From: a virus
Strand: one strand, 5' to 3'
IMG/VR virus record: IMGVR_UViG_3300047444_000134
Location: 1-44,054 of that record
Length of the DNA: 44,054 nucleotides
Positions 1-44,054 of this stretch are shown piece after piece. A program made the translations under genes and the position numbers. Within the stretch, counting starts at the first letter, position 1, and each line of letters begins with the position of its first letter. A model generated the notes under the pieces. It made no database searches, was not told the DNA's origin, and saw only the letters and a list, made by a program, of their open reading frames with translations.

Positions 1-127
1 GTCTCCGCCAGGTACTTGTACTGGTTGAAGTCGATGTCGAAGAAGTCGAAGTTCGAGATCTCGCCACCCTTGTTGGCGCCGACGTTGTAGTCGGACAGGT
101 TGACGATGATGCCGAACAGGTTCGGGA
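1..127. repeat. Terminal direct repeat, copy 1 (contig circularisation overlap)
   Basis: The first 127 bases are identical to 43928-44054. A repeat of exactly this length at both ends of a contig is the usual signature of an assembler closing a circular or circularly permuted molecule with k=127. It lies inside the major capsid gene, and the reading frame continues cleanly across the junction. It is therefore an assembly overlap and probably not a physical terminal repeat. Confidence 0.9.
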
Positions 128-1775
128 TCATCTCCATGACCTCGACCTTGACGATCGAGTCGACGCCCAGCGCGGAGGCCAGCTCGGCCTCGCTGTTCCA
201 GTAGTACCGGCCCATCTGGTCCTTGGCGAGGAGCAGGTAGTTGACGGTCGGGATGGTGGTGTAGAAGGTCGGCCGGCCGCTGCCCTTGTAGAAGCGGAAG
301 GCGCGCAGGACGGCCTCGCGGACCTCCAGCGGGGTGGAGTTCGCGTCGTTGGTGTTGACCGTCACGTTGGTCATGTACAGCTCGTGCTCGTTTATGATCG
401 AGCGCAGGCCGTTGCCGGACGACGCGTTCATCGGGTCCTGGATCTTGTCCGGGTCCGCCACGTCGCGGCCGTCGCCGATGAGGATCGCTCGCGCGATTTC
501 CTCCTTCAGCATGACCATCATCTCGGTCTTCATCCAGGCCACGACGTCGAAGTCGGTGATCTCGATGATGTCGTCGCGGTCGAGCTTCTGCTTCTTGTAG
601 ATGGTGGCCGCGGAGGTGGTGCGCTTCTGGACGGCGAACCACTCCTCCTTCTTGTAGTTGCCCTTGATGTAACCGAGGGCACGCGCCTCGTCCATCGTGA
701 TGTCGGCCACGATCGACCGGACGTTGGAGAAGGGGGTCTTGCTCGTGCCGGAGAGGACGCCGTCCACCCACTCCATGCGCCGCGACAGGAACTGAGGGGT
801 CTTGTCGAGGTTGGTGAAGTTCGGGAACAGCACGTCGACCGGCTCGATGCCGTGCTGGAGGGCGTAGCCGGAGGCCTCGTCGTGGGCCCCCATGTAGTCC
901 TCGATCGCCTGGCTGAGGGAGCCGCACTTGCGGGCGGCGTCGAAGAGCGCCTTGGTGTCGGCGTGGGACAGAGCGTGCGGGCTGCTCTGCGGGCCCTTGA
1001 TGTCGGACTGGTCGAACACGTTGCGCGACATGGTGTTGTCGGCTCCTTCCTGGTGGCTGAGGTCGCCCTCGCCGGGCTTGGTGTCGGTGTGGGCTGCGTT
1101 GCCCTGGTCGTCGACCACACCCTGAGCGGTGGTGTCGTCGTCGCCGTCCCCGTCGGGGTCTCCGCCCTCCTGGGCGTTCTTGACGGCCTCCTCCACGATG
1201 AAGGCGACCTTGTCCTGCGCGTCGGGGGAGAGCGAGTTCCAGAAGTCCGCAACCGACTGTCCGCCACCGGAACCGTCGCTGGAAGGCGCCGGGGGCTGCT
1301 GGTTGGGGTCCATGTGGAAGAGCTCTTCGCCGGTGGAGATGATGGCCTCGTCCTCGAGCTCCTCGGTGTAGCCGTCCGAGTGCTTGATGTTGACGGTGTC
1401 GATCTTGGCGCCGGGGTTGGCACCAGCGAGGACAAGCGAGACCTCGCGGATGTCGCCGTGGGCGACGTTCTTGCCGGCCTTCTCGATCAGGTTGTTGGCG
1501 TAGATCGACAGGAACTTGAGGTCCCCGTGCTTCACCATCTCCTTGGCGTTCTGGCCGTTCGTGGTGCTGTTGAAGTACCCGTCGGCGCGGACACCCTCGG
1601 CGGTGTGCTTGAGGTTGGCGTAGCCGAGCACGTTGCCCAGGCGGTTGCGATCGTGCTGGTAGACGAGAGGGACCTGCTTGCCGTCCATGTGAGCGAACGC
1701 GTCCGGCATGATGGTCCGACCATCGGAGCACTTGAGGTTGGCCTTGGTGGCCCAGCCACTGAAATCAGGTTCCAT
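1..1775 (-). CDS. Prohead protease / major capsid protein fusion (N-terminal 591 codons; cut by contig end)
   Basis: The frame starts at the ATG at 1773-1775 behind a strong GGAGGAGG ribosome binding site, overlapping the portal stop by 11 nt. Residues 1-130 or so look like an HK97-type (S78) prohead protease: H41-D42 in YQHDRNRLG and S90 in LKFLSIYANN are the likely catalytic His and Ser, followed by EVSLVLAGANPGAKID. Residues 150-248 form an acidic Gly/Asp/Gln-rich linker, probably a scaffold or delta domain. From about 249 (MSRNVFDQSD) the sequence is an HK97-fold capsid protein, ending in the typical YLAETRLSGALTKP before the contig break. The protein continues at 44054-43603 for 699 aa in total. 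Protease-capsid fusions are known in some phages; cleavage near residue 249 is inferred. Confidence 0.88.
   Translation of the reverse strand, partial: MEPDFSGWATKANLKCSDGRTIMPDAFAHMDGKQVPLVYQHDRNRLGNVLGYANLKHTAEGVRADGYFNSTTNGQNAKEMVKHGDLKFLSIYANNLIEKAGKNVAHGDIREVSLVLAGANPGAKIDTVNIKHSDGYTEELEDEAIISTGEELFHMDPNQQPPAPSSDGSGGGQSVADFWNSLSPDAQDKVAFIVEEAVKNAQEGGDPDGDGDDDTTAQGVVDDQGNAAHTDTKPGEGDLSHQEGADNTMSRNVFDQSDIKGPQSSPHALSHADTKALFDAARKCGSLSQAIEDYMGAHDEASGYALQHGIEPVDVLFPNFTNLDKTPQFLSRRMEWVDGVLSGTSKTPFSNVRSIVADITMDEARALGYIKGNYKKEEWFAVQKRTTSAATIYKKQKLDRDDIIEITDFDVVAWMKTEMMVMLKEEIARAILIGDGRDVADPDKIQDPMNASSGNGLRSIINEHELYMTNVTVNTNDANSTPLEVREAVLRAFRFYKGSGRPTFYTTIPTVNYLLLAKDQMGRYYWNSEAELASALGVDSIVKVEVMEMIPNLFGIIVNLSDYNVGANKGGEISNFDFFDIDFNQYKYLAE
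1029..1052 (-). promoter_or_regulatory. Internal ribosome binding site and in-frame ATG for free capsid protein
   Basis: Inside the protease/capsid fusion an AGGAAGGAG sequence sits 11 nt upstream of an in-frame ATG (1031-1029), exactly where the acidic linker ends and the capsid domain begins (residue 249, MSRNVFDQSD). It could allow separate synthesis of a 451-residue capsid protein in excess over the protease fusion. The sequence is plain to see; its use is inferred. Confidence 0.5.
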
Positions 1776-3063
1776 TTTGACTGTTTCCTCCTCCTGCTGT
1801 GAGTTGTGGTATCTGGCGAGATGCCAGTTGCTTGATGCTCGGCGGGAACGATGCACGAGGCGCGTTCTGGAGCGGTTGTGGCGTTGGCATGTTGCTGTTC
1901 TGCAGCTTGTCGGCCTTCGGGTCCTTCGACGGCTTGATGCCGATGAAAGAACGAAGCTCGTTCGGGGCCAGGATCTCGTTGCGAGACAGCATGTCTGCAA
2001 TCTTGGCGAACTCGCTGAGCGGGACGAGCTCGAACGGATTGCGGTAGTACATGATTGACTGCCCCTGCGTCCTTGCCGTTTTGGACAGGAACGTACGGAC
2101 CATGGCCTCGGTGATAGCCTTGACGACGGGCTGGATCGTCCGCTTGTCGTAGTTCAGCATGGCTGCTTCCGTAGCCGTGCCGTTCATGATCGTGTCGGTG
2201 AGCCCTAGCTGGCTGTACAGCATTTCCGTCAGATACTGAACCTGTGTCAGCAGGTTGTTCTCGGCCGGTCGGTTGAGCTGGGTGATCTTCTCAGTTCCAT
2301 CGGTGTAGGCGATCCCGTAGGAACTACCCTTCAGTTGGAACTCGATGTCCTTCCGTCGCTGCTCTGCCTGTTGCCGGCGGGCCTCAGACTTGATGACATA
2401 CGGAAGTTGGATGATCATGTCGAGCTTGCCCGAGCTGGATGCCTCATCCACAGCGTCCAGCATGTTGAGCTTTCGGATCAATCTCTGAAGAGTCGAGTTC
2501 GGCTCATTCATGACCTGATACAGCGGGTTCTCGACGATCGCGACCATGCTCTTGGGGAGTGTGATCTGCCGTCGATAACCAGCGTTCTGGTCATAGAGAC
2601 TGACACGGACGTGCTCGGGGTACCAACCAACGATCTCCGCGGCGCGAAGCGTGAGGACATCGTAGGCGTTGGAGTAGATCGGTTCCGAGGTGGTGTCCAC
2701 CGGGACGATCGCCACGACACCCTTGTCGAAGAGCGTCATGATGATGTCCTGCCGTAGCTGAGTCGCTGCCTGGTCGATGTTGCCTTCGACGGTCAAGCAG
2801 TTGTTCAGCCCGCTCTGAATGGTCTCGATGTACCTACCATCCGCATCGTTTCGGACGTGTTCCATCTCGACCGCAGCGGCGTCGATGCTCAAACGAGTGA
2901 GAATCGCCCCGATGATCGACCGTTCGCTCGAGAAAGCGAGTCGCGTTCGATCAGGACGGACGCTGAACGTTGCACCGCCGGCGTATCCCTGACGCTGCTG
3001 GAAGTTTTCGTCCCAGTTGTTGAACGCATTCCAAGCGTGCTTGAGGAACGAACGTACCCCCAT
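1765..3063 (-). CDS. Portal protein
   Basis: 432 aa, ATG start with GAAGGAGG 8 nt upstream. It forms the dodecameric ring at the capsid vertex through which DNA is packaged and ejected. Support: size, position between large terminase and protease/capsid, the N-terminal MGVRSFLKHAWNAFNNWDEN typical of HK97-like portals, the YTDGTEKITQLNRP region, and the YSQLGLTDTIMNGTATEAAM segment followed by NPFELVPLSEFAKIAD and a Pro/Gln/Asn-rich tail, all features of this portal family in actinophages and Clostridia phages. The stop overlaps the next start by 11 nt, so translation is probably coupled. Confidence 0.88.
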   Translation of the reverse strand: MGVRSFLKHAWNAFNNWDENFQQRQGYAGGATFSVRPDRTRLAFSSERSIIGAILTRLSIDAAAVEMEHVRNDADGRYIETIQSGLNNCLTVEGNIDQAATQLRQDIIMTLFDKGVVAIVPVDTTSEPIYSNAYDVLTLRAAEIVGWYPEHVRVSLYDQNAGYRRQITLPKSMVAIVENPLYQVMNEPNSTLQRLIRKLNMLDAVDEASSSGKLDMIIQLPYVIKSEARRQQAEQRRKDIEFQLKGSSYGIAYTDGTEKITQLNRPAENNLLTQVQYLTEMLYSQLGLTDTIMNGTATEAAMLNYDKRTIQPVVKAITEAMVRTFLSKTARTQGQSIMYYRNPFELVPLSEFAKIADMLSRNEILAPNELRSFIGIKPSKDPKADKLQNSNMPTPQPLQNAPRASFPPSIKQLASRQIPQLTAGGGNSQNGT

Positions 3064-3081
3064 GTGTCACCTCCTTCCTGG

Positions 3082-4824
3082 TTATTCGAAGGCCTCCTTG
3101 TTGGCCTTGTAAGCGACCCACGCATCCATGAGCGCGGCAACATTGTCGATCTTGGCTTCCTGCCGCTTCTTCAGAAGCTTTCGGTTACCATTGGTGTCTT
3201 CCATGGTGATGGCGTTACCCATGGCAAACGACATGAGGTTCTGATCGAACACGAGCATCCGTTGGCCGCTCAAGTGCTTGAGTTCGCCGAGAGGCACGGA
3301 TTCGGTTCGAGCTCCCTGGATGACCTTCTCGATTCCGAAAGGTCCGTTCTCTGCTTCCCAGCGTGCTACGAATTCCTTGGCATTGTACGGGTCGAAACCA
3401 AAGGCTCGAACATCGTACTCGCTCTCCTGAATATGCCGATCCAAATCGTCGTAGACTTCGTCCATGTTGAGGACCGTGCCTTCGAGAACGTGGAGGCTTC
3501 CTTCGCGGATGAACTCATCGTACTTTTGGCGCATAGCACCGGGAAGCTTGTAGAGCGTCAGCGACGTGATGTAACTGCGCGTCTTGACTCCGAACCCATC
3601 TCTGATCGGGAAGAGGAACGTGAACGCACAGAAGTCATCACCTTGAGAGAGGTCGGCACCGAGAGCACAAGGCAGGCTCCAGAATTCCCTCTGACGATGA
3701 GGAACAGTTTCCTCGTAGGTGAAGAAGTAGGTATAACCCTCCATCGGGATCCCGAAGCGCTTCGCCAGGATGTCGTTCCTAGCAGCCGGGGCCTTCTCGG
3801 CTCGTTCGACGTCGAGTTGGTAGGTCTCATACGTCACCGTCTTTCCGAGATTGGGGTTTGCCTTCAACCACATGGCGGGATCGGCGACTTCCTCCAACTC
3901 GTCCAGCTTGTAATGCCAGATCGAGATATGAGGCGCTTGATACTCGCCTCGGAGGATATCGGCCAACTCCATCTTTATCGTGTCGCCTGAGCCATTGCGG
4001 ACAGTTCCCTCAGAACTGATGGCGACGATAAGGTAGTCGTCCAGCTTGGACGCACCCTGCTCAATCGCGCCGACAACATCCTCACGCAGATCGCCGGAAA
4101 GCCACTCGTCGATCGTTGAGATCTTCGGGCGAAGGCCCTGGAGCTTGGCGATGGACATGGGTCTGACTTCAAGCAGTGAACCGGTGAGGAAATTCTCGAT
4201 GCCTTTCTTGGTGGATACGAGCTTCTGTCGCATTGCTCGCGATCCGGTGGTGTTCTGGAGCGATCCCTCGGTCAAGAACTTGAACAAGGGGCCGCGAGCC
4301 CGTGTGATGGCAGTCCTGAAGGGCGACATGACCTCGTCGGCCTGCTTCATCGTCGGGGCCGTTGTTATCTGGTGCGTAGTGGCAGTATCTACGTTCAAGA
4401 AGTAGGCCTGGATGCACTCGGCGTACATCGACTTGGCCGCGCCACGAGCGACGATGAGATACTGCTTCGTCGTCAGTCGTTTCTTGATCGTTTTGGTGAC
4501 GTAACGGCCCCCATGATTCTCTGGAGTCGGTTCGTAGACCTGCCGTTCGACGAAATAATACCAACCGAAGATCTGTTCCGCCCAAAGCTTGAACGATGGA
4601 AGCAAATGGAGATCGCTTCCGTCTGTGAGCGTCAGTTCGTTCTCGCAATAGAGGAAGAAACCCTCGACGGCTTGATCGTCATAGTAGATGTTCGGGTTGG
4701 CGATGAGCGCATCGATGCGGTTCATCTCCATGGAGATCTCCCGATTGACCGGAATCTCTCCGCGGATCACAGCCTCACGGAATCGACCGTAGTAGACTGG
4801 TATTGCCGTGTTCGATAGCGCCAT
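3082..4824 (-). CDS. terL: Terminase large subunit
   Basis: 580 aa. It is the ATPase-nuclease motor that cuts concatemers and pumps DNA into the prohead. The N-terminal ATPase half carries an atypical Walker A, VARGAAKS (about 125-132), and Walker B ISTIDEW (about 235-241). The C-terminal RNase H-like nuclease half carries GADLSQGDD (Asp at about 391) and a late acidic segment NVAALMDAWVAY. I chose the ATG at 4824 behind AAAGGG, not the GTG two codons upstream. Context (small terminase and HNH upstream, portal 18 nt downstream) fits an HK97/cos-type packaging module. Confidence 0.92.
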   Translation of the reverse strand: MALSNTAIPVYYGRFREAVIRGEIPVNREISMEMNRIDALIANPNIYYDDQAVEGFFLYCENELTLTDGSDLHLLPSFKLWAEQIFGWYYFVERQVYEPTPENHGGRYVTKTIKKRLTTKQYLIVARGAAKSMYAECIQAYFLNVDTATTHQITTAPTMKQADEVMSPFRTAITRARGPLFKFLTEGSLQNTTGSRAMRQKLVSTKKGIENFLTGSLLEVRPMSIAKLQGLRPKISTIDEWLSGDLREDVVGAIEQGASKLDDYLIVAISSEGTVRNGSGDTIKMELADILRGEYQAPHISIWHYKLDELEEVADPAMWLKANPNLGKTVTYETYQLDVERAEKAPAARNDILAKRFGIPMEGYTYFFTYEETVPHRQREFWSLPCALGADLSQGDDFCAFTFLFPIRDGFGVKTRSYITSLTLYKLPGAMRQKYDEFIREGSLHVLEGTVLNMDEVYDDLDRHIQESEYDVRAFGFDPYNAKEFVARWEAENGPFGIEKVIQGARTESVPLGELKHLSGQRMLVFDQNLMSFAMGNAITMEDTNGNRKLLKKRQEAKIDNVAALMDAWVAYKANKEAFE

Positions 4825-4839
4825 CGCCACCCTTTCGTG

Positions 4840-5262
4840 CTAGGGGGTGGCCCCAAGAGTGCGGCCAACCGTCTTGGCGATGCCGATGCCCTTCTTGACG
4901 GCCTTGGCGGTCGTCTCGATGGTGTTGACGGTGTCGCCGAAGGTCTTGGCTCCCTTGAGTACTCGCTGGATGTGCTTGTGGCCCTTGTCGAATCGGCCGC
5001 CAGCACCGTTGAGTTCGCTGTACTGCTTCTCGAGGTTCTTCCGGTTGATGACGTCCTGAAGTTCCTTGTTCGAGAGAGCTGAGACGCCGCCCTGCTTGGC
5101 CTTGGATCTGTGAGCCTCGACCATGGCGTGATCTTCGGACACGGGGTGTTCGGCAGCCTTCCGAGTGCCCCACCGCATGCCCTTGACGCCGTGATGCTCT
5201 AGGACTCCCACCAACAGGTCTCGTCCGACGGCACTGGCGGTGACGGATTCGGGTCCGTCCAT
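4840..5262 (-). CDS. Small head-associated protein with HHGVKGMRWG motif
   Basis: 140 aa. The ATG at 5262 has a good GAAGGAG 4-5 nt upstream and overlaps the connector gene by 64 nt. A later GTG (just before LEHHG) is an alternative start. Near the N-terminus is LEHHGVKGMRWGTRK, a motif recurring at the start of many small phage proteins found between connector and terminase genes. The rest is basic and helical, ending in Ala/Gly/Lys-rich repeats that include TAKAVKKGIGIAKTVGRT. A scaffold or minor head role is plausible, but the function is unknown. The same kind of N-terminal His-Tyr/His-Gly element occurs in the RNA polymerase-like protein at 7755-10445. Confidence 0.65.
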   Translation of the reverse strand: MDGPESVTASAVGRDLLVGVLEHHGVKGMRWGTRKAAEHPVSEDHAMVEAHRSKAKQGGVSALSNKELQDVINRKNLEKQYSELNGAGGRFDKGHKHIQRVLKGAKTFGDTVNTIETTAKAVKKGIGIAKTVGRTLGATP

Positions 5263-5597
5263 GACACTCCTTCCCGCTTGACGTTGAGTCGCCACTCGAG
5301 TTCCTCGATTTGCTTCGTCATTGCGTTGATGACGAACGAGTTGTTGGGCGGGTCGAACAGCATCCGAGCCCGGAGGTAGATGTAGGACTTGACGTTGTTG
5401 TAGTTGGCGTCAGACCCTATGAAGGCGTCCCACGTTGTTGTGTTGTCCGCGATCATGAGGCCTGCGTCCGGCCCGATGCCGATCTGGTTCAGCGTGGACA
5501 GCGCGGTGTTGATGAAGATGATGATCTCTTGATCGAACGCCGTGTAATCCGGAGCGAGACTCAGTGTCTTCTTGATGTCGTCGAGGATGTTACTCAC
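5199..5597 (-). CDS. Head-tail connector (gp6-like DNA packaging protein)
   Basis: 132 aa from the GTG at 5597 (MSNILDDIKK), which lies 8 nt behind AAAGGAGG; a GTG three codons upstream overlaps the ribosome site and is less likely. The pattern DDIKKTLSLAPDYTAFDQEI, INTALSTLNQIGIGP, YIYLRARMLFDPPNNSF and QIEELEWRLNV is typical of HK97 gp6-like adaptor proteins, which form the ring below the portal. Here it precedes the terminase, unlike the usual position after the capsid gene. Confidence 0.8.
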   Translation of the reverse strand: MSNILDDIKKTLSLAPDYTAFDQEIIIFINTALSTLNQIGIGPDAGLMIADNTTTWDAFIGSDANYNNVKSYIYLRARMLFDPPNNSFVINAMTKQIEELEWRLNVKREGVSWTDPNPSPPVPSDETCWWES

Positions 5598-5619
5598 GTG
5601 GAACACCTCCTTTCAGTTA

Positions 5620-6456
5620 TTACGCCAGGAGTCGGTTGACCTCGGCCTGGACGGTTACGGGGTTGTAGCCGGCCTTGGTCAGCGCGTCGAAACGAGCCTG
5701 ACCGTTGCCCCACTTGCCAGCGATGACCTCACGAGCCAGAGTCACGATGTCCTTCTGACCGGCGGTGTGGCCAAGCTCGCGGTTCACCTCGTTCTGGACG
5801 GCGACCGGGTCGTAGCCTGCGGCCTTGAGCTTTGCGATGCGGTCCGGACCGTTGCCCCACTTGCCGGCGATGACCTCCTGGGCCACCTGCTGGAGCGTGA
5901 GACGAGGGGGAGTGGGTGTGGGCGAGGGGGAGCTCTTGAAGTGGTCGTACCAGTTCTGGGCGACGCCGATCAGCTCGGAGAAGTGCCCCAGGATGTACGG
6001 GCCGGGGCAGTCGGTCGAGGACCAGTGGTTGTGGGGGAACATGTTCGCGGAGGAGGGACGCTCGCCGATGACGTGAGCGAACAGCCAACCCGCGAGACGG
6101 CCGGCCTCGGCGAAGGTTGCGGCGCTAGGAGCGTAGGGGTTCAGCGACTCGTCGGCGGTTTCGATGGAGATCGAGGACTCGTTGCCGAAGACGTTGCCGA
6201 CGGCCCAGGCGTACTCGTCGACCTCGACGTACTGACCGACGTTACCCTTGACGTCGACCTGGAAGTGGGCTGAGGCCGGCCGGACCTTCCAGACCTGGAG
6301 AATGCCGGGGAGCGTCAGGTTGCCGCCGTTGTGGTGGATCGTGACGGAGGTCTTCTTGAACTTCTGGTGGGTGGGGTAGCCCGAGTGACCGACGTGCTCG
6401 GTCGCATTGAGGCCGGCGATGAAGTCGGCAACGGGCTTGTCGTAATTGATCGGCAT
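5620..6456 (-). CDS. Endolysin: N-acetylmuramoyl-L-alanine amidase with two CW_7 repeats
   Basis: 278 aa, ATG behind GAAAGGA. Residues 1-165 are an Amidase_2 (T7 lysozyme/PGRP-like) zinc amidase: TIHHNGG (H41/H42), ASAHFQV, SSISIET and HNHWSSTDCPGP (H144 and C150 as further zinc ligands). It cleaves the amide bond between muramic acid and the stem peptide. A Ser/Pro/Thr linker (SSPSPTPTPP) leads to two C-terminal CW_7 (Cpl-7) wall-binding repeats, each around VIAGKWGNG...AGYDPVAVQNEVN, at about 187-228 and 236-277. CW_7 endolysins point to a Gram-positive, probably actinobacterial, host. The gene sits within the packaging module, far from the holins at about 29 kb. Confidence 0.93.
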   Translation of the reverse strand: MPINYDKPVADFIAGLNATEHVGHSGYPTHQKFKKTSVTIHHNGGNLTLPGILQVWKVRPASAHFQVDVKGNVGQYVEVDEYAWAVGNVFGNESSISIETADESLNPYAPSAATFAEAGRLAGWLFAHVIGERPSSANMFPHNHWSSTDCPGPYILGHFSELIGVAQNWYDHFKSSPSPTPTPPRLTLQQVAQEVIAGKWGNGPDRIAKLKAAGYDPVAVQNEVNRELGHTAGQKDIVTLAREVIAGKWGNGQARFDALTKAGYNPVTVQAEVNRLLA

Positions 6457-6470
6457 GTGTTGTCCTTTCG

Positions 6471-6878
6471 TTACCAGAGCTTCGTGTCGCCAGGCCTTCG
6501 TTCGACGAGTGGCTTTGCTAGTAGCCGCTTATCCCCGTAGTGAATGGCATTGTGCGTTCGCAGAGTGACTGCGATAAGGAATTCGGGATCAAGGATCGCC
6601 GGGTCGTACTCGACAATATCGTTTACGCCCATCGGGTTCATGTGATGGATGTAGATACTGTCGTGAATATCAAACCCGTCGACACCCATGTCGCATGCAT
6701 TGTCGCGGAGAATGATTTTTTGGCGAAGTTGCTTCCACTGACGCGATGAATAAAACGACTGATTCATCCAGCGGTCGTATCCGAAGGTTTTCTCGCCAAC
6801 GACACCACGAAGCGCGAGGTATTCGAATCGATCCTCGTGCGTATTCAGCCGCTGGAGTTCTGAATACGTTCGCCTCAT
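6471..6878 (-). CDS. HNH endonuclease associated with DNA packaging
   Basis: 135 aa, ATG overlapping the small terminase stop by 4 nt. The core IYIHHMNP (about 76-82) and LRTHNAIHYGD (about 106-116) supplies the His-Asn-His metal finger, and the N-terminal RTYSEL, GEKTFGYDRWMNQSFY and ILRDNACDMG are typical of the HNH family encoded beside terminase genes. In HK97-like cos phages such HNH proteins stimulate terminase cutting at cos, so a packaging role is favoured over homing. Confidence 0.88.
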   Translation of the reverse strand: MRRTYSELQRLNTHEDRFEYLALRGVVGEKTFGYDRWMNQSFYSSRQWKQLRQKIILRDNACDMGVDGFDIHDSIYIHHMNPMGVNDIVEYDPAILDPEFLIAVTLRTHNAIHYGDKRLLAKPLVERRPGDTKLW

Positions 6879-7204
6879 GGTGTATCCATCGGGTCTTGCC
6901 CAGAATAACGTCGCATGGCGTCGAGAGCGTTCTTGTAGGTCTCTTCCATGCGCGCTTGGGACTTCATGGCTTCGCGCTTGACTTCCAGGAGTTCGTTCTC
7001 GTGGTGCAAGCGCTGCTGCTCAAGTTGCTCTCGCGAGGAACCGAGCTTCAGGAAGTGCGTGACCTCCTGAGAAGTGGCCGTCCCCTCTCGGATTCGCTTC
7101 TCGACTAGGTCGAAAGCGAGTGCGACTAGCTGGCTCTCCCTACCTTCGGGGGTGGTAGCTGGGCGCAGAGGCCTGGAGCCTGCCCTCTCAGGATTTCGAG
7201 GCAT
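6875..7204 (-). CDS. Probable terminase small subunit
   Basis: 109 aa from the ATG at 7204 (MPRNPERAGS), 9 nt behind GAAAGGAG; a longer open frame upstream runs through the non-coding packaging region and is not believed. ERAGSRPLRPATTPEGRESQ, IREGTATSQEVTHFLKLGS and the following coiled coil (REQLEQQRLHHENELLEVKR...) match a phage family always found just before HNH and terminase genes. It would recognise the packaging site and recruit the large subunit. Assignment rests on family recall and context. Confidence 0.68.
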   Translation of the reverse strand: MPRNPERAGSRPLRPATTPEGRESQLVALAFDLVEKRIREGTATSQEVTHFLKLGSSREQLEQQRLHHENELLEVKREAMKSQARMEETYKNALDAMRRYSGQDPMDTP

Positions 7205-7506
7205 ACTTGTCAACTCCTTTCGAACCCTTGTCGGGTAGTTCTCTAGAGCTTTTCGACCGCCGGAAACCAGAAAGGTTGAGGGAAAAGTCCCTCCGGGGGT
7301 ATTTTTGGTGGACGGGCGATGTGCACGGGGGGTCAAACTTGCGAGACCCCGCCCCCCATTGCTGAGTGGTAGGACCCTTTTGTGTTCCAAGGCCATGATC
7401 GACTAGCCAAACGTCTTGGCCATGAACGTGGCACCCCAGCAGCTGCTTACGACTCTTGATGGTAGCCGTCGATTGTTGTCTGCTGGAGTGCCACGAGATC
7501 TAGGAA
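7205..7506. other. Non-coding structured region upstream of the small terminase; candidate cos/packaging site
   Basis: About 300 bp without a believable gene, directly upstream of the small terminase and HNH genes. It holds a G/C-run block at 7326-7357 with the inverted repeat GGGGTC (7329-7334) / GACCCC (7345-7350) next to a CCCCGCCCCCC run, and a second, longer inverted repeat at 7428-7494. Cos sites of HNH-encoding phages of Gram-positive hosts often lie here and have G- or C-rich overhangs. The block also shares GGTCTCGCAA (minus strand) with one of the promoter-like cassettes. The packaging role is inferred. Confidence 0.4.
7428..7494. repeat. 15-bp inverted repeat, 37-nt loop
   Basis: GTGGCACCCCAGCAG (7428-7442) pairs with CTGCTGGAGTGCCAC (7480-7494) with one mismatch that becomes a G-U pair in RNA. 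The loop contains a small inner GACT/CGAC pairing. It lies between the 83-aa gene and the candidate cos block. It could be a terminator/RNA-processing stem for the RNA polymerase transcript or a terminase binding element; there is no U-tract. Confidence 0.6.
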
Positions 7507-7758
7507 CTACTGTAGTGCTGCGTTAGGATCAGCAACTGCGATGTAGATTCCATTCATGTCGCTTACGATCTGTTCGATTGCTTGTTCGATCGCAAGACTC
7601 TGATCAGCCTCAGACAGTTCGTCACTCGTGATGATGACTCGTGCTAGGAGTGACGCACTGTTGTAGCCATGGGCCTTGTCCCAGACATCCCATTCATCGT
7701 AGTCAATGAACGGGTTGTACGGGTTGTCTGGTGTGGACAGCATGTGCTCTACCATCAT
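7507..7758 (-). CDS. Conserved phage protein of unknown function (PDNPYNPF family)
   Basis: 83 aa; the start overlaps the stop of the RNA polymerase-like gene by 4 nt (ATGA), so translation is coupled. A second Met at codon 6 is also possible. The protein is acidic: TPDNPYNPFIDYDEWDVWD, then HGYNSASLLARVIITSDELS and a helix EADQSLAIEQAIEQIV. I recall similar small proteins directly downstream of the same polymerase-like gene in other phages, so the pair probably works together, but no function is known. Confidence 0.7.
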   Translation of the reverse strand: MMVEHMLSTPDNPYNPFIDYDEWDVWDKAHGYNSASLLARVIITSDELSEADQSLAIEQAIEQIVSDMNGIYIAVADPNAALQ

Positions 7759-10445
7759 GCACCTTCAATCAGTGCACGCTTGAGCTCAGACAGCTTCACA
7801 CCAAGAGCGTCTGCAACCTCGACCTGTGTGTAGCCTCGACGAAGCAGGGTCAAAGCCTTCGACTTCTGAGAGTCGTTCAGCGCTGTGTGGTTGCGCGGCG
7901 ATGCGAGTTCCTTGACACGCTCAAGGTCAGCGTGCTGCAGGATCTGGTCCATCTTGTTGTGCGAGATTGCGCCGGCCTGAATGGCACGCCATTCTTCGTC
8001 GGTGATCACGATCCGCTGCTTCACAGCACCAGTTCGCATGCGTGCGTTGTTGAGTTCGCGAGATTCAAGCTTCTTGATCTCAGCCTTCTCCAAGTCAGGA
8101 TTGGCTGCTCGCTTAGCACGAATGTTAGCGCCTGCGATGATGTTGGCCTGGCGCTCAAGAGGGGAGTTACGAAGGGCCACGTTCAGCTTGGCGTTCAGCG
8201 TGCGGACCTGTTCTGCATAGACCTTCTTAGCAGTGGGGTTCGCAACCATGGGCTTGGTGTGCACCATCTCAAGCCGGGCTTGGTTAGCCAGGTGCTTGAG
8301 TGCGTTCGAGTGATCCGCATAGATCATCTCGATCGGCGTACCTGAAGACAGGTCGTGTGCGTTCTTGACTTCACCGAGACGAGGAACTTCAATCGTCTTG
8401 GGTACGTCTTTGCCTTTGCGGTCGATGTAGCGAGCGCCAGTTTCTTCGTACTTCTTCTCACCAGTGGTGAGATCGATCGGGCCACCGTTCTTGACGGATC
8501 GTGCCTTCCGCTCGTTGATGCGAGTGGTCGACGTTGTTCCGCTGTTGGAGATCAGTGTCGATGCTCCACCCTGTGGTCCTTCTTGGTACCTCTTGCGAAG
8601 AGCGGCAATCCCATTCGCCTTGGCCGAGCCGCGGTAATCGAGCTTATGCTTTTCAGCATCGATGACAACCATGGAATGCCGAACTGCTGCAGCAAGCTCG
8701 GTCGAGTTAGCACCCTTGATTGTCATGTCGGAGACGAGATTGGAGATCTTGCCCATCTCGACCTGCTTGGTGCGAGGACTCATGACAGGCATACCGTCGT
8801 ACTTTGGGTATGCGCGCTGAGGATCGAAACCCTTGAGTCCTTCGAGCGCCGGCTCAGTCTTGATCTTCCGATTGTTGTTCGGGATGACCAGAACTGTGTC
8901 GCCATCGAAGTCGGCACCAGACAGACGCTCAGCGACCGTGTGGTGAATGCCGATTGCATCCTTGGCGTTGGGGCCGATGGTGCGTCGCGCTTCAGGCTGA
9001 CGGTTGTTCACGATGAGCTCAGGGATCTCGAACTTACCCCCGTGCGGGAAGCGAACGAGAACGACTCGATCGCCATCACGGAAGTTGGGCGCGTAGACCT
9101 CTGTCGGTTTCATGGACTCGACAGGCAATATGACATGCGTGCGTTGTCCAGGAAGCGCGGCGGCCTTGAGGTGGATGGCAGACGAGTCAGCGTCATCCGA
9201 GAACGACTTGAGCAGCTTCTGCTTTACAGCAGGGTTGGTCAGTTGACGAAGCGAATCGAACTCGTCCTGCTTGCGCCTGAGCGCTTCGCCGAGCTGTTCC
9301 TTGGCCAGGGTCTTGCTCTGCTTCGAAAGCATCTGAGACGAGAGCGTCTTCGACCATCGATCCCAGTCGCCTTCCTCGTTGACGATGTTCATCGCCGAGG
9401 TGACGCGCTTCTTGCCCGGTTCTCCACTCTGAAGCTGCCGGCTGATCATGGCACCGAACGGGTTCTCTTCGTCGATCTTGCCGGTGGTGCTGTCTTTCTT
9501 CATCGACTTCATGGCGTCAAGCTTGTTGCCCGTGTTGCTCTTGTTCGTGTTGAACAGGAGGTCGACACCTTCAGGCAAGTCATCCTTGTAGACGGCCATA
9601 CCCTTGAGGTAATGCGTACCGTCGATGGCGATACGAACCTGAGCGTAGCTTCCCCCACCGAGCGAGAGATCCTTCTTGCCCGGTCGAACGAAAATGACAC
9701 CATCCGCGTGGGTTCCACCTTCTTCGGCGTAACGAACCGCGACACGGTTTGAGGAGATGGAGAGCGGAGGCAGGATGCGATCGTAGTTGCGTCCGTTGTC
9801 CGTGCTGAACGTCGAAGGGAGCTGAACCTGATCGCGGTTCTTGTAGAACTCCTTGTAGTCGGTTCCAGGAGCGGCCAGAACCTTGGTGGTGGTCTGGTGC
9901 TTGGTGCCGATCTGATCGACCTTCAGGTACAAGACGTGGTAGCCCTCAGACTCGAGCCGAGAGATCGCGACGTCAAGGGTTTGACGCGGGATACCAAGGT
10001 GGTACTCGACGCCGGAACCGATGTCGATGTACTTCTTCTGTGCTACCGCTTCGCGAAGCATGTTGGCGGTCGACGTTTGAATATCGACACGATCCTTCTT
10101 GCCTGGCTCGAGAAGTGTACGCACGTACGACTCGTTCTTGCCCATTCGCTCGCCGATCTTGACGTTCGACCAACCCTTGTCCTTGAGCCGCTGAGCCATG
10201 TTGATGTCAGCCTGAAGCGTCTCGTTCTTGGCGATGGACTTCGCGGCACGGAGTTCGGTGGTGGACATTCCGAAACTCTTGGCGATCTGTGCTTCGCTCA
10301 TGCCGTGCTTGTCCTTGAGCTCCTTGACCGTAGACATGAAGCTGCGGCCACGCTCGTCGGGCGTCTTTCCCGATCCCCAAGGATACCGGCCAGACCTACG
10401 GAGGATACCGTAGTGCGCCAGGTAGTCTTCTTCGTTGATCTCCAC
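7755..10445 (-). CDS. Putative single-chain DNA-dependent RNA polymerase, YonO/crAss-gp66-like, with HTH domains
   Basis: 896 aa, GTG start behind GGGAGGGG. Residues 507-520 read ERLSGADFDGDTVL; the DFDGD is the metal-binding signature of the double-psi beta-barrel RNA polymerases. Upstream VVLVRFPHGGK (461-471) and IGIHHTVAERL (498-508) fit the order of the beta-prime barrel (R-P ... hydrophobic-H-x-x-V ... ADFDGD). A first, beta-like barrel probably spans about 245-310 with Lys-rich HYLKGMAVYKDDLP. Helix-turn-helix segments lie near 49-72 and 91-112, with another at the extreme C-terminus (RRGYTQVEVADALGVKL). VSDMTIKGA, VRHSMVVIDAEKHKLDYRGS is a strongly conserved block in this phage family. 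YonO (SP-beta) and crAss-like gp66 are single-chain polymerases of similar size; activity here is inferred. The N-terminus carries LAHYGILRRSGRYPWGSG, a possible targeting element. Confidence 0.72.
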   Translation of the reverse strand: MEINEEDYLAHYGILRRSGRYPWGSGKTPDERGRSFMSTVKELKDKHGMSEAQIAKSFGMSTTELRAAKSIAKNETLQADINMAQRLKDKGWSNVKIGERMGKNESYVRTLLEPGKKDRVDIQTSTANMLREAVAQKKYIDIGSGVEYHLGIPRQTLDVAISRLESEGYHVLYLKVDQIGTKHQTTTKVLAAPGTDYKEFYKNRDQVQLPSTFSTDNGRNYDRILPPLSISSNRVAVRYAEEGGTHADGVIFVRPGKKDLSLGGGSYAQVRIAIDGTHYLKGMAVYKDDLPEGVDLLFNTNKSNTGNKLDAMKSMKKDSTTGKIDEENPFGAMISRQLQSGEPGKKRVTSAMNIVNEEGDWDRWSKTLSSQMLSKQSKTLAKEQLGEALRRKQDEFDSLRQLTNPAVKQKLLKSFSDDADSSAIHLKAAALPGQRTHVILPVESMKPTEVYAPNFRDGDRVVLVRFPHGGKFEIPELIVNNRQPEARRTIGPNAKDAIGIHHTVAERLSGADFDGDTVLVIPNNNRKIKTEPALEGLKGFDPQRAYPKYDGMPVMSPRTKQVEMGKISNLVSDMTIKGANSTELAAAVRHSMVVIDAEKHKLDYRGSAKANGIAALRKRYQEGPQGGASTLISNSGTTSTTRINERKARSVKNGGPIDLTTGEKKYEETGARYIDRKGKDVPKTIEVPRLGEVKNAHDLSSGTPIEMIYADHSNALKHLANQARLEMVHTKPMVANPTAKKVYAEQVRTLNAKLNVALRNSPLERQANIIAGANIRAKRAANPDLEKAEIKKLESRELNNARMRTGAVKQRIVITDEEWRAIQAGAISHNKMDQILQHADLERVKELASPRNHTALNDSQKSKALTLLRRGYTQVEVADALGVKLSELKRALIEGA

Positions 10446-10474
10446 GGATTCCCCTCCCTTGACTGTGAATATCG

Positions 10475-11041
10475 TTATGCTGCTAGTTCTGCCTTCAGCT
10501 CTTCGATACGCTTGTCAAGGGTGACGATGCGATCCATGATGTAGGCGATGTGCACGGGATCTCCAGGGTAGATCTGGATCTCGTTGTTCTGGTAGATCCT
10601 GAGCTCGGTCTCGATCTCGTGGGGCTTGTACTTGTACTCGAGGCAGAAATATGCCGCGTAGACGTACAGCTGCTGCTTGGACGACGGCGACACGCCACTC
10701 TTGTAGTCGTGGATGCGAAGCATGCTGTCTCGGCGGCTGAAGCCGATGGTGTCCGCAGTCCCATACGCGTTGACCGAGTAGAACAACGTGACCTCAGGAG
10801 TCATCCTGAAACCGATGGCGTCGTTCACGTACTGGTTCATCGTGTAGGGAATATCGGGCAGCTTGATGCCGAGCGCGATAGCCTCCTTGGCGAAGGCGTG
10901 CAGTCGGGTACCTCGTGCTGCCGCTTGCGCCTTCTCGAACCGCAGGAGGAACTTCTCATCAGAGTCGTTCATCCAGTGGTAGTTGCTGGCGCTCAGGAAC
11001 GAGTGGGTTCCCTCAAGGTACGAGTGCTTGTTGAAGAGCAC
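10475..11041 (-). CDS. Cas4/RecB-like PD-(D/E)XK exonuclease
   Basis: 188 aa, GTG start behind AGGAAG, overlapping the preceding nuclease gene by 29 nt. Motifs in order: RGTRLHAFAKEAI (H48), NAYGTADTIGF (D97), RIHDYKSGVSP (D112 and K114) and QQLYVYAAYF (Q123, Y126). This is the H-D-D/E-K-Q-Y layout of Cas4/PF12705 nucleases. No cysteine cluster for an iron-sulfur site is evident. Likely role: processing DNA ends or recombination intermediates during replication. Not linked to any CRISPR system. Confidence 0.78.
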   Translation of the reverse strand: MLFNKHSYLEGTHSFLSASNYHWMNDSDEKFLLRFEKAQAAARGTRLHAFAKEAIALGIKLPDIPYTMNQYVNDAIGFRMTPEVTLFYSVNAYGTADTIGFSRRDSMLRIHDYKSGVSPSSKQQLYVYAAYFCLEYKYKPHEIETELRIYQNNEIQIYPGDPVHIAYIMDRIVTLDKRIEELKAELAA

Positions 11042-11303
11042 GTAGGACTTCCTGTTCGATGGAAGGGTAGATGAACGACGCGAACGACATCTGGTTCATC
11101 GTGCGGATGTACCAGGGTTGGTTCGGCTGAATCTTCGCGGTGGAGCTCACCTTGACTTCCAGTGCTGCCCAACGATCGTTGAACAGAATAAGGAAGTCCG
11201 GGATGCCGGGGCGAAGTTCAGGATCGTTCTTCAGGATGATGCAGCCAGGAAAGAGCTGTTCGAGTTTCTTCTTCAGGTTCGCCTGGTAGTCACGTTCGAG
11301 CAA
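11013..11303 (-). CDS. VRR-NUC / Holliday-junction resolvase-like endonuclease
   Basis: 96 aa. PELRPGIPDFLILFNDRWAA followed by LEVKVSS gives the PD-(D/E)XK active site (D36, E49, K51); MLERDYQANLKKKLEQLFPG and a C-terminal Gln/Met-rich helix complete a small VRR-NUC-like fold. Such proteins in phages are thought to act on branched DNA. It overlaps the Cas4-like gene and follows the NUMOD4 protein within the replication/recombination region. Confidence 0.72.
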   Translation of the reverse strand: MLERDYQANLKKKLEQLFPGCIILKNDPELRPGIPDFLILFNDRWAALEVKVSSTAKIQPNQPWYIRTMNQMSFASFIYPSIEQEVLRALQQALVP

Positions 11304-11361
11304 GTCGCATCCTATCCCTTCTATTATAAGCCGTGTTCTTTGTACTACCCAATATCTGCGG

Positions 11362-11856
11362 TCACTCGTGCAACACGCGAAACCGTTGGTAGGTTGGCCA
11401 GATCTCGAGACCGGTCTGGGTGGCGACGCGAATGTCGTCGTCGACCAAACCGTAGAGGATTGCCGCGTCCCAGGTGTCCTGGAATTCGGTTCCGGTGTTG
11501 AGTTCCACGACAGCCAGCTTCGGCTTCGGGGGCTCGTTGAACTGACGGAAGTAGCGAGTAGCGAACCACCTGGGTCGCCACAGCAGGTTCTCGACTGAGT
11601 TGTTCATCCGATCGCCATCCAAGTTGATCGGGGTGTCGAACGTGCTGTGGCGCGGGGGGACCAGGAATGCTTCCGCAACGAGAAGCGGAACGGATCGCTT
11701 GTACTGCTTCTTGCCTTTGGTGAGGCCGACGTGAACGATCCCGTTCTGGTTCCGCAGCATGGCCATCGTGTAGCCCGTATCTTCGTTACGGACGATGCCG
11801 GCGGTGCTTACGGAGTAGTTCGGAAACTCGGTTATCGGACGCCACTCAGTGTGCAC
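11362..11856 (-). CDS. NUMOD4/HNH-like DNA-binding protein, catalytic His apparently lost
   Basis: 164 aa from a GTG at 11856; the only upstream AAGGA is about 18 nt away, so the start is uncertain. The N-terminus WRPITEFPNYSVSTAGIVRN is a NUMOD4 DNA-binding motif. PINLDGDRMNNSVENLLW follows the homing HNH frame in which an HxDG..NN..NLxW segment is expected, but the leading catalytic His-His is replaced by Ile-Asn. It may bind DNA without cutting. The C-terminal part (GTEFQDTWDAAILYGL, WPTYQRFRVL) resembles a NUMOD-type helix-turn-helix. Families like this are common in actinophages beside replication genes. Confidence 0.7.
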   Translation of the reverse strand: MHTEWRPITEFPNYSVSTAGIVRNEDTGYTMAMLRNQNGIVHVGLTKGKKQYKRSVPLLVAEAFLVPPRHSTFDTPINLDGDRMNNSVENLLWRPRWFATRYFRQFNEPPKPKLAVVELNTGTEFQDTWDAAILYGLVDDDIRVATQTGLEIWPTYQRFRVLHE

Positions 11857-12081
11857 GGGGGGAGTGTCTCGCTTCCTTACAGGGTGGTGCCGTGAAGTAG
11901 TGCAGACTTGCCACTGTCAAATGTCACGTTGAAACGAAAAAGTTTTTATTTTTGCATTGCTAATATCTATAGATATTGGGTAGTGGTAACCGGGATAGTT
12001 TTTGGCTTCAAACTTGACATTTGGCAATTCGGGGTGTACAAAACGGACATTTAGAAGTCGTTATCGCTGCGACCTGCGGCT
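11857..12081. other. AT-rich intergenic region with palindrome and inverted repeats; candidate origin or regulatory region
   Basis: 225 bp between the SF2 helicase and the NUMOD4 gene. The middle (about 11930-12050) is strikingly A/T-rich compared with the surrounding genes. It contains the perfect palindrome at 11962-11977 and, on each side, oppositely oriented copies of TGTCAAATGTCA (11917-11928) and TGACATTTGGCA (12015-12026). A TTGACA (12014-12019), 17-nt spacer, TACAAA (12037-12042) reads as a sigma70-type promoter on the plus strand, although no plus-strand gene follows. A replication origin or control region is plausible; nothing here proves it. Confidence 0.4.
11962..11977. repeat. 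Perfect 16-bp palindrome AATATCTATAGATATT
   Basis: The sequence equals its own reverse complement over 16 bases, in the only strongly AT-rich intergenic stretch of the genome. A dimeric protein binding site or an origin element is possible. Confidence 0.85.
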
Positions 12082-13302
12082 TTACACGGCGAGATCCTTG
12101 CCACTTTGCTTGTCACTTTGTGTTTTGACCTTGGCAAAAGTGGCAAACTTGGCCTCGTTGAAGCTCTTTTTGGCCGTGAGGGCCTTCTTGACCGCCGTGT
12201 CGATGGACGCGTTCGAGACCAGACTGTAGTAGTACAGGTCCGAAAACGTCGTATTTAGGCGATCAATCCGGCCATGTGCCTGATGCCAGTTTTTGTACGA
12301 ATATGTCAGCGAGTAGAACACCATCGCGTCAGTATCCGTACAGTTCCACCCTTCAGCTCCGGCAACGTACTGTACTAGGTACAGCCACCGTTCGGTGTTT
12401 GGTACGGCTTCGTGCTTGTGCCCATTCCACTCCGAAATATGGATCTCATCGGCCAACGTGCGCAAGGCCTCGAGCTCGTAGTCGAAGTTGTAGAACACGA
12501 TCAGCTTCGGGTGCTTCTTCATCAGTTCTCGCACCGCCAATTGGCGCGACACATCAGAATATGCGACCTTCCGCATGAGATAGAACAGTTCGCCGATGTT
12601 GAGGATCGGCCGGTCTTCGAAGATGTGCCAGCGCTCACGCAAGAGCTTGTTCATCACCTCACGATCATACTCAACCTTCACTTCGGTCGAGTGACGCGTC
12701 GTGTGGCGTTCGTAGGGCATATGGACGAGTAGCCTGTTGCGAAGCCGCACAAGCTTGCCCACGTCCACATACCGCTCGATCTTCGGGAACTTGGAGTAGC
12801 TCGCGTAGATCACATGCTCTCGCTTGAACTGCGTCCGGTTACCGTACCAACCGTTCGCTATGAACACCGGCACGTAGTCCATCCATGTGTCGCCGGGGGT
12901 AGCGGACAACAGAATCCAGTTGTTCCGCTTGGCGATGAAGATGAACGCTTTGGCCCATTCTCCACTTCCGACGATTCGCTGTTCGTCGAAAATGAAGAAC
13001 GCATTCTTGACGTGCTTGTACTTCGCGATGTTGTTCCACGAGTCGACGCGCAGGACACCATGCATCGTAGCATCACTGCGCGTACCGACGTTGAACTTCA
13101 GAAACTCTGTCTCCCAGTCAAGGGAATCGCGCTTCTTGGCGGTGGTGATGACGTACACGTCCATCTTCGCAGCTGCGTGCGCTTTCATATAATATGCAGC
13201 CGCGGTGAGTGACTTGCCTGTCCCGACACCGCCCCAGAGGATCTTGCCATTGGCGAGTTCGTCAACAGCCTTCCTCTGGTGCGGGTACAGGGTCACTTCC
13301 AT
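12082..13302 (-). CDS. SF2 (DEAD/SNF2-like) helicase
   Basis: 406 aa, ATG behind GGAG. Motif Q/I region [20 protein letters not shown] with Walker A GGVGTGKS (24-31), DEQR box (106-109) in [10 protein letters not shown], motif III LLSATP (132-136), and C-terminal motifs [17 protein letters not shown] and QAHGRIDR (motif VI). It would translocate on or unwind DNA during replication or recombination. The C-terminal 50 residues are Lys-rich. An AT-rich regulatory region follows. Confidence 0.88.
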
Positions 13303-13317
13303 GACGTACTCCGATGG

Positions 13318-13536
13318 TTACGCCACGTTCTTCTGCGAGAGCGGTACGACGCGCGGGATCTGCATCGTAGCGGCGTCCTCAGGCTTGAACGGGGTCGTGG
13401 GTCGACGGGTGAGGACGGGACGGTTCGGGCTCCACGGCTGCGGCTCGGGCGACGTCTTGCACAGATCGGCGTACGTCCTTCCCGTGTTCATCTGGAACTC
13501 GCGGACCATCTGGTCGAATATCGGGCTGTCGGACAT
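13318..13536 (-). CDS. Hypothetical protein, 72 aa
   Basis: ATG with GGGGAG 7 nt upstream, start of MSDSPIFDQMVREFQMNTGR. Short helical N-terminus followed by a Pro/Thr/Arg-rich, probably disordered tail (EPQPWSPNRPVLTRRPTTPF). No recognisable family. It lies 15 nt upstream of the SF2 helicase in the same transcriptional direction. Confidence 0.6.
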   Translation of the reverse strand: MSDSPIFDQMVREFQMNTGRTYADLCKTSPEPQPWSPNRPVLTRRPTTPFKPEDAATMQIPRVVPLSQKNVA

Positions 13537-13631
13537 TCTGAACTCCCCAGGTTTGGTGGTGCACGAATATTGGGAGGGACGCAGATATCGCCCCTTCCCC
13601 TTGGAATCCCTAACCCCCGTAAGTGCATGTT

Positions 13632-13781
13632 CTACTCGTCATCGCTTTCGTAAAGAGCGGCGATGATCCGATCGGCAGCCTCGTCGGCGAGAATGATGAT
13701 CGCGTCGTTCCCGTTCTCCTGCTTCCGAAGAACGTCAAGAACGATTTCGTGGACCACGCGATAGTAGGGGTTCTTCTTCAC
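13632..13781 (-). CDS. Hypothetical protein, 49 aa
   Basis: GTG start overlapping the upstream stop by 4 nt (GTGA). The product is KKNPYYRVVHEIVLDVLRKQ, then ENGNDAIIILADEAADRIIA and a short acidic tail ending DDE. One or two amphipathic helices; function unknown. The tight overlap and reading-frame quality (common codons, no interruption) support it as a real small gene. Confidence 0.6.
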   Translation of the reverse strand: MKKNPYYRVVHEIVLDVLRKQENGNDAIIILADEAADRIIAALYESDDE

Positions 13782-13963
13782 AGGACCATCAGCTTCTCGG
13801 TTGTGTCCTGCGCGATGCTCGCGATCTTGTCCACGTCCACGCCGGCGTCCAGCACGGTGATGGTCTCGACGAGCGCCTCCTTGACGACCGTGAAGATGGC
13901 CTTGTAGCGCTCCATGTACGCCTTGATGGCCGGGTCGTCAGCGGACAGCTCTGTGTCGTTCAT
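13778..13963 (-). CDS. Hypothetical protein, 61 aa
   Basis: ATG overlapping the upstream stop by one base (TGATG). Acidic helical protein: MNDTELSADDPAIKAYMERY, KAIFTVVKEALVETITVLDA, then VDVDKIASIAQDTTEKL. No recognised family. Part of a run of overlapping small genes between the OB-like proteins and the SF2 helicase. Confidence 0.65.
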   Translation of the reverse strand: MNDTELSADDPAIKAYMERYKAIFTVVKEALVETITVLDAGVDVDKIASIAQDTTEKLMVL

Positions 13964-14382
13964 CAGATGATCCCTACGATCTGGGCCGTGATGACTTCAG
14001 CGAGTCGCCTCATGTCTCGGCCGTCCTGGTGATAGGTGGTCGCGTCCTGCTCGAGCATGGCGGTCCTCACGAGCTTGAGTACGCGCTGGTACTTGTGGTC
14101 TTCCGTGTCGGGCTCGGTGTACGAGCTCTCGAAGGCCTTCTCGCTGTAGACCTTGAACCCGTCCGCGTCGTACATGACGTAGTCGCCCGCGTAGGCCCTG
14201 TCGGGCTTGTTGAAGCGGCTCTTGGCGATCGGCACGTGAATATGATCACCGTGCGCCACACCAAAGTTCTTGATCTCACCGCCGCACCATTCGGCGACGT
14301 CCTTCATGTTCCGACGCGTGACTTTGACAGCCTCGATGACGGCGTTCTTGCGTATGTAGCCGGATGCAACAGCGGTTTTCAC
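13963..14382 (-). CDS. Conserved phage protein (VxxxNMxxVAEWCGG ... GDYV family), 139 aa
   Basis: ATG start. Residues 15-80 have the layout EAVKVTRRNMKDVAEWCGGE, then GDHIHVPIAK, then YAGDYVMYDADGFKVYSEKAFESSY. This resembles the small beta-rich phage proteins in which a target residue pattern is followed by GDW/GDY and FEKTY. They are widespread in phages and of unknown function. The C-terminal 40 residues are an additional helix (HQDGRDMRRLAEVITAQIVG). Confidence 0.65.
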   Translation of the reverse strand: MKTAVASGYIRKNAVIEAVKVTRRNMKDVAEWCGGEIKNFGVAHGDHIHVPIAKSRFNKPDRAYAGDYVMYDADGFKVYSEKAFESSYTEPDTEDHKYQRVLKLVRTAMLEQDATTYHQDGRDMRRLAEVITAQIVGII

Positions 14383-14400
14383 GAGATCCCCCCTGAGGGT

Positions 14401-14595
14401 CTAGTAGATCCGGCGGTGACGGTGCAGGTTGCGAGCTGTCTTCATGGCCCAGTGCTGCGTCGGCTCACGGAACCGCATCTGCGCGTTGCGCTTGTGGGCC
14501 CGCTCGGCGACGTTGACCGGGTTGGTCCAGATGTCCAGCGCCACTGCCGGCACGAGCACGGCGAGCGACAGCAGAAGTACGGCGAGGAGTATCAT
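14401..14595 (-). CDS. Small membrane protein, 64 aa
   Basis: Starts MILLAVLLLSLAVLVPAVAL, a single N-terminal transmembrane or signal-anchor segment (2-20), followed by a highly basic cytoplasmic tail rich in Arg/His (KRNAQMRFREPTQHW, ARNLHRHRRIY). The start overlaps the upstream gene by 4 nt. Last of three consecutive tiny single-span proteins. Function unknown. Confidence 0.65.
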   Translation of the reverse strand: MILLAVLLLSLAVLVPAVALDIWTNPVNVAERAHKRNAQMRFREPTQHWAMKTARNLHRHRRIY

Positions 14596-14714
14596 TCGGT
14601 CGGCTCCTTCTTGATGGATATGGTGGTCTTGTTCGAGTCGCCCGAAAGCGCCGTCCCCACCCAGATGCCGATGAGGATGAGGACAGCGCCAACGAGGATG
14701 TACAGGAAGTTCAC
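14592..14714 (-). CDS. Small membrane protein, 40 aa
   Basis: The GTG start at 14714 overlaps the upstream stop (GTGA). It reads MNFLYILVGAVLILIGIWVG as one transmembrane helix, then a short polar tail SGDSNKTTISIKKEPTE. A longer in-frame extension upstream would overlap almost the whole preceding gene and is not favoured. Function unknown; holin or spanin-like roles cannot be excluded. Confidence 0.55.
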   Translation of the reverse strand: MNFLYILVGAVLILIGIWVGTALSGDSNKTTISIKKEPTE

Positions 14715-14848
14715 AGGTGGTACGTTCCGAACTTGTGCTTGCGGCGGTCGAGTTCCGCCTGGTGCTTTGTCTTGTGGATCCATGCCTCGAGGAATATCCC
14801 CGAGAGCGTGAGTACTGCGAGGAGACCGATGAGTATCCAGGCAGCCAT
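14711..14848 (-). CDS. Small membrane protein, 45 aa
   Basis: ATG overlapping the preceding stop by one base. MAAWILIGLLAVLTLSGIFL forms one transmembrane helix, followed by a charged tail, HKTKHQAELDRRKHKFGTYH. First of three overlapping single-span genes (45, 40 and 64 aa). Such tandems suggest a small membrane complex, but there is no direct clue to its role. Confidence 0.6.
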   Translation of the reverse strand: MAAWILIGLLAVLTLSGIFLEAWIHKTKHQAELDRRKHKFGTYHL

Positions 14849-15372
14849 CACCGGAGACTGTCCTCGAACTCCTCGAACTCCTCCGGCTCGCCCTGTCGCG
14901 AACCAGCGCCGACCTCCTCGATGTCCGCGTACTTGAGCTCGAGCGCGTCCTCGTGGATCGTGACGTAGATGGCGACCAGGTAGGCCTTACGGCCCGTCTT
15001 GCCGCTGACCTCCCAGTCGTACGGCCGGATGATCAGGTCGACCTTCTCGATGTCCGCCCAGTCGACCATCATGGCCGTGTCGGCGTCGAGCGTGTTACGG
15101 CCACGGGACGTCAGAAGGATCACTCGAGGAGGACGCTTGCCCTTGAAGCTGACGGTCACGGGGAGGTGGAACAGGGGCTCGTCGCCGTCCTCGCGCGGGG
15201 GCTTGTCCTTGACGTTCCAGCCGTCCGCCTTGAGCTCCTCCCACTGCTCCGGCGTGAGGACCAGGGAGAAATTGCGCTTGCCCTCGTCGTTGTAGGTGGT
15301 CTGCCGGCCCTCGAAGTTGCGGAAGATGATCCGCGCGTCCTCGAAGGTCAGGTTGTTGTCGTTGATGGCCAC
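14848..15372 (-). CDS. Putative OB-fold ssDNA-binding-like protein, 174 aa
   Basis: GTG start at 15372, overlapping the upstream stop by one base (TAGTG); a longer frame upstream lies inside the neighbouring gene. Conserved blocks: NLTFEDARIIFRNFEGRQT, RNFSLVLTPEQWEELKADGW, VSFKGKRPPRVILLTSRG, VDLIIRPYDWEVSGKTGRKA, and a highly acidic tail (EPEEFEEFEDSLR). An all-beta protein with an acidic C-terminus next to replication genes suggests a gp2.5-like single-stranded DNA-binding protein, but this is an inference. It shares the same scaffold as its 98-aa upstream neighbour. Confidence 0.6.
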   Translation of the reverse strand: MAINDNNLTFEDARIIFRNFEGRQTTYNDEGKRNFSLVLTPEQWEELKADGWNVKDKPPREDGDEPLFHLPVTVSFKGKRPPRVILLTSRGRNTLDADTAMMVDWADIEKVDLIIRPYDWEVSGKTGRKAYLVAIYVTIHEDALELKYADIEEVGAGSRQGEPEEFEEFEDSLR

Positions 15373-15668
15373 TATTCGCTCGGTCCAATCATGTTGAGGT
15401 AAGCCTTGATACCGGTCATTCCGCCGACCTGCCAACGGAACGGTGTGACGCTGATGTCGACTCTTTGGTTTTCGATGACCTTGATCTGGCGCTTTGCGTT
15501 CACGTGGACCTTGAGGAAGTAACGCCCATCGACACACGTGACGCTGTAGCCCTCAGCGTTGAGATCTTCGACTTGTTGTGGGGTGAGATAGACGCGAAAG
15601 GTTCGGTTCGTCCCGACGAACGCTTCGAGTCGCACGTTGAAAAGCATGACTTCAGAAGGAGCGTTCAT
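15372..15668 (-). CDS. Shorter paralogue of the OB-like protein, 98 aa
   Basis: The product keeps the framework of the next gene in shortened form: MLFNVRLEAFVG, RTFRVYLTPQQVEDLNAEGY, LKVHVNAKRQIKVI, VDISVTPFRWQVGGMTGIKA. It matches LTPEQWEELKADGW and VDLIIRPYDWEVSGKTGRKA of the 174-aa protein. It lacks the acidic tail. Tandem duplication followed by divergence is likely; it could modify or cap an oligomer of the longer protein. Confidence 0.6.
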   Translation of the reverse strand: MNAPSEVMLFNVRLEAFVGTNRTFRVYLTPQQVEDLNAEGYSVTCVDGRYFLKVHVNAKRQIKVIENQRVDISVTPFRWQVGGMTGIKAYLNMIGPSE

Positions 15669-15678
15669 GGCTCGCCTT

Positions 15679-15921
15679 TCAGAGAATGTGCGTCTCGGTC
15701 CCTACGACCATGCGGAACTCGTCAGCGTAGATGTCTCGGGTGATGACGAAGCGTCGGGGGTCGAAGTTGGTCGTTACCGTCCACGAGGTCATGTCGTCGT
15801 TCAGGAGGCAGTACGCTATCTGCCCACGCATGAGGTGGACGCCCATGAACTTCAGCACCTTCGTGATGCAGAAACTATTCATGAACTCGATGTCGACCTC
15901 GGACGTCTTGGTCTTCGCCAT
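15679..15921 (-). CDS. Hypothetical protein, 80 aa
   Basis: ATG at 15921 (MAKTKTSEVDIEFMNSFCIT). Mixed alpha/beta sequence: KVLKFMGVHLMRGQIAYCLL, then NDDMTSWTVTTNFDPRRFVI, ending YADEFRMVVGTETHIL. A longer frame upstream would overlap the DUF6275-like gene and shows no coding signal. No family recognised. Confidence 0.6.
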   Translation of the reverse strand: MAKTKTSEVDIEFMNSFCITKVLKFMGVHLMRGQIAYCLLNDDMTSWTVTTNFDPRRFVITRDIYADEFRMVVGTETHIL

Positions 15922-15929
15922 GATGACTC

Positions 15930-16208
15930 CTAGTGCACGATGCGGATGTTGTCGATCTTCTGGTAGGCGTCGAGGTACGTCTCGCTCTTGCCGGCGTTGT
16001 GCGTCACCTCGAAGTACATGCCGTCCGGCAAGGTGGTGCAGACGAGCGCCTTCCAACCGCCGAGGATGTAGCAGAACCACACCACGTACAGGTCGTACTG
16101 CGTCGCGCCGCCGGTCTCCAGCATGCGCTTCTGGACCCAGTCGTCGACGAGACTCTTCGCCTTCGCCGGGAAATCGGTCGGCTCGTTGTGGTCGCTGGCG
16201 AATGCCAT
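15930..16208 (-). CDS. DUF6275-like protein, 92 aa
   Basis: YDLYVVWFCYILGGWKALVC, TTLPDGMYFEVTHN and KSETYLDAYQKIDNIRI form the core seen in the DUF6275 family, found in many phages of Firmicutes and Actinobacteria near replication genes. The N-terminus is helical (KAKSLVDDWVQKRMLETG). Unknown function. The stop-start spacing and overlap with neighbours indicate one operon. Confidence 0.7.
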   Translation of the reverse strand: MAFASDHNEPTDFPAKAKSLVDDWVQKRMLETGGATQYDLYVVWFCYILGGWKALVCTTLPDGMYFEVTHNAGKSETYLDAYQKIDNIRIVH

Positions 16209-16408
16209 CAGATTCTCTCCCTGAACAGGATGCCGTAGTTCTGCATCTCATCGATTGCGTTGTTTGCCTGTACGTCGGTGAGGCCCGACTGAATCAAGGC
16301 GTTGTACGTCTTCACCAGAGTGCGGTCATCGTGATGTTCCCGCACTATCCTCATGGCCTCGATCTTCGCCAACAGGTCGGCCTTCGTCGGCTTGATGCCG
16401 CGACCCAA
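16208..16408 (-). CDS. Hypothetical protein, 66 aa
   Basis: MGRGIKPTKADLLAKIEAMR then REHHDDRTLVKTYNALIQSG, LTDVQANNAIDEMQNYGILF and RERI. Small helical protein; the C-terminal 40 residues resemble those of the 53-aa protein just upstream (AYDALSDLGWDDREVLDAIE, GVIFREL), so the two are probably paralogues with a winged-helix-like character. Function unknown. Confidence 0.6.
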   Translation of the reverse strand: MGRGIKPTKADLLAKIEAMRIVREHHDDRTLVKTYNALIQSGLTDVQANNAIDEMQNYGILFRERI

Positions 16409-16492
16409 TGCATGCTCCTTGCAATAGCCCGCCGGGGAGGCGCGTTTCCGGGCGATCCAGTCCCGCGCCGTCCTCCGAATTGTGGTTGTGCA

Positions 16493-16654
16493 CTATCTCG
16501 TCTTCAGCTCTCGGAATATGACGCCGGCGTCCATCATCGCCTCGATGGCGTCGAGAACTTCGCGGTCATCCCATCCGAGATCGGATAGGGCATCGTATGC
16601 CTTCTGGTAGCCGTCGCCCTCTGACTTATTGATGGGGATCGTCCCGAAACCCAT
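16493..16654 (-). CDS. Hypothetical protein, 53 aa, paralogue of the 66-aa neighbour
   Basis: ATG within CAAAATGGG. Product: MGFGTIPINKSEGDGYQKAY, then DALSDLGWDDREVLDAIEAM, MDAGVIFRELKTR. The pattern Y-AL--LG--D-----AI-EM---GI-FRE is shared with the gene at 16208-16408. Between the two genes, 16409-16492 holds no evident feature. Confidence 0.55.
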   Translation of the reverse strand: MGFGTIPINKSEGDGYQKAYDALSDLGWDDREVLDAIEAMMDAGVIFRELKTR

Positions 16655-16681
16655 TTTGGAATCTACTCCCCGCGCTTTTTT

Positions 16682-16873
16682 TCAGTTGCGCTTTTTCTTT
16701 GAACGCCACTCGATGACCCATTCTGGGTTGTGGTTCGGACACCACGCTTCGCCATTGCGCTGGAAGAACCAGCCTTCCTTGGCAGAACGAATGTCCTCGA
16801 AGTGGTTGCCGACGCGGGTCTCCCCGCACCCGTCGTGTCGGCACGTGTGCAGTGCTGTCAGGAAATGTCGCAT
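16682..16873 (-). CDS. Small putative zinc-binding protein, 63 aa
   Basis: CRHDGCGETR near the N-terminus gives a CxxxxC pair and AWCPNHNPEW gives a C-x2-H near the C-terminus, with a Trp/Phe-rich stretch (KEGWFFQRNGEAW) between. This looks like a small treble-clef or zinc-ribbon fold. A basic tail (WRSKKKRN) would suit nucleic acid binding. Inference only. The start overlaps the upstream stop by one base. Confidence 0.6.
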   Translation of the reverse strand: MRHFLTALHTCRHDGCGETRVGNHFEDIRSAKEGWFFQRNGEAWCPNHNPEWVIEWRSKKKRN

Positions 16874-17133
16874 CAGCCCCGCCCGACGATCGCGAACACG
16901 ATCTCCGGGTCCGACTTGACGGTGAGACCATTGACCTCGATGTTGCGGTGGCTGAGCTTGTAGGTGCCGACGAGCCCCTCGAAACGCTTCTGCGTCTCCT
17001 TGTCGAGCGAGAAGTTGGCCACCAACTGCGGCGGCTCGTCGTCCTTGACGATCTCGTACTCGACCTCTGCGGTACCGAGGATCTCGCGGACCCCGTTGGG
17101 TCTGTACAGGACGAGAGGCATCGTCTGCCCCAT
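16873..17133 (-). CDS. Hypothetical protein, 86 aa
   Basis: ATG preceded by AAGGAGGG that lies in the end of the 23-codon gene upstream. MGQTMPLVLYRPNGVREILG then TAEVEYEIVKDDEPPQLVAN and FEGLVGTYKLSHRNIEVNGL. Predicted mostly beta. It has loose similarity (LVxxxxG...GTAE) to the 64-aa protein two genes upstream. No known family. Confidence 0.6.
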   Translation of the reverse strand: MGQTMPLVLYRPNGVREILGTAEVEYEIVKDDEPPQLVANFSLDKETQKRFEGLVGTYKLSHRNIEVNGLTVKSDPEIVFAIVGRG

Positions 17134-17135
17134 GA

Positions 17136-17207
17136 TCAGCCCTCCTTGGGCTTCTGGTACTTGCCGCAGGTCTCGCAGCCCTGGTACTTACCGCAGTTAC
17201 AGTTCAC
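17136..17207 (-). CDS. 23-residue cysteine-rich microprotein
   Basis: GTG start overlapping the upstream stop (AAGTGA), 8 nt behind AAGGAG. The product is MNCNCGKYQG, CETCGKYQKPKEG: four cysteines in a CxC...CxxC arrangement with CGKYQ repeated twice, which could coordinate one zinc. The frame exactly fills the gap between neighbours and its end supplies the next ribosome site. It is short, so the call is tentative. Confidence 0.4.
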   Translation of the reverse strand: MNCNCGKYQGCETCGKYQKPKEG

Positions 17208-17398
17208 TTCACGAACTCCTTGATGGTGAAGGACCCCGGAGGACCCATGATCCTCTTGGCCAACTCGGGGTCGGTGACTCTGACGTGGCCCGTCATCCGC
17301 TCGCCGTCGTCCGTCACCACGATCTCTGCGGTACCGACGACAACCCGCTTGCCGTTCACGTGCTTGACAAGCGGGACGTACTTCAGACTCGATTTCAT
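17204..17398 (-). CDS. Hypothetical protein, 64 aa
   Basis: ATG overlapping the polymerase stop by 4 nt (ATGA), so expression is coupled to the polymerase. MKSSLKYVPLVKHVNGKRVV, VGTAEIVVTDDGERMTGHVR, VTDPELAKRIMGPPGSFTIK. Small beta-rich protein. The longer frame reading through the polymerase gene is a shadow. No family recognised; the position suggests an accessory to replication. Confidence 0.65.
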   Translation of the reverse strand: MKSSLKYVPLVKHVNGKRVVVGTAEIVVTDDGERMTGHVRVTDPELAKRIMGPPGSFTIKEFVK

Positions 17399-20300
17399 GC
17401 GATTAGCTCCGCGTAGCTGCCGAACTTCTCGATGGTTTCGATGGCGTCCTGGGCCAATGCCTCGTAGTAGCCCATGTCGATGATGTCCGTGATGGACCCA
17501 GTGTTCTCGAGGGACTGCGTGAGCTCCTCGAAAAGCATCCGGTCTAGCGGCGTGAGGTGGAAGAGCTTGAGCATCTCCGCCTCCAGCCAGTGGTAGTCCT
17601 TCGTGCCGCCGACGGCGTAGTTCTTGTCGTCCTTGACACGCACCAGCTTTCCGCCACCAGCGCTCTTGAGCACCGGGACGAACATGCCGACACGACCCAC
17701 GTGGTACATCCCCTTGTACGGCGTCGCAGGCGTGGCCTCCGCGTCGTTGAAGTCGATGTACATCGCGCCCTGAGTGACCTGCTTGGTCTCGCACAGGTCC
17801 CGGAACGTGATCGCCTCGCCGCTGAACAGCGCCTTGTAGACGACCGGATGCTGGAACTGCTTGCCGACCGCGTCCCAGTGTCCTTCCTCGTCCTGAGCGA
17901 TGTAGACGGCATCGTTCACGAGGCAGAACTTCCGATACGTCTTCTCGTGCTCGAAGGTGTAACCGTACCTCTCGCCGAAATTCATGACCGCGGCGATGTC
18001 CTCTTCGGTGGCGTTCGCGATCTTGATCGAGTCGGTCTTGATGTGAACCACCCTGCAGCCGAGTGACTGCATGTAGTTCTTGAGGTCGATCATGAACAAC
18101 GCGCCCCGCTTGGCAACAATGTTGTCCTTGTTTCGCGGGTCCCTGAACGGGTTGTCGAACGACGCTGACGTGAGGCCGTACACGATGTTGATCACGATCT
18201 TCAGCGCGTAGGCCAGTTCCTTGGCCCCGTCCTCGGTGACGTCCACTCCGATGAGCTTCTTGGCTTCCTCGTAGTCGCCATGCTTGATCGCCAAGCGGGC
18301 GTCCATCAGTTGCTTGAAGCGTGGCGTGTAGATACCGAACGCCTCCAGGTTGACCAGAGACGTAGGGTGCATCGACGCGACGTCCAGAACGGCGACATCC
18401 TCGTAGATGCCAGGCTCGGCATAGACGTAGCCTCCCTCGCTCGGGTCCTCCCCGCGGTAGCTGCTCTTCTGCAGCTTGTTGTACGGGTCGAACGTGTAGC
18501 CAGGGAACTCCTCCGACAGGTCCGTGTAGATGAACTTGGACTGCGGATTGCGGTCGTCTCCGAAGATGATCTTCGCGGTGTGCTTGGCGGTCGTGTCGTT
18601 GACCTGAAGGCCGCTGAGGCTCGCCAGGATCTGACGGGCCACGAAGTCCTGCTTGCGGTCATCGAACACGGCCTCAGTGCCCAGGACGTCGTTCTTGCAG
18701 TACTCGACGACGAGCGGCCACATCTCCGGAGGCACCGGCTGGTCCCACGGAATCTCCATCTCCATGTGGTGGAGACCAAGCTGGATCATGAACTTCTTCA
18801 GGCCCTGCTTGATCGAGCTGAAGTCGTAGATGTCCGCGTAGGACAGGTTGTACGCCTCGCCGAACATCGCGTTACGGTTGCCGCTGATGATGGCCTGCGA
18901 GAGGTTGTACAGCTCCTCGTTGGTGAACCCCATCATGGCGGCCCAGAGGATGTGGTTGTCGTACCGACGGTTGTTGAAGCCGACCAGCTTGAACTGGAAC
19001 AGCGCCTCGACATCCGCGGCCGACGGGTTGATCATGACGACAACGTCGTCGGTTCCCCGGAACTTCCAGCAGATGACGAAGAGGTTGCGGTAGACCTCGA
19101 CGTCGAAGATGACGATGCGGTCTTCCTTGGGCTTGAAGGTTGCCGGCACCGTCGCCTCGGCCTCAGCCGCCCACTTCATCTGAGCGACGACCTTGAGGCA
19201 GTAGCCGGCGTTGTTGGTGCTGTTGTTGGCGAAGGCGATGATGCGCGGACGCATGTCCGTCACGTCGTACGCCAGGCCCTGCTCGTAGGCGTCGTCCAGG
19301 ATCTTCTTGATGAAGTCGATGGACGGCTTGGTGCCCGGGTTGATCTCCTTGCGGAGGTTGCGACCGATCAACTCCCGCAGGCCACGCTCACTCTGCAGGG
19401 TATCCGCAGTGTGCATCTTCTTCTCCTTGAATGGCAGCCCGCTGTTGATGGATGCAATGGGTACGGCATTGCACTTGGTCAAACGGCGACGCAAGCCGGC
19501 GTTACCGAGGAGCGTCTTGATCTCGATCCCCTCGGAATATTCCGCAGCGATTTCCTTGACGTCGAGATCAGTGGTGTAGTGCAAGTGCACGCCGTTACCA
19601 CCCTGGCTCAATTCGGCGTACGTTGGCGGCCACTTACTGGCGGCCTTCATGTTGAGCTCGAGGTTCTTCTCGCCATCGGCTCCGCGAATATCGAAGTCGA
19701 TGACAATCAAGTTCTCTGGTACTTGGACGTAGTGCAGCTGGTTCGTGTCCAGATCCCGGAGTGCGAGATGGTTGTCTTCCCACTTCTTCTTCGGGAAGCC
19801 CTTCGAGTTCGCTTCCTGCGCCGGCATCCCCGCGAGCAGCTCGTCCAGCAAAGACTCAGTCTTGTCGAGGACCAGCGTCGCTGCCTTCTTCGGCTTGACC
19901 GGTGTACGGAACGGCTGAAGAGTGAACCCGCTGTAGTAGCTGCGGACCCAAGCGCCCTCGACCATCTTGCGATCGTGGAACTCCGCGAAGTAGTCCTTCA
20001 ACGCTTCACGGAACTTGATCATGGTGAGCTTCCAGTCGATCGCTGCCTCGACCTGGTAAGCCTTGTACAGCTCCCAGGCCTGCTTCAGCGTCGTGGAGTC
20101 CTGCGCCTTGAACAAGTCGAAATATTCCATCACGAAGTTGTAGAACACGTCCGTGTTGTTCATCATCGACTCAGGCCGGTACTCGTTGTACGCGTTCTTA
20201 CCCATGCCCTTGTAGACCTCAAGGCAGTGCTGGGCAATCGCGCCGAGCTCGAAGTTGATCCGCTCCATGAGCGCGTAGTAGTGGTCAGGCTCCAACTTGT

Positions 20301-21195
20301 TCCCGGTGGGGACCACGTCGATGAGCCGTCGGATGAGACCCGACTTTGCGTCCGTGATCTTGACGGGTTTGTTGGTCCCCATGAACACCATCGCGTTCAC
20401 GGACATCTCGTACTGCGGCTTGTACTTCTCGTTCACGAACATCGGCTCGTGTGAGATGACCGAGTTGAGCTTGCTATTGTCCTCGATCTTGGACAGGTCG
20501 CCGTCGTGCTGGATTGCCACCAGTGGATTCGACTTGAACGCCTCGGTCGAGAACGAGTTGTTGCTCCCGACCAAAGCCTTCGCCTCAAACATCGCGACGT
20601 AGCCCTCGAAGAGCCTCTGCACGATCTTGAGGATGGTCGACTTGCCCGTGCCGCCGGGACCGTAGAAGACCAAGAACTTCTCGATCTTCTGGGAGGCCCC
20701 AGCGACAATAGATCCGATCGCCCACTCGATCTTCGCCCGCTCTTCCTCGCTGTAGAGGACCGAGAGAAGTTCGTCCCACGCGCTGTGATCGCCAGGTCCG
20801 AGGGAGTACGGAAGCCGGCGGCTCACGTAATCCTTCTTCTTGACTTCGGTGTTCGCGAACGTCAGCTTGCTATCCAGTTGGACAGCGTTGTCGCTGGCGT
20901 TCTTGAGATAGCGCTTGTACTGGTTCCAGATGTTGGTGCCGTTCGAGCGGAGGAGCTTCACCGTGCACGCGACGCCCTTGCTCTTCAGGTCTTCGGCAAA
21001 CGCCAGAACTGCCGAGTCGACCATCCGTTGGACGTCGTACTCCTTGGTCGACCACATCCCTTCGTCCTCGTCCCAGATCGCATAGAACGACTGGCCGCGG
21101 ACCATCAGGTCTTTGGAGTGACCAACGATGAAGTCGGGATATACCTCGGTGACCCCACCCCGACCTTCTTTCGTGCATACTGTGAAGAAGTCCAT
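17395..21195 (-). CDS. Fusion of SF3 helicase, AEP-primase-like region and family B DNA polymerase
   Basis: 1266 aa, ATG behind GGGGAGGG. Region 1 (about 1-430): D5/P4-like SF3 helicase with Walker A GPGGTGKST (179-187), a Walker B-like IQHDGDL (228-234) and sensor FMGTNKP (271-277). Region 2 (about 450-600): archaeo-eukaryotic primase-like, with VIDFDIRG (498-505) as the DxD motif and GGNGVHLHY (532-540) as the sxH-type motif. Region 3 (about 690-1266): family B polymerase with exonuclease motifs IFDVE (696-700), VGFNNRRYDN (738-747), YCKND (832-836) and polymerase motifs LDVASMHP (937-944), KIVINIVYGL (999-1008), HIKTDSIKI (1051-1059). In motif C the first Asp of DTD is Lys. A replisome in one chain with the helicase ahead of the primase is unusual. 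Catalytic roles follow from the motifs; primase activity is the least certain. Confidence 0.85.
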   Translation of the reverse strand: MDFFTVCTKEGRGGVTEVYPDFIVGHSKDLMVRGQSFYAIWDEDEGMWSTKEYDVQRMVDSAVLAFAEDLKSKGVACTVKLLRSNGTNIWNQYKRYLKNASDNAVQLDSKLTFANTEVKKKDYVSRRLPYSLGPGDHSAWDELLSVLYSEEERAKIEWAIGSIVAGASQKIEKFLVFYGPGGTGKSTILKIVQRLFEGYVAMFEAKALVGSNNSFSTEAFKSNPLVAIQHDGDLSKIEDNSKLNSVISHEPMFVNEKYKPQYEMSVNAMVFMGTNKPVKITDAKSGLIRRLIDVVPTGNKLEPDHYYALMERINFELGAIAQHCLEVYKGMGKNAYNEYRPESMMNNTDVFYNFVMEYFDLFKAQDSTTLKQAWELYKAYQVEAAIDWKLTMIKFREALKDYFAEFHDRKMVEGAWVRSYYSGFTLQPFRTPVKPKKAATLVLDKTESLLDELLAGMPAQEANSKGFPKKKWEDNHLALRDLDTNQLHYVQVPENLIVIDFDIRGADGEKNLELNMKAASKWPPTYAELSQGGNGVHLHYTTDLDVKEIAAEYSEGIEIKTLLGNAGLRRRLTKCNAVPIASINSGLPFKEKKMHTADTLQSERGLRELIGRNLRKEINPGTKPSIDFIKKILDDAYEQGLAYDVTDMRPRIIAFANNSTNNAGYCLKVVAQMKWAAEAEATVPATFKPKEDRIVIFDVEVYRNLFVICWKFRGTDDVVVMINPSAADVEALFQFKLVGFNNRRYDNHILWAAMMGFTNEELYNLSQAIISGNRNAMFGEAYNLSYADIYDFSSIKQGLKKFMIQLGLHHMEMEIPWDQPVPPEMWPLVVEYCKNDVLGTEAVFDDRKQDFVARQILASLSGLQVNDTTAKHTAKIIFGDDRNPQSKFIYTDLSEEFPGYTFDPYNKLQKSSYRGEDPSEGGYVYAEPGIYEDVAVLDVASMHPTSLVNLEAFGIYTPRFKQLMDARLAIKHGDYEEAKKLIGVDVTEDGAKELAYALKIVINIVYGLTSASFDNPFRDPRNKDNIVAKRGALFMIDLKNYMQSLGCRVVHIKTDSIKIANATEEDIAAVMNFGERYGYTFEHEKTYRKFCLVNDAVYIAQDEEGHWDAVGKQFQHPVVYKALFSGEAITFRDLCETKQVTQGAMYIDFNDAEATPATPYKGMYHVGRVGMFVPVLKSAGGGKLVRVKDDKNYAVGGTKDYHWLEAEMLKLFHLTPLDRMLFEELTQSLENTGSITDIIDMGYYEALAQDAIETIEKFGSYAELIA

Positions 21196-21212
21196 CTACC
21201 CTCCCCTCGTTA

Positions 21213-21749
21213 CTAGTAGTCGTTTTCGATCACGTAGTAGCCCAGTTGGTACCAGAGCTCAACGCGTCGTTGATCATTCGGTGGATTGCGCAGTGGGAAG
21301 AAGCCTCCGCTTCCGTCGGGTTCGTAGAGTCTGTGGATGACTCGCTCCACGATTTCCTCGACCTCGGCGTGCGGGAAGATCTTCCAAGCGTCGCTGTACT
21401 CATGGAGCCCGATGTTTTCCATGAGGTGCCAGAACCAGTAGTGGGGCTCACCGCTGTCCGCCTCGAAAGCGAATTTGCGGGAAAGCCCCACCATAAGCTC
21501 CAAGAAGGAGCACCCCAGTTCCACCCAGCTGCGGTCGATGTCGTGCTCGCCAGTCTCCCGGACGAACTCCAACCGCAGATCCCGCCCATCCTCCAGTCGG
21601 TTGTCGTCGTGGTCCACAAGCCAGACGAACTCGGTCGTGTAGAGCTGCTTGAGCAGCTTCCAGAAGGTGATGGATGGATCCTGGGCGTTCACGTCAGCGA
21701 CTTGACTGTAGAGCCATTCCAAATATGACTCGTCAAGTGGCGGGTTCAC
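21213..21749 (-). CDS. Conserved phage protein of unknown function, 178 aa
   Basis: GTG start overlapping the upstream stop by 4 nt. Conserved blocks: FWKLLKQLYTTEFVWLVDHD, DNRLEDGRDLRLEFV, LGCSFLELMVGLSRKFAFEA, YWFWHLMENIGL, FFPLRNPPNDQRRVELWYQL. I recall this as a widespread family in siphoviruses of Gram-positive hosts, without known function. Mostly helical, soluble. It stands between the membrane-protein cluster and the polymerase. Confidence 0.75.
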   Translation of the reverse strand: MNPPLDESYLEWLYSQVADVNAQDPSITFWKLLKQLYTTEFVWLVDHDDNRLEDGRDLRLEFVRETGEHDIDRSWVELGCSFLELMVGLSRKFAFEADSGEPHYWFWHLMENIGLHEYSDAWKIFPHAEVEEIVERVIHRLYEPDGSGGFFPLRNPPNDQRRVELWYQLGYYVIENDY

Positions 21750-22387
21750 AACCCAAGAACCTCCTCGGAGTACTTGCCCTCGGACAGAGCGATCTCGCAG
21801 TCGGACGTCGCCTGGTGACTACGGATGTACACAACGCACGGGTCACCGGACTTGTTTCCGTCGAACACGAGGTTGGCCGTACCCTCGCCGATGAGGCCGA
21901 TACGGACCTTGCCCTCGATGGCCTTGTCGCCGGGCTCTGCGGCCAGCGTGTCGTCTCCACGGTAGTACGTGAACGTCAGAGCCGTGTGGTCCTTGAGCCC
22001 CTCGAAGAAGTCCTCGTCCGTGATGATGTACGGCGTGGACGTGTCGTCGGGAACCGGCGTCGGGTTGGTCGCCTTCGGCCTCTCACGGACGATCGTCGGG
22101 ATCTTCGGTGCCGGCACGGGTTCCATCTTGGAGATCAGCTTGCCCGTCTGATAGGGAGCCAGGAGACGATCCACGGTGGACTGTTCTTCCTTGACGACCT
22201 CACTGACGGCGTTGAGGTTGATCTGCTCACGTTCGGCAGCGATCTTCTCGGCCATTCGGTCCCGGTAGAACTCCTTGGCCTCGTCGAGGTCCTCGCGGTA
22301 CTTCTTCTCGAGCCTGAGCTCAAGCGCCTGCTTGCAAACGAAGAACCCAGCGGCGAAGCCGACAACGCCGGCGAGGACCACCTTCAC
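21746..22387 (-). CDS. Membrane-anchored conserved phage protein, 213 aa
   Basis: GTG start overlapping the DUF6353-like stop (GTGA). Residues 2-18 form an N-terminal membrane anchor (VVLAGVVGFAAGFFVC), 25-60 a coiled coil, then a Pro-rich linker and a C-terminal domain beginning PYIITDEDFFEGLKD with TFTYYRGDDTLAAE, GDPCVVYIRS and CEIALSEGKYSEEVLGL. This C-terminal pattern occurs in phage proteins usually encoded beside DUF6353 genes. Function unknown; coupled expression suggests a complex with the DUF6353 protein. Confidence 0.72.
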   Translation of the reverse strand: MKVVLAGVVGFAAGFFVCKQALELRLEKKYREDLDEAKEFYRDRMAEKIAAEREQINLNAVSEVVKEEQSTVDRLLAPYQTGKLISKMEPVPAPKIPTIVRERPKATNPTPVPDDTSTPYIITDEDFFEGLKDHTALTFTYYRGDDTLAAEPGDKAIEGKVRIGLIGEGTANLVFDGNKSGDPCVVYIRSHQATSDCEIALSEGKYSEEVLGL

Positions 22388-23310
22388 TTCTTCTCCCCGA
22401 TCAGCTGGAAGATCGGCCCGTCGACGTTGAAGTCGAGCAGGATGACATCACCGATCTCGCCGTTGATCTCGTTGACGAAGCCGCGGGCGTCGGAGTCGTA
22501 CTTGTTGAAGATGCCGAGGTCGATGTGACCGTCACCGTTGCCGTTACGGACCCAGCCGACGAACTGGCCGGCCTCGGTGCGCGGGATGCCCAGCTGGTCG
22601 TAGACCTCGTTCAGGAAGACGTGACCGCGGGAGATCAGCATGTCGTTCATGAAGTTCTGGCGCATCTGCAGGAACATGCGGTTCGCGGCGGTGCTGTCCT
22701 GCCAGTAGGGCGACTGGTCGTCGAACCACTTGGCGTAGCCGGACGGCTGCTTCATGCGGTCGACCACCTTGACGGTCTTGACCGCGACGCCTTCGTCGGT
22801 GTCGACGGCCACCTCCTTCTCGACCACGCCGTAGCGGAACTCCGTGTCCTTGTCCGAGCCGAGCTCCTCACGGACGCGCTCGCGGTACTCGTTGAAGGAC
22901 TGCTGGATCGCGCCGTAGGCAGCAGTGGCAGCGATGGTGCGGCGGTTCAGGATGCTGTAGGAACCGGTGATGGCGACCACAGTCAGGAGGCCCACGCCGA
23001 CAGCCGGCGCGTAGATCTTGGCGATGTCGATGGCGAGCTTGATCCGAGTGGTGAGGCCGTCCTTCTGGGCGTCCTCCTCCGAGTAATTGTCGCTGTGCTC
23101 GGCCTGGGCGTGAGCGATCTTGGCCTTGCGCTCCTCCGCCTCCTTGATGACCTCGTCGACCTTCAGGGTCGCCTTGCAGGACAGGTAGATGGTGGCACCC
23201 ATGCCGACGAAGCCGGCTCCGAGCAGGAGGACGGGGCTGTGCTTCTGGACGGTCAGGACCTGTCGGCCCACCCCGCTGGTGACGAGGTTCTTGATGGCCA
23301 CGAGGCTCAT
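22384..23310 (-). CDS. DUF6353-like membrane protein A, 308 aa
   Basis: ATG behind CAAGGAG. Two transmembrane segments: about 25-47 (SPVLLLGAGFVGMGATIYLS) and 95-120 (IYAPAVGVGLLTVVAITGSY). Between them lies a charged helical loop (ATLKVDEVIKEAEERKAKIA); after them the diagnostic RTIAATAAYGAIQQSFNEYR. The soluble C-terminal half includes FDDQSPYWQDSTAANRMFLQ and FLNEVYDQLGIPRTEAGQFV. This layout matches DUF6353, a family in phages of Gram-positive gut bacteria and actinobacteria with no known function. A second, shorter paralogue lies at 25922-26692. Confidence 0.78.
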   Translation of the reverse strand: MSLVAIKNLVTSGVGRQVLTVQKHSPVLLLGAGFVGMGATIYLSCKATLKVDEVIKEAEERKAKIAHAQAEHSDNYSEEDAQKDGLTTRIKLAIDIAKIYAPAVGVGLLTVVAITGSYSILNRRTIAATAAYGAIQQSFNEYRERVREELGSDKDTEFRYGVVEKEVAVDTDEGVAVKTVKVVDRMKQPSGYAKWFDDQSPYWQDSTAANRMFLQMRQNFMNDMLISRGHVFLNEVYDQLGIPRTEAGQFVGWVRNGNGDGHIDLGIFNKYDSDARGFVNEINGEIGDVILLDFNVDGPIFQLIGEKK

Positions 23311-23351
23311 CGGTTCTCCTTGGAAGATATGGCTTGTGGGGTCCGCTTTGG

Positions 23352-23561
23352 TTAGTTGACGACGGTACGACGGTTGCGGAAGTCGTCGCGGTACTGGTCG
23401 TAAACCTGGTCTCGCTCGTCTGTCTCGTAGAGGGCGTCCAAGAGCTTTCTGGCGATCTTGGAGCCGATGTATCGGCTGACGCGCTTGCTAACTCGAGAGC
23501 TCTTACCGACCAGTACGACACCAGTGGCGACACCGATGCCGAACACGATCGCGTGCTTCAT
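23352..23561 (-). CDS. Small membrane protein, 69 aa
   Basis: ATG at 23561 behind TAGGAGAG. One N-terminal transmembrane segment (HAIVFGIGVATGVVLVG, 3-19), then a strongly basic stretch (KSSRVSKRVSRYIGSKIARK) and an acidic/basic tail (YETDERDQVYDQYRDDFRNR). Likely type II or tail-anchored orientation with a cytoplasmic domain. No known function. Confidence 0.65.
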   Translation of the reverse strand: MKHAIVFGIGVATGVVLVGKSSRVSKRVSRYIGSKIARKLLDALYETDERDQVYDQYRDDFRNRRTVVN

Positions 23562-23568
23562 GACTCTC

Positions 23569-23694
23569 CTAGATCTTGCCTTGACGCTTGAGACGTGCGT
23601 ATATGGCGAATACCTGGCCATCGGTCATTCCGTCGACTTTCTTGGCCCAGGTCGTGCCTGGATACGCTCCTTTCACTAGCTCTCGTATCGGCAT
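23569..23694 (-). CDS. Small protein, 41 aa
   Basis: MPIRELVKGAYPGTTWAKKV then DGMTDGQVFAIYARLKRQGK I. The start is adjacent to the upstream stop (TGATCATG). It reads as one or two helices of a small nucleic-acid-binding or adaptor type; similar short proteins (PGxxWxxKVxxM...QVxAIYxRLxxxGK) occur in phages. Function unknown. Confidence 0.62.
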   Translation of the reverse strand: MPIRELVKGAYPGTTWAKKVDGMTDGQVFAIYARLKRQGKI

Positions 23695-23696
23695 GA

Positions 23697-24335
23697 TCAG
23701 TCGAGTTGCTCGGGACGGGGCAGGTCCAGCAGGTAGCCGTTGGAGGTGCGGGTGACACGACCGCCGATGCCTCGACCGGTCCATCCCCATTTCTCGTCGG
23801 TGTAGTGGAAGTTCTCGCCGACCAGCTCGTAGAGGTCCTTGACGCTGACCTGCTTGTACCTCTCGAGAATGAGGTCCATCTGCTCGAGAACGTCCTCGGC
23901 CTCAGCGCGGCTCTGGAGGATGATTTCCTCGAAGTTGTGGTTCGCACGGGCTCGCCGACTCATCGGCTCCCGATCGTCCCGACGGGTGGACATGCGGTCG
24001 TAAGCGGTTCGACCCACACCACCACCGAAGACGCCACCAGACGTCCTCGACGCGTAGCGACGCCCACCACCAGGACGGCTGTCCCCGAAGATCAGACGCT
24101 CCACGCCCTGGCTGAACGCATCGGCGATCATGTCGCGAGCGGCAGGCAGGAGGACATCGTCTATCACGTAGGACCGGACGCTGTTGAAGTCGCCGCCGAA
24201 GAACATCTCCCGAACACGCCGGCCCATCGGGGGCTTGCGGGTGATGACCTTTCCGGTGACGACCTTCTTGGGGATCTCCTTCTCTTCGACCTTAGGAGTA
24301 CCCATGCTGTTGCTGGGGAAGTCTTCGATTTCCAT
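23697..24335 (-). CDS. Conserved phage protein of unknown function, 212 aa
   Basis: ATG at 24335 behind TGAGGA. The N-terminus is disordered and charged (KVEEKEIPKKVVTGKVITRK). Then MFFGGDFNSVRSYVIDDVLL, PAARDMIADAFSQGVERLIF, an Arg/Gly-rich linker, and a C-terminal domain with HNFEEIILQSRAEAEDVLEQ, VSVKDLYELVGENFHYTDEK, WGWTGRGIGGRVTRTSNGYL, LDLPRPEQ. I recall this family across phages of Clostridia and Actinobacteria. A related stem-loop sits immediately upstream (24345-24377) with no recognisable promoter between stem and start, so expression may depend on read-through. Confidence 0.72.
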   Translation of the reverse strand: MEIEDFPSNSMGTPKVEEKEIPKKVVTGKVITRKPPMGRRVREMFFGGDFNSVRSYVIDDVLLPAARDMIADAFSQGVERLIFGDSRPGGGRRYASRTSGGVFGGGVGRTAYDRMSTRRDDREPMSRRARANHNFEEIILQSRAEAEDVLEQMDLILERYKQVSVKDLYELVGENFHYTDEKWGWTGRGIGGRVTRTSNGYLLDLPRPEQLD

Positions 24336-24344
24336 GTGTTCCTC

Positions 24345-24377
24345 AAAAGCGAAACCCAAACCACCGGTTAGGGTGGC
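24345..24377 (-). terminator. Stem-loop of the recurring CTAAC-loop family (copy a)
   Basis: Minus strand: GCCACCCTAACCGG then TGGTTTGGGTTTCGCTTTT. CCCTAACC pairs with GGTTTGGG (one mismatch) and T-rich sequence follows, as in an intrinsic terminator. The next start codon (24335) comes only 10 nt after the T-rich tail, so it could also be an attenuator or processing site. Confidence 0.6.
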
Positions 24378-24399
24378 GTGGGATTGGGATGGGTACGGG

Positions 24400-24639
24400 T
24401 CAGAAGAAGCGGATCTTGCAGGCAGCGTCCCAGATCTCGTCGATCACGCGGTCCGTGTACTCAGCGGCTTTCTCGCCGACGAGGCCACCGATCGCGGCTG
24501 CTGCCACACCAACGGCGATCTTCTTGTGGATCTTGTCGGTGGGCGCAACTGCGGCGGCGGCCCCGGCGATGATAAGCGCGCTTCCGTACTGGACAGCGAG
24601 CGCGACGACGGTCTTGGTGGTCTTGCGAGCGTCAGACAT
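24400..24639 (-). CDS. Small membrane protein, 79 aa
   Basis: ATG behind GATAAGGA, in a transcription unit with its own 35-nt promoter-like element (24656-24690). Ala/Gly-rich hydrophobic stretches VVALAVQYGSALIIAGAAAA and IAVGVAAAAIGGLVGEKAAE (about 10-31 and 40-59), then a C-terminal amphipathic helix (YTDRVIDEIWDAACKIRFF). Probably two membrane spans. No known family. Confidence 0.65.
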   Translation of the reverse strand: MSDARKTTKTVVALAVQYGSALIIAGAAAAVAPTDKIHKKIAVGVAAAAIGGLVGEKAAEYTDRVIDEIWDAACKIRFF

Positions 24640-24655
24640 GGCAGGGTCCTTATCG

Positions 24656-24690
24656 TAGGGGTCTCATTAAAGGCCCTGTTTTTCTTGCGA
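24656..24690 (-). promoter_or_regulatory. 35-nt promoter-like element, copy 1
   Basis: Minus strand begins TCGCAAGAAAAACAGGG, has TTTAAT in the -10 position and ends GAGACCCCTA, 17 nt before the start codon of the 79-aa gene. Length and arrangement are identical in five copies. Overlaps the end region of the upstream gene. Confidence 0.75.
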
Positions 24691-24693
24691 GGG

Positions 24694-24900
24694 TCAGGCC
24701 GCGGGGTAAACCGTGTCGTACATGTCCAGGTACTCGGTCGCGAAGACCGGCTTGCTGGTGTAGGGCTCCGGTGCCTGGTTGCCGAAGATCACGACAGTGG
24801 TGTCGGCCGGCGGGTTGTCGGTGAGGTACTGCTTGACGTCCGGCGGGAAGCCCTGGAAGAGGATTTGACCGAGTGCGGAGGTCTTGACGGTGTCGTACAT
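24694..24900 (-). CDS. Hypothetical protein, 68 aa
   Basis: ATG at 24900 behind AAGGAG. MYDTVKTSALGQILFQGFPP, DVKQYLTDNPPADTTVVIFG, NQAPEPYTSKPVFATEYLDM, YDTVYPAA. Soluble, acidic; MYDTV opens the protein and YDTVY recurs at its end. No recognised family. It sits between membrane-protein units. Confidence 0.6.
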   Translation of the reverse strand: MYDTVKTSALGQILFQGFPPDVKQYLTDNPPADTTVVIFGNQAPEPYTSKPVFATEYLDMYDTVYPAA

Positions 24901-25033
24901 GCTTCTCCTTAGTGGTTGGGATGAAGGGCGCATGCCCCCTCGTCAGGGCTACTGTCGTTTAAGCCAAGCGTCATTCTCGAGAGACCCCTATACCCCATCG
25001 AGACTTTCGCTGTGGCCCCAATCATCTGGTTGA

Positions 25034-25564
25034 TCAGGCCGCGTGCTTGAGGTTCTTACGCCGCATCGCGACCAACAGCACCTGCTTGGTCCAGTCCTCC
25101 TCGACCCGCCCGACGGCGGCGTAGAACTGCTCGTCGGTCATCTTGAGCAGGTCCTCGTCGGAGTACTCGCGCTTCTCCTCGTCGAAACCGGCGGACATGT
25201 CCTCGGGAACGATGCTCCTGAGGAACTCCACCAGGCCGACGCCGTTGTTGACCATGAGCTCCATGAAGAGCTCCTCGTACGCCGGCGTCTGCATGAACTC
25301 GTCGACGATGTCCTGGTTCTTGACGAGTCGGTTGCCCTCGCGCTTGCCGACCGACAGCGTGAGAACCTGCTTGAGCGCCGTGAAGACCTGCTTGCCATCG
25401 CGAGCTTCGGAGATCTCCTTGATGTACGCCTGCAGATCTCCGCCAGGGGCGGACACCATCCACTCGGCGAGCTCGGCCTTGTTGAGACCGAAGTTGTAGG
25501 TCTCGGTGACCATCTCGCCGTCGAAGTTGCGGAACGTTATGGTCTTGGCGACGGGCTTGTTCAT
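25034..25564 (-). CDS. Conserved phage protein (NFGLNKAELAEW family), 176 aa
   Basis: ATG at 25564 in TGAACAAGCCCGTC; an upstream extension rich in Arg/Pro/Thr is a shadow. Blocks: AKTITFRNFDGEMVTETYNF, GLNKAELAEWMVSAPGGDLQ, SVGKREGNRLVKNQDIVDEF, TPAYEELFMELMVNNGVGLV, FLRSIVPEDM. Similar proteins in phages are sometimes placed among tail chaperone-like proteins, but this gene lies in the membrane-protein cluster, far from tail genes. Role unknown. Confidence 0.68.
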   Translation of the reverse strand: MNKPVAKTITFRNFDGEMVTETYNFGLNKAELAEWMVSAPGGDLQAYIKEISEARDGKQVFTALKQVLTLSVGKREGNRLVKNQDIVDEFMQTPAYEELFMELMVNNGVGLVEFLRSIVPEDMSAGFDEEKREYSDEDLLKMTDEQFYAAVGRVEEDWTKQVLLVAMRRKNLKHAA

Positions 25565-25577
25565 GTGGTACTGCCTC

Positions 25578-25865
25578 TCAGCTGGAGGAGTCCTCGGAGG
25601 CCTCGTCGGCGTCCTTGGTCTCGGTGTTGTTGACGTTCTTGAGGATGACGTAGGCGACGCCCACGACGGCCGCACCGGCCCAGATGACGGTGGTCTTGTG
25701 CTTCTTCAGGGCAGCCTTGAGCTTACCCAGCTTCGAGTTGTCGACCTCGCCGTCGGTGACGTCCGTGATGACCTCGGTGACGATCTCCTCGGCCTTCTGC
25801 ACGGGGATCTCGGTCTTCTCGGCGGTCTTGTTCAGGTCGGACGGCTTGGCGGTGTTCTGGGTCAT
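25578..25865 (-). CDS. Single-span membrane protein, 95 aa
   Basis: ATG start, 14 nt upstream of the next gene. Acidic N-terminal 45 residues (VQKAEEIVTEVITDVTDGEV), a basic patch (KLKAALKKHK), one transmembrane helix (TTVIWAGAAVVGVAYVILK, about 58-76), and an acidic Ser/Asp/Glu tail. Topology resembles several other small proteins of this cluster. Unknown function. Confidence 0.66.
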   Translation of the reverse strand: MTQNTAKPSDLNKTAEKTEIPVQKAEEIVTEVITDVTDGEVDNSKLGKLKAALKKHKTTVIWAGAAVVGVAYVILKNVNNTETKDADEASEDSSS

Positions 25866-25921
25866 GACAGATCCTCAGAGATGTTGAAGTGGACGTGCTG
25901 GAAGTAGTGGTACGCGGCTCT

Positions 25922-26692
25922 TCAATGAGCGGAGAAGTACCCGCGTACCGGAATCGTACGGAAGTCGATCACGATGCACGGACGGCCGTCAGGAGCCATC
26001 GCGGTGCTGTAGTCGATCTCGAACTTCGCGTCCGTGTTCCATCCGAGGTTGTCGCTCTCGGACGTGCTCTCCAGACCGATCAGGCTGTAGAAGTCGCTGA
26101 GCGACGCGTAGTCCTGATGGATGATCTGGTAGTTGATGTCGTTCTCAGCAGAACGAATTGCCTCCATGTCGCCGTTGAAGTAGCGACCGGTGTGGGCGTC
26201 CATGCAGAGGACGGTTCCCGTGCCGACCAGAGTGACCTCAGCCGAAGGCGGCCGACGATCGATCCGGTCCTGGGCGACGGCGTCGCGGACCTTCTGCTCT
26301 TTGTTCTTGCCGATCTGCTCGACGACCTTGTTCTGGTACTCCTTGAAGCCCTTCTGGACTGCGGTGTACGCAGAGGCCAACGCCGCAGCTCGCGTCGTGG
26401 AAATGCGGTTCGCGCCGATGATGCAGGCGATTGTCAGGACGGCGGTGCCGGCGGCCGGGACGTAGTAGCGCCAGGTCAGTTCGACCTTCTCGCGCTTGCT
26501 GAGCGGGTGGGTCTTCTCCTCCACGTCCAGCATTCCCTGGTGATCGGCGATGACCTGGGCGGCCTTGAACGTGGCCTTGCCGGTGAAAACGATGGAAGAA
26601 ACGGTTCCCACCACGGCGATGCCGGTGAGAATGGCCGGCGCGTTGTCGATCGCGGCTTTCTGGGCGGTTCGGAAGAATGCGCCGATGCTCAT
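25922..26692 (-). CDS. DUF6353-like membrane protein B, 256 aa
   Basis: ATG overlapping the 59-aa gene stop by 4 nt. Same layout as protein A (22384-23310): first span about 18-40 (NAPAILTGIAVVGTVSSIVF), loop beginning GKATFKAAQVIADH, second span about 77-98 (VPAAGTAVLTIACIIGANRI), then STTRAAALASAYTAVQKGFK (compare AATAAYGAIQQSFNEYR) and a soluble C-terminal domain with LVGTGTVLCMDAHTGRYFNG and GWNTDAKFEIDY. The C-terminal domain is shorter and diverged. Paralogy is seen directly in the shared layout and motifs. Confidence 0.75.
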   Translation of the reverse strand: MSIGAFFRTAQKAAIDNAPAILTGIAVVGTVSSIVFTGKATFKAAQVIADHQGMLDVEEKTHPLSKREKVELTWRYYVPAAGTAVLTIACIIGANRISTTRAAALASAYTAVQKGFKEYQNKVVEQIGKNKEQKVRDAVAQDRIDRRPPSAEVTLVGTGTVLCMDAHTGRYFNGDMEAIRSAENDINYQIIHQDYASLSDFYSLIGLESTSESDNLGWNTDAKFEIDYSTAMAPDGRPCIVIDFRTIPVRGYFSAH

Positions 26693-26868
26693 GCGTTGTC
26701 CTTGTTGATGCGGGTTACGGTGTTCAGAACGACACCGGATGCGGTCTTCTTCTCGTCCCCGGTTGCGCTCATGCCGATGTACACGCCGGCGAGGAAGGCG
26801 AGTGCGCCTCCGGTGGCAACAACGACAGAGGTCACTGCGGCGGTGGTGAAGATGCCGATCAGCTTCAT
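26689..26868 (-). CDS. Small membrane protein, 59 aa
   Basis: ATG at 26868; the stop overlaps the start of DUF6353-like B, so the two are co-translated. One long hydrophobic N-terminal segment (IFTTAAVTSVVVATGGALAF then LAGVYIGM, about 5-34) and a short polar tail (SATGDEKKTASGVV, NTVTRINKDNA). Probably a partner of the DUF6353-like protein. Confidence 0.62.
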   Translation of the reverse strand: MKLIGIFTTAAVTSVVVATGGALAFLAGVYIGMSATGDEKKTASGVVLNTVTRINKDNA

Positions 26869-26870
26869 AG

Positions 26871-27317
26871 TCAGCTCCGGGACATGTGAATGGTCGAGTG
26901 GACGCCCATGATCGAGTAGTCGAACGAGAGGTCGTCGTTGGTGTAGTTGAAGACCTTGACGGTTTCGTTGGAGGCGAAGATCTGACTCGCCATGGCGTCC
27001 TGGTCGCCCAAGGAGGAGATGGTGCCCACCACTCCGTCAGCCGGCTTGAACGAGCCCATCCAGAAGATGCCGCCCGAAGTACCGTACTGGGACCAGATCT
27101 GTATCGAATCCGCGGTGACGTCGGCGGTGAACTTCACGCCGTTGGGTCCGCTCGACTCGACCCAGTGGCCGGTGAGGCTCTTCGCACTGATCCCGACAGG
27201 TGCCGGGCTCGGGGTAGCGCTTGACGTGGTGAAATACGCGGCGATGTCGAACGCAGCCACCAGGGCAACGAGCACCGCGAACACGATCAGAAACCTCTTC
27301 GGAAACGCCTTGCGCAT
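26871..27317 (-). CDS. Membrane-anchored extracytoplasmic protein, 148 aa
   Basis: ATG behind ACAGGAGAG. Basic N-terminus and one span (FLIVFAVLVALVAAFDIAAY, about 9-28) give a signal anchor without a lipobox. The outer domain reads SLTGHWVESSGPNGVKFTAD, ADSIQIWSQYGTSGGIFWMG, SFKPADGVVGTISSLGD, FNYTNDDLSFDYSIMGVHST. This GxW...SLGD...LSF...MGV pattern is a family I associate with actinobacterial genomes and their phages. A surface role such as superinfection exclusion is conceivable but unsupported. A family stem-loop lies just upstream. Confidence 0.7.
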   Translation of the reverse strand: MRKAFPKRFLIVFAVLVALVAAFDIAAYFTTSSATPSPAPVGISAKSLTGHWVESSGPNGVKFTADVTADSIQIWSQYGTSGGIFWMGSFKPADGVVGTISSLGDQDAMASQIFASNETVKVFNYTNDDLSFDYSIMGVHSTIHMSRS

Positions 27318-27331
27318 GGTGCTCTCCTGTC

Positions 27332-27372
27332 AAAAAGTGAAACCCAAACTCCGTGTTAGGGAGTGTGGGCTT
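27332..27372 (-). terminator. Stem-loop of the CTAAC-loop family (copy b)
   Basis: Minus strand: AAGCCCACACTCC, loop CTAACAC, GGAGTTTGGG, then TTTCACTTTTT. CCCACACTCC pairs with GGAGTTTGGG with one mismatch, followed by a T-tract: intrinsic-terminator form. The ribosome site of the next gene (27317) begins right after the T-tract, with no promoter in between. Confidence 0.65.
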
Positions 27373-27391
27373 GATGGTCTGTTGGGGAATA

Positions 27392-27637
27392 TCAGTCTTC
27401 GGTGGTCTCGTCGGACGTCTCGGTCTCGGAGTCCTCGTCGGAGCTCATCGACTTCACGATGGCGAAGCCGACAACGGCGAGGGCGGAGGCTGCGGTGACG
27501 ATCAGGGCAATCTTGCCGATCTTCCGCGCCTTCTCCTTCGTCTCGTCGTCGATCTCGGCCTGGCGGCTGTTGATGATCTTGGTGAGGAGGGACTCGTCGG
27601 TGGCGGGGGTGGTCTCGTTGATGACGGTCTTGGACAT
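27392..27637 (-). CDS. Single-span membrane protein, 81 aa
   Basis: ATG at 27637 behind GAAAGGAA; an earlier ATG overlaps the ribosome site. N-terminal charged helix (SLLTKIINSRQAEIDDETKE), one transmembrane helix (IGKIALIVTAASALAVVGFA, about 40-60), and a Glu/Asp/Ser/Thr tail. It is its own unit between a promoter-like element (27652-27686) and a stem-loop (27332-27372). Unknown function. Confidence 0.7.
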   Translation of the reverse strand: MSKTVINETTPATDESLLTKIINSRQAEIDDETKEKARKIGKIALIVTAASALAVVGFAIVKSMSSDEDSETETSDETTED

Positions 27638-27651
27638 GGGGTTTCCTTTCA

Positions 27652-27686
27652 TAGGGGTCTCATTATGAGCCGTGTAATTTTTGCGA
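27652..27686 (-). promoter_or_regulatory. 35-nt promoter-like element, copy 2
   Basis: Minus strand TCGCAAAAATTACACGG, CATAAT at the -10 position, then GAGACCCCTA. Flanked by GGTCTC upstream, so the element is bracketed by the inverted repeat GGTCTC/GAGACC, and CTCATAATGAG inside it is nearly palindromic. It ends 15 nt before the start codon at 27637. Confidence 0.78.
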
Positions 27687-27693
27687 GACCACG

Positions 27694-27725
27694 AAACCTA
27701 AACCCCGTGTTAAGGGGTTAGGCTT
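27694..27725 (-). terminator. Stem-loop of the CTAAC-loop family (copy c)
   Basis: Minus strand: AAGCCTAACCCC, loop TTAACAC, GGGGTTTAGG, TTT. Strong stem with one bulge, placed directly upstream of promoter-like copy 2, so it would end transcription from the previous unit just before the next one starts. Confidence 0.65.
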
Positions 27726-27743
27726 GAGTTGTACGAGGGAATA

Positions 27744-27902
27744 TCAGTCGTTCTCGACGTACTTCCGAGCGGCGCGTCCAAGGAGGTAGATGGCGAGGAA
27801 AGAGGCGGCCTTGATACCGACGATGATGGCGATATTCTTGGCGAGCTCCTTCTGCATCTGCTTCTTGTACTCTTCGCTGTTGGGCGAGAGGGAGGGAATC
27901 AT
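27744..27902 (-). CDS. Single-span membrane protein, 52 aa
   Basis: ATG at 27902 behind GAAAGGA; upstream in-frame codons read through the promoter-like element and are excluded. MIPSLSPNSEEYKKQMQKEL then one transmembrane helix (NIAIIVGIKAASFLAIYLLG, about 23-42) and a short basic/acidic end (RAARKYVEND). Own unit between copy 3 of the promoter-like element and stem-loop c. Unknown function. Confidence 0.7.
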   Translation of the reverse strand: MIPSLSPNSEEYKKQMQKELAKNIAIIVGIKAASFLAIYLLGRAARKYVEND

Positions 27903-27916
27903 GATGGATCCTTTCG

Positions 27917-27951
27917 TAGGGGTCTCATTATGATCCATGTTATTCCTGCGA
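27917..27951 (-). promoter_or_regulatory. 35-nt promoter-like element, copy 3
   Basis: Minus strand TCGCAGGAATAACATGG, CATAAT, then GAGACCCCTA, 15 nt before the start of the 52-aa gene. Same spacing as the other four copies. Confidence 0.78.
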
Positions 27952-27953
27952 GT

Positions 27954-27983
27954 GAAACCCAAACCACCGGTTGGTGGCTGGGC
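27954..27983 (-). terminator. Stem-loop of the CTAAC-loop family (copy d)
   Basis: Minus strand: CCCAGCCACC, loop AACC, GGTGGTTTGGG, TTTCACT. Lies immediately upstream of promoter-like copy 3. The T-tract is short, so termination efficiency is uncertain. Confidence 0.58.
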
Positions 27984-27989
27984 CGAGGG

Positions 27990-28235
27990 TTACTCGTCCT
28001 CGTCGTGCTTCGACTTGTTGATGATCACTTCGCTGATCGTGTGCAGGATGATCCCGAGGGCCATGAGGCCACCGATGGCGATGGCGACCTTGGCGACGAC
28101 GTCCGTTGCGATTTCGGAAATCACTTCGGGGTCGATCACTTCGGTCGGCTCGAACTCGGTGGCCTCTTGGCTGTCGGGGTCGGTCTTGGCGACACGGATG
28201 CGAACTTCACGGTTCTTCAAGAATCGATCAAGCAT
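27990..28235 (-). CDS. Single-span membrane protein, 81 aa
   Basis: ATG at 28235 behind GAAAGG. MLDRFLKNREVRIRVAKTDP opens the protein, a style seen in small actinophage membrane proteins. An acidic stretch and helix follow (VIDPEVISEIATDVV), then one transmembrane segment (VAIAIGGLMALGIILHTI, about 50-67) and a charged tail. Own promoter-like element and downstream stem-loop. Function unknown. Confidence 0.7.
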   Translation of the reverse strand: MLDRFLKNREVRIRVAKTDPDSQEATEFEPTEVIDPEVISEIATDVVAKVAIAIGGLMALGIILHTISEVIINKSKHDEDE

Positions 28236-28250
28236 GGCAGGGCCTTTCAG

Positions 28251-28285
28251 TAGGGGTCTCATTAAAGCCCATGTTTTTCTTGCGA
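28251..28285 (-). promoter_or_regulatory. 35-nt promoter-like element, copy 4
   Basis: Minus strand TCGCAAGAAAAACATGG, TTTAAT, then GAGACCCCTA, 16 nt before the 81-aa gene start. Nearly identical to copy 1, including the downstream AAGG...CCTGCCATG leader. Confidence 0.78.
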
Positions 28286-28289
28286 AAGG

Positions 28290-28328
28290 CAAAACCTAAA
28301 GCCCTTGTTAGGGGCCTTAGGCCTTTTG
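28290..28328 (-). terminator. Stem-loop of the CTAAC-loop family (copy e)
   Basis: Minus strand: CCTAAGGCCC, loop CTAACAA, GGGCTTTAGG, TTTTGCC. Ten-bp stem with one mismatch followed by TTTT, located just upstream of promoter-like copy 4. Confidence 0.66.
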
Positions 28329-28352
28329 GTCTTCCGGGGGTCGGGTTATCCG

Positions 28353-28649
28353 TTACCGGATCACCTTCGTGGCGAGCCCGAGGGCCTTGGTCGTGATGAC
28401 GTGCAGGCGCTCGAAGTTCATGAGGAGCCCCAGGGCGAGGAGGTTACCGCCGATCGCGAACAGGGTGTCAGCGCTCACGGTGCTCTTGGCGTTGTTGTCA
28501 ACATCCTTGAGCTTGTAGAGCTTGACGAGCTGGTCGGCGATAGCGTTGTACTCTTCGGTTCCGGGGGTCTCGGTCTTGAGGGCTTCGATGAGCTGGTCGA
28601 TCACCACGTTCAGGTCGTTGGGCTGGGTGCCGAAGGAAATCTGGAACAT
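28353..28649 (-). CDS. Conserved small actinophage protein with C-terminal membrane segment, 98 aa
   Basis: ATG behind GAAAGGA, 14 nt downstream of promoter-like copy 5. DLNVVIDQLIEALKTETPGT, EEYNAIADQLVKLYKLKDVD, then STVSADTLFAIGGNLLALGL and NFERLHVITTKALGLATKVI. This helical dimer-like N-terminus plus hydrophobic segment ending NFERxHVxTTKAL is a family I recall from many Streptomyces and other actinophage genomes. Function unknown. Confidence 0.76.
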   Translation of the reverse strand: MFQISFGTQPNDLNVVIDQLIEALKTETPGTEEYNAIADQLVKLYKLKDVDNNAKSTVSADTLFAIGGNLLALGLLMNFERLHVITTKALGLATKVIR

Positions 28650-28663
28650 GGGGTGTCCTTTCG

Positions 28664-28698
28664 TAGGGGTCTCAATATAACCCCTGTTACTTTTGCGA
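28664..28698 (-). promoter_or_regulatory. 35-nt promoter-like element, copy 5
   Basis: Minus strand TCGCAAAAGTAACAGGG, TATATT, then GAGACCCCTA, 14 nt before the 98-aa gene. It lies just after the holin gene; no family stem-loop is evident upstream of this copy. Confidence 0.76.
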
Positions 28699-28711
28699 CC
28701 CTTGTGAAGAC

Positions 28712-29161
28712 TCAGTTGCCGAACGTCGGCGGGTTCTGCGGCTCGGCGAAGCCACTGGGCGCGGACTGCTCGACGGGCCCCACGTTGAAGTTGGACGGAG
28801 CTGCGGACGCTACCTTGAAGGTGGCAATCGTCATCTTCTGCAGCTCCTCGGGAGCCTGGTGCAAGTTGAGCGAGAAGACCTTCTTGGCCTCGTCCTCGGC
28901 CACCTCGATGACACCGGCGTACTTGGTGTCGCTGTTGTTGTAGGTGACCGTCGAGTAGCCCAGAAGGGCCCCGAGGGCGGTGTTCACGGCCGCGATGGTC
29001 GCGACGACCTCCGTGGTGTCCGGCAGGTGCCAGATCTGGGAGAGGCCGAAGTAGAGCGTGCCGAGAGCCGGGAGGCCCGTCGAAGCGACGTGCTTGAGGA
29101 CGTTGTACGTCTTGTCATTCAGCAGCGGGCTCTTCTGGGCGGGGTGAGACGACACGGACAT
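28712..29161 (-). CDS. Holin, r1t-like
   Basis: 149 aa from the ATG at 29161 behind AAAGGGTCATCCCCA (weak ribosome site), overlapping the upstream gene by 47 nt. LLNDKTYNVLKHVASTGLPA, LGTLYFGLSQIWHLPDTTEV, VATIAAVNTALGALLGYSTV: two membrane spans (about 25-43 and 52-70) with the short polar turn typical of phage r1t holins (PF16945). The C-terminal half is a long polar tail. It would permeabilise the membrane to release the endolysin encoded some 22 kb away. Confidence 0.82.
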   Translation of the reverse strand: MSVSSHPAQKSPLLNDKTYNVLKHVASTGLPALGTLYFGLSQIWHLPDTTEVVATIAAVNTALGALLGYSTVTYNNSDTKYAGVIEVAEDEAKKVFSLNLHQAPEELQKMTIATFKVASAAPSNFNVGPVEQSAPSGFAEPQNPPTFGN

Positions 29162-29507
29162 TGGGGATGACCCTTTCTTGGTTGCGGAAGATTTCCGCAT
29201 ACCGGCTGTGAGAACTCAGGGGAAGCGTGTTCACCTGCATCATGATGCGCTCGGCTACACCATTCCCGCCGAGTGCCTTGTACGGCCGGAAGAAGTATTT
29301 GTCGAGTTCTTCCAGCTCGTCCCTCGTGACCCAGCCGCGCTCGATGTACGCGATGCCCAGCGTAGTGATTCGGTCGTAGGCCAGCCCCATGAGGAGCGCG
29401 GCGGTCCCACGGTTGTTCGAGCTTTTGTGCTGCAAATATGCCCAGAAGCCAGAACCGGCAAGGACCGAACACGCCGAAGTCAGCGCCAGCTGAATCCAGG
29501 AAACCAC
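29115..29507 (-). CDS. Membrane protein, possible second holin or lysis regulator, 130 aa
   Basis: GTG at 29507 (MVSWIQLALTSACSVLAGSG) 8 nt behind AAAGGA; the longer upstream frame overlaps the Fn3 gene and is not used. One N-terminal span (about 4-25), then a soluble part: AALLMGLAYDRITTLGIAYI, ERGWVTRDELEELDKYFFRP, YKALGGNGVAERIMMQVNTL. I recall proteins of this type next to holins in phages of Gram-positive bacteria. The 47-nt overlap with the holin start suggests linked expression. Confidence 0.68.
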   Translation of the reverse strand: MVSWIQLALTSACSVLAGSGFWAYLQHKSSNNRGTAALLMGLAYDRITTLGIAYIERGWVTRDELEELDKYFFRPYKALGGNGVAERIMMQVNTLPLSSHSRYAEIFRNQERVIPNVRVVSPRPEEPAAE

Positions 29508-29523
29508 GAAATATCCTTTCGAG

Positions 29524-30552
29524 CTAAGTGTTTGTCGTTCGCTTCCACACTCCTTGATCACGAACCCAAACTTCGGCCGGCTTCCACACTCCGCCGACTC
29601 GCACATAGGGCACTGCCGGTACCCATCCACCGAACGTCTGACCGCCGGGAAGAACCCAGTCAGGGTGATGGACGGGCTCTACGAATAGATATGCGCCGGC
29701 TACTGTGCTCCCGCTGTTGTACGGCGACCATGCGCTGTAACCAACAGAGTTCTGCGCTCTCACCCAGAAGTAGTAAGTGGTTCCTGGGGAGAGACTTGTG
29801 ATCGTTTGCGGCGAGCTCGCGGAGACGATGGTGGTCGGACCTGTCGTACTTGTTCCGTAACCGACTTGATACCCCGTCACTGTCGAGCCGTTGCCGCTGC
29901 TTGGCGACCACGAAATATCCATGGTCGTCTCGGTGGCGCTCGCGAGAAGTGGCTGAGACGGCGCGCTCGGTACGTTCGGCAGGGCCACGGTCGACATGGC
30001 CGAATATGGGCCCCAGCCGTCCGCGTTGTGGCATCGAGCCCAGAAGTTGTACGTCTTGCCGGGCGTCAGACCTGTGACGGTAGTCGACCCGTTCGAGGTA
30101 ACCGAAGTGGCTGGGGTTGTTGTCAGCGAATATGCGATCTGACGCGTGTCGATCGTCAATCCGCCGTTGGAACCATCCGTGAATTTGACGAGTACGGACG
30201 TTGCTTGCACGTTGCTGATGACGGGCTTGCTCGGGGCACCAGGAGCCGAGGACCGGTTCAAATATGCGCTGACCGCGCTCGGCCCACCCATGCCGGAGAT
30301 GCCAGTTGCAGTTGTGAGTCGGAACGTCACCGTTTGCGAAGTGGAGACGTTTACCGAGCCAACCCCGTACCAAGCACCTCCGGACGGATAGTTGATCGTC
30401 TTCGAGATCGTCGTACCGTTGGCTGTCCAGTTGAAGGACAGACCGTTGTACCAGTCGCTCGAATAGCCGGCCCTGAAGTAGAACTCGACCGTCGACCCGG
30501 TGTCCCGAAGTAGCAGCTCGCCCGAGCCAGATGGAGCTGTGTAGTCGGTCAT
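29524..30552 (-). CDS. Minor tail protein with two fibronectin type III domains
   Basis: 342 aa. N-terminal beta domain (about 1-100, TVEFYFRAGYSSDWYNGLSF), then Fn3 repeat 1 from about 105 (APGAPSKPVISNVQATSVLV ... LTPGKTYNFWARCHNADGWG) and Fn3 repeat 2 from about 192 (VPSAPSQPLLASATETTMDI ... LSPGTTYYFWVRAQNSVGYS). The C-terminal 55 residues contain the repeat-like YVRVGGVWKPAEVWVRDQGV. Fn3 domains on phage tails are thought to aid weak surface binding. Last gene of the tail block. Confidence 0.82.
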   Translation of the reverse strand: MTDYTAPSGSGELLLRDTGSTVEFYFRAGYSSDWYNGLSFNWTANGTTISKTINYPSGGAWYGVGSVNVSTSQTVTFRLTTATGISGMGGPSAVSAYLNRSSAPGAPSKPVISNVQATSVLVKFTDGSNGGLTIDTRQIAYSLTTTPATSVTSNGSTTVTGLTPGKTYNFWARCHNADGWGPYSAMSTVALPNVPSAPSQPLLASATETTMDISWSPSSGNGSTVTGYQVGYGTSTTGPTTIVSASSPQTITSLSPGTTYYFWVRAQNSVGYSAWSPYNSGSTVAGAYLFVEPVHHPDWVLPGGQTFGGWVPAVPYVRVGGVWKPAEVWVRDQGVWKRTTNT

Positions 30553-30560
30553 GTTGGTAC

Positions 30561-30800
30561 CTAGCTGATGATCTTGAAGTAGATGTCGCCGTCAGCCCCG
30601 CCGGTCGGTGCGGCCGTTCCCGAAGAAATGCCGCTGGCGGTACGGTAGCCGTTCTTCCCAACGGGGATCAGATTGAACACCACTGCGATGAGGTCACGCG
30701 TGCGGTTGATCTCGCGACCTCCCCAGCGAACACGACCCTCTTCGCCTGCGTCCGGAACGAACGGATACCCAGCGGCAACCGCCTGGTCTCCGACAGCCAT
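30561..30800 (-). CDS. Small tail-associated protein, 79 aa
   Basis: ATG behind AAGGAGGAACC. MAVGDQAVAAGYPFVPDAGE, GRVRWGGREINRTRDLIAVV, then ASGISSGTAAPTGGADGDIY, FKIIS. The ending APTGGxDGDIYFKI is common in phage tail-tip and fibre proteins of actinophages. Nearby genes encode Gp37-like and Fn3 proteins, so a tail-tip role is probable. Confidence 0.7.
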   Translation of the reverse strand: MAVGDQAVAAGYPFVPDAGEEGRVRWGGREINRTRDLIAVVFNLIPVGKNGYRTASGISSGTAAPTGGADGDIYFKIIS

Positions 30801-30809
30801 GGTTCCTCC

Positions 30810-31985
30810 TTAGGTTTGGTTGCTCCAGACACTTGTCGTGTCTGTGTCGAAGTCGATCCACTGCTTAGCCTGCTCCGAGAGCCAAGATCCAGTGTTGATG
30901 TAGGTGTTGAGTACGAGCGTCGGGTACTCGCGGTAGCCGTTGTTGTCTTCAACGAAGATTTGCTCAGTGACGCGCATGACGTTGGACACGCCGTCGATAT
31001 TCTGCATCTCAACGGTGTCGCCAAGGTTGTAGTCGACTCCGTACTTGTAGGAGCTGTACTGACTGATCTCACCGTCGAAGAGCTGACTCGTGCGGTATGC
31101 CGCCAGAGCCTGATACCCGCGCTGCATGAGAGCCGCGGTGACACTCGGCGTTGCTGTGCTGGTGATGTCGCTCGCGTTCACGACAAGCACGCGACGCTCG
31201 AACCCATCGACGGTCGTGTCGACGCCGGGTGCGTACACCTTCTGGAATCCAGCCGGCGAATATACGTACGCGACGTTCTTCGCTTTGGAGATATCTGCGA
31301 GTTCCTTGGTGTTCTGCAAGTTCCCGAGGTTCGGTCCGAATATGACCGGCGTGAGTGTGGTCTGCGACGTCGTTCGGTCGCTACCTGCGTACACCTCCCA
31401 GAACAGTTGGCCAGTCGAGTCCTGACGAAGCATCCGAAACCCAAGGTTCCAGGCACTCGCAATCTGAGTCTCGACGGAATATACGTCCGTCGGTGTGATG
31501 TCGACCGTGATCGGGTCTGTCGGCTCTGCGAGCGTAGACGTCGGCATGAAGGTGCCTTCGGTCACGCCCGGGATGATGTCCTCTGTGTCGAGTAGCCCCG
31601 CGATGCAAATATCGTGGAACACCGTACGCATGAGGTCGGCCGGCTTGTCGGTGAGCGTCCACTTTGGGGTGGTGGTCAGATCCCCGGCGACTGAATATGC
31701 GACTCGGTCTGTGAGGATTTTCTCGATCGAGTTGCCCTTGATGATGAGCGTCTTGATCCCGTCTGCGGTGACGTCGTCCTCGACGGACTCGATCCGCATG
31801 ACGTAGTTGGACCGGCTGCACGACACGTAAGTGTCCGGCGTGAACGCCGCTCGAGTTGATGGCGTTGACCAAATATCGAGTTGGAAGTCGCCGTAGACCT
31901 GCCACCGCTCGGTCCAGATAAGTGAGATAAACCTGTCGAACACGTATTGGCGTCGGAGAAGCGGGTCGAGGAGATACAGCTCCAC
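30810..31985 (-). CDS. Minor tail protein, siphovirus Gp37-like
   Basis: 391 aa, one base overlap with the distal tail gene. LDPLLRRQYVFDRFISLIWT, ERWQVYGDFQLDIWSTPSTR, YVMRIESVEDDVTADGIKTL, IIKGNSIEKILTDRVAY are the hallmark of the ReqiPepy6 Gp37-like tail proteins (PF14594). Later ADISKAKNVAYVYSPAG and YKYGVDYNLGDTVEMQNIDG, VSNVMRVTEQIFV complete the hub-like fold. Probably the baseplate hub. Density of the ATATTY oligonucleotide is notably high here. Confidence 0.85.
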   Translation of the reverse strand: MELYLLDPLLRRQYVFDRFISLIWTERWQVYGDFQLDIWSTPSTRAAFTPDTYVSCSRSNYVMRIESVEDDVTADGIKTLIIKGNSIEKILTDRVAYSVAGDLTTTPKWTLTDKPADLMRTVFHDICIAGLLDTEDIIPGVTEGTFMPTSTLAEPTDPITVDITPTDVYSVETQIASAWNLGFRMLRQDSTGQLFWEVYAGSDRTTSQTTLTPVIFGPNLGNLQNTKELADISKAKNVAYVYSPAGFQKVYAPGVDTTVDGFERRVLVVNASDITSTATPSVTAALMQRGYQALAAYRTSQLFDGEISQYSSYKYGVDYNLGDTVEMQNIDGVSNVMRVTEQIFVEDNNGYREYPTLVLNTYINTGSWLSEQAKQWIDFDTDTTSVWSNQT

Positions 31986-32821
31986 TACAGGCCTCCGAAG
32001 CGCTTGTTGTAGGTAATGGACGACGTGTTAGCCAGCCCCGTCGAGTAGACCCTGAGCCAGTTATCCCCAGGAGCGAAACGCGGCCAAGTGGCCTGCAGAG
32101 GGACTGCGTAGAGGAGCGAGGATATGACTCCGGACCGCATGAGGTTGATGTACTTGTTGCCCGGAACCGTACTGATGGTGACCGTATCGCCGGCGAGGAG
32201 AGACGCTTGGACGTCCATGGTGTAGGTGACCGAGTTCGCATCCGTGTAGTACAGAACGAACTCGCTGATGGCGTGTACCACATTCAGCGTGAACACGAAG
32301 CCGGTGTCGACAGTTCCCGCGTAAGGGAAATATGTCGCCGTCGAATCGGTCGTCAGCATCGTCGTGACAGTGACGGGCACGGGGTCGACGAAATCCGGGT
32401 CCATGCAGATGATGGAAATATCCACCACCGGCTCCTGGTTGAACATGGCGGAAAGACAAGACTCCACGTACCCGTAGATCTGATAGCCATCCTCGGACGC
32501 ATCGTCCGTGTCGTCCACGAAGAACTTCAGGTTGACGAGAGCCTTGGGGCTGAAGATGTTGTAGATCAGGTTTCGCAGACCTCGCACCGTGTTCACGGCA
32601 GGGTCAGGGTCGAGACCGACCTTGATGGTGATGTTGCGCGTGTCGCGACGGGCGGACTGGAATACGCCGCCGTCCTGGTTGGCGAACGCGGAAGACTGGA
32701 TCGTAGCCTTCACGGGGTCCAGCCCGGTGAACTCCTGGACGTAGAAGCCGCTAGAAGTGTCACCGAGCTGGAGCGTGAGGAGCCCGCCGCTAGGGTTGCG
32801 AGCCTCCATTTTGGTAAACAA
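31985..32821 (-). CDS. Distal tail protein (Dit-like)
   Basis: 278 aa from a TTG start at 32821 behind GAGAGG; the ATG at 32809 (MEARNPSGG) is the alternative. LTLQLGDTSSGFYVQEFTGL, DPVKATIQSSAFANQDGGVF, QSARRDTRNITIKVGLDPDP is typical of siphovirus Dit N-terminal domains. The C-terminal part reads CMDPDFVDPVP, FTLNVVHAISEFVLYYTDAN and NYNWLR-like GDNWLRVYSTG. It follows the tape measure and overlaps it by 32 nt, the normal Dit position. Confidence 0.82.
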   Translation of the reverse strand: MFTKMEARNPSGGLLTLQLGDTSSGFYVQEFTGLDPVKATIQSSAFANQDGGVFQSARRDTRNITIKVGLDPDPAVNTVRGLRNLIYNIFSPKALVNLKFFVDDTDDASEDGYQIYGYVESCLSAMFNQEPVVDISIICMDPDFVDPVPVTVTTMLTTDSTATYFPYAGTVDTGFVFTLNVVHAISEFVLYYTDANSVTYTMDVQASLLAGDTVTISTVPGNKYINLMRSGVISSLLYAVPLQATWPRFAPGDNWLRVYSTGLANTSSITYNKRFGGL

Positions 32822-35800
32822 GGTAACCTCTCGCTTGAGACAACTGGTTCTTGGTTTGGCGGTAAATATCCGCCGGAGCCAACGCCTTCGGCGAGTTGTT
32901 GTTCTGAACGAACGTAACCGCCGGCTTCACAGCTGGGGCGGTCTGAGCAGCAGCGATTGCCTGACCGGGAGCCGTGTAGGTCGCGGCGGCGTTCATGGCC
33001 TTGACGAACGAAGACTGCACCGACAGCGGCTGAGTTGCCAGCATGCTGCCGATCTGGGATGCACTCTTCTTGACCGAGGACAGGTCCAGCACCGGAGTGA
33101 TGGTTGGCTTCACGTCCATGTTCTTCGTCACGACGGTCGAAATATCCGTCAGAGACTTACTCAAGGAGTCGATAGCCTTCTGTCCAACAGCCGCAGCGGA
33201 CTTCTCGACGATACCGGACATTTCGTCCAGCCCCGCGGCAAGTCCCTGCGCGGAAAATCCGCCGACCTCTGCAAACACCTTCGACGGCGAGTGGATGCCC
33301 AGCTTCTTCTTGATGGCGTTGACCATCGCGTCAGCAAGAGCCTCCATCTGCTTCTCAAGTGCTGCCTGCTGCTTCTTGAGCCCGTCAACCAGACCCTGAG
33401 CTGAGTCGACAGCTGCCTGGTACAGGTCCTGAGATGCGGACTTGCCCAGAGCGGTTGCTGCCGTGTCCAGCTGAGCGTACTGGTCGTTGATCGTCTTGAC
33501 GCCACTCGCACCGGCGTCGAGCAACTGCTGTGCCATGGGGAGCGCAGCGATGCCCTCCGAGAGGAACTCCTTGTACGCCCCGTCGGACAAGCCTTCCTTG
33601 CGGAGGCGAGCCATGACGTTGGCGAATTCCTTGGTCTTCTCGATCTGCTGAGAAAGACCTGCCTCGTACGTTGCGAGCGTGGTCGATGCAGAGAACTGAG
33701 GGTCCTTGTTGAAGGCGTCAGTGATCTGCTTGTTGTAGTCGTCACGGGTCTTGATCGCATTGGCGAGTGTTTGGTTCGCCGCATTGAGTCGGGCCGTAAC
33801 GTCTGCGTACTTCTTGTCGACCGCATCGAGAGCGGCGTGCTGCTTGTTGAGGCCCTTGGTGACCTCGTCGTAGGCAGCGATCTCCTTCTTGTGCTCGGAC
33901 AGGAGCGTCGACAGTTCCTGCTTCGTTGCCGAGATCTCGGCCCGATTGCCGTGTCGCGCCCTCTCCAGCCGCTTGAGCTTCTGCTCGAGCGAGTTGATCT
34001 GGTTGTCGTTGCTGTTGATGGTGGTCGCGAGCTGATCGCGCAAGGACTGGAATGCCTTGTCGACGTCCTTCGCGTTACCGGTCGTGAGGCCCTTGTAGAA
34101 ACCCTCGTTGACCGACTGGCCGATCTTGATGAACTCCTTGGAGGGGGAGTTGATGCCGAGAGCCTTCTTTGCGGCGGAGATCGCCGAGTTGGCCACGTTC
34201 TTAGCGGCCTGGATGACGGAACCGAGCCCGCTCGCCAGACCCGTGACCATGCCCTCGATGATCGACGTCGCAAGGTTTCCACCAGCAGCACCCAACGCCT
34301 TCGAGTTACCCCGGATGGTCGCTGCGAGCTGATTGATGAAGTTGATGATCATGCTTGCGCCGGCCTGAAGAACTCGACCCATGTTGGCCGAGATCCCAGA
34401 AATGAACGCAACCACGACGTTCGTTGCGGCCGTGATCAGTGCCGGGAGCTTGCTGGCGATCCCGTTGAGGATGGCGATCATGATGTTGAACGCCGCAACC
34501 GTGAACTTCGGGGCATACTTCTGTAGAGCAGTGAGCATGTCCCCGATCATCGTAAAGAACAGGTTGATGATCTTGGGCGTTTCCTTGGCCACCGCGGAGA
34601 TCATGGAGTCGAGAATGACCTCGAGCGCCTTGACCAGACTTGGGCCGTCCTTAGAAAGGCTGTCGCCGACACCCTTGATCTCCTCCGACAAAGCCTTGAG
34701 CCCTGCAGCGAACAGCGCCACGCCGGAACCGGCCAAATATACGCCAGCGCCGACCAGAACGACCGCAGCACCGAACCCGAGAAGGCCCGGGACTGCAGCT
34801 TCCAGCAGAACTCCGCCGGCCGCGATGACGATGAAAGCGCCAGCGAGCAGAACGAGGTCCTTGGCAATGCCCTCCCAGGATATAGCCGCCATCCCTTGAA
34901 GCGCCGGAACCAAAGCTTGAAGCGCCTTGGAGACCACGTACAGCGCTGCAGCTCCGGGTAGAGCTTCGGGCATGATGGCCATCGCTCCTGCGATGATGAC
35001 CAGAGATCCGCCTAGCAGGATGAGGCTCTTGACGATTCCTTCCCAAGAGATCCCTCCCATTTTGGCGAGAGCATCCGCGATTTTCCCGAGAGAGGCGGCG
35101 ACGATGAAGATCGCAGCCGCGGAAAGCACGGAAGACGGAGGAAGTCCGTCAAGCGCAACCGCAATGGCCGCGAGAGCGATGCTCATCGACAGGAGACCCT
35201 TTGCGATCCCCTCCCACGAAATACTCGCCATCTTGGACATGGCGTTGGCGATCAGAAGCAGTGAGCCTGCCACAATCGCAACGCCGGCGGCCGAGATGAT
35301 GGAGGATGGCGGAATGGCCTTCAGCGCGAGCGCAAATACACCGAGACCGACGCCAATCGAGATGAGCCCCTTCGAGATCCCTTCCCAGGAAATTGCAGCG
35401 AAATCCTTGACCGCACTCGCGAGGATCTTGATTCCTGCCGCGATGAGGATGATGCCGGCACCCTGAATGAGACCGGCCTTGTTGGCGTCCGAGAACTTGG
35501 TGAAGAGGGTGAGACCCGCCAGTAGAGTTCCGACCCCAACGAGTCCCTTGGCGATGTTCTGCCAAGACATCCCAGCGAAGTCCTTGACGGCACTGACGAG
35601 GATCTTGATCGCCGTGGCGAGCGCAATCATGCCAGCACTCTGGAGGAGGCCAGCCTTGTTGGCGTCCGAGAACTTCGTGTACAGGGCCAGAGCGCCCAGA
35701 AGGGTGGCGACACCCGTGAGACCCTTGGAGATCCCTTCCCATGAGATCGCTGAGAAGTCCTTCACGGCGCTGACGAGGATCTTGATCGCCGTTGCCAGAA

Positions 35801-38360
35801 GGATGAGGCCCACACTTCGGATTGCGCCCGCGTTACTGGCATCCGCGAACTTGGTGAAGAGGATGAGCGTGCCGAGAATTCCGGCAAGACCAAGAAGGCC
35901 CTTAGCCAACCCGCTCCAGCCAAGACCAGACAGAGCCGAAACGGCGACCACAAGACCGCCGATGGCTCCGGCAATCTCGGTCAGACCGAACCCAGTGAGG
36001 ACGAGCCCCTTGGGGTTGCCGATGAGCTTGATTCCTCCGGCCAAGATGACCATGATCCCAGCAAGACCACTGAGGCCCTTACCGAGGTCGTTCCAGTTCA
36101 ACTTGGCCAGCTTCAGAACAGCCGAAGCGAGGATATCGATGGCTCCTGCGAAGAGAAGCAACGACGCCATCATGAACGGCAGCTTGATGAAGCCTGCGGT
36201 CCCAACGAACTTCTGGAACAAGATCAGAGAACCGATCAGTTGCCCCATCATCGCCGTGATTGCGGCACCGGAACGCTCAAGCTGTGCAGCGTTCAAACCG
36301 GCAATCTCATGCATCGCCAGAGCCAGAATGGCCACTGCGGCAGCGATCTCGAGAAGCGTTGCCGCTTGCAGCGTGGTCTGCATGGTCTTGAGCGTCTTCG
36401 TGAGTTGCTCGAACGGTTCGGTGAGCTGCTTGATCAGAGTAGCGGCAGGGTTACTTCCGCCTCGGCTCTGGAAGAAGTTCATGAACCTGGTCAGCGTCAC
36501 GAGGAAGCCGCCGGCCAAGAGCGTCTGGAGGAACGCGAGGATCGACCAGAATCCCTGACTCGTCGTGCTTCCGCCGGTTCCGAGGTTGTGGAAGAACCCC
36601 TTGACGGTATCGGTGATGCTCTTGATGGCGTTGCCCACGGGTCGTAGCACGGTGGCGATGGCGTTCCAGATGACTAGAGCGACATTACCCGCGGAGCTAA
36701 CTTTGCCCATAGCGTTGGCGGCGTCGTTGAGACCCTTGCTCGCTTTGTTGCCGTCGAACTTGCCGAAGAGTTCGCCGATCGCCTTTCCGAGATGCTCGAG
36801 GAGCTGAATCGGAATGGAGATGACGGCCGCGATGTCGGTGAAGAACTTAGTGAAGATCTGCGACTTGTTGATGGCCGCTTCGAGCTTGACGAGGAAGTCT
36901 CCGATGTTCGCGGTGAACTTCAGAATGCCGCCGGAGCCTTGTGAGACGTTTCCGACCAGGCCGAAGATTGCCTTGGCGAGTGCGGAGACGATGTCCCAGC
37001 CGATCTTGATGACGGCGAAGGCCCCTGCGAATGTGCGCTTGAGCTCATCGAGAGTTTGACCTCCCATTTTGAGCTTTTCCATGAAGTCTCTGAACGAGAC
37101 CGTCATGTCGTAGAGACCCTTGGCCGTCTCGGGCGGGAAGACCTCGCGGAAGGCCGCCTTGATCGTGCCGATGATCTGTCCGAGCGCCTTGAAGCCGGCG
37201 GTGAGGCCGTCGATCAGAGCTGTGCGCCCGCCAAGCTTCGACCAGCCCTCCAGAACGTTATTGAGTGCGTAGATCGGACCGGTGAGGGCGTTCTCCGCGA
37301 CGTTGTGGATGTTGCTGAACAGGTCTGTTGCCTGACCGATGTCGCCGAAGAGTGTTTTGAAGATAGCCGCGTAGGCCGTCCCCACTTCCTCCCTCAGCGC
37401 CTGGGTCAGCTGAGACATGGTCTTGATCTTGGTGGCAGACTGAAGCGCCGTCTGGCCCATCTGATAGATCTGCTCGGCCTGCTGCTTGGTGTAGCCCATC
37501 GCCTCGATCTGCTTCAGGCTCAGGTCCCCAGTGAACTGGGTCAGAGTCTTAGTCAGGATGTCGGAGGTGAGCCAGCCCTTCTGCAGGGACTCGCGGAAGC
37601 TACCGGCCTTCTTGATGATGCTGTCGATCGCGACACCGCTGTTTCGAGCGGTGTTGACGAGCGCTGTCTGGAACACCTTGCCGCCGAGACCTGCGTTGAC
37701 GACGGAGTTCCAGTCCTGGAGCTTGACCGACCCGGCCGCGATGGCCTGAGACAGCTGGTACATGGCTCCGGAAGCCTGCTCGGCAGAAGCTCCCGAGAGG
37801 GCTGCGAGGTTCGCGATGCCCTTGATCGAGGAGGTGGCCACGTCGAGCTTGACGCCGGCAGCGGTGAAGGTGCCGATGTTCTTGGCCATGTCGCTGAAGT
37901 TGTACACCGTCTGGTTGGCATACGTGTTCAGCTCAGCGAGAACCTTGTTGACCTGAGCCAGACCAGAAGCGCCCTTGAGACCAGTGTTGGCCATGATGGT
38001 TTGGACGGCGTTGATCTGAGTCTCGTAGTTGTGGAAACCCTCCATGATCGGGTCGATCGTGAACGACTTCACCATCTCGATGCCGGTGTCGACGATCTTG
38101 TTGGTGATGTGGCTCAGTGCTTCTATTCCGACCAGGGAAAGAGTTCTGAACTTGTTCGCGATGGAATCCACGCCGTTGGCGATGCCAGCGAGCGAGAATC
38201 CCTTAGCGGCGGCGCTGACGTTGTTCAGCCCGTCGGACGCACCCTTGAGCTTGAGGCCCTGATTGAGCTTATCCAGCGAACTGAGAGTGGAGGCGATGCC
38301 AGCCTCGAACTGCTTGTTGTCGAACTGCATCTGCACGATGCGCTGATCGATGCTGCTCAT
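32790..38360 (-). CDS. Tape measure protein
   Basis: 1856 aa from the ATG at 38360 (MSSIDQRIVQMQFDNKQFEA), overlapping the gp10-like stop by 4 nt. Its length sets tail length. N-terminal tape measure signature MQFDNKQFEAGIASTLSSLD and TGIEMVKSFTIDPIMEGFHN, ETQINAVQTIMANTG; several hydrophobic helices, a tandem repeat block (about 750-1160) and a C-terminal region with two copies of a KKxLGIxSPSKxFxxxG segment (KALGINSPSKEFIKIGQ and KKLGIHSPSKVFAEVGG). No peptidase domain was recognised. At roughly 0.15 nm per residue a tail near 280 nm would be expected. Confidence 0.93.
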   Translation of the reverse strand: MSSIDQRIVQMQFDNKQFEAGIASTLSSLDKLNQGLKLKGASDGLNNVSAAAKGFSLAGIANGVDSIANKFRTLSLVGIEALSHITNKIVDTGIEMVKSFTIDPIMEGFHNYETQINAVQTIMANTGLKGASGLAQVNKVLAELNTYANQTVYNFSDMAKNIGTFTAAGVKLDVATSSIKGIANLAALSGASAEQASGAMYQLSQAIAAGSVKLQDWNSVVNAGLGGKVFQTALVNTARNSGVAIDSIIKKAGSFRESLQKGWLTSDILTKTLTQFTGDLSLKQIEAMGYTKQQAEQIYQMGQTALQSATKIKTMSQLTQALREEVGTAYAAIFKTLFGDIGQATDLFSNIHNVAENALTGPIYALNNVLEGWSKLGGRTALIDGLTAGFKALGQIIGTIKAAFREVFPPETAKGLYDMTVSFRDFMEKLKMGGQTLDELKRTFAGAFAVIKIGWDIVSALAKAIFGLVGNVSQGSGGILKFTANIGDFLVKLEAAINKSQIFTKFFTDIAAVISIPIQLLEHLGKAIGELFGKFDGNKASKGLNDAANAMGKVSSAGNVALVIWNAIATVLRPVGNAIKSITDTVKGFFHNLGTGGSTTSQGFWSILAFLQTLLAGGFLVTLTRFMNFFQSRGGSNPAATLIKQLTEPFEQLTKTLKTMQTTLQAATLLEIAAAVAILALAMHEIAGLNAAQLERSGAAITAMMGQLIGSLILFQKFVGTAGFIKLPFMMASLLLFAGAIDILASAVLKLAKLNWNDLGKGLSGLAGIMVILAGGIKLIGNPKGLVLTGFGLTEIAGAIGGLVVAVSALSGLGWSGLAKGLLGLAGILGTLILFTKFADASNAGAIRSVGLILLATAIKILVSAVKDFSAISWEGISKGLTGVATLLGALALYTKFSDANKAGLLQSAGMIALATAIKILVSAVKDFAGMSWQNIAKGLVGVGTLLAGLTLFTKFSDANKAGLIQGAGIILIAAGIKILASAVKDFAAISWEGISKGLISIGVGLGVFALALKAIPPSSIISAAGVAIVAGSLLLIANAMSKMASISWEGIAKGLLSMSIALAAIAVALDGLPPSSVLSAAAIFIVAASLGKIADALAKMGGISWEGIVKSLILLGGSLVIIAGAMAIMPEALPGAAALYVVSKALQALVPALQGMAAISWEGIAKDLVLLAGAFIVIAAGGVLLEAAVPGLLGFGAAVVLVGAGVYLAGSGVALFAAGLKALSEEIKGVGDSLSKDGPSLVKALEVILDSMISAVAKETPKIINLFFTMIGDMLTALQKYAPKFTVAAFNIMIAILNGIASKLPALITAATNVVVAFISGISANMGRVLQAGASMIINFINQLAATIRGNSKALGAAGGNLATSIIEGMVTGLASGLGSVIQAAKNVANSAISAAKKALGINSPSKEFIKIGQSVNEGFYKGLTTGNAKDVDKAFQSLRDQLATTINSNDNQINSLEQKLKRLERARHGNRAEISATKQELSTLLSEHKKEIAAYDEVTKGLNKQHAALDAVDKKYADVTARLNAANQTLANAIKTRDDYNKQITDAFNKDPQFSASTTLATYEAGLSQQIEKTKEFANVMARLRKEGLSDGAYKEFLSEGIAALPMAQQLLDAGASGVKTINDQYAQLDTAATALGKSASQDLYQAAVDSAQGLVDGLKKQQAALEKQMEALADAMVNAIKKKLGIHSPSKVFAEVGGFSAQGLAAGLDEMSGIVEKSAAAVGQKAIDSLSKSLTDISTVVTKNMDVKPTITPVLDLSSVKKSASQIGSMLATQPLSVQSSFVKAMNAAATYTAPGQAIAAAQTAPAVKPAVTFVQNNNSPKALAPADIYRQTKNQLSQARGYLVYQNGGSQP
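34870..36110 (-). repeat. Tandem repeats of about 57 codons within the tape measure gene
   Basis: The phrase ISWEGIAKGL or a variant recurs about eight times at near 172-bp spacing (complementary positions near 34875, 35040, 35215, 35387, 35561, 35738, 35910, 36090). Central units (ILVSAVKDF, TKFSDANKAG) are similar enough to be recent duplications. Such repeats may allow tail length to change by unit gain or loss. Confidence 0.8.
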
Positions 38361-38737
38361 GCGGAGGTCACCGCCTTCCAAACCTTGTCTGCGATCTCAT
38401 CGAATATGGGCCTCATTGCCGGATTGATGTAATCCCGGCCTTGCACGTAGCCTCCGCCTCTTGTTCCGTGGCCGTACTGAAGCATGATGGCGACTGGGAA
38501 GCCGCTCTCTACGTCAGTATTGGTCCAATAGATGGAGTAAACGCCGTTGTTGGCGTGGACGTCATAGCCCCAAGAGCCGGCCGCCAACCCTGTACGGACT
38601 GGCGTGGCCGATTCGAGGGCCGCGACGCCTTCAGCACCGTACGCGTCGAGCATTGCGAGGATGTCGAGCTTCCTGACGTGCTCCAGGAATGCCTTTGTAC
38701 TCGCGAAGTCTCCGGTGACAGTGAATGTTACAGGCAT
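38357..38737 (-). CDS. HK97 gp10-like neck/tail completion protein
   Basis: 126 aa. FASTKAFLEHVRKLDILAML, GAEGVAALESATPVRTGLAA, GSWGYDVHANNG and AIMLQYGHGTRGGGYVQGRD, YINPAMRPIFDEIADKVW match the gp10 family of tail completion proteins. In HK97 this gene lies before the major tail protein; here it directly precedes the tape measure, which I also recall in some Gram-positive phages. The ribosome site overlaps a CTCCCATTTTGAC motif. Confidence 0.78.
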   Translation of the reverse strand: MPVTFTVTGDFASTKAFLEHVRKLDILAMLDAYGAEGVAALESATPVRTGLAAGSWGYDVHANNGVYSIYWTNTDVESGFPVAIMLQYGHGTRGGGYVQGRDYINPAMRPIFDEIADKVWKAVTSA

Positions 38738-38756
38738 CGCGGCCTCCCATTTTGAC

Positions 38757-40727
38757 TTAAGCGGCCTCGACCAAGAGCCAGCTGACGATCGAGGTGTCGG
38801 TCGACGAAGTACTCTTGATCTGGAAGTTGGTCCCCGCGGTCAAGTTGCCAACGAACAGCGCTCCTGGCGTGCCTGCTGGAGTAACGGTCCCAACGAAGAT
38901 GCGTGTGTTGGACGTGAGTGTGTTGTTCACGACAGTGACAGCTCCGGCGGTGAGAGTGGCAGTGCCCATTCGGGCATTCGTCCCCTCCTTGACCCGAATC
39001 CCCTTGCCGGCGAGACCGATGATGATGTCGGAATCGGCGGTACCGTACTGCGCAACACCCTGCCGACCCCACGAAGCATCACGAGCGGCCGAGCCAGTGC
39101 CAGCAGTGATCTTACCGGTGCCGTCGATTCGGAATCGGTCGAAACCGTCCGAGCCGTTGACGTTACCGGAGATCACCGTGTTGGTGGAGGAAGTGGGCTG
39201 AAGCGCAAGGTTACCCTTGGAGTTAGCCCCACCATTCAACGTAGCGGTAGTGCTCAACGTCACCGCGGTGGCGAAGTTGAACGGACCGGAACTGACTTCC
39301 AGCACTGCACTCGGCAGGTTGGTGAACCAGTTCGAAGAACTCGCTCCCGTACCTGCAAAGTTGACGTTGATGAACCTGACACTCTGGTTGAGAGCGACGT
39401 TGACCGAGAACTGAACACCAGACGTTCCGGAAGCCACGATGGGTGACACGAAACGAGCGCTGTTGACATACCCGGTCGAGCTTCCCGACCAGTTGATGTC
39501 GTAGTTGGTTCCAGAAGCTCCCGCACCGCTGCCCGAGATGAAGACGTCGTGGAAACTGATGGGGTTTCCAGTGCCCTCGACAGAGATGGCATGGGTCTGG
39601 TTGTTGATGAACCGCATCGAGTTCACGTGAACGTGCGACGCGCCACCAGTGATCCGAAGACCGATGGATCCCTGCTGGATGACACCGCCATCGAGTTGAA
39701 CGTTCTGCGGGGAGCCGTTCGGGCCGTCTTCGATCAGGACGTTGGAACCGGTGCTCGGACCGAGCGCGTCGAGGTTCTTGATGAACGACGCCGCACAATT
39801 ACCCTTGATGTGGAAGGCCGAACCGGTGCCACTCGACGTCCAGGTGAACAGATTCGTCCCCAGGATGTCCCACGAGTCCTCGAAACGGATGCCGTCGAGG
39901 TTCGCAGATGCGCCAGTCGTCACGCCGCCAGAGATGATCTGGATGTCGGACATGAACGAATTGACCGCATCGCCGGAAGCCGCGTTGCCGAGCCAGTAGA
40001 TGCCGCCGGCCGAAGATCGAATGATGAGCTTACTGAGCATCGTCCCGTCAGGGTTGTTGCTCGAGCCCGTGCCGGCTGCGATTTTGGTAGCCCAGCCGTT
40101 GATGTACCAGAAGTCACAGTTCGTGATCTTGGTGCGTCGGCAAGCCGAGACGTCAATACCGTCGGCAATGGGGTTGCTCGTGGTCGTGGAGTTCGCGCCG
40201 ACGACCGACAGATCACGGACCTGACAGTTGTTGGCGGTGATCGAGATCGCGGCAGCACCGGTGAAACCGGAACCGATGACAATCTTGGTGACCTCGGCAC
40301 CGGAGCCTTCGAGAACCATGCCCGCGACCGAAAGCGCAAGCGCCGTCGAACCGCTGAGCAAATATGTCCCCGGAGGAAAGAACACCTTTCCGCCAAAGGT
40401 CGGGTTGGCGATCCCGATGGCAGTGGTGATTGCGGCGTCATCGGCAGTGGTACCGTTGCCGGTCGCGCCATGGTCCTTGACGTTGATCGTCAGGGAGTCC
40501 TTCTTAACGGCAATGGCCGGAGCCTGCGCGTCAGGAAGAACACCGCCGGACAGATCCGCCTTGGCGGCCATGGCTGTCGTGAGTGAAGCAGTGGTGATGA
40601 CGTCCGCCGGCAACTGGGAGTCGGGCAGCAACCCACTCACCAAGTCGGCCTTGAGGGCCAGAGAGGCGTTGACTGTGTCGATCGCACTCTGGAGCTTTGC
40701 TGCGGTCCAACTGGTGACCGTAGCCAT
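38757..40727 (-). CDS. Beta-helix (pectate-lyase-like) tail protein, possible receptor-binding or glycan-degrading spike
   Basis: 656 aa, ATG behind GAAAGGAGG. N-terminal helices with repeated ALKADLVSGLLPDSQLPAD / AAKADLSGGVLPDAQAPA, then VKDHGATGNGTTADDAAITT, the classic entry to a right-handed beta-helix (Pectate_lyase_3), FFPPGTYLLSG, and many rungs such as GIDVSACRRTKITNCDFWYI. The C-terminal 100 residues (TLTAGAVTVVNNTLTSNTRI ... GTNFQIKSTSSTDTSIVSWL, LVEAA) form a beta-sandwich common at the end of tail fibres. Such proteins often bind or cleave host polysaccharide. Location upstream of the tape measure is unusual. Confidence 0.8.
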   Translation of the reverse strand: MATVTSWTAAKLQSAIDTVNASLALKADLVSGLLPDSQLPADVITTASLTTAMAAKADLSGGVLPDAQAPAIAVKKDSLTINVKDHGATGNGTTADDAAITTAIGIANPTFGGKVFFPPGTYLLSGSTALALSVAGMVLEGSGAEVTKIVIGSGFTGAAAISITANNCQVRDLSVVGANSTTTSNPIADGIDVSACRRTKITNCDFWYINGWATKIAAGTGSSNNPDGTMLSKLIIRSSAGGIYWLGNAASGDAVNSFMSDIQIISGGVTTGASANLDGIRFEDSWDILGTNLFTWTSSGTGSAFHIKGNCAASFIKNLDALGPSTGSNVLIEDGPNGSPQNVQLDGGVIQQGSIGLRITGGASHVHVNSMRFINNQTHAISVEGTGNPISFHDVFISGSGAGASGTNYDINWSGSSTGYVNSARFVSPIVASGTSGVQFSVNVALNQSVRFINVNFAGTGASSSNWFTNLPSAVLEVSSGPFNFATAVTLSTTATLNGGANSKGNLALQPTSSTNTVISGNVNGSDGFDRFRIDGTGKITAGTGSAARDASWGRQGVAQYGTADSDIIIGLAGKGIRVKEGTNARMGTATLTAGAVTVVNNTLTSNTRIFVGTVTPAGTPGALFVGNLTAGTNFQIKSTSSTDTSIVSWLLVEAA

Positions 40728-40739
40728 TAGGCCTCCTTT

Positions 40740-41528
40740 CTAAGGTCCTGTGGTGGCGGTGTAAGTGCCGTCTCCGTTGTCGATGGCAGTATCCCAGTCG
40801 ATCTGGAACGTGTCCGGGTCGAGCATGGTGAGGGCGTACTCAGGTGCGGTGTACGTGACGGTGCCGTTACCGTTGTCGGTGACGGTCAGAAGGTTACCGG
40901 AATCGTAGAGATCCAGAAGTTCTTGGTAGTTGGGCAGCCGTGGCGATGCTTCGTCGGTGCCGTAGATGATCTCTTCGATTCCAAGAAGTGCTTGTGGGTC
41001 GGTGTAACGGGAATCGATGGTGATGTGTGCGCCGTTTCGGTAGCCCGTCACTGCCGGCGGCATCGTGGTGATCTTCCACATGAACTCAGTTACCTGGGTT
41101 ACGTCGTTGATCGCCTTGTGCCCACGAGTGGTGGGTTCGGCGGTCGCTCCGTAGACCAGATTGATCTGGTAGTCCTTCTGCGAAAGGTCGTTGCCGACCA
41201 GCGTTCGGTACGAGAACCCGAACTGCTTCCGTCGCTGCCCCGACAAGAACATCCCAGGCCGAACTTGCACCGATCCGTCGCATTGCTCGAACTCGATCGG
41301 GTAGGTGTAGGCCTGGATGGTGGCTTCGTACTCTTCAGGCACGGGGTTGTTAGAGTACTTGACTCCATCGACGTAGTACGGCTTGGCAGTGCCGCCAGCG
41401 GGGGCCCTGGTGACGGCGGTCAGACCGTTCCAAGCGACCCCAGGTTGACCGTCGACGTACAAGACGCCCTGGTCAATGCCGGTGTGGTAGTAACGCTGGC
41501 CGTTACCGTCCCAGGTAAGCCTGGTCAC
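40740..41528 (-). CDS. Second major tail protein-like protein
   Basis: 262 aa, GTG behind GAAAGGAGG. It parallels the protein at 42097-42960 along its length: LTWDGNGQRYYHTGIDQGVL, AWNGLTAVTRAP, YEATIQAYTYPIEFEQCDGS, RKQFGFSYRTLVGNDLSQKD, GHKAINDVTQVTEFMWKITT. Only the C-terminal 60 residues differ (LLTVTDNGNGTVTYTAPEYA ... DNGDGTYTATTGP). A tail tube paralogue next to a beta-helix gene may form a specialised tube segment or tip ring, or replace the main subunit. Confidence 0.8.
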   Translation of the reverse strand: MTRLTWDGNGQRYYHTGIDQGVLYVDGQPGVAWNGLTAVTRAPAGGTAKPYYVDGVKYSNNPVPEEYEATIQAYTYPIEFEQCDGSVQVRPGMFLSGQRRKQFGFSYRTLVGNDLSQKDYQINLVYGATAEPTTRGHKAINDVTQVTEFMWKITTMPPAVTGYRNGAHITIDSRYTDPQALLGIEEIIYGTDEASPRLPNYQELLDLYDSGNLLTVTDNGNGTVTYTAPEYALTMLDPDTFQIDWDTAIDNGDGTYTATTGP

Positions 41529-41538
41529 GATCCTCCTT

Positions 41539-42078
41539 TCAGCCCGAGGTGCCCAATTGCTTGCGCCGCTGTTCGTTGAGGGCTCGGTTTCGAGCCATGA
41601 TCTCCGCCGGGCTCAACTTCTCGGCCGGCTTGTTCTTCTCGTTGCAAACCCGAACGAGTGTCATCAGGCGATTGAGATGCCAGTGCTGACACTCGAACGG
41701 GATTCGCAGCGCGACCATCCAGTAGTAGATCAACTCTGAGGTGATGATCTCCCGCGGGCCGCTCTCCACACGGTCACTGAACCAAGTCGCGGTCATCTTC
41801 TTGTTGATGTACGCGTCGATCGCTTCGACGTGCTCGTCTCGGAGGTTCGCAAAGACCAAAGGCGGCACGTCTGGGGTTACGAGCATGGCCTTGATGTACC
41901 AGAGCAACTCCTCCGGCGTCTTCTCCTCATTGCTGAGGAAGGGCTTCTCGAATTCCGACTCCCATTTTGACAGAGAGAACAGAGAGTGCTCGAGTTCGAG
42001 CGTGTATGACTCCAGGACGACGAACTCGGACGTCTCCGCGTCGAGTCCTTCAGCCATAGGTACCTGAATGACGAGCAC
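41539..42078 (-). CDS. Tail assembly chaperone
   Basis: 179 aa from the GTG at 42078, 7 nt behind AAAGGA; an ATG at codon 8 is possible. [95 protein letters not shown] is the usual gpG-type chaperone family. No overlapping second frame is present for a frameshifted G-T product: the next gene starts 10 nt on and is a tail tube paralogue. Confidence 0.82.
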
Positions 42079-42096
42079 TCTCTATCCTTTCTTCTA

Positions 42097-42960
42097 CTAG
42101 AAGTCGATCTCCCAGTCGTTGTCGACGTTGGCCGCGAACTGGTAGCCGACGTTGGGCTGGGCGGTGACGATGGTGTTGGCGGCGATGACCACGGAGCCGG
42201 TGACAGGCAGACCGTTGATGTAGTAGGTGACACCGGTGACGGTCGGGATCGTGATCGTGTGCGTCGCCGAGGTGTAGGTCGGGATGACCGGAGTGACCGT
42301 GATGACGGTGCCGGCGAAGATGGCCTGAATGGCCTGGATCGACGGCAGCTGGGGGTCCTGACCGACGGTGCCGTACAGGAAGGCCTCGAGGTTGGCCAGT
42401 GCGGCGGCGTCGACCTTGGTCGAGTCGACCGTCAGCGTGGACGCGTTCTTGAAGCCGGGGACCGCGATCGGCGTGGTCGAGACCGCCCAGGTGAGCGCGA
42501 TGGCGTTCGGGTTGTCGTTGATGGACTGGTAGTCGCGCTGCGATGGGGCCGCGAGGCAGTTGTAGACCATGTGCAGCTTGTAGCCGTACTGCGTACCGGC
42601 CAGGTCGTTTCCGACCTCGGTGCGGTAGCTCAGGCCGAAGGTCTTGCGCGGCTGCTGCCCCAGCATGAGACCGGGCTCCAGCGCGACGGAGCCGTCGCAC
42701 GCGGCGAACTGGTCCGGGTAGGTGAAGGCCTCGATGTCGGCGTCGAAGCGCTCGGTCGAGACGAGGTTCAGGTACATCGCGTTGTCCGCGTACTGCGGGG
42801 TGGCCACGGCACCGGTCGGCTTCTCGGTGACCTTGGTGAGACCGTTCCAGGCGTAGCCCTCGTTGTAGTTGCCGGAGACGTCGGGCAGGTAGAGGACGCC
42901 CTTCGAGATGCCGGCCTCGTAGAGACGGTGGCCCGTCGGGTCCCAGGTGAGCTGAGTCAC
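42097..42960 (-). CDS. Major tail protein with C-terminal Ig-like domain
   Basis: 287 aa, GTG behind GAGGAG. LTWDPTGHRLYEAGISKGVL, YAWNGLTKVTEKPTGA, FDADIEAFTYPDQFAACDGS, RKTFGLSYRTEVGNDLAGTQ, then LTVDSTKVDAAALANLEAFL. It forms the tail tube. After residue about 215 comes an added domain, VITVTPVIPTYTSATHTITI, PTVTGVTYYINGLPVTG, NVGYQFAANVDNDWEIDF, related to the last 90 residues of the capsid protein. This domain probably decorates the tube surface. Confidence 0.9.
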   Translation of the reverse strand: MTQLTWDPTGHRLYEAGISKGVLYLPDVSGNYNEGYAWNGLTKVTEKPTGAVATPQYADNAMYLNLVSTERFDADIEAFTYPDQFAACDGSVALEPGLMLGQQPRKTFGLSYRTEVGNDLAGTQYGYKLHMVYNCLAAPSQRDYQSINDNPNAIALTWAVSTTPIAVPGFKNASTLTVDSTKVDAAALANLEAFLYGTVGQDPQLPSIQAIQAIFAGTVITVTPVIPTYTSATHTITIPTVTGVTYYINGLPVTGSVVIAANTIVTAQPNVGYQFAANVDNDWEIDF

Positions 42961-42974
42961 GGTTAGTGCTCTCC

Positions 42975-43292
42975 TCAGTAGTAGATGTTGTAGACGTCGT
43001 GATTGAGATCGTCGACGATGAAGAACCGGTCCATGGTGGACATCGGCAAAGCGGCGACTCTCAGTGGGATAGGACTGTCCGGATCGGGATCGATGACAGT
43101 CACCTGGTACCGCGTCGTGTGGTGGAACGGGGCGTTGTCCGCGAAGGTAGTAACGCCCCTATAACGCTGGTAGACGATGCAGGGATACTGCATCTGGATG
43201 CTTGCCGGCGGCTGGAAGTAGACGTTGGAGTTTCCAGCACAACCTTCCAGAATTGCCTGGAATTCCTCACGCCTTGGGTCCGTTGTAAACAC
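42975..43292 (-). CDS. Tail terminator-like protein
   Basis: 105 aa, GTG start overlapping the head closure gene by 26 nt; the ribosome site abuts the start, so the exact start is uncertain. SIQMQYPCIVYQRYRGVTTF, ADNAPFHHTTRYQVTVIDPD, SPIPLRVAALPMSTMDRFFI, VDDLNHDVYNIYY is a conserved phage pattern at this position. It caps the tail tube during assembly. Confidence 0.75.
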   Translation of the reverse strand: MFTTDPRREEFQAILEGCAGNSNVYFQPPASIQMQYPCIVYQRYRGVTTFADNAPFHHTTRYQVTVIDPDPDSPIPLRVAALPMSTMDRFFIVDDLNHDVYNIYY

Positions 43293-43596
43293 CTCCCAGC
43301 GTTAGCAGCAGCCGGTGGCCCTGCACGTCGACGTTAGAGACGACCCACAGGACCCCCTGCCACTGTACGTAGCGCATGGCGAAGAAGTGTTCACTGGCAT
43401 AGGCATCTGCGACGATGCTGATCGAGTTTCCGACGGTGAGATCGTCATTGACTTTCGTACCGTCGTGCATCTGGCGTGAGTTGCGGACTATGTCACCGTA
43501 GTACGAGACTTCGGTTATCTGGTCCTTCCACACGCCAGGTGCAGTCTCTACAGACTCGCCGTATCCGACTTTCCCGTAGAACCTTCCGCTAGCCAT
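43267..43596 (-). CDS. Head closure (stopper) protein
   Basis: 109 aa, ATG start 7 nt after the capsid stop. FYGKVGYGESVETAPGVWKD, QITEVSYYGDIVRNSRQMHD, VGNSISIVADAYASEHFFAM, RYVQWQGVLWVVSNVDVQGH, RLLLTLGGVYNGP. This beta-barrel sequence is typical of head closure proteins that sit below the connector and stop DNA leakage. Confidence 0.78.
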   Translation of the reverse strand: MASGRFYGKVGYGESVETAPGVWKDQITEVSYYGDIVRNSRQMHDGTKVNDDLTVGNSISIVADAYASEHFFAMRYVQWQGVLWVVSNVDVQGHRLLLTLGGVYNGPKA

Positions 43597-43602
43597 GGAC
43601 TA

Positions 43603-44054
43603 TCAGTCGGTGTCGCCCGTGGCGACGCCCGGCATCATGAAGGACCAGACGGTGGCGAGCGTGCCGGTCTCCTCGATGAAGTAGCCGGAAGCCGCGACCG
43701 CGCGGACGTTCAGGGTCTGACCGTTGGTCAGGGCGGTCTGAGCGCCGGCGGTGAGGGTCGCGTTGGTGTCCGCGTTCTCGTAGACCACGCCGGTGACGGT
43801 CGGGATGGTGACCACGCCGGTGGACTTAACGAAGGTCGGCTTGGTCGGGGTGACCTGGACGTTGGCCGCAGCGGTGGACCAGATGACCAGGGCCGACTTC
43901 GGCTTGGTCAGGGCGCCAGACAGGCGGGTCTCCGCCAGGTACTTGTACTGGTTGAAGTCGATGTCGAAGAAGTCGAAGTTCGAGATCTCGCCACCCTTGT
44001 TGGCGCCGACGTTGTAGTCGGACAGGTTGACGATGATGCCGAACAGGTTCGGGA
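43603..44054 (-). CDS. Major capsid protein fusion, C-terminal part with Ig-like domain
   Basis: This is the C-terminal end of the gene that starts at 1775; bases 44054-43928 duplicate 127-1. After the capsid signature ETRLSGALTKPKSAL come about 95 extra residues including TPTKPTF, VTIPTVTGVVY, NGQTLNVRAVAASGYF and ATVWSFMMPG, ending at a TGA. This looks like a small beta-sandwich (Ig-like or decoration) domain displayed on the capsid surface. Its core is clearly related to the C-terminus of the major tail protein at 42097-42960, including a 17-bp exact DNA match. The head closure gene follows immediately. Confidence 0.85.
   Translation of the reverse strand, partial: PNLFGIIVNLSDYNVGANKGGEISNFDFFDIDFNQYKYLAETRLSGALTKPKSALVIWSTAAANVQVTPTKPTFVKSTGVVTIPTVTGVVYENADTNATLTAGAQTALTNGQTLNVRAVAASGYFIEETGTLATVWSFMMPGVATGDTD
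43928..44054. repeat. Terminal direct repeat, copy 2
   Basis: Exact copy of bases 1-127, within the capsid coding sequence. Joining base 43927 to base 1 restores a single uninterrupted protease/capsid reading frame of 700 codons including the stop. Confidence 0.9.

Follow-up and report, generated by a model that had tools for sequence, protein, structure and literature searches.

A phage gene with SF3 helicase, PrimPol and family B DNA polymerase modules in one predicted chain

The gene, its family and its neighbours

The window analysed here is the whole 44,054-nucleotide viral record IMGVR_UViG_3300047444_000134. On its minus strand, a frame with an ATG start and no internal stops encodes a protein of 1266 residues, in which a helicase, a primase and a polymerase follow one another. 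The uninterrupted three-enzyme chain described in an earlier, sequence-only reading is thus borne out, and the strand, missing from that reading, is added. The features are as follows, from the N-terminus of the protein (module limits are approximate) and then outwards to its neighbours.

17395..21195, minus strand: gene assigned to the HelPrimPolB group, 1266 aa (full-length phrog_4210 match and 158-member alignment)
19906..21195, minus strand: SF3 helicase module, residues 1-430, with DUF5906 core at 177-290 (PF19263, TIGR01613, homology to EL753P1 gp37)
20635..20661, minus strand: Walker A GPGGTGKST, residues 179-187 (K185 and T187 in 158/158 members)
19405..19878, minus strand: AEP/PrimPol catalytic core, residues 440-597 (AF2 and Foldseek)
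19681..19704, minus strand: AEP motif I VIDFDIRG, residues 498-505, with D500 and D502 (Asp pair in 158/158)
19576..19602, minus strand: AEP motif II GGNGVHLHY, residues 532-540, with H537 (158/158)
19516..19527, minus strand: AEP motif III IEIK, residues 557-560 (E558 and K560 in 158/158)
19141..19404, minus strand: helix bundle joining AEP core and exonuclease, residues 598-685 (helices in both AF2 models)
18496..19128, minus strand: 3'-5' exonuclease, residues 690-900, with D698, E700, D746, Y832 and D836 (all five in 158/158; AF2 and Foldseek)
17398..18483, minus strand: family B polymerase palm, fingers and thumb, residues 905-1266, with D938, K999, Y1006-G1007 and D1055 (conservation, Pol II profile, AF2 and Foldseek)
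18028..18045, minus strand: motif C HIKTDS, residues 1051-1056, with Lys for the first Asp and His for Tyr (158/158; aligned to DTDS of E. coli Pol II)
21213..21749, minus strand: upstream neighbour, PHROG 4678 protein of unknown function (conserved across loci)
14848..15537, minus strand: ssDNA-binding / single-strand annealing protein (phrog_4787, 4e-59; PF24083, 2e-60)
12082..13302, minus strand: downstream neighbour, SF2-type helicase (phrog_62, 5e-61)

The frame is not a chance one, since PHROG 4210 is matched over residues 1-1264 with E=0 and 158 full-length homologues show little or no variation at the catalytic residues. Pfam recovers only the helicase core from the protein, so general domain models alone would miss two of the three enzymes; PF00136 has no match in the window.

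At least 80% of the protein is covered in 252 phage records. The homologues with the same three-domain order that the sequence-only reading proposed to look for are numerous: all 158 full-length, single-frame members of our alignment have it. Invariant among them are the Walker A Lys, the Asp/Asp/His/Glu set of the AEP core, the Asp/Glu/Asp/Tyr/Asp set of the exonuclease and the two polymerase Asp residues. Among viral contigs, the single protein as query retrieved one locus and the alignment 80. A contig from another sample has an identical end (100% over residues 1072-1266), and gp39 of the Streptomyces phage RosaAsantewaa is 64% identical over the full length.

An assembly artefact or chance fusion of neighbouring genes, the outcome that the sequence-only reading had named as counter-evidence, was rejected and has a practically negligible probability. 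Nothing was found in its favour, whereas homologues of equal length number in the hundreds and come from independent sources: cultured phages, which carry the gene at full length, viral contigs and contigs of bacterial genomes. Moreover, the distance matrices of all modules are correlated (r 0.62-0.87, against a permutation maximum of 0.18), and the chain has therefore evolved as a unit. Apparent splits are seen at three loci, two with one in-frame stop each (L162, in Eubacterium ramulus, and L021) and one with a frame change (L163); these look like decay or sequence error, and functional separation of the modules was set aside.

At 142 of 157 loci the PHROG 4678 gene lies no more than 1.2 kb upstream, and the SF2-type helicase is found downstream at 46 of 54. 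The ssDNA-binding protein is a likely replication partner. No second DNA polymerase, primase or DnaB-type helicase was seen among the window ORFs scanned, several small ones of which lack a family match; genes for an ssDNA-binding protein, an exonuclease and an SF2 helicase do occur. As the record is linear, metagenomic and possibly incomplete, a further replication gene could lie outside the window.

Enzyme modules and the divergent motif C

The motifs listed in the sequence-only reading are all present, each at its quoted residues where these were given: GPGGTGKST, VIDFDIRG and GGNGVHLHY as tabulated, IFDVE ending at E700, YCKND at 832-836, LDVASMHP at 937-944, KIVINIVYGL from 999 and KTDS at 1053-1056.

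The helicase module matches PF19263 (3e-14) and the P4-family primase_Cterm model TIGR01613 (2e-16, below that model's curated cut-off), and the module is homologous to the helicase half of gp37 from Eggerthella phage EL753P1 (E 5e-15). N275, R289 and R290 are, like K185, present in 158/158 members; by their position, N275 would be the sensor Asn and R289/R290 the arginine finger. Residues 1-430 thus combine a Walker A Lys, a putative sensor Asn and arginine finger, and homology to known SF3 helicases.

For the primase, the AF2 model of residues 430-690 has a pLDDT of 91.9, and the ten best Foldseek matches are all PrimPols of pRN1 or NrS-1 (E 8e-5 to 1e-3, probability 0.94-1.00, with low TM-scores of 0.25-0.32). 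Residues 440-690 are accordingly predicted to have an AEP fold, and the non-AEP result that would have told against the sequence-only reading did not arise. When the AEP part was compared with the PDB by sequence profile, nothing relevant emerged; its relatives came from the fold search. The signature of the AEP superfamily, hhhDhD/E, sxH and hD/E for motifs I, II and III (PMC10345425), is found as VIDFD, GVH and IE, with the catalytic letters in 158/158 members. Motif III was absent from the earlier motif list; in an hhalign comparison, IEIK pairs with GIEV of EL753P1 gp37. The Foldseek alignments to 3m1m and 9aam cover both primase and HBD, and in the predicted models residues 598-685 probably correspond to the pRN1/NrS-1 HBD.

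The AF2 model of residues 600-1266 (pLDDT 93) matches family B polymerases only among the best 50 Foldseek matches listed; these are DNA/RNA-primed enzymes, Pol alpha being among the best, with no protein-primed or primer-independent PolB in these 50. E. coli Pol II is matched by profile (3e-7). Exonuclease and polymerase motifs together with the predicted right-hand fold are those of a family B DNA polymerase.

The canonical motif C, YxDTD, is replaced by HIKTD. This is not disqualifying, since the accepted PolB groups piPolB and PolB2 also lack the first Asp. The Lys noticed in the sequence-only reading is indeed there; it is neither peculiar to this protein nor a sign of damage, as H1051, K1053, T1054, D1055 and S1056 are each found in 158/158 members and H-x-K-T-D-S is uniform across the alignment. 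The metal ligand is the second Asp of motif C, and Sulfolobus Dpo2, a PolB with HxxxD and no first Asp, matches the replicase Dpo1 in activity (PMC8764526). Motif C of the present family keeps the metal-binding Asp as D1055; H1051 and K1053 probably stand in for Tyr and the first Asp, with polymerase activity retained.

The same motif could indicate a PolB that is weak or dead as a replicase and serves in structure, repair or translesion synthesis, with the AEP core doing the bulk of synthesis as in NrS-1. The missing Asp would fit this, as would the ability of the NrS-1 PrimPol to replicate without a PolB (PMC8718748) and the role of the exonuclease-deficient archaeal PolB2, also HxxxD, as a translesion extender (PMC8764526). 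However, 155-158 of 158 members keep the motif A Asp, the motif B Lys, the second motif C Asp and every exonuclease residue; exonuclease motifs are lost in archaeal PolB2 and retained here, and most of the stand-alone phage relatives with NTD in motif C carry the annotation of the phage's DNA polymerase. We consider this alternative unlikely.

Still less probable is a PolB part that starts chains by itself in the manner of piPolBs, with the motif C Lys contributing and the AEP core auxiliary. According to Kazlauskas et al. 2020 (PMC7544198), piPolBs polymerise efficiently without the first Asp, and the Lys of the present family is invariant. Against this, none of the three AEP motifs varies in the 158 members, so there is selection for primer making by the AEP core; in the nearest stand-alone phage PolBs the residue is Asn, with a separate primase alongside in at least one case (EL753P1); and the best 50 structural matches listed lack protein-primed PolBs.

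Proposed working

The gene very probably encodes the phage's own replicase, a member of the HelPrimPolB group. By analogy with other SF3 proteins, which form hexameric rings and use ATP to unwind DNA 3'-5', the N-terminal motor would ring the DNA and unwind it. As in pRN1 and NrS-1, the AEP core would make a short primer, the helix bundle setting its first two nucleotides in place. Without leaving the chain, the primer end would then reach the proofreading PolB and be extended, a hand-off resembling that of Pol alpha-primase, except that here the helicase is built in and the exonuclease is intact. The data show the domains in their order, with predicted folds and strictly conserved catalytic residues; ring formation, internal hand-off and use as main replicase we infer from the parallels. 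The 'nearly complete replisome' of the sequence-only reading is a reasonable inference. Its full form is more tentative, and we give it somewhat less than an even chance: one chain, probably a hexamer, would unwind, prime, hand over internally and extend with proofreading through a His/Lys motif C, the ssDNA-binding protein being the sole other replisome subunit.

If the parts work as suggested, many actinobacterial, Firmicutes and gut phages carry a natural one-gene replication machine, which would help in the study of primer hand-off and could serve in primer-free isothermal DNA amplification. How a PolB functions without the first Asp could readily be tested on the His/Lys motif C shared by the whole family. 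In the literature searched, the group's name turned up in one paper, and neither biochemistry on any HelPrimPolB member nor a test of the one-protein replisome reading was found.

Comparison with known systems

The newness of the fusion implied by the sequence-only reading does not hold. Kazlauskas et al. 2020 (PMC7544198) described the same architecture under the name HelPrimPolB, a group defined by a PolB with an SF3 helicase and then a PrimPol fused N-terminally, and many phages carry the protein annotated as 'DNA primase/polymerase'. A further mark of the published group is its position in the EpsilonN-like clade of the PolB tree. The window protein has this module order and, like the published group as described there, a divergent motif C (KTDS in 158/158 members). 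By shared architecture, phrog_4210 appears to correspond to this group, whose members with this three-module order include RosaAsantewaa gp39, Gordonia phage Conley gp61 and Rhodococcus phage ReqiPoco6 gp072.

The PrimPol-SF3 proteins pRN1 ORF904, NrS-1 and EL753P1 gp37 likewise unite an AEP core, a helix bundle and an SF3-type helicase in one chain. In these, AEP comes first and PolB is unfused, EL753P1 having a separate PolB gene directly downstream, whereas in the window protein the helicase comes first and PolB is appended; the reversed order remarked on in the sequence-only reading is thus real.

Stand-alone PolBs of crAss-like cr55_1, Efquatrovirus SANTOR1, Lactococcus LW32, Nonagvirus BRET, FtMidnight and EL753P1 are related to the PolB module (profile E 1e-17 to 2e-28). 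Their motif C, too, is without the first Asp, but has Asn (NTD[G/A]) in place of Lys-Thr-Asp-Ser, and no helicase or primase is fused to them. In the 965-aa gene 1 of LW32, one stretch resembles a P-loop and positions 720-823 match AEP weakly (E 4e-5); the family profiles did not recover it convincingly, and an unfused helicase-first form there is a lead.

Eukaryotic DNA polymerase alpha-primase also brings together an AEP primase, a primase helix bundle and a family B polymerase, but in separate subunits and with no helicase, whereas the window protein is a single chain that retains all exonuclease residues. Overall, with hundreds of sequenced phages encoding the same protein and a name for its architecture in print since 2020, the window protein is a further, ordinary member of a known, little-tested family, with no difference in kind.

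Gene, phage and family

The gene considered here lies in a linear viral record of 44,054 bases with a siphovirus-like set of tailed phage genes (portal, large terminase, tape measure, minor and major tail proteins, endolysin, and holin).

17395-21195, minus strand: HelPrimPolB gene, a stop-free frame of 1266 residues

Each motif quoted in the sequence-only reading, which had proposed a helicase, a primase-like module, and a family B polymerase (PolB) in one chain, was found at its stated residue. The protein's closest cultured relative, with 64% identity over the whole length, is that of Streptomyces phage RosaAsantewaa (Scapunavirus, 42.7 kb). Among the other genes of the phage, two on the minus strand (40740-41528 and 42097-42960) match the major tail protein family PHROG 2645, and a 656-aa protein (38757-40727, minus) resembles polysaccharide deacetylases at its C-terminus and matches a tail-spike over a short stretch.

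The match to PHROG 4210 spans residues 1-1264 (E=0). Among 50,697 phage records there were 466 matches to the protein, 252 of them with at least 80% coverage, from phages of Gordonia, Arthrobacter, Streptomyces, Rhodococcus, Faecalibacterium, Lactococcus, and others; alignment-based scans added homologues on at least 80 viral and at least 80 bacterial-genome contigs. Homologues with the same three-domain order were sought, and 157 loci besides the window encode one full-length frame with identical module order, while each of the few split copies inspected has an in-frame stop or frame change. The window ORF is a genuine gene of a large family. Moreover, between-member distances are correlated for all pairs of modules (r 0.62-0.87; permutation maximum 0.18), and thus the fused chain is inherited mostly as a unit.

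Folds and catalytic residues of the modules

The AlphaFold2 model of residues 430-690 (76 sequences, mean pLDDT 91.9) gave ten best PDB matches that were all NrS-1 or pRN1 PrimPols (E 8e-5 to 1.4e-3, probability 0.94-1.00), the following match having E=0.48; residues 440-640 are accordingly modeled as an AEP fold, as the earlier reading had supposed. The TM-scores of the PrimPol matches are low (0.25-0.32), probably due to a different placement of the core and the helix bundle, so the relation to these PrimPols is distant. Motif III, absent from the earlier list, is IEIK with E558. At the sequence level, independent support for the AEP assignment comes from a profile that aligns motifs I, II, and III with the N-terminal AEP of gp37 from Eggerthella phage EL753P1 (HMMER E 1e-4; hhalign E 8.5e-4). 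In the AlphaFold2 models the AEP core is adjoined by a helix bundle (residues 598-685) in the position of the pRN1/NrS-1 helix bundle domain, which both enzymes employ in primer initiation (PMC8718748, PMC11009956).

The model of residues 600-1266 (mean pLDDT 92.7, pTM 0.87) had only family B enzymes among its best 50 PDB matches (archaeal enzymes, E. coli Pol II, Pol alpha, and ASFV polymerase), and a profile search with the polymerase part found E. coli Pol II at 3e-7, with KTDS aligned to DTDS.

Conservation was counted over 158 aligned members (157 loci and the window). Invariant are the helicase Walker A residues K185 and T187, the presumed sensor N275, R289, and R290; D500, D502, H537, and E558 of the AEP; D698, E700, D746, Y832, and D836 of the exonuclease; and D938, N1003, Y1006, G1007, K1053, T1054, D1055, and S1056 of the polymerase, where residue 999 is Lys in 155 members and Arg in three. 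Such near-complete invariance argues, short of proof, that the helicase, AEP, and polymerase/exonuclease activities are all used. Close to the invariant D746, Exo II residue 742 varies between two states, Asn (97/158) and Cys (60/158). In two relatives a short extra ORF upstream of the replicase (L039:7185-7682 and L066:7026-7673) is similar to the helicase core, matching it inside residues 135-343 at 29-30% identity, and is possibly a second SF3-like ATPase gene.

The protein is most likely, with high confidence, a multi-enzyme phage replicase. Beyond the domains, order, and conservation established here, analogy with pRN1, NrS-1, SF3 helicases, and Pol alpha-primase suggests how it may work: a helicase ring would open the duplex, the AEP and helix bundle would prime the strand so exposed, and the end of that primer would pass to a PolB site, either in the same chain or in an adjacent one, for extension and proofreading, with the protein acting as the main replicase.

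Gene neighborhood

Directly upstream of the replicase is a PHROG 4678 gene, which recurs no more than 1.2 kb away in 142 of the 157 loci; a DUF6353 gene lies upstream within 4 kb in 132 of 142. Two DUF6353 paralogues (PHROG 2152) with hydrophobic membrane-like stretches lie near the window replicase (22384-23310 and 25922-26692, minus). Downstream, among the 54 loci long enough to judge, an SF2-type helicase occurs in 46 and a DFDGD-bearing RNA polymerase (PHROG 4291) in 34. Also present in the window are genes for HNH nucleases, for an exonuclease (phrog_3953), and for a protein that binds or anneals ssDNA; its scanned ORFs yielded neither another DNA polymerase nor another primase, nor a DnaB-type helicase.

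The window's own PHROG 4291 match ("RNA-dependent RNA polymerase", E=0) is an 896-aa protein carrying ADFDGD (7755-10445, minus). It presumably resembles the single-chain YonO/QDE-1-like RNA polymerases, and the phage may therefore pair a one-chain replicase with a one-chain transcriptase.

Comparison with known systems

Motif C of the fused family is H1051-I-K1053-T-D1055-S, its His, Lys, Thr, Asp, and Ser being identical in 158/158. The nearest stand-alone phage PolBs compared (LW32, SANTOR1, crAss-like cr55_1, FtMidnight, EL753P1, and BRET) have NTD[G/A], that is, Asn in place of this Lys; thus the first Asp is missing across this wider set of phage polymerases. According to published work (PMC8764526), the second Asp is the metal ligand, the first points away, and Sulfolobus Dpo2, whose motif is HxxxD, matches Dpo1 in activity. 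The invariant His of HIKTD parallels that of Dpo2 and may play the same part.

The earlier remark that the primase normally precedes the helicase in known PrimPol/helicase fusions holds for ORF904 and NrS-1 (PMC8718748) and for EL753P1 gp37 (AEP, helix bundle, D5_N, SF3 core). In EL753P1 (L177:1510-5869), the unfused counterpart, gp37 is immediately followed by a stand-alone PolB gene related to the window PolB, with motif C NTDG. The same parts therefore exist as two adjacent genes in which primase and helicase have swapped places, and simple read-through of such a pair would not yield the fused order.

The anatomy first read from the motifs (helicase, primase, and PolB with exonuclease in one frame) is borne out by motifs, folds, and conservation, but its novelty is not: Kazlauskas et al. 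2020 (PMC7544198), crediting an earlier paper, named the group HelPrimPolB for exactly this organization and pointed out its divergent motif C. In the searchable literature the name was found in that 2020 survey only. The record of Rhodococcus phage ReqiPoco6 likewise annotates primase C-terminal (helicase) and PolB domains in its protein, and the window protein thus joins an already known kind.
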